64,000 nucleotides of DNA from assembly GCA_002842465.1 (NCBI GenBank), contig PHDA01000001.1, positions 62,001 to 126,000 of the forward strand, written 5' to 3'. The position numbers were made by a program, and so were the translations under genes. Below are positions 1 through 64,000 of this stretch, one piece after another. The notes under the pieces were generated by a model. It saw nothing but the letters and a program-made list of their open reading frames with translations. It had not been told where the DNA came from and ran no database searches. Each line of letters starts with the position of its first letter. The stretch's first letter is position 1. The stretch comes from Bacteroidetes bacterium HGW-Bacteroidetes-7. Its GTDB lineage: Bacteria; Bacteroidota; Bacteroidia; Bacteroidales; UBA932.

Positions 1-146
1 AAATATGGACAGGTAGGCCATTGCATGTTGAAAAAAATTCCATTGAATCTATTTTAGGCAAAATTAATAGAATTTATACATTAATTTCATACTTTTGTGT
101 AAACTAGGCCAGAACTACAATTTGACCCTTAAACATTTAAAAAATT

Positions 147-677
147 ATGAAGAGAATGAAGCAAAGATTGTTGTCTGTAATTTCGGTTTTAGTCCTTACT
201 ATTTCACTTACCGGCTGTTTGAAAGAGCTTGAGCCAATTGTGCTAACAGGAACATGGGAACTTGATACCGCAGCGGTAGTAGTAAGAATTGTTTATAACC
301 CATCTGTGGCAGCTGAGCATCCCCAAACTATTAAGTTTTTAAGTGACAACATTAACAGGATTAGAAGGGAACTGATGAAGCCAAACAGAATTGTTTTTAA
401 ACTTCCCAATGTGACCGAAAGTTACTATAATGATGTTCCACTACCAGTTACAGGAACTTTTACTCAGGAAAACGCATATTTTAGGATGGTAAATCCTCTC
501 TTCCCGGCAGGGATTGCAGGAGCATCCGATAATCTAAGAATGGAGCTGTATTATGATCGCGACTATTTGATGTTTATCCTTTATACACTCCTTACCGACG
601 ACGATGACCCTTCTAGTGTGTATGACAGATTAATTGATTCATACCACGGCGTTGGTCTATACAAAAAGGCCAACTAA
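147..677 (+). CDS. hypothetical lipoprotein
   Basis: ORF with signal peptide and lipobox-like LTGC near the N-terminus; followed by a strong hairpin terminator. Confidence 0.65.
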   Translation: MKRMKQRLLSVISVLVLTISLTGCLKELEPIVLTGTWELDTAAVVVRIVYNPSVAAEHPQTIKFLSDNINRIRRELMKPNRIVFKLPNVTESYYNDVPLPVTGTFTQENAYFRMVNPLFPAGIAGASDNLRMELYYDRDYLMFILYTLLTDDDDPSSVYDRLIDSYHGVGLYKKAN

Positions 678-707
678 TAGCGGATAACCTGAAAATAAGA
701 TTAATCA

Positions 708-738
708 AGAAAAGCTGCCAAATGGCAGCTTTTCTTTT
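708..738. terminator. bidirectional intrinsic terminator
   Basis: aaaagctgcca-aa-tggcagctttt stem followed by T-run, between convergent genes. Confidence 0.8.
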
Positions 739-762
739 AACATTTAACCTTTAAAAATTTTG

Positions 763-1542
763 TTAGTCCTTAATTTTTGCAAGTAAATACTCTCTGTTCA
801 TTCTTGCTATATGAGAGATAGATATGCTTTTAGGGCACTCAATCTCACAAGCACGAGTGTTTGTACATGCTCCAAAACCAAACTCATCCATCTTTGCTAC
901 CATCTCCTTAACCCTTCTTGCTGCCTCAATTTTGCCTTGTGGCAACAAAGCAAGTGAACTGACCCTTGCCGAAACAAAGAGCATTGCCGAACCGTTTTTG
1001 CAGGTGGCAATGCAAGCACCGCAACCAACACACGAAGCGGCATCCATACTCTCCTCTGCATCATCTCTGGGAACAGGAATTGTGTTTGCATCGGGCACAC
1101 CTCCGGTATTTACCGAAACATATCCTCCCGCCTGTAGAATTTTATCAAGTGCATTTCTTTCAACAATAAGATCTTTTATGACCGGCATTCCGGCTGACCT
1201 CCAAGGTTCGATGGTAATTGTCTCACCATCTTTGAATTTACGCATATGCAGCTGGCATGTGGTAATATCATCATCGGGGCCGTGTGCCCTTCCGTTAATG
1301 TAAAGCGAGCACATCCCGCAAATTCCTTCGCGGCAGTCGTGGTCAAATGCAACCGGTTGGTCGCTCTGGCATCCCTTGTTTACCGCAACGGGGTCTGCTC
1401 CGCCGCGAATAAGCTGGTCGTTCATGATGTCAAGCATTTCCAGAAATGAGGTATCAGGAGAGATATCCCTCACCTCATATGTATGGAATGATCCCTTCTC
1501 CTTTGCGCTTTTCTGACGCCAAACCTTTAGTTTAAAGTCCAT
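763..1542 (-). CDS. frdB: fumarate reductase/succinate dehydrogenase iron-sulfur subunit
   Basis: [20 protein letters not shown] and CxxxCP iron-sulfur motifs; start set at [10 protein letters not shown] (ORF extends to 1581). Confidence 0.92.
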
Positions 1543-1555
1543 ATCCTGTAAATGG

Positions 1556-3502
1556 TTAGTCTTTGTAATTCCGTGTAGCAATTTTCACAAACTCATAGTT
1601 AAGATGCTCTTTGTGAAGAACGGGAGCTTTTTCTCCTCCCTGATATTCCCAGCAGCTTACATACATAAAGTTATTATCATCTCTAAGTGTCTCTCCATCT
1701 TCTGTCTGCATCTCTTCACGGAAGTGTCCTCCGCAGGACTCCTTTCTGTCGAGTGCATCCATTGCCATCAATTCACCAAGCTCCAAAAAGTCGGCAACTC
1801 TGATTGCCTTCTCTACCTCCTGATTAAGCTCCGAATTCTCTCCGGGAACATAAACGTTTTTCCAGAAATCCTCTCTTAGCTTCTTAATTTCGATGATTGC
1901 CGTTTTCAGCCCCTCTTCGTTACGAGCCATCCCCACATAATCCCACATAATGTGGCCTAATTTCTTGTGGAAGTGATCAACCGGCTCCTTGCCCTTTATG
2001 GCAAATAACTTGTCAATTTTGGCCTTAATGGCACTCTCTGCCTCTTCGAAGGCAGGGTGGGAGGTATCTGTCTTTTTTGCCTGAATTTTTCCGGCAAGAA
2101 AATCACCGATTGTGTATGGAAGAATGTAATATCCGTCGGCAAGACCCTGCATAAGCGCAGATGCTCCCAAGCGGTTTCCTCCGTGGTCGCTAAAGTTTGC
2201 CTCTCCAATTGAGAAGAGACCAGGTACTGTTGTCTGAAGATTGTAGTCAACCCAAAGACCTCCCATTGTGTAGTGAATGGCAGGGTAAATCATCATGGGC
2301 TCGTCGTATGGATTTACATCTGTTATCTTCTCATACATCTGGAACAGGTTGCCGTATCGCTCCTCTATTACCTTTTTGCCAAGTCTGTCAATTGAGTATT
2401 TAAAGTCAAGGTAAACTGCAAGACCGGTTTCATTCACGCCAAATCCTGCGTCACACCTCTCTTTTGCAGCCCTAGAAGCTACATCGCGAGGTACCAGGTT
2501 TCCGAAAGCAGGATATCTGCGTTCTAAGTAGTAATCTCTGTCTTCTTCAGGAATTTGCGATGCCTTAATCTTTTTCTCACGTAGTTTTTCTACATCCTCT
2601 TTTTTCTTTGGAACCCATATCCTTCCGTCATTTCTGAGCGACTCACTCATAAGAGTCAGTTTTGATTGCTGCTCACCGTGTACCGGAATGCAGGTAGGGT
2701 GTATCTGGGCAAATGATGCATTGCTGAAAAATGCCCCTTTTTTAAAACATTGCCAAACAGAAGATCCGTTGCTGTTCATTGCGTTGGTCGAGAGGAAAAA
2801 TACATTTCCGTAGCCTCCTGTTGCAATTACAACTGCATGAGCTCCGTATCGCTCTATCTCGCCTGTTATCAAGTTCCTGACTATAATTCCCTTTGCCTCT
2901 CCATCAATAAGTACTAGGTCGAGCATCTCTCTCCTGGTGTAAGATTTAACAGTTCCCAGGTGAATTTGGCGGTTTAGAGCTGCATAGGCGCCCAAAAGAA
3001 GCTGTTGCCCGGTTTGACCCCTTGCATAAAAAGTTCTACTTACCTGAGAACCTCCAAATGAGCGGTTGTCAAGCAACCCTCCATATTCCCTTGCAAATGG
3101 AACTCCCTGCGCAACACACAGGTCAATTATGGGGTTACTAACTTCAGCAAGACGATAAACATTCCCCTCTCTGCTTCTGTAGTCACCGCCTTTTATAGTG
3201 TCATAAAAAAGACGATAAACAGAGTCGTTGTCATTCGGGTAGTTTTTGGCTGCGTTGATACCTCCTTGAGCGGCTATTGAATGCGCCCTTCTTGGTGAGT
3301 CGCTTATGCAAAAAACCTTGACATTGTAACCCAGCTCTCCCAACGCAGCGGCCGCCGAAGCGCCACCAAGTCCCGTTCCAACCACAATCACATCAAGCTT
3401 TCTTTTATTCGCCGGACTCACAACACGAATCTGAGACTTATGCCTTGTCCATTTTTCGGATAAAGGCCCCTCAGGTATCTTAGAATTAAGTTTTTCGGAC
3501 AT
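1556..3502 (-). CDS. frdA: fumarate reductase/succinate dehydrogenase flavoprotein subunit
   Basis: [15 protein letters not shown]-binding motif, [12 protein letters not shown] flavinylation motif, HPTCIP active-site segment. Confidence 0.95.
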
Positions 3503-3621
3503 TTTTATACCTGTTTAAAAGTGCGGTAAAATTATGTATTTAAAGTAACACTACCAAGATATATAAGGCTTAGTTCCCTTTTTTGTATCTTTACCGGACT
3601 ATACACAGACAACCAATTTTT

Positions 3622-5826
3622 ATGATGAAGACAAAACTTTTTGCTCTATGTGCAGCGCTTGCTGTTACAGCTTCACTGGCAGCCCAAATCTCCATTATTC
3701 CCAAACCCAATAAAATAGAGAAGGGGGAGGGGAGTTTCATTTTCGATAAACAGACGGTTATCTACACTACCGAAAAATCGCAACAGAACGCTTCATACCT
3801 TAAAGGGTATCTTAAAAATGCAACCGGGTTTACATTTGAAACAATAAAGCAACCTCCTGTAAATAACTTCATAGTTATTGACATTGCTCCCTCATACAAC
3901 ATTCCTGCAGAAGGGTACTCTCTTGATATTTCAACACAGGGAATAACAATCAAAAGCAGCACCGGGGCAGGGGCCTTTTATGCAATTCAATCACTGTTGC
4001 AGTTAATGCCTCCGACTATATATTCAGGTAAGGCAACAGGTTTTGAGAAGTGGGGGGTACCTGTGGTTAAGATTGAAGACAGCCCTAGGTTTGAATACAG
4101 AGGAATGATGCTTGATGTCTCTAGAACTTTCTTTGATGCTGAGACCGTTAAAAGGTATATCGATTGGATGTCACACCATAAAATCAATAAATTCCACTGG
4201 CATTTAACAGATGATAACGGATGGAGAGTTGAAATTAAAAAATATCCTGAGCTAATCCGTAAGGGAGCCTGGAGAGGTCCGGGCGAAGTACTCAAAGCCT
4301 CTTTCGGGTCGGGCAATCAAAGATATGGTGGTTTCTATACCCAGGAGCAGATTAAGGAGATTGTTGCCTATGCTGCCGAAAGACATATTGAGGTTATTCC
4401 GGAGATTGATCTTCCGGGTCACAGCAAGGCAGTTACCGCCTCATACCCGAATGTTGGATGCGAGGGAGAGATAGGGGAACTTAGTGTTCAGGGCGAAGGA
4501 CAAAACGCTTGGTGCGTAGGTAAAGAGCCAAACTATAAAATGCTTGAAGATATTATCAAAGAGATGGTTAAGCTGTTTCCTTCGAAGAATTTCCACATAG
4601 GAGGTGACGAAGTAAACTACGCTCAGTGGAGCACCTGCCCTCATTGTATAGCTTTGATGGAAAAAGAGGGAATGAAGAATCATGATGAGCTTCTAAACTA
4701 CTTTGTCAGAAGAATGGAATCAATTATTGAAAAGCATGGCAAGCATATGTCGGGCTGGGATGAGATTCTTGACGGAGGCGACCTTAACCCCAATTCAAGG
4801 GTTTACGCATGGAGAAGTGTGGCAAAAGGGATAGAGTCTGTTACAAAAGGACAGCCTACCATCATGATGCCGGGTGAGTACTGCTACTTTGATATGAAGC
4901 AGTCACCTGTTGAAAGAGGTCACAACTGGGCGGGAATCGTAACTCTTGAAAAGAGCTACTCTCTTGACCCTGTAGGAACAGCAAACCTTTCAAGTGATCA
5001 GGCTCACCTCATTCTTGGTGTTCAGGGAGCACTTTGGACTGAATTGCTTGGATGGCCACCAAGATTTATTGATTATCAAACATATCCGCGTCTTGCAGCA
5101 ATTGCAGAGGTAGGTTGGACACAGCCACAGTACAAGGAGTGGAGCAATTTTAACAAGAGGTTGACCAAACATCACTTTGAAAGGATGTATCAGATGGGAA
5201 TCTTCTTTAGGGTTCCGCCTCCCGTTGCAAAGTATGAGAACGGAGCAGTTAAGGCAGAGCTCCCTTACTCGTGGGCAGTCGTAAGATACACCACCGACGA
5301 AAGTGAGCCTACAAGCTTCTCTCCTGTATACAAGGGCGAAATATTTACTGACAAACCTCAAAAATTCCGTTTTGCAACATTCTTCAAAGATGAGCTAAAG
5401 AGTGTTACTATTTCACCTGAAAATGCACCATACACCTACTTGATGCCTGAAACAAGGATTGAAACTTCAATTGAAGAAAACACCAGATTTACTCTTAAAA
5501 ATCTAACGGATTATAAATACGATACATATTTCAGAAGTGCATCAAGAGTTAAGGCAGGTGATTACCTTATCTACCACTTTTCAGAGGCTGTAAGAGCAAG
5601 CAGAATAACGGTTGAGACAGGTATTCCAAATATATCTTTTTATGGAGTTACCGACGGATATGTTGAATTTTCATATGACGGTAAAAATTATGTTACTGCA
5701 GGTTCATTTGATAGGGGAGTAGTTGTTTTCCAACCGGAAAAACCCGTTATGGCAGTCAAAATTGTCATAACTGCTCCAAACGATGGGCATATTCTTTCAC
5801 TTCAGGATTTAAGAATTGAAATGTAA
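3622..5826 (+). CDS. GH20 beta-N-acetylhexosaminidase with C-terminal discoidin-like region, secreted
   Basis: signal peptide; KFHWHLTDDNGWR, HIGGDEV catalytic motif; ORF track start 3583 is probably upstream of the true Met. Confidence 0.92.
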   Translation: MMKTKLFALCAALAVTASLAAQISIIPKPNKIEKGEGSFIFDKQTVIYTTEKSQQNASYLKGYLKNATGFTFETIKQPPVNNFIVIDIAPSYNIPAEGYSLDISTQGITIKSSTGAGAFYAIQSLLQLMPPTIYSGKATGFEKWGVPVVKIEDSPRFEYRGMMLDVSRTFFDAETVKRYIDWMSHHKINKFHWHLTDDNGWRVEIKKYPELIRKGAWRGPGEVLKASFGSGNQRYGGFYTQEQIKEIVAYAAERHIEVIPEIDLPGHSKAVTASYPNVGCEGEIGELSVQGEGQNAWCVGKEPNYKMLEDIIKEMVKLFPSKNFHIGGDEVNYAQWSTCPHCIALMEKEGMKNHDELLNYFVRRMESIIEKHGKHMSGWDEILDGGDLNPNSRVYAWRSVAKGIESVTKGQPTIMMPGEYCYFDMKQSPVERGHNWAGIVTLEKSYSLDPVGTANLSSDQAHLILGVQGALWTELLGWPPRFIDYQTYPRLAAIAEVGWTQPQYKEWSNFNKRLTKHHFERMYQMGIFFRVPPPVAKYENGAVKAELPYSWAVVRYTTDESEPTSFSPVYKGEIFTDKPQKFRFATFFKDELKSVTISPENAPYTYLMPETRIETSIEENTRFTLKNLTDYKYDTYFRSASRVKAGDYLIYHFSEAVRASRITVETGIPNISFYGVTDGYVEFSYDGKNYVTAGSFDRGVVVFQPEKPVMAVKIVITAPNDGHILSLQDLRIEM

Positions 5827-6407
5827 TGAGAGCTAAATCCATACTAAAATATGGTGCCCTTTGGGGCGTTTTTGAGATTACTCTGGGTTATCTGTTGCAC
5901 TTGTTGAACAGCTCTTTGGCAAGTGCAATACTTATTCCTATTGGAGTTCTCTTCATGTGGGCCGCCTACAAATCATCAAAAAAATGGTGGAGCATTCCCT
6001 TGGTAAGTGTAATTGCAGCTGTTTCCAGAATGGTTATATATACTGTAATTAATAATTTTACGTGCTGTTCTGAGGGGATATTTCCAACTTTGGCAATAGT
6101 GCTGGAGGGGCTTGCCTTTATTTACCCTATTATATTCCTTGAGAAAGAGAAGAAAAAGGGATCTTTCCTATTTGTATTCAAGCCAATACTCCTTTTCTAT
6201 GTAGCAATTCTAGTGTATATGGTTATATTTAAGTCGGTTGCCGCTGTTACTAAGTGGGGCGACCTAAATACTCTTCTGGCAGAATATGACATAAAAAAAG
6301 AGCTGATAGCGCTGTTTCTTGATACGCTTATCAGCTCTGCATTAATTGGAATCGCTATAGTTTTGCAGGAGATATTCCTGTTAATAGTGTACCATAAATA
6401 TGATTGA
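5826..6407 (+). CDS. integral membrane protein, unknown function
   Basis: multiple hydrophobic helices; ATG overlaps the stop codon of the GH20 gene. Confidence 0.7.
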   Translation: MRAKSILKYGALWGVFEITLGYLLHLLNSSLASAILIPIGVLFMWAAYKSSKKWWSIPLVSVIAAVSRMVIYTVINNFTCCSEGIFPTLAIVLEGLAFIYPIIFLEKEKKKGSFLFVFKPILLFYVAILVYMVIFKSVAAVTKWGDLNTLLAEYDIKKELIALFLDTLISSALIGIAIVLQEIFLLIVYHKYD

Positions 6408-7602
6408 TTTTCAATTCAGCTTTTTTGTTGGCCTCCTCAAGCTCTTTCATGTTGATACCACTCTCTCTCCATTTTGAAATAAGTGGTTTGTAAATGCTGT
6501 TTACCACGTAGTGCTCGGTAGCGCTAAGCTCTTGCATATACCCATTACCCCTGCTGTTGTATATGAGATTGAAATTCATATATCTCTGGCCACTTCCTCT
6601 TTTAAGTGAGAATGTATTATATTTCAGAGCAAGCGCATTATCACAGGCAATAGCATTATCACTATCTTTTGATTTAACCACCAAGGCCGGCTGATTCTCT
6701 CCGGCTTTAACCCAAAGAGGAATCGCTACACCTGCAGGAGGGTAGCCAAGAACTGTCCACATTATGGTCATCTCAGGATCTTCTCCGGGCTTTACACCCT
6801 GAATGGCTACAGAGGCTGTAGATGATTTTCTTGGAATATAGTCCTGATCTATTACCCAACCGGTGAACTTTTCCGGAGAACTCTCCTGTTTTGTAAGGTC
6901 TGTTCCCATAAGTGAATGATAAAAAGAGCGGGATAAATTATTAAAAATCCACTCAGGGGTTATGTTCCTGAAAGGAGATTGTTTTGACATAATCTCAGTT
7001 GCATTTTGATGTCTAATGTAGCCCATACCCTCGTTAAACCTACCGGTATAAGAGAAATTTGTGTAGATTAGATAGCCCTGCGGAGCAATACCCGGGTCAT
7101 TAGCATCAACCTTCACAAATTTATTGTTGTTAGTTTCGTAATAGGCAGCTCCTCCATAAGCATCAACAACTCCAAAATTAGCCTCCACTCTCATAGGCCT
7201 TGGAAGGTTATTAAGGTAGTTTTCAAAATCTTCGAGAGTTTTGCAAACAGCAAGGGCACCATACATTAAATGACCCTCCATATCCATATCCTTAACATCA
7301 TCATCTTTAAGGTTGTAAGAAGCGGTGTTCATGATTGAAAATCCAACATTATTGGTTCCTATCCAAACTACTCCACCCTTGTCCGGACTATTTACAAGCC
7401 CAATGAAATTATATTTTTCTCCTTTAAAAAATTCTACCCTGTTGTTGTCCTCACCGGTGTCACGGTGTTTCCACAATATTGGTCTGCCGTCAGCTGTGAC
7501 CTTTCCTGTAATGATTGCCGAAGTACATGCATAAATATCTGAAGCAAGCAACAGAAAAAGAAGTAAAAGCGACGTAAATATTAGGTTTTTCTTAATTCTC
7601 AT
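6355..7602 (-). CDS. secreted Ntn-hydrolase, C45/C69-like linear amide hydrolase
   Basis: signal peptide then ACTSAIITGKVTADGRPILWKHRDTGE, typical N-terminal nucleophile Cys motif. Confidence 0.75.
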   Translation of the reverse strand: MRIKKNLIFTSLLLLFLLLASDIYACTSAIITGKVTADGRPILWKHRDTGEDNNRVEFFKGEKYNFIGLVNSPDKGGVVWIGTNNVGFSIMNTASYNLKDDDVKDMDMEGHLMYGALAVCKTLEDFENYLNNLPRPMRVEANFGVVDAYGGAAYYETNNNKFVKVDANDPGIAPQGYLIYTNFSYTGRFNEGMGYIRHQNATEIMSKQSPFRNITPEWIFNNLSRSFYHSLMGTDLTKQESSPEKFTGWVIDQDYIPRKSSTASVAIQGVKPGEDPEMTIMWTVLGYPPAGVAIPLWVKAGENQPALVVKSKDSDNAIACDNALALKYNTFSLKRGSGQRYMNFNLIYNSRGNGYMQELSATEHYVVNSIYKPLISKWRESGINMKELEEANKKAELKINHIYGTLLTGISPAKL

Positions 7603-7641
7603 AAGGTTAAATTTATATTAGTTTCTATTCTTAGTTATTGT

Positions 7642-8667
7642 CTATTCAGAAAAGAGCGATGGTGAATTAATACTCTCTTTTAAAATGCCCAGGTGCTTAT
7701 AAGCGAGATCTGTTGCCTCACGTCCTCGTGGAGTTCTGTGGATAAAGCCCTCCTTAATGAGGAATGGCTCGTAAACCTCCTCAATTGTTCCTGAATCTTC
7801 ACTTACTGCTGTGGCAATTGTCCCTACTCCGACAGGACCTCCTCTGAACTTGTGAATAATTGTAGAGAGTATTTTATTGTCCATTGAATCAAGCCCTCTT
7901 TTGTCGATATTAAGAGCATCAAGTGCGTAGAGAGTAATGTCGATATCAATTACCCCGGTGCCTTTAACCTGGGCAAAATCTCTAACTCTTCTCAGAAGTG
8001 CGTTTGCAATTCTTGGTGTTCCTCTGCTTCTTCTTGAAATCTCCATTGCAGCTTGCTCTTCAATTGGAATATTGAGAATAGATGCACTCCGTTTAATAAT
8101 TGAAAGTAAGACAGTTGCATCATAATACTCAAGATGTGACTGAATACCAAATCTGGCTCTGAGGGGCGATGTTAAAAGACCGCTTCTTGTTGTTGCACCT
8201 ATGAGTGTAAATGGATTGAGAGTTATTTGAACTGACCGGGCACCTGGGCCTTTATCTATCATGATATCAATTCTAAAATCCTCCATTGCAGAATAGAGAT
8301 ACTCTTCGACAATTGGTGAAAGTCTGTGAATTTCGTCAATAAACAAAACATCTCCCTTTTCGAGACCGGTTAAGAGACCTGCCAGATCTCCCGGTTTATC
8401 CAGAACAGGACCTGAAGTTATTTTAAGATCTACATTTAGCTCATTTGCAACAATATGAGCCAAAGTTGTTTTTCCGAGACCCGGAGGGCCATGAAGCAAA
8501 ACGTGATCCAGAGCTTCGCCCCTCATAAGCGCTGCTTTTACAAAAATTTTCAGATTTTCAATTATCTTATCCTGACCCGAAAACTCTGAAAAATCCTTCG
8601 GCCGGATTTGAAATTCAAAATCCTTATCTTTGTTATCACGCTCTTGTCTGGGATCGAAATTGGCCAT
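7642..8667 (-). CDS. ruvB: Holliday junction branch migration DNA helicase RuvB
   Basis: [18 protein letters not shown] Walker [25 protein letters not shown]. Confidence 0.97.
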
Positions 8668-8729
8668 AGTTACTGACAGTTTTATTTATTACAAATATAC
8701 TTTAATCTTTTATATAACTTTTTCTTTTT

Positions 8730-9060
8730 ATTATAGTTTGTTGATATGTTGATAAGTAAAGATCTTAACAAATATTTTGAGTTATTAACACAGATTAACA
8801 AGATTTCAACAATAACTAAATTATAATTAAATATAATATTACCAATATTTTATATTAATTACTCGCACAGTTTTCAACAGGGTTTCATAATTATCATTAT
8901 TAAAAATTAACATACCTTATGTGTTGATATATTATAGATAAATAACTGAGAAATTGTGCCAGTAAAATTTGCATCGAAAGAGAATAAATGTATATAATAA
9001 AATGTGCCAATTTTAAAAAATAATTTATCAATAATTATTAACACAATCTGGTTAATAACC
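8730..9060. other. AT-rich intergenic region with clustered TTATnAACA-like 9-mers (candidate origin-like region)
   Basis: TGTTGATAA 8747-8755, TTATTAACA 8782-8790 and 9035-9043, plus near matches TGTTGATAT 8739-8747 and 8922-8930, TTTTCAACA 8871-8879, TTATCAATA 9025-9033. Confidence 0.3.
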
Positions 9061-9068
9061 TATCTTTG
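9061..9068 (+). promoter_or_regulatory. Bacteroidetes -7 promoter box TATCTTTG (mfd)
   Basis: matches TAnnTTTG; 11 nt between box and ATG. Confidence 0.65.
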
Positions 9069-9079
9069 CAGTCGCATTT

Positions 9080-12000
9080 ATGAACTACAATATAAACGAG
9101 AGATTTGAGAGGCAGAAAGGGGCGGCGGAACTCGTTTCCCACTTAAAAGAGAGTGGAAAAAGAGGGATTGTTGTTCAAGGTCTTTACTCCTCGGCAAAAG
9201 CGTTTGCAATTTGTGCTGCTGCCAAAAGCGGCATTCATATTGTTATGCTCAATAACAGAGAAGATGCCGTCTATTGTAGCGGAGATCTGTACAAGTTAAT
9301 GGGAAAGGAGAGGGTCTTTTTCTTTCCTTCATCAAAGAACCATAGCTTAAGAAATGTAAGAAAAGATACCTCTCATCAGGTACAGCGAACAGCTGCGCTT
9401 AATGAAGTAAAGAGATATACCGAGGGTGAATCTGAATTCGAAAGCATTGTTCTGGTAACTTACCCACATGCGGTTTCGGAGTTGATTATTGATAAAAAGT
9501 CTCTCAAATCCAATATATTAAAAATATCAAAAGGCGATACTCTCTCCCATGAATTTATAAGGGAGACTCTGGTTGCCTACTCATTTACCAAGGTTGATTT
9601 TGTATCGGAACCGGGGCAGTTTGCTTTAAGAGGAGGACTTATTGACCTCTTCTCTTTCTCTGATAACAGGCCCTACAGAATAGATTTCTTTGGAGATACA
9701 GTTGAAAATATAAAGGTATTTGACATTGAAACTCAGCGTTCAGAAGAAGAGAGAAAAAGCATAGAGATTTTTCCGGATATATTTGAGATGGAGGAGAGTA
9801 CCCGGGAGAATATTTTTGGCTTTGCAGGATCTTCTTCAATTTTGTGGATAACCGATGAGCCTTGGTTTAATTCTCAGATAAAGCTTATTGAAGAACATAA
9901 AAGGGATGAAGAGATTCTACTCTCATACAGAGAATTTTGTGAGATAACAGAATCACATAAAAGGGTGCTGTTTGGTCCTCTGCAGGGGGATTACAAAGGT
10001 TATGAGACAATTACATTTCACACGATACCACAACCTGTATTCAACAAAAACTTTGAGCTGCTTGCCAGAGATATTTCACAGAAAAAATCAGACGGTTTTG
10101 AGGTTTGGTTACTAAGTGAAAATCCAAGTCAGACAGAGCGTATCAAAAACATTCTCTCTTCGCTTGAAATTGAGGGGCTGGGAGATGTAATGTTTGAGAC
10201 CGAAGCCATCTCAATTCACGAAGGCTTTATTGACCACAATGCACAAATTTGCCTCTATACCGACCACCAGATATTTGAAAGACACCACAGGGTTAAGCCT
10301 CACAGAACTGTTGAAAAGAGCGAAAGGCTTACAATAAGTGAGTTAAACTCATTTGAAATAGGTGACTATGTTGTTCATATTGACCATGGTACAGGTCAGT
10401 TTGGAGGACTTGTTAAGACTCAGATAAACGGAAAGCAGCAGGAGGCAGTAAAGCTTATATATAAAGATGGAGATGTAATATTTGTATCCATTCATGGTCT
10501 GCACAGAATATCCAGGTACAAATCTAAAGATGCATCACCGCCCAGGGTTTACAAACTTGGAACAGGCGCATGGCAGAAGCTTAAGAGCCAAACCAAATCA
10601 AAAGTCAAAGACATTGCCAAAGATCTCATTGAACTTTACTCAAAAAGAAGAGATGCAGATGGTTTTGCCTTTTCCGGCGACACATTTATGCAGCAGGAGC
10701 TTGAGGCCTCATTTATGTATGAAGATACTCCCGATCAGTTAAAGGCTACAGGGGCAATCAAAGAGGATATGGAGAGGAGCTTCCCAATGGACAGACTGGT
10801 TTGCGGTGATGTTGGATTCGGCAAAACCGAACTGGCAATACGAGCGGCATTTAAGGCTGTCTCTGACAGTAAACAGGTGGCAGTTCTTGTTCCAACAACT
10901 ATACTTGCGCTGCAACACCATAAAACATTTACTACAAGACTTAAAGATTTTCCCTGCAACATAACATATCTGAGCAGGTTAAAGAACGCAAAAGAGATCA
11001 AGGAGATAACCGCATCGCTTGAAAACGGAAGAACAGATATAATAATAGGAACACACCGCCTACTTAATAAGGAGATAAAATTCAAAGATCTGGGACTACT
11101 CATTATTGATGAGGAGCAGAAATTTGGAGTCGCAGCTAAAGAGAGACTAAGACAACTCAAGCTCAATGTTGACACCCTCACCCTCACAGCAACACCAATT
11201 CCCAGAACTCTTCAGTTTTCGCTGCTTGGAGCAAGGGACCTCTCTATTATAAATACACCTCCTCCCAACCGCCTCCCTATTCAAACAGAGGTGATTGACT
11301 TTAACGAAGAGGTTATAAGAGATGCTATTAACTACGAAATGGAGAGAGGGGGCCAGGTATTTTTTGTGCACAACAGGGTAGAGGACATTAGATCGGTAGA
11401 GGATATTGTAAGGAGGCTGTGTCCTGATGTTAAGACCTGTACAGGGCATGGTCAGATGGAGCCGGCAAATCTGGAAAAGACAGTTCTGGACTTCATGATG
11501 GGCGACTACGACGTTATGATTGCCACAACAATTGTTGAGAACGGAATTGATATCCCTAATGCCAATACCATAATCATAAATCAGGCACAAAATTTTGGAC
11601 TTAGCGACCTGCACCAGCTCAGGGGCAGGGTAGGGCGCTCAAACGTAAAGGCGTTCTGTTACCTTATCGTGCCATCAATGATATCACTCTCAGAAGATGC
11701 AAGAAGAAGAATTAAGGCAATCGAGACCTTCTCCGATCTGGGAAGCGGCTTTAATATTGCAATGCAGGATCTTGACATAAGAGGTGCAGGTAATTTACTC
11801 GGGGGCGAACAGAGTGGATTTATTGCTGACATGGGCTTTGAAACCTATCAGAGGATTCTTGGAGAGGCCTTTGCAGAGATAAGAGAAGAGAGGGGTATTT
11901 TGCCTGAAGATAAAGATGGAAAAGAGAGCAGCTACCTTACAGATTGTTCTATAGATACCGATCTTGAAATTCTGCTTCCGGATGCCTATATTGGAATAAT

Positions 12001-12388
12001 CTCAGAGAAGATAAGGCTCTACAAAGAGCTTGATGCAATTTCAACCGAGAAAGAGCTTGTAAAATTTACTGAGGAGCTAAAAGACAGGTTTGGCCCTTTG
12101 CCGGAGGAGGCAAAGCAGCTAACCTATATCGTGCGATTAAGATGGTTGGCAATTGAACTTGGATTTGAAAAGATTATTCTAAAAAATGGAGCTCTGATAG
12201 CCTATTTTGTTAATAACCAGATGTCCTCATATTACTCTTCTGAAAAATTTGCACTTATTCTGGCCTTTCTGCAAAGACAACATAAGAGATTCAGAATGAA
12301 GGAACAAAAGGAAAAACTCTATATAACGGTAGAGAATGTAACCAGCGTAGAACAGGCATTTAAGATATTTTTAGAAATGAAGGTTTAA
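9080..12388 (+). CDS. mfd: transcription-repair coupling factor Mfd
   Basis: CarD-like domain ([14 protein letters not shown]), [31 protein letters not shown] motif GRVGRS. Confidence 0.97.
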
Positions 12389-12395
12389 TTTTTTT

Positions 12396-12403
12396 ATCTT
12401 TGC
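12396..12403 (+). promoter_or_regulatory. -7 promoter box TATCTTTG (coaX)
   Basis: TAnnTTTG match ending 5 nt before the GTG at 12409. Confidence 0.55.
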
Positions 12404-12408
12404 CCGCT

Positions 12409-13131
12409 GTGACAAATTTGGTTGTTGATATAGGGAACTCCTCGGTAAAGGCATCTTTTGTGATCGGAACATCTCTTGGAGAGGTTATAAGATTTGAAGG
12501 AGAAGATGTTATATCTTTTATTGCCGCGCTTACCGAAAATAGAAAACCTAATGTAATGGCCATATCCTCTGTTAGAAAATTGAGCCAAAATTTTCTGAAC
12601 AGCGCAGAGCAAATGTGCGATAAGCTTGTTGTTGTTAACCAGGAGACAAAGCTTCTGATGGCCAACAGGTATGCAACACCTGCCACATTGGGCTCTGACA
12701 GACTTATGGCAGCTTATGGAGCTAAATCGCTTTTTCCGGGGAAGAGTTGTATAATTTTTGATTTTGGCACAGCTCTGACGATAGATTTTGTGAGTGAAAA
12801 AAATGAATTTTCAGGAGGCAATATATCGCTTGGAATGAGAAGCAGATTTAAGGCCTTAAATGATTATACTCAACAACTTCCGTTAGTTGATACCCCAATA
12901 GATTTTGTGTCACCCGGGGGTAGTACAAAGGAGGCAATAGAGAGCGGAGTAATTTTAGGTCTGATTTTTGAGATTGAGGGTTATATGAAAGCCAATCCGG
13001 AGCATATTTATATTTTTACGGGCGGCGATGCGATTTATTTTGCAAAAAAATTGAAAAGTTCGATATTTGTAGTTTACAATTTAGTATTGATGGGTTTGGC
13101 CCGCGTGGCAGAGTATTATGCGAAATCTTAG
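12409..13131 (+). CDS. coaX: type III pantothenate kinase
   Basis: LVVDIGNSSVKASF, GSDRLMAAYGA, IFDFGTALTIDFV, GGNISLGM motifs; likely GTG start. Confidence 0.92.
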   Translation: MTNLVVDIGNSSVKASFVIGTSLGEVIRFEGEDVISFIAALTENRKPNVMAISSVRKLSQNFLNSAEQMCDKLVVVNQETKLLMANRYATPATLGSDRLMAAYGAKSLFPGKSCIIFDFGTALTIDFVSEKNEFSGGNISLGMRSRFKALNDYTQQLPLVDTPIDFVSPGGSTKEAIESGVILGLIFEIEGYMKANPEHIYIFTGGDAIYFAKKLKSSIFVVYNLVLMGLARVAEYYAKS

Positions 13132-14422
13132 GAAAACAAAGGTAATTGCGGCATTTGCGGCAATTTTATTTACAGGGCAATTTGTTTTTGCCCAAAGTAC
13201 CGATGCTTTGGGTACATTTACTCCGTACTCTGTGTTCGGTATAGGTGACTTAAATAAAAGCGGTACTGCCCTCAACAAAGCAATGGGAGGGATTGGAGTT
13301 GGACTAAGAGACAACAGGCTCATAAACTTTATGAACCCTGCTGCACTTACTGAGAGAGACCCACAATCATTTATGATGGATTTTGGCCTTAACCAGAAGA
13401 ACATTTACACCAGCGGAGATTCAAAAACATCGGCTTTCAATGTGTTTAACATGCACCATTTTGTAATCACCTCCCCTCTTTACAAAAAATCAGCAATAGC
13501 AGCCGGAATAGTACCATTCAGCAGTGTAGGATACAAGTTTGAAGAGAGAGAGACCAACCCGGTTATCATTAACGAAATGGGCGAGATTAAATACAGAAGA
13601 TACGGAACCGGCGGAATTACCAAAGCCTTTGTGAGTGCCTCGATGGACCTTTTTAAAGACTTTTCGATAGGTGCAGAGGGCATTAACTACTTTGGAACCA
13701 TTGACCGCTACTCTGATGTGCTGTTTGTTACCAACTCTACCTACAGAACAATTAATACCGGAATGGACTATGTTGTAAGCTCTATGGCTGCAAAATTCGG
13801 TTTACAATACCACAAGGAGGTTAAAAAAGATACCGAGCTTACTATTGGAGCAACATGGCTTACCGGAACAAAACTTAAAGGTGATCTTACAAAATATGCC
13901 TACGCAACCGGTGCGACCGGAGTAAGGGATACTGTATATCACAACGTATCTGAGGATACACAAATGGAGATTCCTTCAGAGTTGGGAGTAGGAGTTACTT
14001 TAAGAAAAAAGGATAAATGGCTTGTTGGAGCTGACTACATTCGTCAGGACTGGAGCAGCGTAAGTTTCGGATCGACACCGGGAGTTGATTTTTCTCCTGC
14101 CGTAAGTAATTCATTCAGAGTTGGATTTGAATATATTCCAAACAGATACGATATCCGATACTATGCAAGAAGAGTCACCTACAGAGGTGGTGCATACTAC
14201 GAGAACACCTATATGAAAGTTAACAGCAATCAGATTAACTCAATGGGAATCACCTTTGGTGCAACCCTGCCTGTACTTAGATTGTACAACGGTCTGGGTC
14301 TGTCGGTTGATATGGGACAAAGAGGCTCATTGAAAAATAACCTTATCAGGGAAAGATATGTAATGTTTAACATAAGCTTCTCTCTGCACGATATTTGGTT
14401 TATAAAATACAGATACGATTAA
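13118..14422 (+). CDS. outer membrane beta-barrel protein
   Basis: signal peptide, repeated amphipathic strands, C-terminal barrel; overlaps coaX end. Confidence 0.75.
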   Translation: MRNLRKTKVIAAFAAILFTGQFVFAQSTDALGTFTPYSVFGIGDLNKSGTALNKAMGGIGVGLRDNRLINFMNPAALTERDPQSFMMDFGLNQKNIYTSGDSKTSAFNVFNMHHFVITSPLYKKSAIAAGIVPFSSVGYKFEERETNPVIINEMGEIKYRRYGTGGITKAFVSASMDLFKDFSIGAEGINYFGTIDRYSDVLFVTNSTYRTINTGMDYVVSSMAAKFGLQYHKEVKKDTELTIGATWLTGTKLKGDLTKYAYATGATGVRDTVYHNVSEDTQMEIPSELGVGVTLRKKDKWLVGADYIRQDWSSVSFGSTPGVDFSPAVSNSFRVGFEYIPNRYDIRYYARRVTYRGGAYYENTYMKVNSNQINSMGITFGATLPVLRLYNGLGLSVDMGQRGSLKNNLIRERYVMFNISFSLHDIWFIKYRYD

Positions 14423-14444
14423 TTACCGGGAATAATATAATTAA

Positions 14445-15770
14445 ATGATCATGAAAAAATTTAGATTTTTATTAACCATTACATTCCTGTCACTGGCATC
14501 GACCGTTGGGTTTGCTCAAAGCACCCTGGCAAGCCAGAGTCCCGAATGTTTAAAATTCCTAAACTATCTGAAGACAGATATGGACCAGGGCAATCTGAAC
14601 GATGCTGCTGCGAACTGGAGGGGAGCTTTTCTGCACTGCGATGCCGGTGTGAGACAAAGCATCTACATAGATGGACAGAGAATTTTCAGATATCTCATAG
14701 AAAAGAACAAAGCCAATCCACAGGTTAAAAACGCCTTGATTGACTCCCTTTTTCTGATGTTTGACTTGAGAATAAAGCACTTTCCAAATTTTGCATCATC
14801 TGCAGCCGAGTTTAAGGTTTATGATATGCTTGAGTATAAAACCGACAATCCTGAGGCGATTCTTAAAACCATTGATGAGGCGATTGCAATTTCAAAAGAG
14901 AAGACTCAACCTGCTCTTCTTCTGACAAAAATGCAGAAGGTGCTGAATCTGTATTCTATAGAAAAGGTTGATGCAGATTTTGTGATGGAGACATACTCTA
15001 GTCTCGCTCCTCTGATTGAGGCTCAGGTAGCTGCAAAGCACCCGGATGCCGATCAGATAAAAAGAGATATCGACAACCTTTTTGCAAACAGCGGTGTTGC
15101 AAGTTGTGCAAACATAGTTCATCTTTTCACCCCAAGATATAACGCAACTCCTGATGACAGAGAGCTCATTAATAATATTGTTAAACTACTTAGTGATGCA
15201 GATTGTACAACAGAGCCGCTTTTCCTTAGCGCAGTACAGGCTTTGCACCGCCTTGAGCCAAGCTTCCAGAGCGCATATTATCTTTACAGACTATATGCCG
15301 GCAATAATGACCACCAGAATGCGGTTAAGTTGCTGCTTGAGGCAATCGAGAGCGACCAATCTACAGACGAGCAGGATGCAAATATGCTTATAGAACTTTC
15401 AAACTATTACATGCAGAAGCTTGAAAATATTAACAAAGCTGCAGAGTATGCAAAAATGGCTATTCAGAAAAATTCAGCAGTTTCAGGCAGAGCTAATCTG
15501 ATTTTAGGACTGGTTTGGGGAAGTTTGAGGTGTCAGGGTAATGAGGTTGAAGCGAGAGCTAAGTACTGGGTTGCAGTTGACTATCTTGTAAGAGCTAGAA
15601 ATGCCGATCCTACAATTTCAGAAGAGGCTTCGAGATATATCTCTGCATACAGTCAGTACTTTCCTGCACAAGAAGAGGCGTTTATGTATGACATTCTTGA
15701 CGGTACTTCGTACACCGTAAGCTGCGGTGGTATGAGGGAAACCACAACCGTGAGAACAAGAAAACAATAA
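14445..15770 (+). CDS. TPR-repeat secreted protein
   Basis: signal peptide and TPR-like helices; between outer membrane protein and lptC-like gene. Confidence 0.65.
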   Translation: MIMKKFRFLLTITFLSLASTVGFAQSTLASQSPECLKFLNYLKTDMDQGNLNDAAANWRGAFLHCDAGVRQSIYIDGQRIFRYLIEKNKANPQVKNALIDSLFLMFDLRIKHFPNFASSAAEFKVYDMLEYKTDNPEAILKTIDEAIAISKEKTQPALLLTKMQKVLNLYSIEKVDADFVMETYSSLAPLIEAQVAAKHPDADQIKRDIDNLFANSGVASCANIVHLFTPRYNATPDDRELINNIVKLLSDADCTTEPLFLSAVQALHRLEPSFQSAYYLYRLYAGNNDHQNAVKLLLEAIESDQSTDEQDANMLIELSNYYMQKLENINKAAEYAKMAIQKNSAVSGRANLILGLVWGSLRCQGNEVEARAKYWVAVDYLVRARNADPTISEEASRYISAYSQYFPAQEEAFMYDILDGTSYTVSCGGMRETTTVRTRKQ

Positions 15771-16405
15771 TGAAGAAAAGCTCTTTAAGTGGGGCAAAAA
15801 TATTAATGGTAGCAGTCACTTTGGTGATTGCTACCATTCTTTTCTCATGCAAGGATGATATACCCGTAGCTGAGATTTTAACAACCGGTGACACCCCTTC
15901 ACAAAGAGTAGAGGGAATGACTGTTGTGCAGTTTACAAGAGGAGTAACATCCTTCGTAGTCGAGGCACCGTTAATGGAGAGGTATTCTGAGGCAGAGACG
16001 CCCTATGATGTTTTCCCTTCCGGAATACTCCTTAAAGGATATTCTGCAGAAGGGTTGCTTGAAACAAAGATAAGGGCAGACTATGCCAAACACATAAACG
16101 AAAAATCTGAGTCAGAAATCTGGGAGGCTTACGGAAACGTTGTAATCAACAACTTCGTAAAAGGAGAGAAGATGGAGACAGACACCCTCTTCTGGAACCG
16201 CCTCACTCAAAGAATTTATACCCACACCTGGGTTAAACTCTATACTCCTGATATGTTCATGCAGGGGTATGGAATGGAATCTGATGATATGGCAAGGAAT
16301 GCTGTAATACAAAGGCCATTTGATAGTTATGCAATCGTTAGAAGAGATTCCACCGAAATTTCCTATATTGATACCGTCAATTTTATAGGACCACTTCTTA
16401 AATAA
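15770..16405 (+). CDS. lptC: LPS export ABC transporter periplasmic protein LptC-like
   Basis: lipoprotein signal FSCKDD; LptC-like fold sequence (IRADYAKHINEKSESEIWEAYGNVVINN). Confidence 0.7.
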   Translation: MKKSSLSGAKILMVAVTLVIATILFSCKDDIPVAEILTTGDTPSQRVEGMTVVQFTRGVTSFVVEAPLMERYSEAETPYDVFPSGILLKGYSAEGLLETKIRADYAKHINEKSESEIWEAYGNVVINNFVKGEKMETDTLFWNRLTQRIYTHTWVKLYTPDMFMQGYGMESDDMARNAVIQRPFDSYAIVRRDSTEISYIDTVNFIGPLLK

Positions 16406-16406
16406 T

Positions 16407-17525
16407 ATGAATACAGCAATAATCATAACATCGGTTTCTGTTATAATTCTGGCTTTTATTTCGGCCCTTGAGAGTGCATTAAATTCATTCAACAGGCTTA
16501 GATATGAGGTGGATAAAAAGCAGGGTAAACGCTACGCTATTGTAATGGAGGAGCTGCTGGAGAGAGAGGATGAACTTAAAGCATCGCTCAGGCTGGCCTA
16601 TGATCTCTTTCTGGTTATAGCGGTTGTATCTCTTGCATCAATCTTTTCAGCACTTTTTATATCAATTTTAGTCGCTTTTTTCGGGCTTCTTATTCTTACA
16701 AAATTATTACCAATGGCGGTGGCCTCATTCAACGGCCACTCAATTTTGGAAAACCTCTATTTTCTCATAAAAGCCTTTTTTGTAGTTTTTTCTCCCTTTG
16801 TTAAGAGAGATAACACTCCATCAATTCAGGAGAGAGAGGTATCGGGAGAGATGGTAATATTTCAAAACGCACTCAACTTTTCTGAAGTAAAGGTAAGGGA
16901 GTGTATGATACCCCGCACCGAGATTTGCGCAATTCACGAAGATGCATCAATAGAGACCCTTCTGGCACAATTTGCCGAATCAAAATACTCCCGTATAATT
17001 GTTTACAGGGAGAACCTTGACAGAATAACCGGATATGTCCACTCAAAAGACCTCTTCTCAGGCGGAAAACCTATCAGAGATATAATAAGGGACATTGACT
17101 TTGTACCCGAAGAGATGGATGCCCAGACGCTTCTTGCGAATCTGATAAAAAACAAACGCTCGATAGCTGTTGTAAACGATCAGTACGGAGGTACTGCAGG
17201 AATTGTAACCCTTGAAGATCTCATTGAGGAGATTTTCGGAGAGATTTCAGATGAACTGGACAAAGAAGATCTTATTGAAAAGAGAGTTTCAGAGAATGAG
17301 TTTATATTCTCTGCCCGCCTGGAAATCAAATACCTGAATAAAACCTACGACCTTGATATTCCCGAGAATGACGACTATGAAACTCTTGGTGGTTTCATAA
17401 CCTGGTTCAATGAAAACATTCCGGTTGAGGGAGAGCAGCTCAAATATGAAAAATTTGAATTCTCTATTCTGAAAACCACCATCAACAGGGTAGAGAGCGT
17501 ATCACTGCGAATTGTGGGAGAATAG
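16407..17525 (+). CDS. CNNM/CBS-domain hemolysin-family protein (GldE/CorC-like)
   Basis: N-terminal membrane domain, RECMIPRTEI and CBS pair, C-terminal transporter-associated domain. Confidence 0.85.
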   Translation: MNTAIIITSVSVIILAFISALESALNSFNRLRYEVDKKQGKRYAIVMEELLEREDELKASLRLAYDLFLVIAVVSLASIFSALFISILVAFFGLLILTKLLPMAVASFNGHSILENLYFLIKAFFVVFSPFVKRDNTPSIQEREVSGEMVIFQNALNFSEVKVRECMIPRTEICAIHEDASIETLLAQFAESKYSRIIVYRENLDRITGYVHSKDLFSGGKPIRDIIRDIDFVPEEMDAQTLLANLIKNKRSIAVVNDQYGGTAGIVTLEDLIEEIFGEISDELDKEDLIEKRVSENEFIFSARLEIKYLNKTYDLDIPENDDYETLGGFITWFNENIPVEGEQLKYEKFEFSILKTTINRVESVSLRIVGE

Positions 17526-17595
17526 GATTATTCATTAACAAAAAATTACTATCTTCGCGCCTTACAAGAAAATAAACAAATTAAACAATAACAAA

Positions 17596-19695
17596 ATGGC
17601 AGTTCTCGAGAAGATCCGCGTCAAAATGGGTGTATTTATCACAGCAATCATCGGGTTGGCACTCCTTTCATTTATAATAGACGCAGACACGTTACAATCG
17701 GCAGTTTCAGTTTTCTCTTCGAAATACGATGTGGGAGAGATGGATGGAAAATCAATATCTTATCAAGATTTTCAAAAAAGGGTTGATTACTTTAACCGGA
17801 TTAACCAGATAGTTTCCGGCTCTGCATCAATTGACGAACAGGCATCGGAGATGATTCTCAGAAGCGCATGGCAAGACCTGCTAAGCGACAATGTGATTGT
17901 TCCTTTTATCGAATCAGCAGGCGTTGCTGTTGGAGAGGAGGAGATGTTTGACCTGAGTCAGGGCAAGAATATCTCTCAAGTACTCGCAAGGGAACAGGCC
18001 TTCATAGGAGAGAATGGAACGTTCGACAGAAACCTTCTGGTTCAGTTTATAAAAGCCATTCCTATGGACGAATCGGGCAATCTTGCTACGTACTGGGATT
18101 ACCTTGAGAAAAACATGATGGTTGATCAACTGGTTGGTAAATATGTAACACTACTTGCAAAGAGCAACATCCAAAACCCGGTTGAACTCAGAAGAAGCAT
18201 TGTGGACAACAATGTCACATCTGATGTATCGTTTATTGTACAGCCTTACTCATTTGCAGAAGACACAACCATTGTTGTTTCAAAGCAGGAGGTTAAAGAA
18301 TACTATAACAAGCACAAGCATAATTTTGACCAGCCTGCAAGCAGAGATCTGGAGTATGTATTATTTGAGGTAGTTCCTTCAATGGAGGACATTAACGCAG
18401 CCGAAGAGGACATTGAAAAGCTAATGGAAGAGTTCTCGACATCAGACAACCTGAGACTTTTCTTAGCTCGTAACTCAGACAAGCCACTTGACACTTACTA
18501 CTACAAAGCAGGAGAGCTTGCATCAAAATCACCGGTACTAGACAGCTTTGCTTTCAAAGCTAAATACACCGATATACTTCCTGCCTTCAAAGATGGTAAT
18601 ACATTCAAAGCAGCAAGAATAAGTTCAATCAAGCAGATACCTGACTCAGTTTTTGTTCAGCATATTCTTCTGCCTAATCAGGACAAAGCTTTGGCGAAAA
18701 AAGGTGCTGATAGTCTTATTGCACTTATTGAAAAAGGTGCCGACTTTACACAGGTAGCTTCAGAGAACACACTCGACAGAAACCCTAATACAATCCCTGG
18801 TGAAATTGGCTGGTTGACACAGAGCGCTATGATTCCGGGTTTTGATACCTGTTTTGTTGCGACTCCGGGCAAGCTGTTCACACATGAGACACAGTACGGT
18901 CTACACATTATTAATGTTAAAGAGAGAACTAAGCCAATAAACAAAGTGCAGCTTGCTGTTCTTGAAAAGGCAGCCGTAGCGGGAAGAGAGACCTACCAAG
19001 GTTTCTATGCAAAGGCTAATGAACTTGCTTCAAGATCAGAGGGTAAAATTGCCAAGTTTAATGAGGTGACAAAAGAGATGGATATTTTCCCTATGCCGGC
19101 ATACAATATTGCAGAGGGAGCAAAGAGCATTGCAAACTACCCTAATACAAGAGAGATCTCAAGATGGGCATATGATGCAAAAGTTGGAGACGTTTCGCAG
19201 ATTATCTCTGTTGACAACAAATACTTCTTTATTGTTGCTCTGACAAAGGTTAGAGAGAAAGGAGTTCCTGCGCTTGAAAGCATAGAGAAGGAGATAGCAA
19301 CTGTTATCAGAAGAGAAAAGGCTAACGAAAAACTTGTTGCTTCTATCAAAGAAAAGACAAACGGCCTAACCTCTCTTGAAGCAATTGCAGAGGCCTTGGG
19401 AACAACGGTAAGCAAACAGACAGGTGTATCATTCGGCGCACCGGGATCGCAGCAATTTGACCCTAAATTCATCGGTTTTGTTGCAGGTGCAACCCCGAAC
19501 ACTCTTGTAGGACCTGTTGCCGGAAATATCGGAGCCTATATCTTTACAGTTGATTCTCGTGAAACCGGCGCATTCTTCACAGAAGACGATGCAAAGGCAA
19601 GATCAAATCAGGTGTTCGGATACCAGGTACAAATGATTCCAACCATTCTTGAGAAGGCTGCAAAGGTAATTGACAACAGAGCAAAATTCTTTTAG
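17596..19695 (+). CDS. PpiD/SurA-type peptidyl-prolyl cis-trans isomerase
   Basis: single N-terminal TM segment; rotamase domain FVQHILLPNQDKALAKKGADSLIALIEKGADFTQVA and GEIGWLTQ. Confidence 0.88.
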   Translation: MAVLEKIRVKMGVFITAIIGLALLSFIIDADTLQSAVSVFSSKYDVGEMDGKSISYQDFQKRVDYFNRINQIVSGSASIDEQASEMILRSAWQDLLSDNVIVPFIESAGVAVGEEEMFDLSQGKNISQVLAREQAFIGENGTFDRNLLVQFIKAIPMDESGNLATYWDYLEKNMMVDQLVGKYVTLLAKSNIQNPVELRRSIVDNNVTSDVSFIVQPYSFAEDTTIVVSKQEVKEYYNKHKHNFDQPASRDLEYVLFEVVPSMEDINAAEEDIEKLMEEFSTSDNLRLFLARNSDKPLDTYYYKAGELASKSPVLDSFAFKAKYTDILPAFKDGNTFKAARISSIKQIPDSVFVQHILLPNQDKALAKKGADSLIALIEKGADFTQVASENTLDRNPNTIPGEIGWLTQSAMIPGFDTCFVATPGKLFTHETQYGLHIINVKERTKPINKVQLAVLEKAAVAGRETYQGFYAKANELASRSEGKIAKFNEVTKEMDIFPMPAYNIAEGAKSIANYPNTREISRWAYDAKVGDVSQIISVDNKYFFIVALTKVREKGVPALESIEKEIATVIRREKANEKLVASIKEKTNGLTSLEAIAEALGTTVSKQTGVSFGAPGSQQFDPKFIGFVAGATPNTLVGPVAGNIGAYIFTVDSRETGAFFTEDDAKARSNQVFGYQVQMIPTILEKAAKVIDNRAKFF

Positions 19696-19736
19696 ACCAA
19701 CAACAGCACTTCTTAATTTAACTGCTGATACCAAAT

Positions 19737-19764
19737 AAAATGACCTCCCCGGAGGTCATTTTTT
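19737..19764 (+). terminator. intrinsic terminator
   Basis: aaaatgacctcc-ccggaggtcatttttt hairpin plus T-run. Confidence 0.8.
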
Positions 19765-20018
19765 ATTTCTTGAGCATGAGCAGGCGCAGGCGCAGGCGGC
19801 AGGCACAGGCAGCAAAGGCAGCGCCAGGAAACAGAGGAATAATCAATCCCCTGGGAATTCATCACCTAAAAGGAAAGGATTCCCAGAGTTTATACAATTT
19901 AAGTTCTTTTGTAGTTAGTTGATATTGAGATGAATAGAAATATCATCTTAGAATATTTCATGAGATACTCATTGTAATGCGCTGAATGGCAGGCATAACG
20001 ACAGTAACTTAAAATTCC

Positions 20019-20049
20019 AATAAAGGCTGCTATTGCAGCCTTTATTGTT
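20019..20049. terminator. hairpin terminator
   Basis: caataaaggctgc-tatt-gcagcctttattg. Confidence 0.65.
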
Positions 20050-20056
20050 AAATATT

Positions 20057-20100
20057 ACTCTTCGTAAAGGGAGCTTTTACTCTTCGTAAAGGGAGCTTTT
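20057..20100. repeat. perfect 22-nt tandem duplication (actcttcgtaaagggagctttt x2)
   Basis: direct sequence; junction lies inside the TAA stop of the 20077-20445 ORF. Confidence 0.97.
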
Positions 20101-20445
20101 AAAAAAATCTGGAATATCTGAGTTTTTTCTCTCCTTCGTGATTACCTCGACGAGTTTGAATTTCACCGGAGACTGATCAACATATTGTTCTGTGGCTCTC
20201 ATGGTCACTTTTATCGTGTATTCATAACCACGTTCATATACAAAGCCTTCAATATCACGGGAAAGCAGTGCCCAGTTATCATTTTGGAATTTTTTGCTTA
20301 TGAACCAAACTCCTGCATTTAATTCATCCTGAAGAGGACTAAGGTATCTTTCTGAAGCAATGTTTAAAACTAAACTATTTTCATCTTTTGAACACCCTGA
20401 TAATGTCAGGCACAGTAGTGTGAAAATGATTGCGATATTTCTCAT
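20077..20445 (-). CDS. hypothetical lipoprotein
   Basis: MRNIAIIFTLLCLTLSGCSKDEN lipobox. Confidence 0.65.
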   Translation of the reverse strand: MRNIAIIFTLLCLTLSGCSKDENSLVLNIASERYLSPLQDELNAGVWFISKKFQNDNWALLSRDIEGFVYERGYEYTIKVTMRATEQYVDQSPVKFKLVEVITKERKNSDIPDFFKSSLYEE

Positions 20446-20662
20446 AATTAAATATTTAGCACTGCAAAAATAATATTAAATTATATATTTACAAGCATTT
20501 AGTGTAAATATGCCTGCCATCAATATACCGCTCGCCAGTCTAACAGTCCGGAGCTATCAAAACAAAAGTAAATACAATTGCTAGCATAGCTTTGAACATA
20601 TGGATTTTAAGTCACGAATGGCTAAATTTATTAGAATAAAATAACAATTGAAGGTTAAAAAG

Positions 20663-20677
20663 TTCCCATTATGGGAA
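20663..20677. promoter_or_regulatory. palindromic operator candidate TTCCCAT-T-ATGGGAA for higBA
   Basis: perfect 7-1-7 palindrome 9 nt upstream of TATTTTTG -7 box (20686-20693). Confidence 0.6.
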
Positions 20678-20685
20678 TATTTTAT

Positions 20686-20693
20686 TATTTTTG
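20686..20693 (+). promoter_or_regulatory. -7 promoter box TATTTTTG (higBA)
   Basis: TAnnTTTG match, 18 nt before ATG. Confidence 0.6.
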
Positions 20694-20710
20694 TATTATC
20701 AATTTAGTTT

Positions 20711-21007
20711 ATGGAGAGAATATTTGCAAAAAGTACCTTAAAAGCCTTTTGGATTGCTCATCCGAGTTCAGAGCAATACTTAAAAACCTGGTATGACACG
20801 GCAATGAGTGCAAATTGGAGCACCCCTAATGAAGTAAAGCAATCATATATTAATGCAAGTGTTCTCAGAGATAGTCGAATTGTTTTTAATATTAAAGGAA
20901 ACAAATACAGGCTGGTAGCAAAATTTAATTTTAAAAAGCAGTGGATTTTTATTCGCTTCATTGGAACTCATATTGAATACGATAAGATCGATGCAAATAC
21001 AATTTAA
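20711..21007 (+). CDS. higB: HigB-type mRNA interferase toxin
   Basis: HigB-family pattern: SYINASVLRDSRIVFNIKGNKYRLVAKFNFKKQWIFIRFIGTHIEYDKID. Confidence 0.88.
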   Translation: MERIFAKSTLKAFWIAHPSSEQYLKTWYDTAMSANWSTPNEVKQSYINASVLRDSRIVFNIKGNKYRLVAKFNFKKQWIFIRFIGTHIEYDKIDANTI

Positions 21008-21018
21008 AACGGCAGGAG

Positions 21019-21435
21019 ATGATTATAAAACCGATAAAGACAGAGGCTGATTATATTCAAGCATTGAAAAGGCTTGAAATAATTTTTAGCGCACATCCTG
21101 GAAGTGCAGAGAGCGATGAAGCTGACGTATTGGGCCTTTTAATAGACGAATATGAGAAGAAACATTATCCAATAGATGCTCCAGATCCAATTGAAGCTAT
21201 TAAAATCAGGATGGAGGAGATGCAACTTAAGCAGATTGATCTTGTAAATGAAATCGGGGGAAAAAACCGAGTTTCGGAAATACTTAGTCGAAAAAGAAAG
21301 CTCACAATCCAAATGATTCGTAAATTAACAACCAGATTAAACCTATCCCCGGAACTACTAATCAACGACTACCCACTTTGTAACCCTAGTATTAATTGCA
21401 TAAATGATAATGAAAATGATAATGAGCACTATTAA
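21019..21435 (+). CDS. higA: HigA-type antitoxin with HTH domain
   Basis: adjacent to higB; IKIRMEEMQLKQIDLVNEIGGKNRVSEILSRKRKLTIQMIRKL HTH. Confidence 0.88.
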   Translation: MIIKPIKTEADYIQALKRLEIIFSAHPGSAESDEADVLGLLIDEYEKKHYPIDAPDPIEAIKIRMEEMQLKQIDLVNEIGGKNRVSEILSRKRKLTIQMIRKLTTRLNLSPELLINDYPLCNPSINCINDNENDNEHY

Positions 21436-21462
21436 TTTTAACCATTTAAAATAGTTCCAAAA

Positions 21463-22668
21463 ATGAAAAAACTCATTCTTATATTATTTATCGCCATTAC
21501 CGCATGTCATAATAGCAATGATAGTCAATCAAAAGATTTGAGAGTTATCGATGTAGAGAATGGAGTGGGTAAGGGCCGATTGGTTAAGCTGTCGGAGATT
21601 GCTGAGTCAATTGAGTACATTCCTCTTGAGACAAATAGTGAATTGGTGCTTGGGAAGATATTTTATGACAGGATTTTCTACGAAAATGGGATTTTCTACT
21701 TGATGGAACGGAATCAGTCGACAATACTTTTTGATAAAAAGGGCAGGTATTTAAACAAAATTAGCAAACCGGACAAAGAGCCTCGTATTGCAGGTATGTC
21801 ACTGGATGTTGATGTTGACCTTAACACGGGAAACATTTTACTAATGGATAAACAAAGAATTTATGAATACTCTACGGCCGGTGAATTGATTAAAACTGTC
21901 AGTTTTCGAGACAATCCTCTGCTAACAAATTTACATTTAAATCGTTTCAAAAAGATTGATCAAAACTACTATCTGCTTTTGCATGTGAATCAGAATACAA
22001 TGTATTCTCTTGTGTTGCTTGATACGGCAACTGAGATAACCTCAAAAATTATGTATCCCCAAGAGGATTATGAGATTTTTTCGGGAAAGCCTCTTCAGGT
22101 AGCTCAACCCAACTTTTTCAAATACAAAGAGAGCGTCAGGTTAATTAACGGCTATAGCAATTGTATATTGAGTATAGATAAAGACCATAATATCGATACT
22201 GCCTATTTTTTGAATTTTGGCATATACAGAGCGGATATTAATAATCCTGATCAATTCTCTTTTAAAGCACCGTGGTTGTGGTCTCGATTCGAGATCTATG
22301 AAAGCGACACATATCTTTTTATGACCTATCATTTGGGCTCCCTTTCTGAAAATCCCGCTAAAGTGATTGGAAGAAGAGGCCCTTATGATTACCAACATGA
22401 ATGCTCGGTTTTCAATAAAAAGAGCGGGGAGTTTCAATTTATTCATCAGCCCGAAATCAACCAGCTGGGATTTGTGGAGGATTTTGAAGGCGGTCCGGCT
22501 GTCTGGCCAAAATATGTAAGTTCAGATGGATATCTGATAACCTACATGTATGCCCGCGATTTTAAATCCCACGCAGAGACACATAAAGTCTCGAATAAAT
22601 TCAAAAAGATTGCCCAAAGCATGAATGATACCGATAATCCGGTTATTGTGCGTGTTAAGCTAAAATAG
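21463..22668 (+). CDS. 6-bladed beta-propeller lipoprotein
   Basis: lipobox ITACHNS; SIEYIPLETNSELVLGKI opening motif of the family. Confidence 0.75.
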   Translation: MKKLILILFIAITACHNSNDSQSKDLRVIDVENGVGKGRLVKLSEIAESIEYIPLETNSELVLGKIFYDRIFYENGIFYLMERNQSTILFDKKGRYLNKISKPDKEPRIAGMSLDVDVDLNTGNILLMDKQRIYEYSTAGELIKTVSFRDNPLLTNLHLNRFKKIDQNYYLLLHVNQNTMYSLVLLDTATEITSKIMYPQEDYEIFSGKPLQVAQPNFFKYKESVRLINGYSNCILSIDKDHNIDTAYFLNFGIYRADINNPDQFSFKAPWLWSRFEIYESDTYLFMTYHLGSLSENPAKVIGRRGPYDYQHECSVFNKKSGEFQFIHQPEINQLGFVEDFEGGPAVWPKYVSSDGYLITYMYARDFKSHAETHKVSNKFKKIAQSMNDTDNPVIVRVKLK

Positions 22669-22691
22669 AGTTTAAAGTGACTGTTAGAGGT

Positions 22692-22729
22692 TAAAGTGCC
22701 TGCTTAAGATTAAAGTGCCTGCTTAAGAT
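22692..22729. repeat. perfect 19-nt tandem duplication (taaagtgcctgcttaagat x2)
   Basis: direct sequence; junction lies inside the TAA stop of the hydrogenase-like ORF. Confidence 0.97.
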
Positions 22730-24122
22730 TTTTTCTGGCCAGCGACAGGGGAGCAAGTGATGAGGGCCCGTTAATACAGCCTCCGGGGCATGCCATTACC
22801 TCAACAAACTGTGCCTGTGGTTTTTTTATCATACTTTTTAGAATGGCAATATTCTGTTTGGTGAGGCCATCGATACACATTGATGAATAGATCTCGCCTG
22901 TTGCGTGAGCAACAGCCTCCTTTACGCCTCCTGACTGGGCAAAACCTCTGCCAAAGTTTGTGACTTCGGGATCAGGCAACGACTCTTCACACTCGCGCAC
23001 ATCAACTTTATATGCAGCCAGGAATGCTCCTACCTCTTCGAAACTCATTACATAATCTACTTCTGGAACAGAATCTGCCTCGTGTCTTTTTGCCAGGCAT
23101 GGGCCAACAAACACAACCTGTGCATCAGGGTTTCCCTCTTTAACGCGACGAGCGGTATAAACCATGGGGCTTTTGGTGTGAGAAACATAGGGCTTAAATG
23201 CAGGGGCGTGTTTTTCTACCCACTCTGTATAAGCAGGGCAGCATGAAGATGTCATAAAAGCATCTCCCTTGTTTATGCGCTCGACAAGCTCTGCGGATTC
23301 ATGGCGGGCTGTATCCTCAGCACCGAGGGCAACCTCAACAACCTCGTCGAATCCTATCCGTTTCATTGCTGTAATTATCTGTCCGGGTGTGGCGTCAAAC
23401 TGCCCGAATATTGCCGGAGCTACAATTGCTACTATTTTAACACCGGGGCGAGATGCCATCTTATGGATATCGACAATCTTCGATCGCTCCATAATCGCAC
23501 CGTATGGGCAAGCTTGCATACAGCGACCGCAATAAATACATTTATCCTTGTTAATATTTTCGGTACCATCTGAATTCTTGGTGATTGCCTTTACCGGACA
23601 AGCCTCCTCACAGGGTACCGGTGTATAGATTATTGCATGATATGGACATACCTTCTGACATATTCCACAGCTCACGCAGTCCTCCTGAGTTATAATTGCT
23701 TTGCCCTGTTTGAAGGATACCGCACCTTTTGGGCAGTTCATCAGGCAAGGGCGCCCTTCGCATCCGCGGCACATATTTGTAATGAAGTACTGTGATTGCA
23801 TACAGGCGCTACACGCCTCATGTACAACCGAGAGAATTGACTCCTTTACATTTTTATTGTCGAGTGAGCGTTGAGCATAGGTGTCAAGAGAGATGAGGTC
23901 AATATCTTCGTCCTTAATATCAAAGCCAAGTATTGAGATTATTTTGTGTTTTATAATATAGCGGTCTTTGTGTACGCAGCAATCAATGTTACGTTTTTCC
24001 CTTGGACGCATCTCAACGGGAATTTTCTTTATGTCTTCGACCAGTTTTTCATGGATCAGGATTTTGACAAGACGAATAAGCAGTTCCCGCTTTGCCAGCA
24101 TCGCATAATTATCATACAGCAT
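22710..24122 (-). CDS. [FeFe]-hydrogenase-like protein with ferredoxin clusters
   Basis: L1 TSSCCPAYTEW, L2 VGPCLAKRHE, L3 VMACPGGCINGP H-cluster motifs; multiple CxxCxxCxxxCP. Confidence 0.88.
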   Translation of the reverse strand: MLYDNYAMLAKRELLIRLVKILIHEKLVEDIKKIPVEMRPREKRNIDCCVHKDRYIIKHKIISILGFDIKDEDIDLISLDTYAQRSLDNKNVKESILSVVHEACSACMQSQYFITNMCRGCEGRPCLMNCPKGAVSFKQGKAIITQEDCVSCGICQKVCPYHAIIYTPVPCEEACPVKAITKNSDGTENINKDKCIYCGRCMQACPYGAIMERSKIVDIHKMASRPGVKIVAIVAPAIFGQFDATPGQIITAMKRIGFDEVVEVALGAEDTARHESAELVERINKGDAFMTSSCCPAYTEWVEKHAPAFKPYVSHTKSPMVYTARRVKEGNPDAQVVFVGPCLAKRHEADSVPEVDYVMSFEEVGAFLAAYKVDVRECEESLPDPEVTNFGRGFAQSGGVKEAVAHATGEIYSSMCIDGLTKQNIAILKSMIKKPQAQFVEVMACPGGCINGPSSLAPLSLARKNLKQAL

Positions 24123-24366
24123 CGTTAAGGGCCTCTTTTAAAATTTGCATTAAATTTGATTTACTTACTCCCGAAATTGTCTTCCCATTAACCTGAATAT
24201 AGGGCGGTTCTCCTACATCTCCACATAACCCCATACATGGTGAATAACTTACAGAGAGGCGTTTCATAAAATCATCAGGCAAAAGTTCAAGCATAGCTCG
24301 CAGTTCGGCTCCTCCCATGACATAGCACATAGTTCCCGTACAAATTTTCAGACTTATCTTTTCCAT
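24112..24366 (-). CDS. NuoE-like [2Fe-2S] thioredoxin-fold protein
   Basis: CTGTMC...CMGLC cysteine pattern. Confidence 0.8.
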   Translation of the reverse strand: MEKISLKICTGTMCYVMGGAELRAMLELLPDDFMKRLSVSYSPCMGLCGDVGEPPYIQVNGKTISGVSKSNLMQILKEALNDAV

Positions 24367-24396
24367 TGCCGTTTATAATAAATTAAATGAGTGTTT

Positions 24397-25581
24397 TTAG
24401 ATATAACTAATGTCAACATCTTTTAGCCATTTGCTTTCAAGAAGTGATTTTATCTTTTTGACCACATTTCGCCTTATTTCCAGCTCTATGGGCAGTGTAG
24501 GGTCCTGATGTGCGATATTAATGCGTGTTCCCACCAGAAAAGTTATCTTATCGCTTTCTGCTAGTAATTTTAAAAATTTCTCGGCCGGACCATCCTTGTT
24601 TTTAGCTTCATACTCCTCTTCTGAGAGTATTCTTTCTACCTTGCTAAGGGTAAGGATTCCTTCGGTAATGAGGTCTATACCATCCATTTTAGAAATAGGG
24701 GGAAGTTCTCTGTCTGAGGGACTTATATCTGTACTTATTGAGCGCCCTGTCTCTCTGGAAATGATTTGTGCTGTTGTTCCTCCACAAACTATCTTTGTAC
24801 CTTGAAAATCGTTTATATAATTGCTCAGGTATCCATCATTCTTTTCTTCATAAGGAGGGCCTGTGCAAACTAAAAGATTGCGGGGTTTGCGCATGTATAT
24901 TACGCAGCAGCTTGTGTCGTCTTTTAGTGCCGAAAAGTCGTTCTGCTCTGCTTTAATTACAATGCGACGAGACAGGTCTTTGGCAGAGATATTCGGGCTT
25001 TTGCTTACAACCATTGAGATATAATCTTTCGCTCCATCTTCCCATCCAAATGGCATGTTGCGATTACCCATTCCCGATTGGCTCACACCATCGCTGAAAA
25101 ATATTATACGGTCCTCCTTAAGCATTCGGAAATCAGATATAAGCAAATGGGTATTGTCAAGATCTTCGCGTTCTACAGGTATCTTTTTTTTGGGGATATT
25201 AACAAATTCTCCATTTCTGAGCAAGTAAAAGGAGGGGGATTCATACTCGGCTATCCTTACGTTACCAAAGCAGTCTATTTCGCACAGGCAAAAAGTTGAA
25301 TAACTGATTTTGCGTATGACATCCAGTGGCAGTGTTTTAAGAACAGATGATGCTGAGTCCATAATATCCTCGTTCAGAAGCGAGAAGTTGAGCAACATCG
25401 AGGAGGTAATTGTTGAGAGAACGCTGGCTTTGATACCGCTTCCAAGTCCGTCAGACAATACGCTTATTACACGGCCCTCCTCTTTGAACTTGTGAGACAT
25501 GAAAGTATCTCCGCAAACGATATGTCCTACCTTGTTCTTCTGACAGCAATCGACCTCTATGAAATCACCGTTAACTCTCAT
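24397..25581 (-). CDS. SpoIIE-family protein serine phosphatase
   Basis: GDTFMSHKFKEEGRVISVLSDGLGSGIKAS and IIFFSDGVSQSG motifs; start set at MRVNGDF. Confidence 0.85.
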   Translation of the reverse strand: MRVNGDFIEVDCCQKNKVGHIVCGDTFMSHKFKEEGRVISVLSDGLGSGIKASVLSTITSSMLLNFSLLNEDIMDSASSVLKTLPLDVIRKISYSTFCLCEIDCFGNVRIAEYESPSFYLLRNGEFVNIPKKKIPVEREDLDNTHLLISDFRMLKEDRIIFFSDGVSQSGMGNRNMPFGWEDGAKDYISMVVSKSPNISAKDLSRRIVIKAEQNDFSALKDDTSCCVIYMRKPRNLLVCTGPPYEEKNDGYLSNYINDFQGTKIVCGGTTAQIISRETGRSISTDISPSDRELPPISKMDGIDLITEGILTLSKVERILSEEEYEAKNKDGPAEKFLKLLAESDKITFLVGTRINIAHQDPTLPIELEIRRNVVKKIKSLLESKWLKDVDISYI

Positions 25582-27304
25582 GGTGCAGCTCTTTGTTTTG
25601 TGCCTCTTTCTGATCATAGGCCTCTATAATTGAGCGAATTGTGGAGTCTGTGTAAGCGGCGTTTTCGCCCAATAGCCCTGCTACCTTCTGCACTGTGGTC
25701 ATATGGTTACGAATAACCTCTCTCGCTCTCTCCAGAATCCATTCCTTCTTCACACTTGGTTCATTCAGGCTTTGCAGAAGGCCAAAGACTTGCCTGTTTG
25801 GCTGGAGGTTATATATTGACAGCAGCCATGTCTTGCCATTATCTGTTATTCGTCTCTCTCGCAACTCCTCTCCGGTAGCAAATGCTGTGCGGAAAAAAGG
25901 CTCGAATGAACACACCTTGTTTATTGAGGCTCCTGTCATGCCAGGCATAAGATCATAAACTGATAATAAATCATCCCCCATATAGGCCGCAAAGGTTCGG
26001 TTCATATCTACAACCTTCAGATCGGAGTTTACGAGTATTACACCTGCCGGAATCTTCTGGAGCAAAACAGTCGCCTTATCGTGGGCAATCTTACGCATAT
26101 ATGATGCACACATATTGTCTTCTGCTCTCCTGTTTAGCATCGCAACGGCAAAATCGCGACATGTATCGTACCCGCAACTACTGCAATTGAGTTCGTCCTC
26201 GGCTGTTGTTTTACCTACAGTTGCAAGGGCTGCTTTTATTTCGATCTGGGTGTAATCGTGTGTGTTTTTTTGAAAGTCCCGATGAAATTGGATGTTTAAG
26301 TCAAGGTGAGAGAAATCTTTATGTGGCTCTTCAGTTTTGCATCGGCCAATGATATCATAACGTTTTTTTGCAATCGAAAACGAATTAAGTTTTGCGGGGC
26401 CATTAACGCACCCTCCGCTACATGCAAGCAGCTCCAGAAACATAGGGTCGGTGTACTCGTTGGGATTGAGCTCGTTTAGTACACTTTTTATAACATCAAT
26501 CCCTGAAAAGGCCATATAGTGTAGGGGTTTCGGGAGTTTGTGCAACCCTGCCAGCATGCCACCTTCAATCGGATATGCGGCGCCAATGTGAGAGTTGTAT
26601 GGAATAAACGCCTCTACGGTATTATCAGAGATATAATTGATTGGCAACTCTCCCTCTGATTCAAGCCATTCACTCAGATCTTTAAAGGTGATTGCTACAT
26701 CTACAAGTTGGTTAAAGTGGTCTGATTCTGTTTTTTTGCTGATGCACGGTCCTGCAAAGATTATCTTGATATCATTGCCGTACATCTCCCGCAACATCAT
26801 TGCATGTGCAAGCATTGGGGATACAATTGGTGTTATATTGTCTACCAGAGAGGGAACATATTTTCGGATATAGTCCACAATCACCGGGCAGGCCGATGAT
26901 ATGTGAATCTTTCCAGATGACTCTCCAATATATTGTTCTGTTTTTGCAGATACCACTTCTGCCCCTAGTGCAGTCTCAGAGACCCCTGTGAAACCGAGGC
27001 GCTTGATTGCAGCAATAAGGCTTGATGTGGGAATGTCTCCGAATTCACTCACATAAGAGGGAGCTAATGACATATACACCTTTCCGGGATGCCTGCTTAA
27101 CGTAAATTTGGCCCGGGTAAGTCCGTCACGTACCTTCTTTGCACCTGTAGGACAGACCTGTGTGCAGTGCCCGCAATATATACAACGCTCCTCAATTATC
27201 GAAGCCTTGTTTCCTTCGACCATTATGGCCTTTACAGGACATTCCCGGATGCATTTATAGCAGTCCTGACAATTCTCGGGCTCTGTATATATGGGCTTTA
27301 GCAT
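25571..27304 (-). CDS. sensory-type [FeFe]-hydrogenase-like protein with FeS and PAS domains
   Basis: L1 SSACPVI (Ala at proton-transfer Cys position), L2 AGPCISKKTE, L3 LLACSGGCVNGP; CSSCGYDTC FeS domain; C-terminal PAS (IPAGVILVNSDLKVVDMNRTFA). Confidence 0.88.
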   Translation of the reverse strand: MLKPIYTEPENCQDCYKCIRECPVKAIMVEGNKASIIEERCIYCGHCTQVCPTGAKKVRDGLTRAKFTLSRHPGKVYMSLAPSYVSEFGDIPTSSLIAAIKRLGFTGVSETALGAEVVSAKTEQYIGESSGKIHISSACPVIVDYIRKYVPSLVDNITPIVSPMLAHAMMLREMYGNDIKIIFAGPCISKKTESDHFNQLVDVAITFKDLSEWLESEGELPINYISDNTVEAFIPYNSHIGAAYPIEGGMLAGLHKLPKPLHYMAFSGIDVIKSVLNELNPNEYTDPMFLELLACSGGCVNGPAKLNSFSIAKKRYDIIGRCKTEEPHKDFSHLDLNIQFHRDFQKNTHDYTQIEIKAALATVGKTTAEDELNCSSCGYDTCRDFAVAMLNRRAEDNMCASYMRKIAHDKATVLLQKIPAGVILVNSDLKVVDMNRTFAAYMGDDLLSVYDLMPGMTGASINKVCSFEPFFRTAFATGEELRERRITDNGKTWLLSIYNLQPNRQVFGLLQSLNEPSVKKEWILERAREVIRNHMTTVQKVAGLLGENAAYTDSTIRSIIEAYDQKEAQNKELHHES

Positions 27305-27543
27305 TTGAATTCCTCCTTTAATATTTTGCAAAGACGGGAGAGATTTACATTCTCGTAAACCTTCTCATCTATGACAATAACCGGACCTCTGCTACACATA
27401 TTTTCGCAGAGGCGCCCGGTAAATGTGAGTTCGGCGTCTAATGTGTTGTCCTGGATAAATTGTTTTATAACCTTAACGTTAGCACTATTTCCACGACTGA
27501 AACAAGAGCTGCCTAAACATATTTTTATGGTGCGTTTTTGCAT
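27298..27543 (-). CDS. NuoE-like [2Fe-2S] thioredoxin-fold protein
   Basis: CLGSSC...CENMC cysteine pattern. Confidence 0.8.
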   Translation of the reverse strand: MQKRTIKICLGSSCFSRGNSANVKVIKQFIQDNTLDAELTFTGRLCENMCSRGPVIVIDEKVYENVNLSRLCKILKEEFKC

Positions 27544-27569
27544 TACAAACGGTTGTTAATGGGACGAAA

Positions 27570-28562
27570 CTACCTTTTTAGTCTCTCTGTGAGCAGAGGG
27601 ACAATCTTCTTCACATCTCCCACGATTCCCAAGTCAGAAGATTGGAAAATTGGTGCGTATTTGTCTTTGTTAATGGCAATTATATAGTCTGACTCCTCCA
27701 TTCCTGCAAGGTGCTGTATTGCTCCTGAAATACCAAGTGCAAAATAGAGATCGGGTCTGACTGTTTTACCTGTCTGACCTACCTGACGATTGTGGGTAAC
27801 AATTCCTGCATCAACCAGTGCGCGAGAAGATGACACCTCTGCTCCAATTGTCTGCGCAAACTCGCGCAGTTTATCGAACCCTTCGGAATTGCCCACTCCC
27901 CGGCCTCCCGAAACAAGGATATTTGCCTCAGTGATATCTACTAAATTTCGCTCCTCTTTTACGGTCTCCAGTAATCTGACACGGAACTTTGAACTGTCGA
28001 ATACGGGTGTAAAATTGATAATCTCGCCCTTGCGGCTCTCATTGCGAGGAGCGGTGCACATAACACCAGGCCTTACGGTTGACATCTGAGGGCGATGCTC
28101 TTTGCAGGTAATTGTTGCCATCATATTGCCGCCAAAGGCAGGGCGGGTCATCATAAGATTTCCTTCATCTGAAATTTCCAGAGCTGTACAGTCGGCTGTA
28201 AGACCGGTAGATAATCTTGCTGAGAGCCTCGGGCCTAAATCGCGTCCGATTGTAGTAGCGCCTATCAGAATAATACTTGGCTCAAATTTTACTCCAATCT
28301 GGTATAGTGCCTGAGTATAAGGCTCAGTCATATAGTGTTTTAACTGGGGCGAATCGGCAACAATTACCTTGTCCGCTCCGTATGCTATGCAATCATCTGC
28401 AAGCCCTTTGATATTATCACCAAGCAGCAGTGCACATACTTTTTCACCATTTTTAGCGGCCAATTCTACAGCCTTACCAAGCAATTCAAGGGATACACTC
28501 TGAATGACGCCCTCCCGCTGCTCAATAAAAACATAAACATCTTTATATATCGTTTTATCCAT
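27570..28562 (-). CDS. etfA: electron transfer flavoprotein alpha subunit
   Basis: VSGGRGVGNSEGF, SSRALVDAGI, GQTGKTVRPDLYFALGISGAIQHLAGM FAD-binding motif. Confidence 0.95.
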   Translation of the reverse strand: MDKTIYKDVYVFIEQREGVIQSVSLELLGKAVELAAKNGEKVCALLLGDNIKGLADDCIAYGADKVIVADSPQLKHYMTEPYTQALYQIGVKFEPSIILIGATTIGRDLGPRLSARLSTGLTADCTALEISDEGNLMMTRPAFGGNMMATITCKEHRPQMSTVRPGVMCTAPRNESRKGEIINFTPVFDSSKFRVRLLETVKEERNLVDITEANILVSGGRGVGNSEGFDKLREFAQTIGAEVSSSRALVDAGIVTHNRQVGQTGKTVRPDLYFALGISGAIQHLAGMEESDYIIAINKDKYAPIFQSSDLGIVGDVKKIVPLLTERLKR

Positions 28563-28564
28563 AA

Positions 28565-29350
28565 CTATCGTATAATGAATTTCTCTTTAAGTTTGTTTAC
28601 AATTATCTCTACGGCTTCATGCGGTTCTACCTCGTGAAGTTGGCCTGCAGATTTTGCACCTCTGGTAAATGATTTGGCTACACGGGTAGGAGAGCCCCCC
28701 AATCCGAGTTTTTTCTCATTTACATTTATCTGTTCGAAGCCCCATATGTCAATATCTTTGTCAAACGCCTCTACGATTCCGCAAACTGACATATAGCGCG
28801 CTTTGTTTGCACTCGAAAGGACTGTAAGCACACACGGAGTTTCAACCTCCAGGATCTGATAACCCTCTTCTGTCGCCTTTTTTACTGTCAACTTTCTATT
28901 ACCATCGTATTTAACATCTTCAACGTATGTGATTTGAGGCAAATCCAGGTGCTCGGCTATCTGTGGCCCTACTTGTGCCGTATCGCCGTCAATGGCCTGG
29001 CGTCCTGTAATTATTATATCAAAATCCATTGTACGCAGTGCTCCTGCCAGTGTATTCGATGTTGCCAGAGTATCGGCACCGGCAAACTTGCGGTCGCTCA
29101 AAAGAACTCCCTTGTCTGCCCCCATTGCGAATGCTTCACGGATTATAGCTTCTGCCTTCAACGGTCCCATTGTGATTACCGTTATTTCGGCACCAAATTC
29201 ATCTTTCAGCTTCAGGGCCATCTCCAGACCTCCTTTGTCATCCGGATTCATGATGCTGGGCACACCTTCCCGGATCATCGTTCCCGTAACCGGATCCAAC
29301 TTTATCTCTGTTGTATCAGGTACCTGCTTTATGCATACTATTATCTTCAT
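28565..29350 (-). CDS. etfB: electron transfer flavoprotein beta subunit
   Basis: KIIVCIKQVPDT, TGRQAIDGDTAQVGPQIAEHL. Confidence 0.95.
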   Translation of the reverse strand: MKIIVCIKQVPDTTEIKLDPVTGTMIREGVPSIMNPDDKGGLEMALKLKDEFGAEITVITMGPLKAEAIIREAFAMGADKGVLLSDRKFAGADTLATSNTLAGALRTMDFDIIITGRQAIDGDTAQVGPQIAEHLDLPQITYVEDVKYDGNRKLTVKKATEEGYQILEVETPCVLTVLSSANKARYMSVCGIVEAFDKDIDIWGFEQINVNEKKLGLGGSPTRVAKSFTRGAKSAGQLHEVEPHEAVEIIVNKLKEKFIIR

Positions 29351-29362
29351 AATTTCTCAGTG

Positions 29363-30502
29363 TTATTTAAGTATGTGTGCAGCGATAACCATTTTTTGGA
29401 CTTCGCTGGTGCCTTCATATATTTCGGTGATTTTTGCATCACGCATCATCCTCTCAACAGGATATTCTCTTGTGTATCCGTAACCACCATGGAACTGAAC
29501 AGCTTTGGTTGTCATCTCCATTGCAGTTTCGGCAGCAAAAAGTTTACACATTGCAGCATCTGTCGAGTAGGGGAGCTTCTGATCTTTTTTCCATGCAGCT
29601 GACCGTACGAGCAGTCGGGATGCCTGTATTTTTGTTTCAAGATCGGCCAATTGGAACTGAGTATTCTGGAATGCCGAGATTGGTTTGCCGAATTGTTTTC
29701 TCTCTTTTGTATATTTAATAGTTTCGTCCATGGCTCCCTGGGCTATGCCAAGTGCCTGAGAAGCAATGCCAATTCGGCCTCCGTCAAGAGTTTTCATGGC
29801 AATGCCAAACCCTTTGCCAACCTGCCCAAGCAGGTTTTCTTTGGGAACAATACAGTTCTCCATTATCAATTCGCATGTGGCTGAGCCGCGGATTCCCATC
29901 TTCTTCTCCTTCTTGCCCACCGAGAAACCGGGGAATTTTGTCTCAACAATGAAGGCTGAGATTCCACGTGTTCCCTGTGACTTGTCGGTCATAGCGATAA
30001 TTATATTCACATCTGAATATGCGGCATTGGTTATGAAAATCTTGGTACCGTTAAGAAGCCAATGGTCTCCCATATCAACGGCTACAGTCTGCTGACCTCC
30101 AGCGTCAGTACCCGCGTTAGGTTCTGTAAGCCCAAAGGTGCCAATCCACTCTCCACTGGCGAGTTTAGGAAGGTACTTGCGTTTTTGTTCCTCGGTTCCG
30201 TGCTCCCATATTGGGGCGCAACAAAGCGAAGTATGTGCCGAAACCACTACACCAGTTGTGGCACATGCCTTAGAAAGTTCCTCCACACACATTGAGTACA
30301 ACTGGTTGTTACCACCTGCTCCTCCGTATTCCACAGGGAATGGAATACCCATAATTCCGAGCTTTGCCATCTTTTTTACGGTTTCCATCGGGAAACGTTC
30401 CTGCTCGTCAATCTCAGCGGCCAGAGGCTTAACCTCTTTCTCTGCGAACTCCCTAATCATCTGCAGGAACAACTCCTGCTCTTTACTAAGAGAAAAATCC
30501 AT
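29363..30502 (-). CDS. bcd: acyl-CoA (butyryl-CoA) dehydrogenase
   Basis: FGLTEPNAGTDAGGQ, YTKERKQFGKPISAFQ, QFHGGYGYTREYPVERMMRDAKITEIYEGTSE. Confidence 0.93.
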   Translation of the reverse strand: MDFSLSKEQELFLQMIREFAEKEVKPLAAEIDEQERFPMETVKKMAKLGIMGIPFPVEYGGAGGNNQLYSMCVEELSKACATTGVVVSAHTSLCCAPIWEHGTEEQKRKYLPKLASGEWIGTFGLTEPNAGTDAGGQQTVAVDMGDHWLLNGTKIFITNAAYSDVNIIIAMTDKSQGTRGISAFIVETKFPGFSVGKKEKKMGIRGSATCELIMENCIVPKENLLGQVGKGFGIAMKTLDGGRIGIASQALGIAQGAMDETIKYTKERKQFGKPISAFQNTQFQLADLETKIQASRLLVRSAAWKKDQKLPYSTDAAMCKLFAAETAMEMTTKAVQFHGGYGYTREYPVERMMRDAKITEIYEGTSEVQKMVIAAHILK

Positions 30503-30515
30503 ATTATTGTTGTGT

Positions 30516-31871
30516 TTAGTTATTCCAAATATCTGAGTCACTCGGCACCTGTATACGAGCCGATAGAGGAGCTACACGTGTAATGTTTAGCAAGTGTTTG
30601 TAGGTGAAATTCTCCGATATGGAGTTATTTCCCCAGCTTCCGCAACCAAGTGTATTGGTGACGGCAAGTCCGTTTTGTATAGACCCACCGGCAGTTGTGG
30701 CGCAAATTGCATTTACAATTACACGGGAAACAGAGAGGTCGGTGCCCGCCTTGATTATATTGGCCTGGCTATTCGAGTGGATTCCGGCAGTATGACCGCT
30801 ACCTTCAAAGGTTAGATTGGTCTCTGCAATTTCTAAAGCTTCGTCAAAGTAGCCATAAGGAATTACCGCCAGTACCGGGAACATCTTCTCTTTGCAGATA
30901 ATGTCTGCTTTTCCAACCCCTTTGGCCTCTATTATCAAAACTTTGGTATCATCAGGAACTGTTATTCCTGCTGCTTTTGCAATAGCGATAGCTGATTGAC
31001 CGATCAACTCCTTTGTCATAATTCCATCGGTAAAAATGGTGTCAACAACCTGTTGGCGTAACTCCTCCGGTACAACATAACCTTTGTTGCGTCTAAAGGC
31101 TTCAAGAACCTCTTCGCGGCACTCCTTTGGATATATGGCGCTTTGCTCTCCGGAGCAGATAATTCCGTTATCAAATGAACGTCCGGTAACGATTTTTCCT
31201 GCTGCCAGGTCATAATCGATATTTCGGTCAAGAATCACCTGCACATTACCCGCACCAACACCAAACGATGGCTTGCCTGATGAATAGGCTGATTTTACCA
31301 TTGGCATTCCACCTGTGGCTACTACTGTATCACACTTTCTCATAAGCTCCTGAGTCTTCTCAAGTGAAGGTTCCTCTATCACCTGAACCATCCCTTCCGG
31401 CACGTTCATGGGAGCGATAGCCTTGATTATTGCCTTGACTGCAGCTGCTGAGCACTTTTTTGCTTTTGGATGGGGAGAAATTATGATAGCATTCTTGGTT
31501 TTTAGTGCAAAAATTATCTTTGACATAGGGGTTACAATAGGGTTTGTCATTGGAGTAATTCCGGCAACAACGCCTATTGGTTTTGCTATCTCGATAAGTC
31601 CTGTCATTTCGTCTATGCTCAGAATGCCCATCGATTTTTTCCCCTTAAGGTTATTCCAAACACCTTTTGATTTGTTTCGGTTTTTGGCGACTTTATCTTC
31701 ATAAACGCCCATCTCTGTCTCCTCTACAGCCATACGTGCAAGCTCTTCGGCATTATCGAAGATGGCGCGTGCGGCCAGTTTAATTGTCTGATCTACATCG
31801 TCCTGGTCAAATTGTACCTGGTAAGCGGCCTGCGCTTTGCGCGCCAGGGCAATCATCTCTTTAATCTCCAT
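30516..31871 (-). CDS. sucD: CoA-acylating aldehyde dehydrogenase (succinate-semialdehyde dehydrogenase, SucD type)
   Basis: NGIICSGEQSAI catalytic Cys; GITPMTNPIVTPMSK; context with 4-hydroxybutyrate genes. Confidence 0.85.
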   Translation of the reverse strand: MEIKEMIALARKAQAAYQVQFDQDDVDQTIKLAARAIFDNAEELARMAVEETEMGVYEDKVAKNRNKSKGVWNNLKGKKSMGILSIDEMTGLIEIAKPIGVVAGITPMTNPIVTPMSKIIFALKTKNAIIISPHPKAKKCSAAAVKAIIKAIAPMNVPEGMVQVIEEPSLEKTQELMRKCDTVVATGGMPMVKSAYSSGKPSFGVGAGNVQVILDRNIDYDLAAGKIVTGRSFDNGIICSGEQSAIYPKECREEVLEAFRRNKGYVVPEELRQQVVDTIFTDGIMTKELIGQSAIAIAKAAGITVPDDTKVLIIEAKGVGKADIICKEKMFPVLAVIPYGYFDEALEIAETNLTFEGSGHTAGIHSNSQANIIKAGTDLSVSRVIVNAICATTAGGSIQNGLAVTNTLGCGSWGNNSISENFTYKHLLNITRVAPLSARIQVPSDSDIWNN

Positions 31872-31889
31872 TGCGGTTATGATTTTTAA

Positions 31890-33005
31890 TTAAAATAATT
31901 CCGTGTATATACCCCTTATATCATCCTCCGAGAAGGGAACATAATTATTGTTGAGCAGACGTTGCTGACCAACAAGTACGCTTTGTGTGAAACTTTCGAT
32001 CTCTCTCTCCTGCATTCCGTAAAAACTTAGTCGGTTTTTTGAAGTCAGATGCCCCAGGAGCTCATCAAGCTTTGTGTAAACCATCTCTTCTGAGGTGTTG
32101 AGCAACTTTGCATACAGTTCATTAACCTCCTTAATAGCTCCCTGAGGTCTCTTCTTATTGTAGAGTTTGAAAACAGAGGTGAAAAACTGGTAGTTGGCCT
32201 CACCATGCGGCACATGGTAAACTCCTCCCAGCGGGTATGAGAGTGCATGAACTGCCCCTACACCTGTGTTTCCGAATGCTACTCCGGCATAGTTGCTTGC
32301 AATCAGCATATCTTCAAGTCTTTCAAGAGAGTACTCCTGCCCCTTTAGGGCAATATTGGTAAACACGTCAATAATGATGCTGATGGCTTCGCGGCAGTAC
32401 ATCTTTGTATATGGGTTCGATTTTGGCGAAACATAAGACTCTGTGGCGTGTATAAGTGCATCTATGGCGCTGAATGCAAAGAATTTAAATGGCAGCCCCT
32501 TTAGAAGTTCAGGAATCAGTACGGCATCATCGGGTAATAGAGTGTCGTCTGCTATTCCCATTTTGGTATTTTTTGCCTTGAGTTCGGCGATTGAGATATT
32601 GGTCACCTCGCTGCCTGTTCCGCATGTGGTTGGAATGGTGACAAGTTTTTTCTGCTTAACAATTGGAACTTTTCTTTCGAAAACTTCAGAGATATCAGAA
32701 ACTTTGTTGATTACAAGGAGTTTAGATACATCAATAACAGTACCCCCTCCAATAGCCACAACTCTGTCATACTTTAAATCTGAAATATCGGCGAGTATCC
32801 TGTTTATCATTTGGTCAGAGGGCTCGCCGGAGCCGTATTTCTCAATCATTACGAACAGACACTTAAGGTCTGTTTTCTCTATGTACGACTTGTAGAGGAA
32901 GTCGTGTGTAAGAACCAGATCATTGGGGCCAAGTTCGAAGTTGCAGGCAAACTCTGCAAAAGTGTCAAAGCGGCTGACAGTTGTTTTTAATTTGAATAAC
33001 TGCAT
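31890..33005 (-). CDS. 4hbD: 4-hydroxybutyrate dehydrogenase (iron-type alcohol dehydrogenase)
   Basis: Fe-ADH motifs VAIGGGTVIDVSKL, TIPTTCGTGSEVT, DALIHATESYVS, HALSYPLGGVYHVPHGEAN; context. Confidence 0.87.
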   Translation of the reverse strand: MQLFKLKTTVSRFDTFAEFACNFELGPNDLVLTHDFLYKSYIEKTDLKCLFVMIEKYGSGEPSDQMINRILADISDLKYDRVVAIGGGTVIDVSKLLVINKVSDISEVFERKVPIVKQKKLVTIPTTCGTGSEVTNISIAELKAKNTKMGIADDTLLPDDAVLIPELLKGLPFKFFAFSAIDALIHATESYVSPKSNPYTKMYCREAISIIIDVFTNIALKGQEYSLERLEDMLIASNYAGVAFGNTGVGAVHALSYPLGGVYHVPHGEANYQFFTSVFKLYNKKRPQGAIKEVNELYAKLLNTSEEMVYTKLDELLGHLTSKNRLSFYGMQEREIESFTQSVLVGQQRLLNNNYVPFSEDDIRGIYTELF

Positions 33006-33013
33006 ATTGTTCT

Positions 33014-34306
33014 CTATTTATTAAACCGTTTTTTGTACTCTTCTTTCAGCTCATCACGGAAATCCGGATGTGCAATTGCTATCAGTGCCTCTGCCCTTTG
33101 AGCAAGGGTACGCCCTTTGAGTTTGGCTACTCCGTACTCGGTCACAACATAATCAACATCGTTTCTGGATGTTGTTACCGCTGCGCCCGGGCTCAGGAAC
33201 GGAACTATTCTCGATACCTTTCCTTTAGAGGCGGTAGCCGGAACGGCAATTATCGACCTGCCCCCTTTTGAAACAGATGCTCCGCGCACATAGTCAACCT
33301 GACCTCCTGTGCCGCTAAATTGCTTAGTTCCTATGCTCTCTGCATTCACCTGACCCATAAGGTCTATCTCGATGCAGGAATTAATTGAAACCATATTGTC
33401 GTTGCGACCTATAACAGCCGGGTTATTTACATAGTCAACAGGCAGCATTTCGACAGATGAATTGTTATGAACAAAGTCATACAATGCCCGTGTTCCCATA
33501 AGAAATGTGGCTACCAGTTTACCGGGATGGAGCGTTTTAAGGCGTCCGTTAATAACCCCGGATTTAACCAACTCCATTGCACCATCCGAGAACATCTCCG
33601 TGTGAATTCCAAGGTCTTTTTTCTCTTTCAGAAATAGCAATACAGCGTCGGGAATTGCACCTATGCCCAGCTGGAGTGTATCTCCGTCATTAATTAGTGA
33701 TGCGCAGTTACATCCGATTTCACGCTCCACATCGGTGATTGACGGAAGCGGAATCTCGGGTATCGGGTCTGCACACGGCACAATACAATCGAATTTGGAT
33801 AAATGGACTTTATTAATTGAGCCGACATATGGCATATATTCGTTCACCTGAGCAATTACAATGCGAGCTTTTTCAACTGCTGCTTTAGTGTAATCGCATG
33901 ATAAACCCAGACTGCAATAACCTTCATCATCAGGAGGCGACACATTGATAATGGCAACATCAACAGGGAAGATATTGCCGATCAGCTGTGGGGTATCCTT
34001 GAAAAAGCAGGGGATGAAATCGGCTTTCCCCAGTGAAGCAGACTCTCTTGAAGCCCCGCCTATAAAATTTGTAATGTGATGAAAATGTTTTGCATTTTCC
34101 GGTAAAAGATAATCTCCGTAACCTAGAGGCAGCATATGGTATATGTGAAGGTTGCTGAACCTCTCTTTTTGCGCAACCAATTCACGCATTATAACCTGTG
34201 GATTGGCTGCTGCATGTGAACATACTATATAATCCGAATCGTTTATCACGCCAACTGCATGGGCGGCTGAAACGATCTTGTCTCTGTATTGTTCTTTCCA
34301 GTTCAT
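33014..34306 (-). CDS. abfT: 4-hydroxybutyrate/acetyl-CoA-type CoA-transferase
   Basis: LQLGIGAIPDAVL, IHTEMFSDGAMEL, GGQVDYVRGASVSKGGRSIIAVPATASKGKVSRIVPFL; context. Confidence 0.88.
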   Translation of the reverse strand: MNWKEQYRDKIVSAAHAVGVINDSDYIVCSHAAANPQVIMRELVAQKERFSNLHIYHMLPLGYGDYLLPENAKHFHHITNFIGGASRESASLGKADFIPCFFKDTPQLIGNIFPVDVAIINVSPPDDEGYCSLGLSCDYTKAAVEKARIVIAQVNEYMPYVGSINKVHLSKFDCIVPCADPIPEIPLPSITDVEREIGCNCASLINDGDTLQLGIGAIPDAVLLFLKEKKDLGIHTEMFSDGAMELVKSGVINGRLKTLHPGKLVATFLMGTRALYDFVHNNSSVEMLPVDYVNNPAVIGRNDNMVSINSCIEIDLMGQVNAESIGTKQFSGTGGQVDYVRGASVSKGGRSIIAVPATASKGKVSRIVPFLSPGAAVTTSRNDVDYVVTEYGVAKLKGRTLAQRAEALIAIAHPDFRDELKEEYKKRFNK

Positions 34307-34313
34307 CGGTTAT

Positions 34314-35777
34314 TTATTTTCCATTTTGCTCCTCATTTATCATTGCAATCTCTTTGGCAAGCTGCTTCTTACCCTCAAGATCTCCTTGTCTGGCAATCAT
34401 TACTCTCTGTGCCTGCGGAGAGCCGGCTCCATGCATCGATTCGGTGCGGTAACCAACTGCTGCAGTACCCAGTGTGATATTTTCTATCAGTCTGAGGATT
34501 CGCATACGGTTTTCAGTTGAAACACCCTCTACCCCTTTCAGATACTTCTCTACGTAAGCTCCAACTTCGGGGCTGCGGAAATCCTGCTCCGATGGCATTG
34601 TAACCATAAGACCTCCCGCGATATCTTCTGCAAGGCGGGCTATCTCGTATGGCATACGGGTGATATTCTGCTTGCAGACATTGGCAAGCAACAGGTTAAC
34701 AATATAGTTGCCTGCAGGCATCGACTCTCCCTCTGCCGAACATGCTATACCGCAGGCATACAGGGTTTCATTCAGGTGAGTCATCTCTATGAGTTTGTCT
34801 TTGATGTGGCTTGCCTTGGCAGCTCCATTGTAATCGGCAGCTACTGCTGAAGCACCAATCAGTACATCGCCAACGCCAACCTTACACCCACCGTATGACT
34901 GGCGGTGGTATCCTGCGAACCTTTCAACCATCATTCCTGCAAAATCATACTCACGGCACATGAAGATGCGCTCATTAGGAACAAAAACATCATTGAATAT
35001 TACAAGAGCCTCGTGACCACCAAAGCGAGCGTTACCCAAGTCAATATCTGCTCCTGACTCCATTTTACGAGTGTCGCACGATTGCCTTCCGTATATCATA
35101 ATAACCCCTTCTGCATCAGATGGAACAGCAAAAGAGACTGCATAATCCGCATCCTCCTCTTTCATTGCAACTGTAGGCATAATAAGGTGTTCGTGTGAAT
35201 TAACGGCACCTGTCTGATGTGCCTTGGCGCCTTTAACAATAATTCCTTCGGGAAGAACTTTTACAATCCGAAGATATTGGTCGGGATCTGCCTGCTTTGA
35301 CGGAGAGAGACCGCGATCTCCTTTAGGATCGGTCATTGCGCCGTCAACTGTAAGGTCGTTCTCCTGTACAAACTTCAGATAGTCGGTAAAACGTCTGTGA
35401 TACTCTGTCCCATATTTTTTATCTATTTCGTATGTAGTCGAGTATATCGCGTTAAATGCGTCCATTCCCACACAACGCTGAAAACATGACGCTGTCTTTT
35501 GTCCCAGAAGGCGTTGCATCTTGACCTTTTTTACAAGGTCGTCTGTATTCTGATGAAGATGGCAGAAGCGGTTGATAGTTTTACCTGTGAGATTAGAAGT
35601 TGCTGTCATAAGTTCACGGTACTCCGGCTTTTCGGCAAGCTCATAGGTCATTGCAACAGAGTTCATTGATGGCTTGATCATTGGATGATCAACAGGGTTG
35701 TCAACAAGTTTGCCCATAAGGTAAACCTTTAGATTCATCTTCCTAAGGCTTTCGATATACTGCTCTTTTGTCATCAT
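34314..35777 (-). CDS. abfD: 4-hydroxybutyryl-CoA dehydratase / vinylacetyl-CoA isomerase
   Basis: SCFQRCVGMDAF and HLNETLYACGIACSAEG cluster-ligand segments; GAKAHQTGAVNSHEHLIMPT. Confidence 0.93.
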   Translation of the reverse strand: MMTKEQYIESLRKMNLKVYLMGKLVDNPVDHPMIKPSMNSVAMTYELAEKPEYRELMTATSNLTGKTINRFCHLHQNTDDLVKKVKMQRLLGQKTASCFQRCVGMDAFNAIYSTTYEIDKKYGTEYHRRFTDYLKFVQENDLTVDGAMTDPKGDRGLSPSKQADPDQYLRIVKVLPEGIIVKGAKAHQTGAVNSHEHLIMPTVAMKEEDADYAVSFAVPSDAEGVIMIYGRQSCDTRKMESGADIDLGNARFGGHEALVIFNDVFVPNERIFMCREYDFAGMMVERFAGYHRQSYGGCKVGVGDVLIGASAVAADYNGAAKASHIKDKLIEMTHLNETLYACGIACSAEGESMPAGNYIVNLLLANVCKQNITRMPYEIARLAEDIAGGLMVTMPSEQDFRSPEVGAYVEKYLKGVEGVSTENRMRILRLIENITLGTAAVGYRTESMHGAGSPQAQRVMIARQGDLEGKKQLAKEIAMINEEQNGK

Positions 35778-35939
35778 AATAGTATGTATTTAATGTTCAG
35801 TTTCATGTTTCGGTTCAGGCAAAGCAATCACATTCCGGCAAAAATGTCGGTTCGCATGGTTTTACATTGCCACCCAGGTTAAGGGCGACTATTTTTCGAA
35901 GTTTAACTTTTAGGTCATCAATTAACCCGGTCCACGGGG

Positions 35940-36125
35940 CTAAGTGACAGTAACATGAATTGGCAGGTCTTCTGACTAACACACTCTTTCCAACACCTTC
36001 CCGGTCATAGTGACCAGTGGTTGCAGATTTTTTCGGAACGTTCTCGTGCTTCACAGCAGCGGGCCTGTCCGGGACTCACACCCGGTTCCCTTTTAATCAA
36101 TACGCCTGTTAAGGAGTATCGAAAC
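35940..36125 (-). ncRNA. cobalamin (B12) riboswitch candidate
   Basis: minus strand reads AAAAGGGAACCGGGTGTGAGTCCCGGACAGGCCCGCTGCTGTGAAGCACGAG...ACCACTGGTCACTATGACCGGGAAGG...AGTCAGAAGACCTGCC (B12 box at 35962-35977). Confidence 0.93.
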
Positions 36126-36136
36126 CAATTCGGGTG

Positions 36137-36144
36137 CAAATGTA
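36137..36144 (-). promoter_or_regulatory. -7 promoter box TACATTTG upstream of the riboswitch
   Basis: minus-strand TAnnTTTG match just 5' of the riboswitch aptamer; TTG at 36166-36168, ~21 nt upstream. Confidence 0.5.
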
Positions 36145-36393
36145 TTTATAATTTTGAGATTTAACCAAGAAAAAAGGAGGTTTTTGTAAAAATAACACAA
36201 AAGAATTTTTGCCGGAAATGCAACTACCTCCATTTTAGCATTGTATCGATATGGGTGTATTTGATAATAAATAGAAATAATAATCCGAATAAATGTTCGG
36301 ATTAGAAATCATTTGCCTTTTGAAATGATGAATTAACTCAGAATTTAGTGGGATAAATATTAAGAACAAAAAGTAGAATGAGCATCATGAATA

Positions 36394-37542
36394 TCAAATA
36401 TTACAAAACTTCAATTTTATAATAAAAATATCAATGTCTGAGTCTGGAAGCTGACTCATTTTGTGTAAAATATAGTCTTTGAGATTTGTTGTTTTTGATA
36501 ATACCTCTTTAACAGCGTCGTTGTCGCGGTAAACTACCGAGTAAAAATAGTTTGAGTCTGATGCCATAATAAAAAAAGGGTCGTTGTTGCTGCTTTCATA
36601 AGCCCATCGGAACCCTTTGTTGTTACTCTTAGATAAAATAAAATCGTTCTGCAATGCATCTGGGCCAATCGACGAAAAATAGAGATGTTCCTTTGTATCA
36701 TGAATATGTATCGGGAGCTTATAGTAATCCGAAAATAAATAGTTTTTCATCCCCTCAAATAAATCGCCACCATTATTAAAAATATACTTAAGCGGAATTG
36801 CTTGTTGTTGAAAATCAATTTTTAAAAATGGAATGATATCTTTTCCGATTTTATAAGCAATATTATCGCCCTCCTGAGGTCTCATAATCGTTGACTTGTC
36901 ATATGACTGAGTAAATATTCCCTGAGTAAATACAAAGTCTTTCCTAGGTAAGAATTCTCTAATCTTCACTCCATTGTTGTCAAATTGAGTAAGAGCATAA
37001 AAATGCTCTTCAAAATTAGATTCGTCAGGAGGATTTGAAGAGAACAGGTAAAAACCTCCATTATCGGACGCACAAATTGCGTCGTAATTAACCTGTTCAA
37101 AATTTATCTTTAAAACAAACTTGCCGTCACTTATTTTATATTTTGATACACCGCTTGAATGGAGGAGCCAGATGTACTCACCATCAGGGGTTATGCACAT
37201 ATCAGTAATATCGGTATATTCGCCTGGTCCGCGCCCTTTATTGCCGATACTTCCGATATATTGTCCGGTTTCATCAATAACTTGAATGCCTAGGATTTCG
37301 TCTTTTAAAATAAAGTTATCATTATTATCAATTAAGATCTTAGATACCACAGATATAATATCTCCAGAGCTACTTTGTACCGGGATAAAGATTAATGTGT
37401 CCACAAATAATGAAAAATCATCGGTATAAGTTGTGGTTTTCAGTGGTACAATTGTCTGTATTGTCTCATTTTCAAGCCTATTGCAGCTAATCAAGACAAA
37501 GATTACCCACAAAAAATAGAAAGGTAAACGAGGCTTTTTCAT
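36394..37542 (-). CDS. 6-bladed beta-propeller lipoprotein
   Basis: lipobox LISCNR; IGNKGRGPGEYTDI family motif. Confidence 0.82.
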   Translation of the reverse strand: MKKPRLPFYFLWVIFVLISCNRLENETIQTIVPLKTTTYTDDFSLFVDTLIFIPVQSSSGDIISVVSKILIDNNDNFILKDEILGIQVIDETGQYIGSIGNKGRGPGEYTDITDMCITPDGEYIWLLHSSGVSKYKISDGKFVLKINFEQVNYDAICASDNGGFYLFSSNPPDESNFEEHFYALTQFDNNGVKIREFLPRKDFVFTQGIFTQSYDKSTIMRPQEGDNIAYKIGKDIIPFLKIDFQQQAIPLKYIFNNGGDLFEGMKNYLFSDYYKLPIHIHDTKEHLYFSSIGPDALQNDFILSKSNNKGFRWAYESSNNDPFFIMASDSNYFYSVVYRDNDAVKEVLSKTTNLKDYILHKMSQLPDSDIDIFIIKLKFCNI

Positions 37543-37576
37543 AACCTATTTTTAAAATATTGCTATAATTATAAAA

Positions 37577-37591
37577 CTCGGCCAGTTTCAT
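37577..37591. repeat. 15-nt direct repeat ctcggccagtttcat, left copy
   Basis: identical to 39817-39831. Confidence 0.85.
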
Positions 37592-37792
37592 TCTCCAAGA
37601 AAATTATTCATTTTAATGTTGACGGAACTGACTCGTTCCTTTAACCCATTTTATTTTCAGTACTTTAACTTATACTTTTTTGTCGTTGTCCAAGATCTGT
37701 CCACGAGAAATTCGGGTATAAAAAGAAGAGTTTACAATCGCTTTAACGATGAGGTAAAGATCGTGATTTTGTTTGGCTTAGCAAAAGGATTT

Positions 37793-39145
37793 TCACAGTT
37801 TCCCTTTCAGTTGCTTCCCTAATATAGTCAAGCGATATTTTTGCAAACTGCTACTAGGCTTATCAGGTATAGTCATTTCAACAAAACCTTGTTCTAATGC
37901 GGGCTTTAGATAGTTGGATCGAAAATTTTCTCTATGAGCAAGTCCTAATTTATCCTGAATTTCTTGCCTATCCATTTCTTTATCCAATACATTAACTAGT
38001 TCTTTGACTTGCTCGGTAACTTGCTCGGTAACTTGCTCGGTAACTTGCTCGGTAACTTGCTCGGTAACTTGCTCGGATCCAGGGAAAGTCATTCGTAGAA
38101 AGTTCTCGGTAAACTTAAAACACTCTTTTCCATAGCTTTTTAAAATACGAGGAACGCCAGATCCTAAATGTTCAACCAGTTCCAAATCCCGAAATACTCG
38201 CATTAGTTCTTTATTACGAGGAACAGAATAACCCTCAAAGAATTCTTTTTCTGTCATTCCTTGCGGGAGACTTCCAAATGAAGTAATCTCAATTCTATCA
38301 TCAAAGAACTCAAATTTAGGAGGAATTTCCGAAGTATAATCGTTATGAACCATTGCATTGATTACAGCTTCACGTAAAGCAACAGGATTCCAAAGCCTTT
38401 TCTCTTCCCGCTCTTTGGGAGTAATCTTTGCAAGCGTCTTATTTTCAACTTCAATCTTATCTAATACTTGTTTTGTGGCTTTTACTAATGAACAATACCC
38501 ATATTCGTTGTTTTCCATTAAATCAACCCTATCAAGCCCATCATATTTTGCGAGTTTTATAGAAATCCCATTTATATCAGCCAATAGGTAAGCAACATAG
38601 TTATATTGTCCATCTGCAGTAAGCAATTCGAGATTAGCCGAAAATTGTTGATTCAGCGTTTTGTTTACGCCTTCATAGTAAATCTTAAGCTGTTCAAATG
38701 TTAGATTCTGATTCGGCGACTTGATTTTACCTATAGAATTTCGAGTGCGTTTCGCAAACAGAGATTCTATCACCCTTACTGGCATCGGTTCGGCTGCCGT
38801 TCCTACACGGATAAATGTACCTTTTTCTGACATACCAAGTTTTTTGATATAGTAAGGCTTTTCCGTTCCACTGGCAAGAGTGATTTTAATCACGTCTTTC
38901 GATTCGATATTCTCTACTACAACATCGAACAGTCCCATACAAGACGGCATAATGTTGTTTTTCAAACGGTCTTTAATTTTGAGCGTATCGCCATCAATAT
39001 CAGAAACACCAACTACTGTTCCAGATTTGTGGATTCCAATGTATATGACACCTCCCTCCTGATAGTTTAGAAAAGCAATGGCTTCCTTTTCTAAATCATC
39101 TGTAAGTTGCTGTTTGTATTCTATGCGGTTTGTCTCGGATTCCAT
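37793..39145 (-). CDS. AlbA_2/Schlafen-type DNA-binding, RecG-like HTH transcriptional regulator family
   Basis: MESETNRIEYKQQLTDDLEKEAIAFLNYQEGGVIYIGI AlbA_2 start; NPVALREAVINAMVHNDYT ATPase-like segment; (EQVT)5 linker. Confidence 0.82.
   Translation of the reverse strand: MESETNRIEYKQQLTDDLEKEAIAFLNYQEGGVIYIGIHKSGTVVGVSDIDGDTLKIKDRLKNNIMPSCMGLFDVVVENIESKDVIKITLASGTEKPYYIKKLGMSEKGTFIRVGTAAEPMPVRVIESLFAKRTRNSIGKIKSPNQNLTFEQLKIYYEGVNKTLNQQFSANLELLTADGQYNYVAYLLADINGISIKLAKYDGLDRVDLMENNEYGYCSLVKATKQVLDKIEVENKTLAKITPKEREEKRLWNPVALREAVINAMVHNDYTSEIPPKFEFFDDRIEITSFGSLPQGMTEKEFFEGYSVPRNKELMRVFRDLELVEHLGSGVPRILKSYGKECFKFTENFLRMTFPGSEQVTEQVTEQVTEQVTEQVTEQVKELVNVLDKEMDRQEIQDKLGLAHRENFRSNYLKPALEQGFVEMTIPDKPSSSLQKYRLTILGKQLKGKL
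38014..38073. repeat. 12-nt VNTR (cggtaacttgct x5), in-frame EQVT repeats
   Basis: five perfect tandem units inside the CDS. Confidence 0.97.
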
Positions 39146-39310
39146 ATGTTATATTCTTATCAAATGTAAGTTTCTCTCCAATTGTTAGTTAAAGCATTAT
39201 TGTGCTTTAATTTCTAAAATTAAATCAAAGACCAGTTTGAAAAATTTAAACTCTTTATCAGGAAAGGTTTCACAGTCCCTTTCCAATGATTTTTTAAGAT
39301 TATCTGCATA

Positions 39311-39720
39311 TGCTGGCTAAATTGACCACCCCTGCTGTTTTAAATTGACCACTCTCCGGGATCTCTCATAAAAACAACAATTTCCAGGGCTAATTTGCTT
39401 TTATACAAACTTATAAATTTTTACTCGTTTTCAAGATCTTCATCAAATATATTTTTCTGTTTTTTCTAAGAGATCCTGCCTTTCTATCTTTGGGATCTCA
39501 CGTTACTAGGACCATCTGCCTTAGCCATGCCATAGAACTTCATTGTTAAAATCTAGTCCCTTTTCAAGGATTGTTTTTATTGTCTGGTATCCGAAGTCTC
39601 CATATTGAATTGCGCGCCTGCAGGCGTTGTTGAGCCTCTCTTTACCTGCACGTGCAGAAAAACTCAATACTCCGTTGTGTTTCCGTAGAGCTGTCGGTTT
39701 CATTGATGTAGAGCTATTCT
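39311..39720 (-). mobile_element. degenerate IS21-family remnant
   Basis: two taaattgaccac direct repeats (39318-39329, 39341-39352) like IS21 terminal repeats; IstA C-terminus-like peptide AGKERLNNACRRAIQYGDFGYQTIKTILEKGLDF. Confidence 0.6.
39521..39703 (-). pseudogene. IS21 transposase IstA C-terminal fragment
   Basis: RLNNACRRAIQYGDFGYQTIKTILEKGLD segment; no full transposase present. Confidence 0.6.
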
Positions 39721-39801
39721 TTCATAACGATAATAAATCTCCACTTCATTTTGAGTGTATAGCATCGTCACTTTCTTTCCAATAAACCTATACGGAACGC
39801 T

Positions 39802-39921
39802 TTAATAATGCTTATCCTCGGCCAGTTTCATCCCGTTTACATCCTGGGCAAATGATGCAAGAGGGGTTGCAATGAGCATCAGAAGAGCAATTGATAATGT
39901 TATTGAAAGGTTATTGGTCAT
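39802..39921 (-). pseudogene. truncated secreted-protein 5' end (signal peptide only)
   Basis: MTNNLSITLSIALLMLIATPLASFAQDVNGMKLAEDKHY*; ends just past the 15-nt direct repeat. Confidence 0.45.
39817..39831. repeat. 15-nt direct repeat ctcggccagtttcat, right copy
   Basis: identical to 37577-37591. Confidence 0.85.
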
Positions 39922-39989
39922 ATTGGATTAAATTACATAAAATCACGAGTTTCGCTAACATCAATCAAGGTAATTAAAAGAGATAAATT

Positions 39990-40553
39990 TTATGTTTGGA
40001 AATATCTCGATTTAATTGACTGGATGTATGTTTCAAATACATCAGGGTTGTCGGTACTTGGTATAAAAAGATGCTTTATAACCCCATGTTGGTATATCAT
40101 TAAATAAGGAGATCTAAATTCATCTGCTGGAATGTTTGGATGTTCATTTTTATCTAAAATTATTATATTATTTAGATTTGGAGCGTGACCAGAAGTTACA
40201 TCGGAAACCATAAACACTATTTGAGGTGTATTATTATAGTTTGGGAAAAAGAAAGAAATTTTACTGGTTATAAAATCTATGCAACTTCTGCAATCCATCT
40301 GAGAATAGCGTACAATTAATACATTGCTATCATGTATTTTGTGATATGCAATATAGTTGTCAAGCTTTGAATTACTATAAAAAAAATTATCGTTAGTTAT
40401 GGACACATATAAATGGCTTGTGAATTGCAGACGATCTGTTGATAATTCGTTGGTATTAACTCGATTAATCTTAGTGGCTATTGCAACAAAAGAAAGTATA
40501 GAAATGGATAGATTTACTAATAGTGTAATAAAGAATATTTTGTTGATTTTCAT
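39990..40553 (-). CDS. membrane-anchored protein with thioredoxin-like CRSC motif
   Basis: N-terminal TM; VRYSQMDCRSCIDFITSKI. Confidence 0.6.
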   Translation of the reverse strand: MKINKIFFITLLVNLSISILSFVAIATKINRVNTNELSTDRLQFTSHLYVSITNDNFFYSNSKLDNYIAYHKIHDSNVLIVRYSQMDCRSCIDFITSKISFFFPNYNNTPQIVFMVSDVTSGHAPNLNNIIILDKNEHPNIPADEFRSPYLMIYQHGVIKHLFIPSTDNPDVFETYIQSIKSRYFQT

Positions 40554-40557
40554 GATA

Positions 40558-41709
40558 TTACTTATAAGTGTATTTTAAAATAACATAGTTATCATCTATG
40601 TTGATGGTTGATAATGCAATTTGTTGACTACTACTTAGGATAGATTTATTTACAAATTGACTTAAATATTTTGGGGGAATGCAGAGATAATGAAATTCTT
40701 TATAGGAATACCCTGAAAAAACTTGAACCCCTTCTTTTGTTTTGTGAAACACATGTGTTTTATCCAAAATTTTATCAAAAGCTAAGGTCATTATTCTTCC
40801 CCTGAAATTGAAATTTGAGATTACAAACCTATCAGATTCTGTGCACAATAGAAAGCTTGAAGCGTATTTAAAAGAAATTGTGTTACCCAAACGATAATAA
40901 TAAATATCGTTCTCGTTTTTTGGCACTTCTGACAATTTAAAACTGTACTTGCCAAAATCCCACAAGTACTTTGCAAAAATTGAGAGAGATGAAGTATCAA
41001 TTGAATAAATATTTCCATTGTGTCCCTCATAAAAACGAACTGTATCGTTGAACCTAACAAATGGAGACATAGCGAATTTTAAGGTGCTTTTTATTAAAAT
41101 ATAATCGGGTAGAGTATAGTCTGTTTTAACCACTTTATTTTCTTTTGTAGAATAATATATAAGCTTTTTATCGTTAAATATTGAAAAAAAAACATAGTAA
41201 TCATCAGAAAGACGCTCAAACAGATGAGTGGACTTTGTGCTATCTTTAAGATTGAATGAATCGACGAAATCAGCATCGTCTATGGTATAGCGATAAAGTG
41301 TGCCGGTTGGACATAGTAGTTCTATGGTTCTGTTATGTCGATTTATTCCAAAATCGCTAAGAAGCGAGTACTCTCCTGGTCCACGCCCTCTTTTATTAAT
41401 TGTTGAGATATATTTCCCACCTGAGTCATATTTTTGTATTAAATGTTGTTTACTATCAAGAATATAAATGAAATCCTCGTATGGAACAACTTTAACAAAA
41501 TTCATTTGACTTAGTAAAGAGAGGTTTGAAGTTTCTAATGGTATTATCTCAATCTTTGAAAAGATATCAAAAAATGATAAGGAATCTTTAATGTTATCCA
41601 ATTCAATCGGGATAAGATCATTTTCTAAAATATTATTTGTATGACTCTTGCACCCATATGCAAAAAGTAGGTTAAGAATCAGTACTGATTTAATTATTAT
41701 GTATTTCAT
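40558..41709 (-). CDS. 6-bladed beta-propeller lipoprotein
   Basis: lipobox FAYGCKS; IIPLETSNLSLL and INKRGRGPGEYSLL motifs. Confidence 0.85.
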   Translation of the reverse strand: MKYIIIKSVLILNLLFAYGCKSHTNNILENDLIPIELDNIKDSLSFFDIFSKIEIIPLETSNLSLLSQMNFVKVVPYEDFIYILDSKQHLIQKYDSGGKYISTINKRGRGPGEYSLLSDFGINRHNRTIELLCPTGTLYRYTIDDADFVDSFNLKDSTKSTHLFERLSDDYYVFFSIFNDKKLIYYSTKENKVVKTDYTLPDYILIKSTLKFAMSPFVRFNDTVRFYEGHNGNIYSIDTSSLSIFAKYLWDFGKYSFKLSEVPKNENDIYYYRLGNTISFKYASSFLLCTESDRFVISNFNFRGRIMTLAFDKILDKTHVFHKTKEGVQVFSGYSYKEFHYLCIPPKYLSQFVNKSILSSSQQIALSTINIDDNYVILKYTYK

Positions 41710-42033
41710 AGCATTAGTGCCCGTTTAAGTTGATTAAAATGGAACGAGTTTGCTGAGTATTATCTAAATATATATAGATACTATAGGGCAATTGCAAAAT
41801 CAATTGTTTCCAGTATTTATGACAATTCATTAGCTTAATTCGTATTAAGATATATAGAACATAAATTATTCGATTAAAGTTTTTACTTGATTCTTGGTTT
41901 TTCTTTGATATCGTTATGAAAAATTAAAAGCATTTTAATAATATTGTCGCAAGATGTTAAGATTTAATCAGCATATATGGTTTAATCTAGCGAAAACGGG
42001 TCACTACTGTTTAATAAAAATATTTTTTAAAAA

Positions 42034-42342
42034 TTATCCCATTACTCCAGGTTGACATAAGTTAAGTAATATTACAATTACTCTGCTACAATTATCTGAG
42101 GGATTGCCTGAAAAAACGCAATCAAATGGACATGGGTCAAAAAGAGAACCAGTTGGGAAAATATAGAAACAACGACCGGAATTACCAGCACTACAAGTTA
42201 TTTCAGCACCGGGTAGCATACCCCCTTCTGCTTCATCTGTATCATCAGCTGGGGGCTCTTGAGCGATCATATTGTTTGTAGTCATTAATACAAACGAGCT
42301 TGTAAGTATTAAAAAGAAGATTATTATTTTTTTGTTTAACAT
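42034..42342 (-). CDS. small Cys-rich secreted peptide (NVEALA-like), copy 1
   Basis: signal peptide then EITCSAGNSGRCF...CPFDC...NCS; paralogous to next gene. Confidence 0.7.
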   Translation of the reverse strand: MLNKKIIIFFLILTSSFVLMTTNNMIAQEPPADDTDEAEGGMLPGAEITCSAGNSGRCFYIFPTGSLFDPCPFDCVFSGNPSDNCSRVIVILLNLCQPGVMG

Positions 42343-42393
42343 AACATTGATAATATTAGATTTTTAATATAAAAATACTTTCATAATTTAGCA

Positions 42394-42687
42394 TTAACAT
42401 AGGTGTCCGTACTGTAATCTAAAAAGCGCTAAGCTACAATGATCTGAAGGGTTGCCTGTGTAAATACAAGAAAATGGACATGGATCAAAAATTGACCCAG
42501 TTAGAAAAATACGGAAACAGTGACCGGAATTGCCAGCGCTACAAGTTATTACAGCACCAGGTAGCATGCCCCCATCTGCTTCATCTGTATCATCTACTGG
42601 GGGCTCTTGAGCTATAATATTGTTAGTTGTCATTAATACAAACGAGCTTGTAAGTATAAAAAAGAATACTATTATTTTTTTTAACAT
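42394..42687 (-). CDS. small Cys-rich secreted peptide (NVEALA-like), copy 2
   Basis: start at MLKKIIVFFFILTSSF aligned with copy 1; CSAGNSGHCF...CPFSC...HCS; ORF track start 42828 too far upstream. Confidence 0.7.
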   Translation of the reverse strand: MLKKIIVFFFILTSSFVLMTTNNIIAQEPPVDDTDEADGGMLPGAVITCSAGNSGHCFRIFLTGSIFDPCPFSCIYTGNPSDHCSLALFRLQYGHLC

Positions 42688-43040
42688 AACATTGATATTA
42701 TTAAATATAAAGAACACTTTCATAATGTAGCATATTAACGCAGATGCCTGTAAAATAATAAGCGTTAACGAGACAAAGACTCGCTTTAAGCAGGAGCTTA
42801 TAAAATTCAATGAATATTGAATTAGCAATAATATATATACCTTTGTATGCCGTTTTGTTTATTAAGTTAATAAATCCGTTTCCTTTGCAGAGGGTTGGTT
42901 TTGTTGGTTAAATTCAAAACGGTTTTTTAGTTTGCAGGACTAAAAGCATTTTCACTATTTAACCATTGTGTCAGCAAATCTGCTTATTATGCTTACTGAC
43001 AGATATTTTGCCAAACATAATAAAAAAGATTGATAAATTT

Positions 43041-43080
43041 GCTGACAAAATGCTGACAAAATGCTGACAAAATGCTGATT
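43041..43080. repeat. 11-nt iteron-like tandem repeat (gctgacaaaat x3 + partial)
   Basis: direct sequence. Confidence 0.95.
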
Positions 43081-43151
43081 ATGTGAATAATTACACTGCA
43101 GCAAATCGCTAAAACCATTAATGGATACTTGTAGTTACGAAAGTTTGAGCA

Positions 43152-43182
43152 TAAAAAAATCAGGCCGGGAAACGACCTGAAT
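43152..43182 (-). terminator. intrinsic terminator downstream of ychF
   Basis: tcagg-tcgtttcccgg-cctga hairpin followed by T-run on minus strand. Confidence 0.65.
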
Positions 43183-43217
43183 ATTTTTTATTTTTTTAAA
43201 TCTAAAGCGTTGTATGA

Positions 43218-44321
43218 TTATACATTAAAGCGGAAATGCATAATGTCGCCATCCTGAACAACGTACTCTTTGCCCTCAACAGCCATTTTACCGGCATCTT
43301 TGCAGGCGGCTTCGCTGCCATATTTAACGTAATCGTTATATTTGATAACCTCTGCGCGGATAAATCCCTTTTCGAAATCGGTATGGATAATTCCGGCAGA
43401 CTGAGGGGCTTTGATTCCTCTTACAAATGTCCAGGCGCGAACCTCCTGTATCCCTGCTGTGAAGTAGGTTTCAAGGTTTAAAAGTGCATAAGCTGAGCGG
43501 ATAAGTCGTGAAACGCCTGATGAGTCAAGGCCAAGTTCTGATAGAAACATCTCCCTCTCTTCAAAGCTTTCAAGTTCTGCAATTTCAGACTCGATTTTGG
43601 CTGCCACTACCAGCAACTGAGCATCTTCGTCCTTTATTGCCTCTTTAACCATCTCTACATATTTATTGCCATTTTTTGCAGATGCCTCATCTACATTGCA
43701 GACATACATAACAGGTTTATTGGTGAGCAGGAAGAGCTCTTTTGCCATTTTTGCATCTTCGGCATTGTCAAAAATAACTGTTCTTGCAGATTTTCCCTGA
43801 ACAAGAGCATCCTTAATCTTAACCAGGATTTCGTACATCCTCTTTGCGTTTTTGTCACCACCTGTTTGTGCCTGTTTGTGCACTTTGGAAATGCGGCTTT
43901 CAACTGTATCAAGGTCTTTAATCTGAAGTTCTGTATCAATTATCTCTTTGTCCCTTACAGGGTTTACAGATCCGTCAACGTGAACTATGTTGGGGTCGTC
44001 AAAACATCTGAGTACATGTAAAATGGCATCGGTTTCACGGATATTTCCAAGAAATTGATTTCCAAGTCCCTCTCCTTTACTAGCGCCCTTTACAAGCCCT
44101 GCAATATCTACAATCTCAACGGTTGCAGGAATAACCCTTTGGGGTTTTACAAGCTTTTCCAGTACCTGGAGCCTTTCGTCAGGAACTATTGTTGATCCTA
44201 TGTTTGGTTCTATAGTGCAGAAGGGGAAGTTTGCAGACTGGGCTTTCCCTGAGCTGATGCAATTAAAAAGTGTCGATTTACCAACGTTTGGGAGCCCCAC
44301 TATTCCGCATTGAAGTGCCAT
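43218..44321 (-). CDS. ychF: Obg-family ATPase YchF
   Basis: GIVGLPNVGKSTLFN, DIAGLVKGASKGEGLGNQFL. Confidence 0.97.
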   Translation of the reverse strand: MALQCGIVGLPNVGKSTLFNCISSGKAQSANFPFCTIEPNIGSTIVPDERLQVLEKLVKPQRVIPATVEIVDIAGLVKGASKGEGLGNQFLGNIRETDAILHVLRCFDDPNIVHVDGSVNPVRDKEIIDTELQIKDLDTVESRISKVHKQAQTGGDKNAKRMYEILVKIKDALVQGKSARTVIFDNAEDAKMAKELFLLTNKPVMYVCNVDEASAKNGNKYVEMVKEAIKDEDAQLLVVAAKIESEIAELESFEEREMFLSELGLDSSGVSRLIRSAYALLNLETYFTAGIQEVRAWTFVRGIKAPQSAGIIHTDFEKGFIRAEVIKYNDYVKYGSEAACKDAGKMAVEGKEYVVQDGDIMHFRFNV

Positions 44322-44520
44322 TTTATAAAAGTATTATTATTTGAGGGTGCGAAATTAACAAAAAAAGGGGGATAATTCTATAATTGAATAAAATGTGTTT
44401 AAAATCAGATAATTGTGACAACAGAGGTCTACTTGTTTTCTGATTGGATATTAATTTTACCCTGTTATAAACAACAATTCTCTCCGGCGTTTTTTCTCCG
44501 AAACTTAAACTGTCTTTAAC

Positions 44521-45579
44521 GTGAAAACTAAACGACTTTTATTGACAATAGCAGCAATTACTCTTTTGTTTCCCGTACTATCGGGGCAGCAGAGAGATAG
44601 TTCAACCGGTAGTGGAGGATTTCGGGGCAGTTATTTTGTCTTCTGGAATCTTGAAAATTTTTTTGATACTAAATCGGAGGTTGGAAGTGTTCAATCAGAA
44701 GAGAGGAGTGCTCTACAAGAATTTTCTGCCTTTGGTAAGATGAGATGGGGGCGGAGGAGGTTTGTTGTCAAGAGGGATGCAATTGCCAAAACTATTATGG
44801 ATATGGGAGAGGGGAGTTTCCCTCTGTTTGTCGGGGTGGCGGAGGTTGAGAACAGATATGTCCTTAACTCTCTCATATATGATTCGCCTCTTAGTTTTGC
44901 GAGGTACGGTATAATTCACAAAGATTCGCCGGATATCAGGGGAATTGATGTTGCTTTGCTTTACAGAAGGGATATATTCAGGCCGCTTTCAACAAGGTTT
45001 ATAGAGGTTGCTCTGCCAGATACTACAAGAAAAACGAGAGATATTCTTTATACCAAAGGGGTAGTTGATAATCTGGACACGCTACATATTTTTATTAACC
45101 ACTGGCCATCAAAATTCGGGGGTGAAAAATTGTCGCGGCCGGCCAGGGAGGCAGCTGCTTATGCGTTGAAAAGGGTGTGTGACTCTTTGCTTGATGTAAA
45201 CAGCAGAGCAAATATTATTGTGGCAGGTGATTTTAACGATACTCCCGATTCAGAAACCATGAAATTGTTTCCCAGATTGATAAATCTTGCCGGCCGCCGT
45301 CATGAAAACAGGGAGGGAACCATCAAGTACCGGGGTGTGTGGGAGCTTATAGATCAGATTCTTATCTCAGAAAATCTTTTGTGTAGTGATGAGCCCCTCT
45401 TTACCGATGTTTCTCATTTTTCAATCTTCAAGGCCCCCTATTTGCTTGAGAGAGATAAAGCATTTACCGGATTGAAGCCTAAAAGGACATATATCGGGCC
45501 GCGATACAACGGAGGAGTAAGTGACCATCTGCCGGTGAGGCTGCTCATTTATTTTTATACCTTTGCACCATGTATGTAA
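44521..45579 (+). CDS. endonuclease/exonuclease/phosphatase family protein, secreted
   Basis: GTG start, signal peptide; WNLENFFD, AEVENR, IVAGDFNDTPDS, SDHLPV motifs. Confidence 0.85.
   Translation: MKTKRLLLTIAAITLLFPVLSGQQRDSSTGSGGFRGSYFVFWNLENFFDTKSEVGSVQSEERSALQEFSAFGKMRWGRRRFVVKRDAIAKTIMDMGEGSFPLFVGVAEVENRYVLNSLIYDSPLSFARYGIIHKDSPDIRGIDVALLYRRDIFRPLSTRFIEVALPDTTRKTRDILYTKGVVDNLDTLHIFINHWPSKFGGEKLSRPAREAAAYALKRVCDSLLDVNSRANIIVAGDFNDTPDSETMKLFPRLINLAGRRHENREGTIKYRGVWELIDQILISENLLCSDEPLFTDVSHFSIFKAPYLLERDKAFTGLKPKRTYIGPRYNGGVSDHLPVRLLIYFYTFAPCM
45558..45565 (+). promoter_or_regulatory. -7 promoter box TACCTTTG (ksgA)
   Basis: TAnnTTTG match ending 4 nt before the ATG. Confidence 0.5.
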
Positions 45580-46373
45580 GGGCAAAAAAGGCGTTGGGTC
45601 AGCATTTTCTAAAAGACCCCAAAATTGCGAAGCGCATTGTGGATTCGCTGGTGCTATCTGATTATAATGAGAATAACAAGATTGATGTAATTGAGGTAGG
45701 CCCCGGAACCGGCGTTCTTACTCAGTTTCTAGCCAACGAACCTGCAATAAACCTTAAGCTGGTTGAGATTGATTCTGAGTCGGTAGAGTTCCTAAAAATT
45801 CACTATCCTGCACTCGAGAGTTCACTTTTCGAGGATGATTTTCTTAGAATGGAACTTGATGATATATTTAAAGGAGAGTTTATGGTGATAGGGAATTTCC
45901 CTTACAACATCTCTTCGCAGATTTTCTTCAAGGTTCTTGACTATAAAGGGAGGGTTCCGCAGGTTGTGGGAATGGTGCAGAAAGAGGTGGCCGAAAGGTT
46001 GGCCTCTCCTCCGGGCAAAAAGGCTTACGGCATACTATCTGTTTTGCTACAGGCATGGTATTCAATTGAGTATCTTTTTACTGTTGATGAGAATGAGTTT
46101 ATTCCGCCGCCTAAGGTTAAATCGGCTGTTATCAGACTGAGGAGAAATTCAAGAGAGTCTTTGGGGTGTGACGAGGCTCTTTTCAAGGCTGTAATAAAGA
46201 CCTCTTTCAACCAAAGGCGCAAGACCATAAGAAACTCTCTCAAGCCGCTTATTGGTGGTTTAGTTTTACCTGAGAGTTATCTCTTTGCCAAAAGACCTGA
46301 ACAGCTCTCTGTTGAGGAGTTTGTAGAGCTTACGCTAATTGTTAACTCACTCAAAGAGACCCAAACTACCTAA
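45570..46373 (+). CDS. ksgA: 16S rRNA (adenine1518/1519-N6)-dimethyltransferase
   Basis: KALGQHFLKDPKIAKRIV, EVGPGTGVLT, GNFPYNISSQI, NQRRKTIRNSLK. Confidence 0.96.
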   Translation: MYVRAKKALGQHFLKDPKIAKRIVDSLVLSDYNENNKIDVIEVGPGTGVLTQFLANEPAINLKLVEIDSESVEFLKIHYPALESSLFEDDFLRMELDDIFKGEFMVIGNFPYNISSQIFFKVLDYKGRVPQVVGMVQKEVAERLASPPGKKAYGILSVLLQAWYSIEYLFTVDENEFIPPPKVKSAVIRLRRNSRESLGCDEALFKAVIKTSFNQRRKTIRNSLKPLIGGLVLPESYLFAKRPEQLSVEEFVELTLIVNSLKETQTT

Positions 46374-46392
46374 AAGAGACTCAAACTACTTA
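46353..46392. repeat. imperfect 20-nt tandem duplication (aaagagacycaaactacyta x2)
   Basis: 18/20 identity; junction lies inside the ksgA TAA stop. Confidence 0.9.
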
Positions 46393-47657
46393 GAGTTTAT
46401 AGCATCAACAGGGTTGAGGTTGGCTGCGGTATATGCAGGAAGGAAGCCCGATACAATACCAATCACAGACGAGATTAAGAGTCCTCTGATAATATTATAT
46501 GCACTCAATTGCATAGGAAAGGAGTCGTTACTGCCCACTGCAAGCACAAGAAGTGAAACAAACAGTATTCCCACAGCTCCGCCGGCTAATGCCAGTACCG
46601 CTGCCTCAGCCAGAAACTGAGTAAGAATTGTATATTTTTTAGCCCCCAGTGCTTTCTGAATCCCAATTAGGTTTGTGCGCTCTTTTACCGAAACAAACAT
46701 GATGTTTGCAATTCCGAAACCTCCGATCAGTATTGAGAATCCTCCGATTATCCATCCGGCTAGGTTTATTCCGCCAAAAATCTCTTTTGTTGAGTTGAGC
46801 AGGAATGTCATTTCGTTAAGGGCGAAATTATCTTTTTGCTTTGGTTTGAGTCTTCTTACGGCTCTCATCAACTGCCTCATCTCCTGAATAAATTCGTCTC
46901 GGGATATATTATCCTGAGGTTTGAGGCATATCATTGCAGAGGAGCGCTTTACATTAAAGAGTGTGCCGGCATAACTATAAGGGACCAAAACAGAGTTGTC
47001 TGTATCGAATATGTTTACAATGCTTTCTCCGGATTTTCTCATAACACCAATAACTCTTGTATTGCTGTTTCCCAGCTTTATGATTTTGTTAATAGGGTCT
47101 TCTCCTTTAAAGAGGTTCTCTGCAACTTCATATCCAATAATTGCCACAGGAATTGAGGACTGAGTCTCTGACATAGAAAAGTATCTTCCGGTTTCGATCT
47201 CAACATTTGCCACTTTATCCCACTCAAAAGTAGGGGCAGTTATGAAGCCTCCGGTAAAGGTGTTTCGGCGATATTTTACAGAGAGATTTGTAAAGGTTAC
47301 AAAAGCAACGGATTCCAGTGTTTTTGAGTTTGCTTTAAGAAACAGATACTCTTCGTATTTTGGAGTAGGTCTGGTGCGAAACTCCCACCATTTGTACTCT
47401 TCACCCTCTTCGGGTGCAAAAGGAAGCTCCTGTACGTAAACCGTTGTAGAGCCAAAGCTGTTAAGTCCTCTTTCGACATTGCTCTGAAGGGCATCAATGG
47501 CGGTAAAAACTGTAACGATGGAAAATATACCTATGGTCACACCAAACAGCGACAAAAATGTCCTGAACTTGTCACCTTTAAGTGAACCGAAAGCAAACGA
47601 TATGCTCTCGATCATAAGTTTGAAAATCATCTGGATTCTTCTGTAATAACTTGCCAT
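46386..47657 (-). CDS. ABC transporter permease (MacB/FtsX type)
   Basis: SFGSLKGDKFRTFLSLFGVTIGIFSIV, VSVKERTNLIGIQKALGAKKYTILTQFL. Confidence 0.9.
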   Translation of the reverse strand: MASYYRRIQMIFKLMIESISFAFGSLKGDKFRTFLSLFGVTIGIFSIVTVFTAIDALQSNVERGLNSFGSTTVYVQELPFAPEEGEEYKWWEFRTRPTPKYEEYLFLKANSKTLESVAFVTFTNLSVKYRRNTFTGGFITAPTFEWDKVANVEIETGRYFSMSETQSSIPVAIIGYEVAENLFKGEDPINKIIKLGNSNTRVIGVMRKSGESIVNIFDTDNSVLVPYSYAGTLFNVKRSSAMICLKPQDNISRDEFIQEMRQLMRAVRRLKPKQKDNFALNEMTFLLNSTKEIFGGINLAGWIIGGFSILIGGFGIANIMFVSVKERTNLIGIQKALGAKKYTILTQFLAEAAVLALAGGAVGILFVSLLVLAVGSNDSFPMQLSAYNIIRGLLISSVIGIVSGFLPAYTAANLNPVDAINSK

Positions 47658-47666
47658 ATATCCTCC

Positions 47667-50276
47667 TTAAAGACCCAATCTCTTTTTTAAGTTTCTCAAT
47701 TTATCAAATGCGTCAAGCGGTGAGAGGGTGTTAATATCCATATCTCGTAGTTCATCTCTTAACTCTATCAAAAGAGGGTCGTCAAGTTTGAAGAATGATA
47801 GTTGAACTGCATCTTCATTTACTGTTGCCCTTTTACCCCTTTTGCCCTCGGTTGCACCCGAACTCTCCAGCTGCTTTAAAATTCTGTCGGCTCTGGTGAC
47901 AACCTCCTTTGGCATGCCCGCCATCCTCGCCACATGGATTCCAAAACTGTGCTCTACCCCTCCTCTGCACAATTTTCTCAGAAATATAACATTTTTACCA
48001 ACCTCTTTTACAGAAATATGCCAATTTTTTACCCTAGGGAACTTCCCTTCAAGGTCGTTCAGCTCATGATAATGGGTTGCGAACAGGGTTTTTGCCTTAT
48101 ATTCAGGGTGTTCGTGTATGTACTCGACAATTGCCCATGCGATTGACATTCCGTCGTATGTGCTTGTTCCCCGGCCTATTTCATCGAGCAAAATTAGTGA
48201 TCTTGTTGATAGATTGTGCAGAATTGTAGATGTTTCGAGCATCTCTGTCATAAATGTACTCTCTCCGCGGCTAATATTGTCGGATGCACCTACCCGTGTG
48301 AATATTTTATCAACTATGCCGATTGAGGCGCTCTCTGCGGGAACGAAGCACCCTGCCTGAGCCATAAGTACAATGAGGGCTGTTTGTCTTAGAAGGGCGC
48401 TTTTACCGGCCATGTTTGGTCCGGTTAATATTATAATCTGTTGATTATCATTGTCAAGGAATATGTCGTTTGCCACATACTCCTCTCCGGGAGGCATTAG
48501 TTTTTCGATAACAGGGTGCCTTCCGTCTTTAATGTCAATGGCAGTGCCGGTATTGAGCTGGGGGCGAAAGTAGTTGTTCTCCTTTGAAACCAGCGCAAAA
48601 CCTGCGAGGCAGTCAAGACGGGCAAGTATGGCCGCGTTTTGCTGAATGGCCGGAATGTTTTGCTGTATGGCTGCTATTAAGTTGTTGAAGAGGGTCTGTT
48701 CCAGAATGAGTATCTTCTCCTCTGCGCCCAATATCTTCTCTTCGTACTCTTTGAGTTCCTGAGTTATATACCTTTCGGCGCTCACAAGGGTCTGTTTTCG
48801 TATCCAGTCCTGCGGGACCTTATCCTTATGTGTGTTTCTTACCTCAAGGTAGTAGCCGAAAACGTTATTGAAGCTTATTTTTAGTGAACTGATTCCTGTG
48901 CGCTGAGTCTCCCTCTCCTGAATGGATGCCAATATCTGCTTGCCGTGTCGGGCTATGTCCCGCAGCGAATCCAACTCCTGACTTACCCCTGCCGAAATTA
49001 CATCACCTTTTCCAATCAGGCCGGCGGGGTCGGGAAGAAGCTCTGAGGAGAGCCTCTCCATGAGTTCCGGACAGTTGTCAAGTGACTCTGCAAACGATTT
49101 GAGGTGCGACGATGCTGAATTTGTGCACAGTTCTCTGATTGGGTTAATCTGCTGCAGACCCCGCCTGAGCATTGTCATCTCGCGAGGAGTAATTCTGCCT
49201 GCGGCAGCCTTTGATACAACCCTCTCCAGATCGCCTGTTTCATGCAGCAATTTTCTTAAGGAATCTCTTAAAGGGCTGTCATTGAAAAGTGTTTCAACTA
49301 TGCTGTGCCTTATGTTAAGTTGGTTTATATCTTTCAGCGGCATTGCAAGCCAGTTCCTGAGAGTTCTTGAACCCATCGGGTTTGCACATCTCTCTATGGT
49401 TTTGAATAGAGATACAGCCTCCTCACGGTTGCTGGCGAACACCTCAAGGTTTCTGAATGTGAATTTGTCTATCCAGACATACTCACCCTCGTCAATTCGG
49501 GAGATTGAGCACAAGTGGCCAAGTCCTTCGTGACGGGTCAGCTCCAGGTAGAAAAGAATTGCACCGGCTGCCGTTACCGCCAGTGGCATCTCCTCAACTC
49601 CAAAACCCTTTAATGACATTGTTCCAAAATGCTCCTTAAGCTTTTCGTAAGAGGCCTCCTGAACAAATGCCCACTCATCCATGGGGGTTATGTAATAATC
49701 TTTCCCAAACCTCTCCTCAAACCCTTTTCTGAACCCCCTCTCTACAAGAACCTCCTTTGGAGACATGCTCGCAAGCAGAAGTTCGATGTATTCAAGTGAG
49801 CCGGCAGCAACGCGAAATGTGCCGGTAGATATATCAAGAAATGCAATTCCTCCATTTTCTCCTCTGAAGCTTACGGCGCAGAGGTAGTTGTTTTCGTTGT
49901 TCGAGAGTAGTTGATCGTTATATGCAACTCCGGGTGTAACCAGTTCGGTTATGCCTCTCTTCACAATGGTTTTGGTGAGTTTGGGATCTTCCAGCTGGTC
50001 GCAGATTGCCACTTTATAGCCGGCCCTTACCAGCTTAGGCAGATAGCTGTCTATTGAGTGGTGCGGAAAACCTGCCAGCTCTACATGAGAGGCGGCACCG
50101 TTAGCCCTTTTTGTAAGTACTATTCCCAGTACTTTTGAGGCAATTATTGCATCCTCGCTAAAGGTCTCGTAAAAGTCGCCTACACGAAACAACAAAACGG
50201 CGTCAGGGTACTTGGCCTTTATGGCCAGATACTGCTTCATTAAAGGGGTCTCTGCTATTTTTTTACCGGAGTTCAT
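47667..50276 (-). CDS. mutS: DNA mismatch repair protein MutS
   Basis: TPLMKQYLAIKAKYPDAVLLFRVGDFYETF, TGPNMAGKSALLRQTALI, DEIGRGTSTYDG; ORF track start 50306. Confidence 0.97.
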   Translation of the reverse strand: MNSGKKIAETPLMKQYLAIKAKYPDAVLLFRVGDFYETFSEDAIIASKVLGIVLTKRANGAASHVELAGFPHHSIDSYLPKLVRAGYKVAICDQLEDPKLTKTIVKRGITELVTPGVAYNDQLLSNNENNYLCAVSFRGENGGIAFLDISTGTFRVAAGSLEYIELLLASMSPKEVLVERGFRKGFEERFGKDYYITPMDEWAFVQEASYEKLKEHFGTMSLKGFGVEEMPLAVTAAGAILFYLELTRHEGLGHLCSISRIDEGEYVWIDKFTFRNLEVFASNREEAVSLFKTIERCANPMGSRTLRNWLAMPLKDINQLNIRHSIVETLFNDSPLRDSLRKLLHETGDLERVVSKAAAGRITPREMTMLRRGLQQINPIRELCTNSASSHLKSFAESLDNCPELMERLSSELLPDPAGLIGKGDVISAGVSQELDSLRDIARHGKQILASIQERETQRTGISSLKISFNNVFGYYLEVRNTHKDKVPQDWIRKQTLVSAERYITQELKEYEEKILGAEEKILILEQTLFNNLIAAIQQNIPAIQQNAAILARLDCLAGFALVSKENNYFRPQLNTGTAIDIKDGRHPVIEKLMPPGEEYVANDIFLDNDNQQIIILTGPNMAGKSALLRQTALIVLMAQAGCFVPAESASIGIVDKIFTRVGASDNISRGESTFMTEMLETSTILHNLSTRSLILLDEIGRGTSTYDGMSIAWAIVEYIHEHPEYKAKTLFATHYHELNDLEGKFPRVKNWHISVKEVGKNVIFLRKLCRGGVEHSFGIHVARMAGMPKEVVTRADRILKQLESSGATEGKRGKRATVNEDAVQLSFFKLDDPLLIELRDELRDMDINTLSPLDAFDKLRNLKKRLGL

Positions 50277-50311
50277 TCCTACAAAAATAGATATATTTTG
50301 TTTCAAAACCC

Positions 50312-50319
50312 TATCTTTG
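50312..50319 (+). promoter_or_regulatory. -7 promoter box TATCTTTG
   Basis: TAnnTTTG match 27 nt before ATG. Confidence 0.55.
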
Positions 50320-50346
50320 TAAAATGTCCCCTAAATTTAACCTCAT

Positions 50347-51534
50347 ATGAAAAAACAGAGATTTTTCCGAAACATTGCTGCATTTATAACTGTCGCTACA
50401 ATAGTGACAGCCTGCAGTTTTCAGTCAAAAGAGAGACAGGTAGAGGAGCAGATTGGCAAAATTATGGATAGTACCGGCGCGGTTGGTCTTGCAGTTGCCG
50501 TTGTTAAGGACGGGAAGATTATTTACAGCAACTCTTTCGGTTACAAAAACCTTGAGGAGCAGACTCCGCTTGTAAAGGAGGATATCTTTAGAATCGCCTC
50601 AATTTCAAAATCTTTCACTACTACTGCCCTTATGACTCTTGTTGAGAAAGGCCTCTTTAATCTTGATGACGATGTTAGTAATCTGGTGGGCTTCACTGTT
50701 AGAAACCCAAAATACCCGGATGTTCCTATAACAGTTAAGTTGTTGCTTTCGCATACTTCAAGCATGAATGATGCAGGTGGTTACTTTAGTCTTGATGTGA
50801 TTAATCCTGATAAAAATCCCGATTATGCGAAGAGTTATAATGACTATGAGCCGGGTTCTAAATATGAATACTGCAACCTTGGCTTCAATACGCTAGGCGC
50901 TATTATCGAAAAATATTCGGGGATTCGTTTTGATAACCTTATAAAAGAGACTGTAATAAACCCGCTAGGTCTTATTGCAAGTTTCAATGTTGATTCTCTT
51001 GATGCTGCCCTATATGTGCCTCTTTACAGTAAAGAGCCTGTTGACACAACAGCGGGGGCAGAAAAGGTATTCAAAGCTCAGCCTGCTGCCTACCTGAGCA
51101 GAGCCAAAGATATTGATTCCGGTTATGTCATGGGTTACAGCACTCCGCTATTCTCTCCAACCGGAGGAATGAAAACCTCGGCATACGACCTTGCTCGCTA
51201 TATGATAATGCATATGAATTACGGTGTGGGTGAAAATGGTGTAAGGGTTATGTCTGAGGAGAGTGCAAAACTTATGCAGACTCCTGTTATTGAGACAGGT
51301 GAGCTAAACAGCTACTGCCTTGCTTTAAGACACGCAGGGAACCTTATACCGGGTGAGATGATGGTTGGCCATACAGGTTCGGCATACGGTCTTTACAGCG
51401 CTATGTTCTTTGAACCAAACAAAAAATTCGGCTTTGTAATGATGACCAATGGATGCGACCCTGTTTACAAAGATGGGTTTACTGTTATTCAGGGTGATGT
51501 TATAAGGGCGCTGTACGATATTTATATCAAATAG
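50347..51534 (+). CDS. serine hydrolase, beta-lactamase/penicillin-binding family
   Basis: FRIASISKSFTTTALM (SxxK), YEYCNLGF (YxN), lipobox TACSF. Confidence 0.88.
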   Translation: MKKQRFFRNIAAFITVATIVTACSFQSKERQVEEQIGKIMDSTGAVGLAVAVVKDGKIIYSNSFGYKNLEEQTPLVKEDIFRIASISKSFTTTALMTLVEKGLFNLDDDVSNLVGFTVRNPKYPDVPITVKLLLSHTSSMNDAGGYFSLDVINPDKNPDYAKSYNDYEPGSKYEYCNLGFNTLGAIIEKYSGIRFDNLIKETVINPLGLIASFNVDSLDAALYVPLYSKEPVDTTAGAEKVFKAQPAAYLSRAKDIDSGYVMGYSTPLFSPTGGMKTSAYDLARYMIMHMNYGVGENGVRVMSEESAKLMQTPVIETGELNSYCLALRHAGNLIPGEMMVGHTGSAYGLYSAMFFEPNKKFGFVMMTNGCDPVYKDGFTVIQGDVIRALYDIYIK

Positions 51535-51578
51535 CACCTAGTCAATCAGATAAAACGTAATATTCTGTTTTGTAAAAA

Positions 51579-52892
51579 TTGAAAAAAGTACTCATTATAA
51601 CCTATTACTGGCCTCCTTTTGGAGGTTCCGGAGTACAGCGGTGGCTTAAGTTTACCAAGTACCTAAGGGAGTTCGGATACGAACCGGTGATATATACCCC
51701 CGAAAACCCTGAGTTTATGGCGGAGGACAGGTCGCTGTGCAGTGAAATTCCTGCAGGGGTGGAGGTTATAAAGAGGAAGATTACCGAGCCATATTCGCTT
51801 TACAGGCTCTTTACAGGAAAGAAAAAGGGGGCTATAAAGCCGGGATTTATAAGTAGTCCCGGCTCCGGCTCTTTCAGGGTTTCGTTTAAAGAGAGGCTCT
51901 CTCTCTTTATCAGAAGTAATATATTCATTCCCGATCCAAAAATATTGTGGGTCCCTCCGTCAGTTAAGTTTCTTAAAAAGTATCTTCAGGAGAATCCTGT
52001 TGATGCCATTGTAAGTACCGGACCTCCTCACTCTATGCATCTGATTGCACAAAAGGTATCTCTGGCTACGGGGATTCCGTGGCTTGCCGATTTCAGGGAT
52101 CCGTGGACTAAAATTTATAATTTTAAATATCTCAGACATACCCCTTTCGTTAAGGGAGTTCACGAGAAGCTGGAGAGACGTGTTGTGACAGGTGCAAATG
52201 CGGTTGTTACCGTTACAAATACGATTGCCTCTGAGCTTAGAGAGCTTGGGCAGGAGAGAGTATTTGTGGTTACAAACGGGTTTGATAAGGATGATTTTAA
52301 AGAGAAGGAGCCCGAAGCAGAAATTAATTTTACCTTGACCTATACAGGTCTTTTTGTACAAACTCAAAATCCTTCTGTTTTGTGGAGGGTTTTAGGAGAG
52401 AGGGCAAAAAAGAGCAAGGTTTTTGCAAAAGAGTTAAAAATCAGACTCATTGGCAATATTGACAAATCAATTCTTGAGGATATTTATAAAAACGGGCTTA
52501 GAGGCAATTTGATTTTGATGGATTATATGCCGCACAATCAGGTGGTTTTATGGCAACGAAAGGCTCGGGTTTTATTGCTTTCGGGCGGCCGTGAGCCGGA
52601 GTCTAAGGGTATAATGACAGGGAAGTTTTTTGAGTATCTTGCCGCCGGCAGAGCAATTCTTGGCTTTGGCCCAAAGGGTGGTGATATGGATATTGCCCTG
52701 GAGGAGAGCGGTGCAGGTAAAATGTTCGATTTTGAGGATAAAAGAGGTGTTGCGGAGTGGATTGATGAGGCTTACAGGCTTTATAAAGATGGCTCCTCTT
52801 TTGCAAAGGGGGCAAATATTGAGAAGTATTCAAGAAAAAATTTAACCGGGCAGATTGCACGGATACTTGATGAAATTACAGCAGGACAATAA
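51579..52892 (+). CDS. glycosyltransferase family 4-like protein
   Basis: ITYYWPPFGGSGVQRWLKFTKYLREFGYEPVIYTPE; DFRDPWTK. Confidence 0.85.
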   Translation: MKKVLIITYYWPPFGGSGVQRWLKFTKYLREFGYEPVIYTPENPEFMAEDRSLCSEIPAGVEVIKRKITEPYSLYRLFTGKKKGAIKPGFISSPGSGSFRVSFKERLSLFIRSNIFIPDPKILWVPPSVKFLKKYLQENPVDAIVSTGPPHSMHLIAQKVSLATGIPWLADFRDPWTKIYNFKYLRHTPFVKGVHEKLERRVVTGANAVVTVTNTIASELRELGQERVFVVTNGFDKDDFKEKEPEAEINFTLTYTGLFVQTQNPSVLWRVLGERAKKSKVFAKELKIRLIGNIDKSILEDIYKNGLRGNLILMDYMPHNQVVLWQRKARVLLLSGGREPESKGIMTGKFFEYLAAGRAILGFGPKGGDMDIALEESGAGKMFDFEDKRGVAEWIDEAYRLYKDGSSFAKGANIEKYSRKNLTGQIARILDEITAGQ

Positions 52893-52904
52893 ATTATTGG
52901 TGAT

Positions 52905-55412
52905 ATGAAGGAGTTTTTAAAGAGATACAAGCAATATTTGATACCCGTGCTGCTATTTGCGGTTACGGCATACCTCTTTACACCTCAGGTGTTACAGAAC
53001 AAGGTTGTAAATCAGAGTGACATTGCTGCCTGGAGAGGCATGGCAAACGAGATTATTGAGTACAACAAGGCCAATCCGGATGAAGACCCTGCGTTGTGGA
53101 CAAACTCAATGTTTTCGGGAATGCCTGCTACTACAATCTCAGTTATCTACGATGGTGACTACACCGACTACTTTTACAAACTCATAACCAAGATTTCGGG
53201 AACACGTCCCCCGGCATATCTTCTGATAAGTCTGGCGGGAGCCTTCCTTATGTTTTTGGCATTTGGAATCAACCCGTGGCTTTCAGCTATCGGGGCCTTT
53301 GCCGTTACTTTTTGCTCGTACAACCTGCAGATAATTCAGGTTGGGCACAACTCAAAGATGGTGGCGATTGCCTTTATGCCGTGGGTTATTGCTGCCGTTG
53401 TATATGCTTACAATAAAAAGGCGCTTCTTGGCTCTGTACTCTTTGCCTTTGCCCTCAGTTTTCAGATTAAGGCCAATCACCCCCAGATTACCTACTATCT
53501 GGCCATGATAATACTTGCTCTGGCAATCGCCCAACTCTATACGGCTATTAAAGAGGGGTACTTCAAAAAATTCATATCTGTCTCTGCAATGCTTCTTGTT
53601 GCAGGGCTTCTGGGAATTGCTGCCAATGTAAACCATTTGTGGCCTACTTACGAGTACTCCAAATTTACAATGAGGGGAGGTTCGGAGCTGGCTCAGGAGG
53701 AGGGTAAAGATCAAAAGGGGCTGGATATCTCCTATGCAACCAACTGGTCATATAGCCTTGAAGAGATGCCTAACCTAATGATTCCCAATTTTAACGGAGG
53801 CTCGTCGGGTGGTGAATTGTCAAGAAAATCGCACACCTACCAGGCTCTAAAGGATGGAGGTTATTCGGGAGCAGAACAGGTAATCAAACAACTTCCACTC
53901 TACTGGGGGCCTCAGCCATTCACGGCAGGACCAATGTATGTGGGGGCTCTCTCTATGTTTCTGTTTGTCCTAGGACTCATTCTAATAAAAGGTCCGCTAA
54001 GATGGTGGGTGGCCGGCGTCTCTCTGTTGGCTGTGATGCTTTCGTGGGGTTCTAACCTACTTTTTGTGACAGAGTTCTTCTTCAAGTACATTCCAATGTA
54101 CAGTAAATTCAGAACTGTCTCCATGGTTCTGGTAATACTTCAGATTACAATACCACTGCTCGCAATAATTGTATTGGACAGAGTGCTCAAAAAGGAGTAT
54201 CCGGAAAAGAGTCTCAAGAGGGCATTTGCAATTTCACTTGCAATTACCGCCGGCCTTTCGCTGGTGTTTGCAATAATTCCTTCGCTTGCAGGATCATTCG
54301 TCTCTGCTGCCGATGCGCGTCTTCCACAGGCCTTGCACGAACCTTTGATCAATGACAGAATGTCGCTTTTAAGAGCAGATGCTTTCCGTTCAATTATGTT
54401 CATTCTTGCCGGCGCTGCTGTAATATGGTTTGGCTATAAGGGCAAAATCAAAAAGGGTTTAATGTATGGGATAATTGCCTTGATTTTTGTTGCAGATCTG
54501 TGGATGGTTGGAAAGAGGTACCTCAACGATGACCATTTTGTAAAACGTCGTGACTTTGAAAACCAATATGCACTAAGAACCGTTGACAAACTTATTCTGG
54601 AGGATAAAGATCCTAACTACAGAGTGCTTGACCTGAGTATTGAGAGCCCTTTCAACGACTCACACATTAGCTACCACCACAAAACAATTGGAGGTTACAG
54701 CCCTGCAAAATTGCAGAGGTATCAGGACATGATAGACAACCACCTCTTCCGTGAGATGCAACAAATTGCAACCGATTTAAAGGAGAGTCGCACAATTGAT
54801 GAGGCACAAAACAGTTTAGGCAATTATCCTGTCCTGAATATGCTCAATACCAGATATATTGTAATATCTTCTGAGAGCCCGCCGCTCATCAATACAAACG
54901 CCATGGGCAATGCGTGGTTTGTTACAGATGTAAAAGTTGTTGAGACAAACACCCGTGAAATAAAGATGCTAAACGCTGCTGAGGCAGACGAGGAGTTTGA
55001 TATAAGATCCAATGCGGTGGTTAACAACAGCTATGCCTCGTTAATTGAGGGTTACTCACAGGATACTCTGGCAAGTGACGAGCTTATAGTGCTAACATCA
55101 TACTCTCCAAACAAAATAACCTATCAGTACAATTCAAACAGCAGCAGAGTTGCCCTTTTCAGCGAAATTTACTACCCTGCAGGCTGGAGAGCATTTGTTG
55201 ATGGTGAAGAGTTGCCAATATTCAGAGCAAACTACACCCTCAGGGGGCTCAAACTTCCTGAAGGCAGCCATACGGTAGAGTTTGAATTCAAACCTGAATC
55301 CTTCACCAAAGGAGAGCTCTACTCAAGAATCGCATCGGGCATACTTATTTTGTTATTAATAGGGGTTGTTGTTAAGGAAATATTGCAGAAAAGAGTACCA
55401 TCAAAACAATAA
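52905..55412 (+). CDS. YfhO-family multi-TM membrane protein
   Basis: many TM helices; C-terminal SEIYYPAGWRAFVDGEELPIFRANYTLRGLKLPEGSHTVEFEFKPESF. Confidence 0.85.
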   Translation: MKEFLKRYKQYLIPVLLFAVTAYLFTPQVLQNKVVNQSDIAAWRGMANEIIEYNKANPDEDPALWTNSMFSGMPATTISVIYDGDYTDYFYKLITKISGTRPPAYLLISLAGAFLMFLAFGINPWLSAIGAFAVTFCSYNLQIIQVGHNSKMVAIAFMPWVIAAVVYAYNKKALLGSVLFAFALSFQIKANHPQITYYLAMIILALAIAQLYTAIKEGYFKKFISVSAMLLVAGLLGIAANVNHLWPTYEYSKFTMRGGSELAQEEGKDQKGLDISYATNWSYSLEEMPNLMIPNFNGGSSGGELSRKSHTYQALKDGGYSGAEQVIKQLPLYWGPQPFTAGPMYVGALSMFLFVLGLILIKGPLRWWVAGVSLLAVMLSWGSNLLFVTEFFFKYIPMYSKFRTVSMVLVILQITIPLLAIIVLDRVLKKEYPEKSLKRAFAISLAITAGLSLVFAIIPSLAGSFVSAADARLPQALHEPLINDRMSLLRADAFRSIMFILAGAAVIWFGYKGKIKKGLMYGIIALIFVADLWMVGKRYLNDDHFVKRRDFENQYALRTVDKLILEDKDPNYRVLDLSIESPFNDSHISYHHKTIGGYSPAKLQRYQDMIDNHLFREMQQIATDLKESRTIDEAQNSLGNYPVLNMLNTRYIVISSESPPLINTNAMGNAWFVTDVKVVETNTREIKMLNAAEADEEFDIRSNAVVNNSYASLIEGYSQDTLASDELIVLTSYSPNKITYQYNSNSSRVALFSEIYYPAGWRAFVDGEELPIFRANYTLRGLKLPEGSHTVEFEFKPESFTKGELYSRIASGILILLLIGVVVKEILQKRVPSKQ

Positions 55413-55447
55413 TTACCTTTGCGCCACATTTGAATAGAGAGTAGGGA

Positions 55448-55930
55448 TTGATTAGAATTAAAAGAGAATTGAAAAACGTCAGGGGAATAATAAAAATTTG
55501 CTTTACAGCGCTGTTAACCGCTGTATTGTGCGGGGTTTTGCTTTTTAGCTCTACCGGCGCTACCTCTGATAATAGCAGATCTGCCAAACTCGAATCAAAA
55601 CCTGCTTTAGAACCTGTAACAGTAATAGAAAACGAGAGCGAAACTGAATATGCTTTCACCTTTTCAATGCCGGAAGCCTCTCCCTTTATGGCGATTGTCC
55701 ATGATGGAACAGTTTCTCTGCCCGGAGTAACTGCGCGAAGCAGCTCTCCTTGGAGCAGCTCAGGAGTAAATATCAGGCTTGGCAAAACTCTTCAATACTC
55801 AGAAATTCGCGAAAATTCATTAAAAAGGGTGTTTGCCCACTCGATCATAACCCGAAAAGAGAGACAAATTCTTACATTCTCATATAGTAACAACAAGTTT
55901 GTTTACCTTCTGAGGGAGATAATCATATAG
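55448..55930 (+). CDS. hypothetical exported/membrane protein
   Basis: single hydrophobic N-terminal segment; TTG start with TACCTTTG box at 55414. Confidence 0.5.
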   Translation: MIRIKRELKNVRGIIKICFTALLTAVLCGVLLFSSTGATSDNSRSAKLESKPALEPVTVIENESETEYAFTFSMPEASPFMAIVHDGTVSLPGVTARSSSPWSSSGVNIRLGKTLQYSEIRENSLKRVFAHSIITRKERQILTFSYSNNKFVYLLREIII

Positions 55931-55935
55931 CCATT

Positions 55936-56061
55936 TTCAATTTTTTATAGAGTCTCCGGGTAATCTGCCCGGAAGGGTTCTCCTGTATGAACTTGCCTGA
56001 ACATTACGGCAGATCAACAGTGAGATCTCTGTAAGGTCACATTAATTAATAAAAAATTGAA
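55936..56061. ncRNA. candidate structured RNA / leader closed by 13-bp stem
   Basis: ttcaattttttat (55936-55948) perfectly complementary to ataaaaaattgaa (56049-56061); internal TCCGGG/CCCGGA, GTTC/GAAC, TGCC/GGCA, AGATC/GATCT hairpins. Confidence 0.45.
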
Positions 56062-56069
56062 TATAAATA

Positions 56070-56528
56070 ATGGAAAATCTAATAGTTAAAAGGATAAATG
56101 TAAAGATACTCGTACTTACAATCACTATGGTAATTATTTCAGGGGTGGCACTAATTCTTAAAGATTACTCAACAACTGTGATTGTTTTAATTGCAGCGGC
56201 TCTGATATTCTTTTTCAAACGTAAACATGAGGTGTACACAGTAACGGGGAGTCCTGTGAAACGTGAGTCATACTTCTTTGACAGAGAGAGTAAAAGCGCA
56301 CTGGAGAGCGTTCTTCATGGTGAGCTTGGTGATAATTCACTCGTAATGTACTTCAGTGATAACGGCAGTGGCAGACTTGATGTTATAATGACAAAAGACG
56401 AAAACTATGCAGTTGCAACAATATTTCACTACATTCCCCATAGGTATGAACAGGATTCTGACCCTATAGAGTACACAGGCCCTAAGGTCAAGAAACTTGC
56501 AAGATACCTTAAGCGTTGTCAGCGTTAG
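56070..56528 (+). CDS. hypothetical membrane-anchored protein
   Basis: two N-terminal TM helices then soluble domain. Confidence 0.6.
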   Translation: MENLIVKRINVKILVLTITMVIISGVALILKDYSTTVIVLIAAALIFFFKRKHEVYTVTGSPVKRESYFFDRESKSALESVLHGELGDNSLVMYFSDNGSGRLDVIMTKDENYAVATIFHYIPHRYEQDSDPIEYTGPKVKKLARYLKRCQR

Positions 56529-56546
56529 GTGTGACAATATTGTTTA

Positions 56547-57896
56547 TCAGAAAATACTGTTTAGCAAGACGATTGAGATTGCAATTGGGGCTAAAAATTT
56601 AATTACCAGCATAATTCCGTTAAAGAGGGACTTTCTTAAAGCGACTGTCCCTCCGCTGGTAAGTTCGTCCAGAACATCGGCTCTTTTCATCCTCCATCCG
56701 ACAAATAGTACAACCAGAAGGCCTCCTACCGGAAGCAGCACATTTGAAGATGCGTAGTCAAAGAGGTCGAAAAATGTTTTGCCGAAAATTGTTATATCGC
56801 TCAGCGGACCCTGTGAAAGAGAGCTGAACGTTCCAAAGATTCCGATAATCACAAAAGTAACTACAACAGCTACTTTCCTGGTCATCTTAAGCTCCTCTGT
56901 AAAGTATGCAACCACTACCTCCAGAAGTGAAATTGCTGATGTTATTGCTGCAATTAGCAGAATAAAGAAAAATGCGATTGAAATTACATTGCCAAAAGGC
57001 ATCTGTGCGAAAATCTGTGGCAGGGTAATGAATACGAGGCTTGGCCCTTGTCCCGGAGAGATACCGAATGCGAAAACTGCCGGCATCACGGCAAGTCCTG
57101 CCAGTATTGCAAACCCCGTATCGGCAAATGCCGACATAAATGAGATCTTAAAAAGATTTTCCTTCCTGTTGACATATGAGCCGTATGTGATTATACATCC
57201 CATGCCCAGGCTAAGTGAGAAAAAGGCCTGTCCGAGAGCGGCAAGCATTGTCTCTCCGGTAATCTTTGAGAAGTCGGGGTACAAAAGAAACTTAACACCG
57301 GCTCCGGCTCCGTCAAGGGTCAGTGATCTTATTGCCAGCAACAATACCAGCACAAAAAGCATTGGCATTAATATTTTTGAATATTTTTCTATTCCGTTCT
57401 TGACTCCGGCTACCACTATCAGGGCGGATAATGTCAGAAACAGCAGGTGCATGGCCACCGGCAAAAAAGAGGATTGGGAGAATCCCGAAAACTGGTTTGC
57501 GAGCGACGAACTGTCAGAGGTGAGGAAATCGGAGGAGAATGATTTGAAAATGTATTCAAGGGTCCAGCCTCCCACTACGCTGTAAAAAGACATTATGCAA
57601 ATTGAGGCAACAACGCTGATAACTCCGATGGACAACCAGCCCGATTTAGGCGCAATCTTCTTGATGGCTCCAAAAGCATTAGACTGAGTCCTCCTCCCAA
57701 TAACAAACTCCGAAAACATTATAGGCAGGCAGAGAAGGATGACAAATACTAGATAGAGAATTATGAATGCGGCACCTCCGTTATTGCCAACCATATAGGG
57801 GAATCGCCATAAGTTGCCTAATCCAACTGCCGAACCGGCCACTGCTACCAGGACTCCAAAGCGGCTGCCAAAGCCATCTCTTTCTATATTTGCCAT
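56547..57896 (-). CDS. sodium-dependent (SNF family) transporter
   Basis: GSRFGVLVAVAGSAVGLGNLWRFPYMVGNNGGAAFIILYLV signature. Confidence 0.95.
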   Translation of the reverse strand: MANIERDGFGSRFGVLVAVAGSAVGLGNLWRFPYMVGNNGGAAFIILYLVFVILLCLPIMFSEFVIGRRTQSNAFGAIKKIAPKSGWLSIGVISVVASICIMSFYSVVGGWTLEYIFKSFSSDFLTSDSSSLANQFSGFSQSSFLPVAMHLLFLTLSALIVVAGVKNGIEKYSKILMPMLFVLVLLLAIRSLTLDGAGAGVKFLLYPDFSKITGETMLAALGQAFFSLSLGMGCIITYGSYVNRKENLFKISFMSAFADTGFAILAGLAVMPAVFAFGISPGQGPSLVFITLPQIFAQMPFGNVISIAFFFILLIAAITSAISLLEVVVAYFTEELKMTRKVAVVVTFVIIGIFGTFSSLSQGPLSDITIFGKTFFDLFDYASSNVLLPVGGLLVVLFVGWRMKRADVLDELTSGGTVALRKSLFNGIMLVIKFLAPIAISIVLLNSIF

Positions 57897-57912
57897 AATC
57901 TAAGTTTTAACA

Positions 57913-57920
57913 CAAAGATA
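57913..57920 (-). promoter_or_regulatory. -7 promoter box TATCTTTG (SNF transporter)
   Basis: minus-strand TAnnTTTG match. Confidence 0.55.
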
Positions 57921-57941
57921 TATAAATGCTGGTTTTATCAT

Positions 57942-57949
57942 TATTTTTG
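57942..57949 (+). promoter_or_regulatory. -7 promoter box TATTTTTG (NMO)
   Basis: TAnnTTTG match 7 nt before ATG. Confidence 0.5.
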
Positions 57950-57956
57950 TATCGTT

Positions 57957-58868
57957 ATGGAAAATAGAATTTGCAAACTTTTTGGGATTGAGTATCCCAT
58001 AGTACAGGGTGGTATGATTTGGTGCAGCGGCTGGAGACTGGCCTCTGCAGTAAGTAATGCCGGAGGTCTTGGCCTGATAGGGGCAGGATCGATGCATCCC
58101 GACAACTTGAGGCATCATATACGCAGCTGCCGGGAGGCTCTATTGCCCGGGAAAACTTTCGGGGTGAATGTTCCACTTCTCTACCCGGAGATTGAGCAGA
58201 TAATTGATGTTATAACCCAAGAGAGGGTTCCGGTGGTATTTACCTCTGCCGGTAGTCCAAAAAAATGGGCTTCGTATCTTAAAGAGAGAGGTATAATTGT
58301 GGTTCATGTAGTTTCGAGCACAGCCTTTGCGGTCAAGTGTCAGGAGGCGGGAGTAGATGCAGTGGTTGCCGAAGGGTTTGAGGCGGGAGGTCACAACGGA
58401 AGGGAGGAGACTACAACGTTTTGCCTGATACCAGCTGTTCGAGAAGCAATCACAATCCCGTTAATTGCAGCAGGAGGAGTCTCGTCGCGGGCAAGCTATA
58501 ATGCTGCCTTTGCCCTTGGAGCAGAGGGGGTGCAGATAGGTACACGCTTTGCCCTTTGCAAAGAGAGTTCTGCTCATGAATCATTCAAAGAGTTGTGCCG
58601 CGGCCTACCTGAGGGTGGCACCCGGCTTCTTCTCAAACAACTGGCTCCGGTAAGGCTTGTCCAAAACGACTTCTCTGATGCCGTTGCCCAGGCCGAAACC
58701 CGCGGAGCCTCAGCCGAAGAGCTCCGTGACCTTCTCGGAAAGGGCCGTGCCAAAAAGGGCATCTTCGAAGGCGACCTTACACAAGGCGAACTCGAAATAG
58801 GCCAGGCCGCCACCATGATCCACCACGAAGAGAGCGTCTCCGACATCTTCGACGATCTCATCAGCTAA
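57957..58868 (+). CDS. nitronate monooxygenase family (2-nitropropane dioxygenase-like) flavoprotein
   Basis: YPIVQGGMIWCSGWRLASAVSNAGGLGLIGAG, EGFEAGGHNG, IPLIAAGGV. Confidence 0.9.
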   Translation: MENRICKLFGIEYPIVQGGMIWCSGWRLASAVSNAGGLGLIGAGSMHPDNLRHHIRSCREALLPGKTFGVNVPLLYPEIEQIIDVITQERVPVVFTSAGSPKKWASYLKERGIIVVHVVSSTAFAVKCQEAGVDAVVAEGFEAGGHNGREETTTFCLIPAVREAITIPLIAAGGVSSRASYNAAFALGAEGVQIGTRFALCKESSAHESFKELCRGLPEGGTRLLLKQLAPVRLVQNDFSDAVAQAETRGASAEELRDLLGKGRAKKGIFEGDLTQGELEIGQAATMIHHEESVSDIFDDLIS

Positions 58869-58958
58869 TTACGCAGGCTTGCTAAACAGCGCTTCACCGC
58901 CAGGCGCCACGCCACCGCCATGCGCCACGTAACAGCACCCTCCTAACGCACTGCCTGG

Positions 58959-58994
58959 CCGCTACTAGCAACCTTACCGCTACTAGCAACCTTA
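58959..58994. repeat. perfect 18-nt tandem repeat (ccgctactagcaacctta x2)
   Basis: direct sequence. Confidence 0.95.
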
Positions 58995-59044
58995 CCGCCA
59001 CCATGATCCACCATGTAGAAAGCGTCACCGACCTCATCCGGTAA
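58995..59044 (+). repeat. diverged copy of the 3' end of the NMO gene
   Basis: ccgccaccatgatccaccatgtagaaagcgtcaccgacctcatccggtaa resembles 58807-58868 (ATMIHHEESVSDIFDDLIS* vs ATMIHHVESVTDLIR*). Confidence 0.8.
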
Positions 59045-59095
59045 GCACCCAGGCCAGCTATACACCACGCCACCTCCAGGCACCACGCCAAAAAT

Positions 59096-59232
59096 TCTCC
59101 GCGCCACTTTTGGACATATTGTTGATTAAGAGGGTGTTCCAAAACAGACTTTTGTAATAAATGGTTTTTTTGGAGAAAGTCTAATTTGTATATAGCAGAA
59201 TTTCAAGCAGTTGTCCAAAAGTGGCGCGGAGA
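59096..59232. repeat. 137-bp segment bounded by perfect 21-bp inverted repeats
   Basis: tctccgcgccacttttggaca (59096-59116) / tgtccaaaagtggcgcggaga (59212-59232). Confidence 0.92.
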
Positions 59233-59247
59233 CTTATTTTGCACATA

Positions 59248-59282
59248 AAAAAAGAGCCAAATTTAAAAAATTGGCTCATTTT
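59248..59282. terminator. bidirectional intrinsic terminator
   Basis: aaaaaaagagccaa-atttaaaaaa-ttggctcattttt. Confidence 0.75.
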
Positions 59283-59326
59283 TAATTCACACACATTTAA
59301 GTGGTTACCACAAACTGGCGCGGAGA

Positions 59327-60046
59327 TTATTTTGCAAGTTGTTCGTAACGCTTAGAAACCACATCCCAGTTGATAACACTCCAGAAAGCTTCTATGTAGT
59401 CCGGACGCTTGTTCTGGTATTTCAGGTAGTAGGCGTGCTCCCACACATCCATTCCAAGTATTGGCATACCTTTCTTATCGGCAACATCCATCAATGGGTT
59501 GTCCTGGTTAGCGGTCGATGAAACAAAGAGTTCGCCCTTCTCATCAACACTAAGCCATGCCCAGCCACTGCCAAAGCGAGTCTTTCCTGCATCAGAAAAC
59601 TGCTTCTTGAACTCATCCATAGACCCGAATTTCTTCACAATAGCTGCCTCAAGTTTTGCCGAAGCCTTACCTCCGTTTACCTTCATGTTCTCCCAGTAAA
59701 TCACGTGGTTGTAAAAACCTCCTCCGTTATTTCTTACCCCGACAGGGTATTTGCTCATGTTAGCAAAGATCTCCTCAATTGTTTTTGACTCCATTTCTGT
59801 CCCTTTTATAGCGGCTACAAAGTTGTCAAAATATGCCTTGTGGTGTTTGCTGTAGTGTATCTCCATAGTCATTTTGTCAATGAATGGCTCAAGCGCATCG
59901 TAAGCGTATGGAAGTTGTGGAAATTCGAATTTATTTAATGTTTTCATATTCTTTTGTGTTTTTGAATAATTGTTATCTGTGCGGTCTTCGGCTGCTACAA
60001 TCAGTGGCAAAGCCATAATCAATACCGCTACTATAATATTTCTCAT
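59327..60046 (-). CDS. sodB: Fe/Mn superoxide dismutase with N-terminal signal-like extension
   Basis: FPQLPYAYDALEPFIDKMTMEIHYSKHHKAYFDNF, GSGWAWLSV, DVWEHAYYLKYQNKRPDY; extension MRNIIVAVLIMALPLIVAAED. Confidence 0.93.
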   Translation of the reverse strand: MRNIIVAVLIMALPLIVAAEDRTDNNYSKTQKNMKTLNKFEFPQLPYAYDALEPFIDKMTMEIHYSKHHKAYFDNFVAAIKGTEMESKTIEEIFANMSKYPVGVRNNGGGFYNHVIYWENMKVNGGKASAKLEAAIVKKFGSMDEFKKQFSDAGKTRFGSGWAWLSVDEKGELFVSSTANQDNPLMDVADKKGMPILGMDVWEHAYYLKYQNKRPDYIEAFWSVINWDVVSKRYEQLAK

Positions 60047-60210
60047 ATTAACTCTCTTTGTTAAGATTATCATTTAGTAGTATAACAGAAAAGGTCCCCG
60101 TTTGTTCAACGCTGGAAAATATTTCTAATCCAAAGTAGGCGGAGGTAGAGGAAAGTTATTGATGTAAAATATAGGAGGTTGAGCTAGATGCCAGAATGTT
60201 TGGGCAAGAC

Positions 60211-60786
60211 CTAGTTTCGAACTCTTTCGTAAACAATAAATTCAAATGGATGTTCGAAGCGTTCGCCTTGTTGGTGAAATTCGCGAAATACCTCTTTCCA
60301 TTGAGCGGGGTCAATTTCGGGGAAAAATGTGTCGGCATCATTGACCGTCAGATGAACTTTTGTAAGGTAGAGCTTGTCGGCCAATGGGAGTGCTTGCCTG
60401 TAAACCTCGCCACCTCCAATTATGAAGATCTCATAAGGAGATGTATGAATATCGGTTAATGCATCTTCGAGTGAGGCGTACAGTTCTGCACCGGGAATAA
60501 TGTGGCGGTTGTCATGAATTTCCAAATTTGAAATCTCGTGTATTGCTTCTTGCGACTTTATGAGCGACCTGCTGAGCACCATATTTCTTCTGCCGGGAAG
60601 CGGTTTTCCTATTGAGAGCCAAGTCTTATGACCCATTATTACCGGGCATCCCTGAGTAGTGCGCTTAAAGTATTTAAGGTCTTCTGAGATGTGCCACAGC
60701 AAACGGTTCTCTTTACCGATAGCGCCGTTTTCAGCCACTGCTACAATTACCGATAGGGTATATTTTTTTTCGCCGGGTTTATTCAT
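60211..60786 (-). CDS. folA: dihydrofolate reductase
   Basis: VAVAENGAIGKENRLLWHISEDLKYFKRTT, MGHKTWLSIGKPLPGR, FIIGGGEVYRQAL. Confidence 0.96.
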   Translation of the reverse strand: MNKPGEKKYTLSVIVAVAENGAIGKENRLLWHISEDLKYFKRTTQGCPVIMGHKTWLSIGKPLPGRRNMVLSRSLIKSQEAIHEISNLEIHDNRHIIPGAELYASLEDALTDIHTSPYEIFIIGGGEVYRQALPLADKLYLTKVHLTVNDADTFFPEIDPAQWKEVFREFHQQGERFEHPFEFIVYERVRN

Positions 60787-60926
60787 TTTATTATTAACCT
60801 TTTCTCTTAATATATTGAATTCATTACTATTATAGCGAATTTGTTAATGCGATAATATTGAATGTAATGTACTTAAATCCTCATTTTTGCAAGGCTGTAA
60901 AGCCTGTTGTTCTTGATTGGAATAAC

Positions 60927-61721
60927 CTAAACCGCTATTGGAGCTTTTATTGCAGGGTGCGGATCGTAACCTTCCAGGGTGAAATCATCGTATTTGAAGT
61001 CAAAAATTGATTTAACAGCAGGGTTAATTTTCATGACAGGCAGAGGGCGTGTTTGGCGGGTGAGCTGCAAAGCAGCTTGTTCAAAGTGGTTTGTGTAGAT
61101 GTGCGCATCACCGAATGTGTGCACAAAATCTCCCGGCTTCAAATCACATACCTGAGCTACCATCATTGTAAAAAGCGCGTAAGAGGCAATATTGAATGGA
61201 ACTCCCAGAAAAACATCGGCGCTCCTCTGGTAGAGTTGGCAGCTAAGGCGGCCATTGGCTACATAAAACTGGAACATTGCATGGCATGGAGGAAGGGCCA
61301 TTTTCTCAATATCGCCCGGATTCCAGGCAGATATAATATGGCGGCGAGAATCTGGATTTCTTTTGATGCCCTCTATTAGATTGTTCAGCTGGTCGATTGT
61401 TCTTCCGTCAGAACTCTCCCAGGAGCGCCACTGATGCCCGTAAACCGGACCAAGGTTTCCACTCTTGTCTGCCCATTCATCCCAGATTGTTACGCCATTT
61501 TCATTAAGGTATTTTATGTTGGTGTCGCCGTTTATGAACCAAAGGAGTTCGTGAATTATCGACCTCAAATGCAACTTTTTAGTTGTGAGAACCGGGAACC
61601 CCTCCTCAAGAGAGAATCTCATCTGGTAACCAAAAACACTTTTTGTTCCGGTACCGGTGCGGTCGCTTTTGAGCGAACCGTTCTCCATAATATGTTTGAG
61701 TAAATCTAAATATGCTTTCAT
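60927..61721 (-). CDS. thyA: thymidylate synthase
   Basis: [58 protein letters not shown]. Confidence 0.98.
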
Positions 61722-62080
61722 TCCACAAATATAACATTAAGGTATGATATTATGAAGTTGACACCTTAATTGGGAGTTGGTTATGGAGGATTAAGTCAGG
61801 ATACAACATTTTCATACAGAGAGGCCTTTATAGCGCGTTCGGCAGGCAATCCTGCATAGTTGGCACAATATCTTTTTATTGTAATTATTTGTTGGAATAC
61901 ATTTGTGGCTCAGCAAAAGTTTGTTGTAATTTGGTTAGTAGGCCAGGTTGTTCTGATAAGAGCAATCTGGCTTCGTGTTTCGCACCGGAGGTTTTGCGCT
62001 TCCGGGAAGAAAATACGCACACTCAGACAGCCGGTATGCTTCTTTACTCCCCATCTCTTTATAAAGGTAATGCATGAATA

Positions 62081-62088
62081 TACTTTTG
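62081..62088 (+). promoter_or_regulatory. -7 promoter box TACTTTTG
   Basis: TAnnTTTG match 22 nt before ATG. Confidence 0.5.
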
Positions 62089-62110
62089 CATAAACCGCAA
62101 TAGTCCCCAA

Positions 62111-63265
62111 ATGATGAACCTAAATAGTATATCGCTGTCAGAGACCAATGTTGTTACATCCTCTATATCGCACGAGCTCAACACTCCGCTTAACGCCATT
62201 ATTGGTTTTACGGATTTGATTCTTGAGGAGGAGTCTCTCGAAGACATAAAGTCTTTTGCAGCAATTATAAAAAATAACAGCTCACTCCTTTTGGATAAAA
62301 TTCAAAAGGTGATAGCTCTAAACTCATTGGACTACGAAAACGATGTATTTCTCGAAGAGGTGAGTGTTTCTGTTCTTTTAGAGAAGTCGCAGGACATAAT
62401 CGCCAAAGAGTTCGGCAGAAACAAAAGGATGTTTAGCATAAACTGCAACCCAACGGCAGAAGAGCAGAGCATCACTGTTTTTTCAGATAAACCTAAGCTT
62501 GAGAAATTCCTCAATCACCTTCTTTTAAGCGCGTTCTATCTGAATAAAGAGGGGCAGGTGTTTCTCTCTTTTAATATTGTTTACAAAGATGGGGTCAAAG
62601 AGGCGCTTCAAGTACTTGTCTCAGAAGAGCAGCTTGCCAATTTTGGTGAACAGAAATCAAGCTTTGAAGAGGATATTGATGCAGCAGTTTCAAAACTTAG
62701 GTTTGAAGATGGAATCGGAATCAACCTTGCTATTTGTCACAAGATTTCCAAAAAAATCGGAGGGCACATGTACCTTAAGATAAACAGCAATAATAAGGTA
62801 ATCTCATTTGAATTGCCGGTAGGAAATCTGTACGGTGCAAACAGTCATCAGGATACAGGCATTAAAGTTTTAGTGGTGGAGGATGAACCAGTAAGTTGTT
62901 GTGCGTTGGAAAGAGTGTTGGCCGATTATCCATTCATGGTTATCAGGACATCGGCACAAGGCATTATTGCTGGTGCTGCAGAGCGACTGGCCAAAACAGA
63001 CATAGTTATTATAAATGAAGAGATCAAAGAGATGCCCGTTAGAAACGCTATTGACAGGCTCATAAAGAAAAATCCCGAAGTTTCTTTTCTTATAGAGGAG
63101 TCTTGTTTTAACAGGGAGAGCGACATATTTATTCGTCACAACAACTTTTTCTACTACTGCCGATATTCAGCTGAAGCACAAATTGAGAGTGCTCTGGACA
63201 GAATTATGAAATACAGAGATAAAGAAACGACTAACACATACAAACAGAGTTTAAATGCAGGTTAA
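62111..63265 (+). CDS. histidine kinase-like protein with degenerate receiver domain
   Basis: SISHELNTPLNAIIGFTDLILEE H-box; DGIGINLAICHKISKKIGG; C-terminal VLVVEDEPVSCCALERVL receiver-like domain. Confidence 0.8.
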   Translation: MMNLNSISLSETNVVTSSISHELNTPLNAIIGFTDLILEEESLEDIKSFAAIIKNNSSLLLDKIQKVIALNSLDYENDVFLEEVSVSVLLEKSQDIIAKEFGRNKRMFSINCNPTAEEQSITVFSDKPKLEKFLNHLLLSAFYLNKEGQVFLSFNIVYKDGVKEALQVLVSEEQLANFGEQKSSFEEDIDAAVSKLRFEDGIGINLAICHKISKKIGGHMYLKINSNNKVISFELPVGNLYGANSHQDTGIKVLVVEDEPVSCCALERVLADYPFMVIRTSAQGIIAGAAERLAKTDIVIINEEIKEMPVRNAIDRLIKKNPEVSFLIEESCFNRESDIFIRHNNFFYYCRYSAEAQIESALDRIMKYRDKETTNTYKQSLNAG

Positions 63266-64000
63266 GATATTTAATTTCAGACATACTTGTCTTATTGGAG
63301 CTTTTATTGCCTTTTCGATTGTGGCTCAGGCGCAGAGTTTTCTGCACCCCGGAATCACCTTCGAACTTAAGTTTCCGGCAGGGTCAAATGTACTTGAGGC
63401 GAGTTATGATAATAACCGTTTGGAAATAGTCGGTCTAAATGAATTTGTCTCATACAACAGAAGTTCTATTCAGAACGGATCTTCCCATTTGGCAATTATT
63501 GCATACATGAGACAAGACCAAAAAGAGAACTTTTATGCAGTTAACAGAGCCTCTGTCCTGGGCAGCGTAGTCAGATCCTATCTGAAAACAAGACATGGTC
63601 TTAATAATCTGCAATTCACCTTTATTATACGCACCGACGAATCTGCCGCAAACTTAGTAAGGGTAGAATACAGGCCACAATCAGTAAGGCCTTTTGAAAA
63701 TCAGGAGATATTCTACACCCTTAAACCTACATATAAGGAGCTCATATATGCAATGGCAAACTACAGAGAGATCCCTTACGAGACAGATAAAAGACAAAAG
63801 TTGATGGAGATGTTTCCTGATGGGAATAACGCTAATGAAACAAACGAAAGCGTAAGGGTTGAAGAGTTGCTTACAAGAATAAGCGAACTGGAGAAAAAGT
63901 TCACACAAACTGCTAAGGTGAACGGTCAAACTGAAAACAGTAATGCCCAGACCCGTGTAGAGCATTTTCAGAGCCAACATATGAACGGCAACTCCTCACA
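63255..64000 (+). CDS. hypothetical secreted protein, truncated by window end
   Basis: open frame to the end of the window: MQVKIFNFRHTCLIGAFIAFSIVAQAQSFLHPGITFELKFPAG...; overlaps the previous stop. Confidence 0.65.
   Translation, partial: MQVKIFNFRHTCLIGAFIAFSIVAQAQSFLHPGITFELKFPAGSNVLEASYDNNRLEIVGLNEFVSYNRSSIQNGSSHLAIIAYMRQDQKENFYAVNRASVLGSVVRSYLKTRHGLNNLQFTFIIRTDESAANLVRVEYRPQSVRPFENQEIFYTLKPTYKELIYAMANYREIPYETDKRQKLMEMFPDGNNANETNESVRVEELLTRISELEKKFTQTAKVNGQTENSNAQTRVEHFQSQHMNGNSS

Follow-up and report, generated by a model that had tools for sequence, protein, structure and literature searches.

The window analyzed here (a 64,000-nt stretch of contig PHDA01000001.1 of Bacteroidetes bacterium HGW-Bacteroidetes-7) encodes 12 close-packed genes on the minus strand, 3' of a cobalamin riboswitch, of which the last five encode a sensory-type [FeFe]-hydrogenase (HydS), a SpoIIE-type phosphatase, two [2Fe-2S] proteins, and a group B [FeFe]-hydrogenase (HydB) (Table 1). 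We lean slightly toward the reading that an Hfs/HydS-type H2/redox-sensing cassette became the 3' part of a riboswitch-led 4-hydroxybutyrate-to-butyrate operon, acting by the mechanism proposed below. Because the sensor set forms the tail of this operon, butyrate production, H2 release, and predicted H2 sensing are probably joined on one transcript.

Operon Organization

The gene order is abfD, CoA-transferase, 4-hydroxybutyrate dehydrogenase, sucD, bcd, etfB, etfA, [2Fe-2S] protein, HydS, SpoIIE-type phosphatase, [2Fe-2S] protein, and group B [FeFe]-hydrogenase, with overlaps inside the five-gene block. The initial annotation placed five ORFs downstream of B12-controlled butyrate genes; all five are present on the minus strand in the positions and order given, and their placement is borne out by intergenic gaps of at most 30 bp throughout the array and by the RF00174 match at its head. 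No minus-strand terminator-like site was found at the junction of etfA and the first [2Fe-2S] gene. An assembly chimera was ruled out: the operon is interior to a 158-kb contig, and its order is repeated in UBA5548.

The riboswitch match is above the gathering score of the RF00174 covariance model (31.5), and folding of the leader did not resolve an expression platform. A cobalamin riboswitch also lies upstream of abfD in Porphyromonas and in rumen and other Bacteroidales, and has been noted in Tannerella (PMC7160235). Apart from the Tannerella note, our literature search found no paper in which a B12 riboswitch is combined into a control circuit with an [FeFe]-hydrogenase sensor or with this butyrate route. 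The genome has one other cobalamin riboswitch, which lies ahead of a receptor-like gene. The first gene of the operon is 73–85% identical to abfD-type genes of Bacteroidales and Clostridia, and is named from context, because these relatives adjoin 4-hydroxybutyrate pathway genes.

Table 1. Features of the riboswitch-led operon, in order of transcription; positions are counted from the first nucleotide of the window.
Feature	Position	Strand	Support
Cobalamin riboswitch aptamer, operon head	35945..36144	-	RF00174, 113.3 bits, E 1.3e-27
abfD, 4-hydroxybutyryl-CoA dehydratase, operon gene 1	34314..35777	-	HpaB-like family match
CoA-transferase, probably 4-hydroxybutyrate CoA-transferase	33014..34306	-	TIGR03948, 319.5 bits (under its cut-off)
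Iron-type alcohol dehydrogenase, probably 4-hydroxybutyrate dehydrogenase	31890..33005	-	Fe-ADH families including NF058672
CoA-acylating aldehyde dehydrogenase, probably succinate-semialdehyde dehydrogenase SucD	30516..31871	-	CoA-acylating aldehyde dehydrogenase families
bcd, acyl-CoA dehydrogenase	29363..30541	-	NF042972, 524 bits (under its cut-off)
etfB	28565..29350	-	NF040731, 353 bits
etfA	27570..28562	-	NF042970, 364 bits
Thioredoxin-like [2Fe-2S] protein 1	27298..27543	-	PF01257, 1.4e-9
HydS, sensory-type [FeFe]-hydrogenase	25571..27304	-	PF02906, 5e-42; PF04060, 5.3e-9
PPM (SpoIIE-type) serine/threonine phosphatase	24397..25581 or 24397..25617	-	PF07228, 6.9e-11
Phosphatase C-terminal alpha/beta domain, unclassified	24400..24894	-	42-sequence alignment, mean column identity 66%
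Thioredoxin-like [2Fe-2S] protein 2	24112..24366	-	PF01257, 1.9e-7
HydB, group B monomeric [FeFe]-hydrogenase	22710..24122	-	TIGR04105, 506.8 bits (cut-off 450)

The Two Hydrogenases

For HydS, a better start than the listed TTG at 27331 is the ATG at 27304, where start codon and stop codon of the preceding gene overlap as ATGCTAA. The H-cluster ligands are complete (Cys 139, 187, 295, and 299), with Ala at position 138, and the C-terminal parts comprise an FeS motif with its cysteines present, a PAS-like domain, and a conserved output helix. The protein had initially been described as a PAS-containing hydrogenase. The hydrogenase assignment stands; the PAS domain remains a sub-threshold Pfam match (best E about 0.002), and six homologues have PAS-family matches at the equivalent position. 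We regard HydS as a sensory-type, putatively group C [FeFe]-hydrogenase, for which a response to H2 is predicted. Group C HydS of Thermotoga maritima is likewise described as keeping the H-cluster ligands, with Ala replacing the proton-transfer Cys, a likeness drawn from described features; its hydrogenase part is followed by a PAS domain, where the window's protein has its PAS-like region. The source, as far as available to us, mentions no phosphatase partner (PMC10055695).

The terminal gene, initially termed a ferredoxin-type hydrogenase, does encode a hydrogenase, but its class is refined to group B; its translation contains the motifs TSSCCP, GPCLAKR, and MACPGGC. HydB shares its class (TIGR04105) with the gut Bacteroides group B [FeFe]-hydrogenase that has been linked to fermentative H2 production (PMC12578642), but differs from it in that its gene is grouped with those of a sensor, a phosphatase, and a butyrate route.

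Alternatively, the module could respond not to H2 but to ferredoxin or to the general redox state of Fe-S centers, with input to the PAS-like domain from the two [2Fe-2S] proteins and from the HydS FeS clusters. The inclusion of the [2Fe-2S] proteins in the block is consistent with this, as is a sister HydS clade in which H-cluster cysteines are missing in 8 of 27 proteins, the CxxxC spacing is altered in 24, and the C-terminal FeS cysteines are kept in 26. HydS proteins of the other clade that lack H-cluster cysteines retain the phosphatase and the output motif; given such losses, some related HydS may respond to a signal other than H2. However, all 16 proteins of the window's own clade keep the four H-cluster cysteines and the CxxxC spacing, and a genome search for the maturases found HydE, HydF, and HydG all encoded, so that missing maturases are ruled out. 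For the window, we consider redox sensing without H2 somewhat unlikely.

Comparison With Known Systems

In Thermoanaerobacterium saccharolyticum and relatives, the hfsABCD operon encodes a PAS-containing [FeFe]-hydrogenase (HfsB), a serine-phosphatase-like protein (HfsC), and a ferredoxin-linked [FeFe]-hydrogenase (HfsD) (PMC5707799, PMC11837493). Deletion of hfsA or hfsB is reported to raise adhE expression and ethanol production, which supports a regulatory role (PMC5707799). The five-gene block resembles this system in gene content and order (compared for HfsB, HfsC, and HfsD), with a hydrogenase that has a PAS-like domain, a phosphatase, and a ferredoxin-type hydrogenase in the same order in one operon. 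It differs in its group B terminal hydrogenase, in the two small thioredoxin-like [2Fe-2S] proteins, in its Bacteroidales host, and in its position at the end of a butyrate operon led by a B12 riboswitch.

Ruminococcus albus has a sensory group C [FeFe]-hydrogenase that carries a PAS domain, together with a putative Ser/Thr phosphatase, and H2-sensing feedback has been proposed for them; its hydS/hydA2/adhE cluster was 111-fold lower in co-culture with an H2 consumer (PMC6776011). As in the window, sensor and phosphatase are joined by a further hydrogenase and a fermentation enzyme. Co-transcription is described for R. albus, where these partners are a group A1 hydrogenase and AdhE (ethanol), whereas those in the window are a group B hydrogenase and the 4-hydroxybutyrate/butyrate route. 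Given the likeness to these Firmicutes clusters, the sensor type is not new; the unusual part is the fusion of the sensor block to the butyrate operon.

Distribution of the Sensor Block

The five-gene block was present in 11 of 40 fetched loci, and this conservation in other genomes shows that it is not a chance array. The initial annotation regarded such systems as mainly of Firmicutes type; this does not hold, because the phosphatase is present in 88 of 247 genomes sampled from the window's own order, Bacteroidales (about a third). Most blocks lie away from abfD; usually the block stands by itself or adjoins other genes for hydrogenases. Of the loci examined, only those of the window and UBA5548 have it fused to the butyrate route, the UBA5548 fusion being full-length, and most other riboswitch–abfD loci have no sensor hydrogenase inside the fetched flanks. 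At one locus (L089), an AdhE-like gene lies just upstream of the sensor block, an intermediate arrangement toward the R. albus adhE cluster.

This distribution bears on the possibility that a free-standing cassette came to lie behind the butyrate genes and shares their transcription with no special functional link, its HydS and phosphatase serving general hydrogenase regulation as in other Bacteroidales. Besides the preponderance of blocks away from abfD, such an origin is favored by the 60–72% identity of the five genes to the free-standing blocks of G213 and G113, and by the HydS tree (Bacteroidales relatives only, with no group C reference sequences), in which the window's protein is nested within proteins of free-standing blocks from families f113 and f106. 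On the other hand, the fusion is kept in UBA5548; a group B hydrogenase stands alone upstream of abfD at another locus (L115); and a second, distant sensor lineage adjoins abfD in other Bacteroidales, immediately upstream of the riboswitch in three cases and divergently oriented in one, and appears to have reached this neighborhood independently. Because proximity to abfD recurs, chance is hard to accept as the explanation, and we judge a landing devoid of functional meaning to be distinctly unlikely.

The Phosphatase and Its Possible Partners

Asp 25, 44, 164, and 222 of the phosphatase are invariant among 18 homologues, and the structure model matches PPM/SpoIIE structures (PDB 3pu9 and 5mqh). 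With all four catalytic aspartates kept, a dead phosphatase is ruled out. The conserved C-terminal domain is modeled with a pLDDT of 88.4; profile and Foldseek searches returned no Pfam or confident PDB match for it.

The initial annotation found no anti-sigma-antagonist-like substrate gene nearby, and indeed neither the operon nor its neighborhood contains a STAS or anti-sigma partner, and no target of the phosphatase was found. We consider it quite improbable that the phosphatase acts in a classical anti-sigma partner switch on the one stand-alone STAS protein that a genome search revealed. STAS proteins are described as targets of such PPM phosphatases (PMC11418112), and RsbW-like HATPases are present, but the STAS gene belongs to a transporter-type operon, on another contig, that includes RsbW and a Cache-HAMP-SpoIIE phosphatase of its own, and the HATPase, DRTGG, and PHP proteins encoded near a second HydS-like gene on contig C17 are equally plausible partners.

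Proposed Control of Butyrate and H2 Production

Under the reading that we favor, in which the sensing cassette is a functional part of the butyrate operon, plentiful B12 would cause the riboswitch to lower operon expression, so that carbon would pass through the B12-dependent methylmalonyl-CoA mutase encoded in the genome toward propionate. Scarcity of B12 would lead to joint production of the butyrate enzymes and the hydrogenase. Bcd/EtfAB would then reduce ferredoxin alongside crotonyl-CoA reduction (putative bifurcation), and HydB would discharge the reduced ferredoxin as H2. At its H-cluster, HydS may sample H2 or the redox state that corresponds to it, and the signal would pass via the C-terminal FeS cluster, the PAS-like domain, and the output helix to the phosphatase. 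The latter would dephosphorylate a putative regulator encoded elsewhere, thereby adjusting fermentation genes; for the related systems, the literature as available to us names no phosphatase target. We infer dual control by B12 and H2 from a riboswitch and a sensor whose presence the sequence shows.

A more specific proposal, which we offer tentatively and consider rather unlikely as a whole, is a coincidence gate: B12 shortage would admit the butyrate and H2 route and the HydS–phosphatase pair would trim it according to H2, the two jointly deciding between propionate and butyrate in some Bacteroidales, with the C-terminal domain of the phosphatase acting as a new signal-receiving or target-binding domain.

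How anaerobes divide their output among propionate, butyrate, and H2 matters for fermentation in the gut and rumen and for methane. In this operon, one apparent transcription unit combines a vitamin switch, a likely ferredoxin-reducing step, a hydrogenase expected to drain the ferredoxin, and a candidate H2 sensor, so that the proposed H2-sensor/phosphatase circuit can be tested at a single locus. The candidate circuit also reaches beyond Firmicutes, to about a third of the genomes sampled in the window's order, Bacteroidales.

Sensory-Type Hydrogenase Module in a Probable Butyrate Operon

The five genes described in the initial annotation were confirmed in the window, which lies inside a single contig (158 kb) of a draft genome of 2.4 Mb that is 92% complete. 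Family searches identify the first product as a thioredoxin-like [2Fe-2S] protein and the next as a hydrogenase of sensory type that has a C-terminal FeS motif (HydS); after a SpoIIE phosphatase come another [2Fe-2S] protein and HydB, an [FeFe]-hydrogenase of group B with a score above the curated cut-off. The most likely HydS start is an ATG that overlaps the stop codon of the preceding gene. The PAS domain of HydS is a sub-threshold match, consistent in six homologues. All four H-cluster cysteines are present and alanine replaces the proton-transfer cysteine, as described for T. maritima HydS, which likewise retains the H-cluster ligands (PMC10055695). The genome encodes the maturases HydE, HydF, and HydG, and its other contigs encode four more [FeFe]-hydrogenase-type proteins, including a second HydS-like protein.

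Immediately 5' of the block (gaps of ≤30 bp) are etfA, etfB, bcd, a sucD-like gene, a 4-hydroxybutyrate-dehydrogenase-like gene, a CoA-transferase gene, and abfD, the last preceded by a cobalamin riboswitch at the operon head; several of these names combine family matches below curated cut-offs with gene context. Where the two halves meet, no minus-strand terminator-like site was found, and promoter-like sites were no commoner than in shuffled sequence. A single further cobalamin riboswitch in the genome lies ahead of an ORF that was judged by eye to be a TonB-dependent receptor, as is usual for B12-uptake targets. The genome also encodes methylmalonyl-CoA mutase; its large subunit scored far above the cut-off and its small subunit somewhat below.

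Features and loci (positions in the window unless a fetched locus, L, is named)
Feature	Position or locus	Strand
Five-gene block	22710-27543	minus
HydS start (ATG)	27304	minus
Phosphatase C-terminal domain	24400-24894	minus
HigB-type toxin gene near operon 3' side, and DUF5128 six-bladed beta-propeller genes on both flanks	20711-21007, 21463-22668, 36394-37542	
Exact five-gene order	L039-L045, L047, L057, L061, L069	
Cobalamin riboswitch before abfD	L089, L093, L109-L114, L119, L131, L133-L135, L137	
HydS genes missing H-cluster cysteine(s)	L050, L052, L053, L065, L067, L071, L072, L075	
HydB-like hydrogenase upstream of abfD	L115 from 8163	
Cache-HAMP-SpoIIE system (contig C23)	L105:3751-10106	
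Second HydS-like protein and neighbors (contig C17)	L080:6067-15087	

Distribution of the Module and of Its Link to abfD

The block is conserved within the order, with the phosphatase in 88 of 247 sampled genomes (E 1e-10 or better) and the exact gene order in 11 of 40 fetched loci. The remaining loci mostly have HydS and the phosphatase; the first [2Fe-2S] gene usually accompanies them, and bifurcating-type hydrogenase genes are often adjacent. abfD is rarer than the phosphatase (7/247 genomes). A genome of the same genus (G224, locus L077) gave no abfD match; it has a different phosphatase (46-47% identical), and its group B hydrogenase is encoded separately.

Of the 80 named abfD loci, only that of Bacteroidales bacterium UBA5548 (abfD 97% identical) shows the fusion; there the riboswitch is followed, in the same order, by the seven butyrate genes, [2Fe-2S], HydS, and the phosphatase. 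Its HydB (93% identical, same strand) would lie directly beyond the fetched stretch if the two contig numberings are the same, and the gap after the phosphatase would then have room for the second [2Fe-2S] gene.

HydS, phosphatase, and HydB genes also lie directly upstream of a riboswitch and abfD operon in G101 (L089), UBA4243 (L112), and RUG13648 (L113), and divergently from abfD in RGIG5037 (L120), where a riboswitch search at abfD found none. In the HydS tree, these four sensors fall in a clade far from that of the window (support 100/100, branch length 1.9), and the sensors of the window and UBA5548 sit inside a set of free-standing blocks from families f113 and f106. On this tree, the association seems to have originated two or more times. 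In G093, sensor phosphatase and abfD are on one contig, ~12 kb apart. Locus L115, with no sensor or phosphatase detected, hints that a hydrogenase-butyrate link can exist alone.

RF00174 precedes abfD in 15 loci, including Porphyromonas, from collections that may overlap; some other abfD loci searched gave no match. Such a riboswitch has been noted in Tannerella (PMC7160235). These matches suggest that B12 control of butyrate formation by the 4-hydroxybutyrate route extends well beyond the window in Bacteroidales.

Phosphatase and Predicted Sensor Function

The four PPM aspartates of the phosphatase are intact and invariant across 18 homologues, and PDB structures of PPM phosphatases, SpoIIE among them, match its AlphaFold2 model (mean pLDDT 86.3). 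The 165 residues at the C-terminus are predicted to fold as a distinct alpha/beta domain (pLDDT 88.4) and are strongly conserved (mean column identity 66%, 42 sequences). This domain had no Pfam match, nothing better than E 0.005 against PDB profiles, and nothing better than E 0.011 with Foldseek.

No STAS-type substrate is encoded nearby. The one stand-alone STAS protein found in the genome is part of another system, which has a phosphatase of its own. There, a Cache-HAMP-SpoIIE phosphatase, an RsbW-like protein, and the STAS protein lie within an NMT1-type ABC-transporter gene run, and this partner-switch system looks unrelated. On C17, the second HydS-like protein adjoins NuoF/HydA/NuoE-type bifurcating hydrogenase genes and occurs with DRTGG, PHP, and HATPase proteins, which are candidate partners for the block phosphatase.

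In another Bacteroidales HydS clade, whose members mostly neighbor bifurcating-type hydrogenases, 8 of 27 proteins are missing one or more H-cluster cysteines, and CxxxC spacing is altered in 24/27. The C-terminal FeS cysteines are kept in 26/27, and a VQ/AQ...LLGE-like output motif and a neighboring phosphatase in 27/27. All ligands are kept in the clade of the window (16/16). The output half thereby stands out as the conserved core, and the pattern warns against assuming an "H2 sensor" throughout the family; the proteins with such changes may be sensors that have lost H-cluster binding.

Deletion of hfsA or hfsB raised adhE expression and ethanol yield (PMC5707799), and in R. albus a cluster that includes a sensory hydrogenase and a phosphatase fell 111-fold when the organism was co-cultured with a consumer of H2 (PMC6776011). 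Published work thus supports a role in regulation for modules of this type, which we extend by analogy to this operon. The riboswitch would be B12-off, Bcd/Etf would be bifurcating, and any phosphatase target would be a candidate. The initial interpretation is supported in part, in placing a known sensor type in a B12-switched butyrate operon; the regulatory role that it assigned there, we infer. The parts are familiar, and the setting, fusion with a B12-switched butyrate route, is new. The fusion in two genomes, echoed in independent neighborhoods, makes a connection between vitamin supply, H2, and the end product of fermentation testable.
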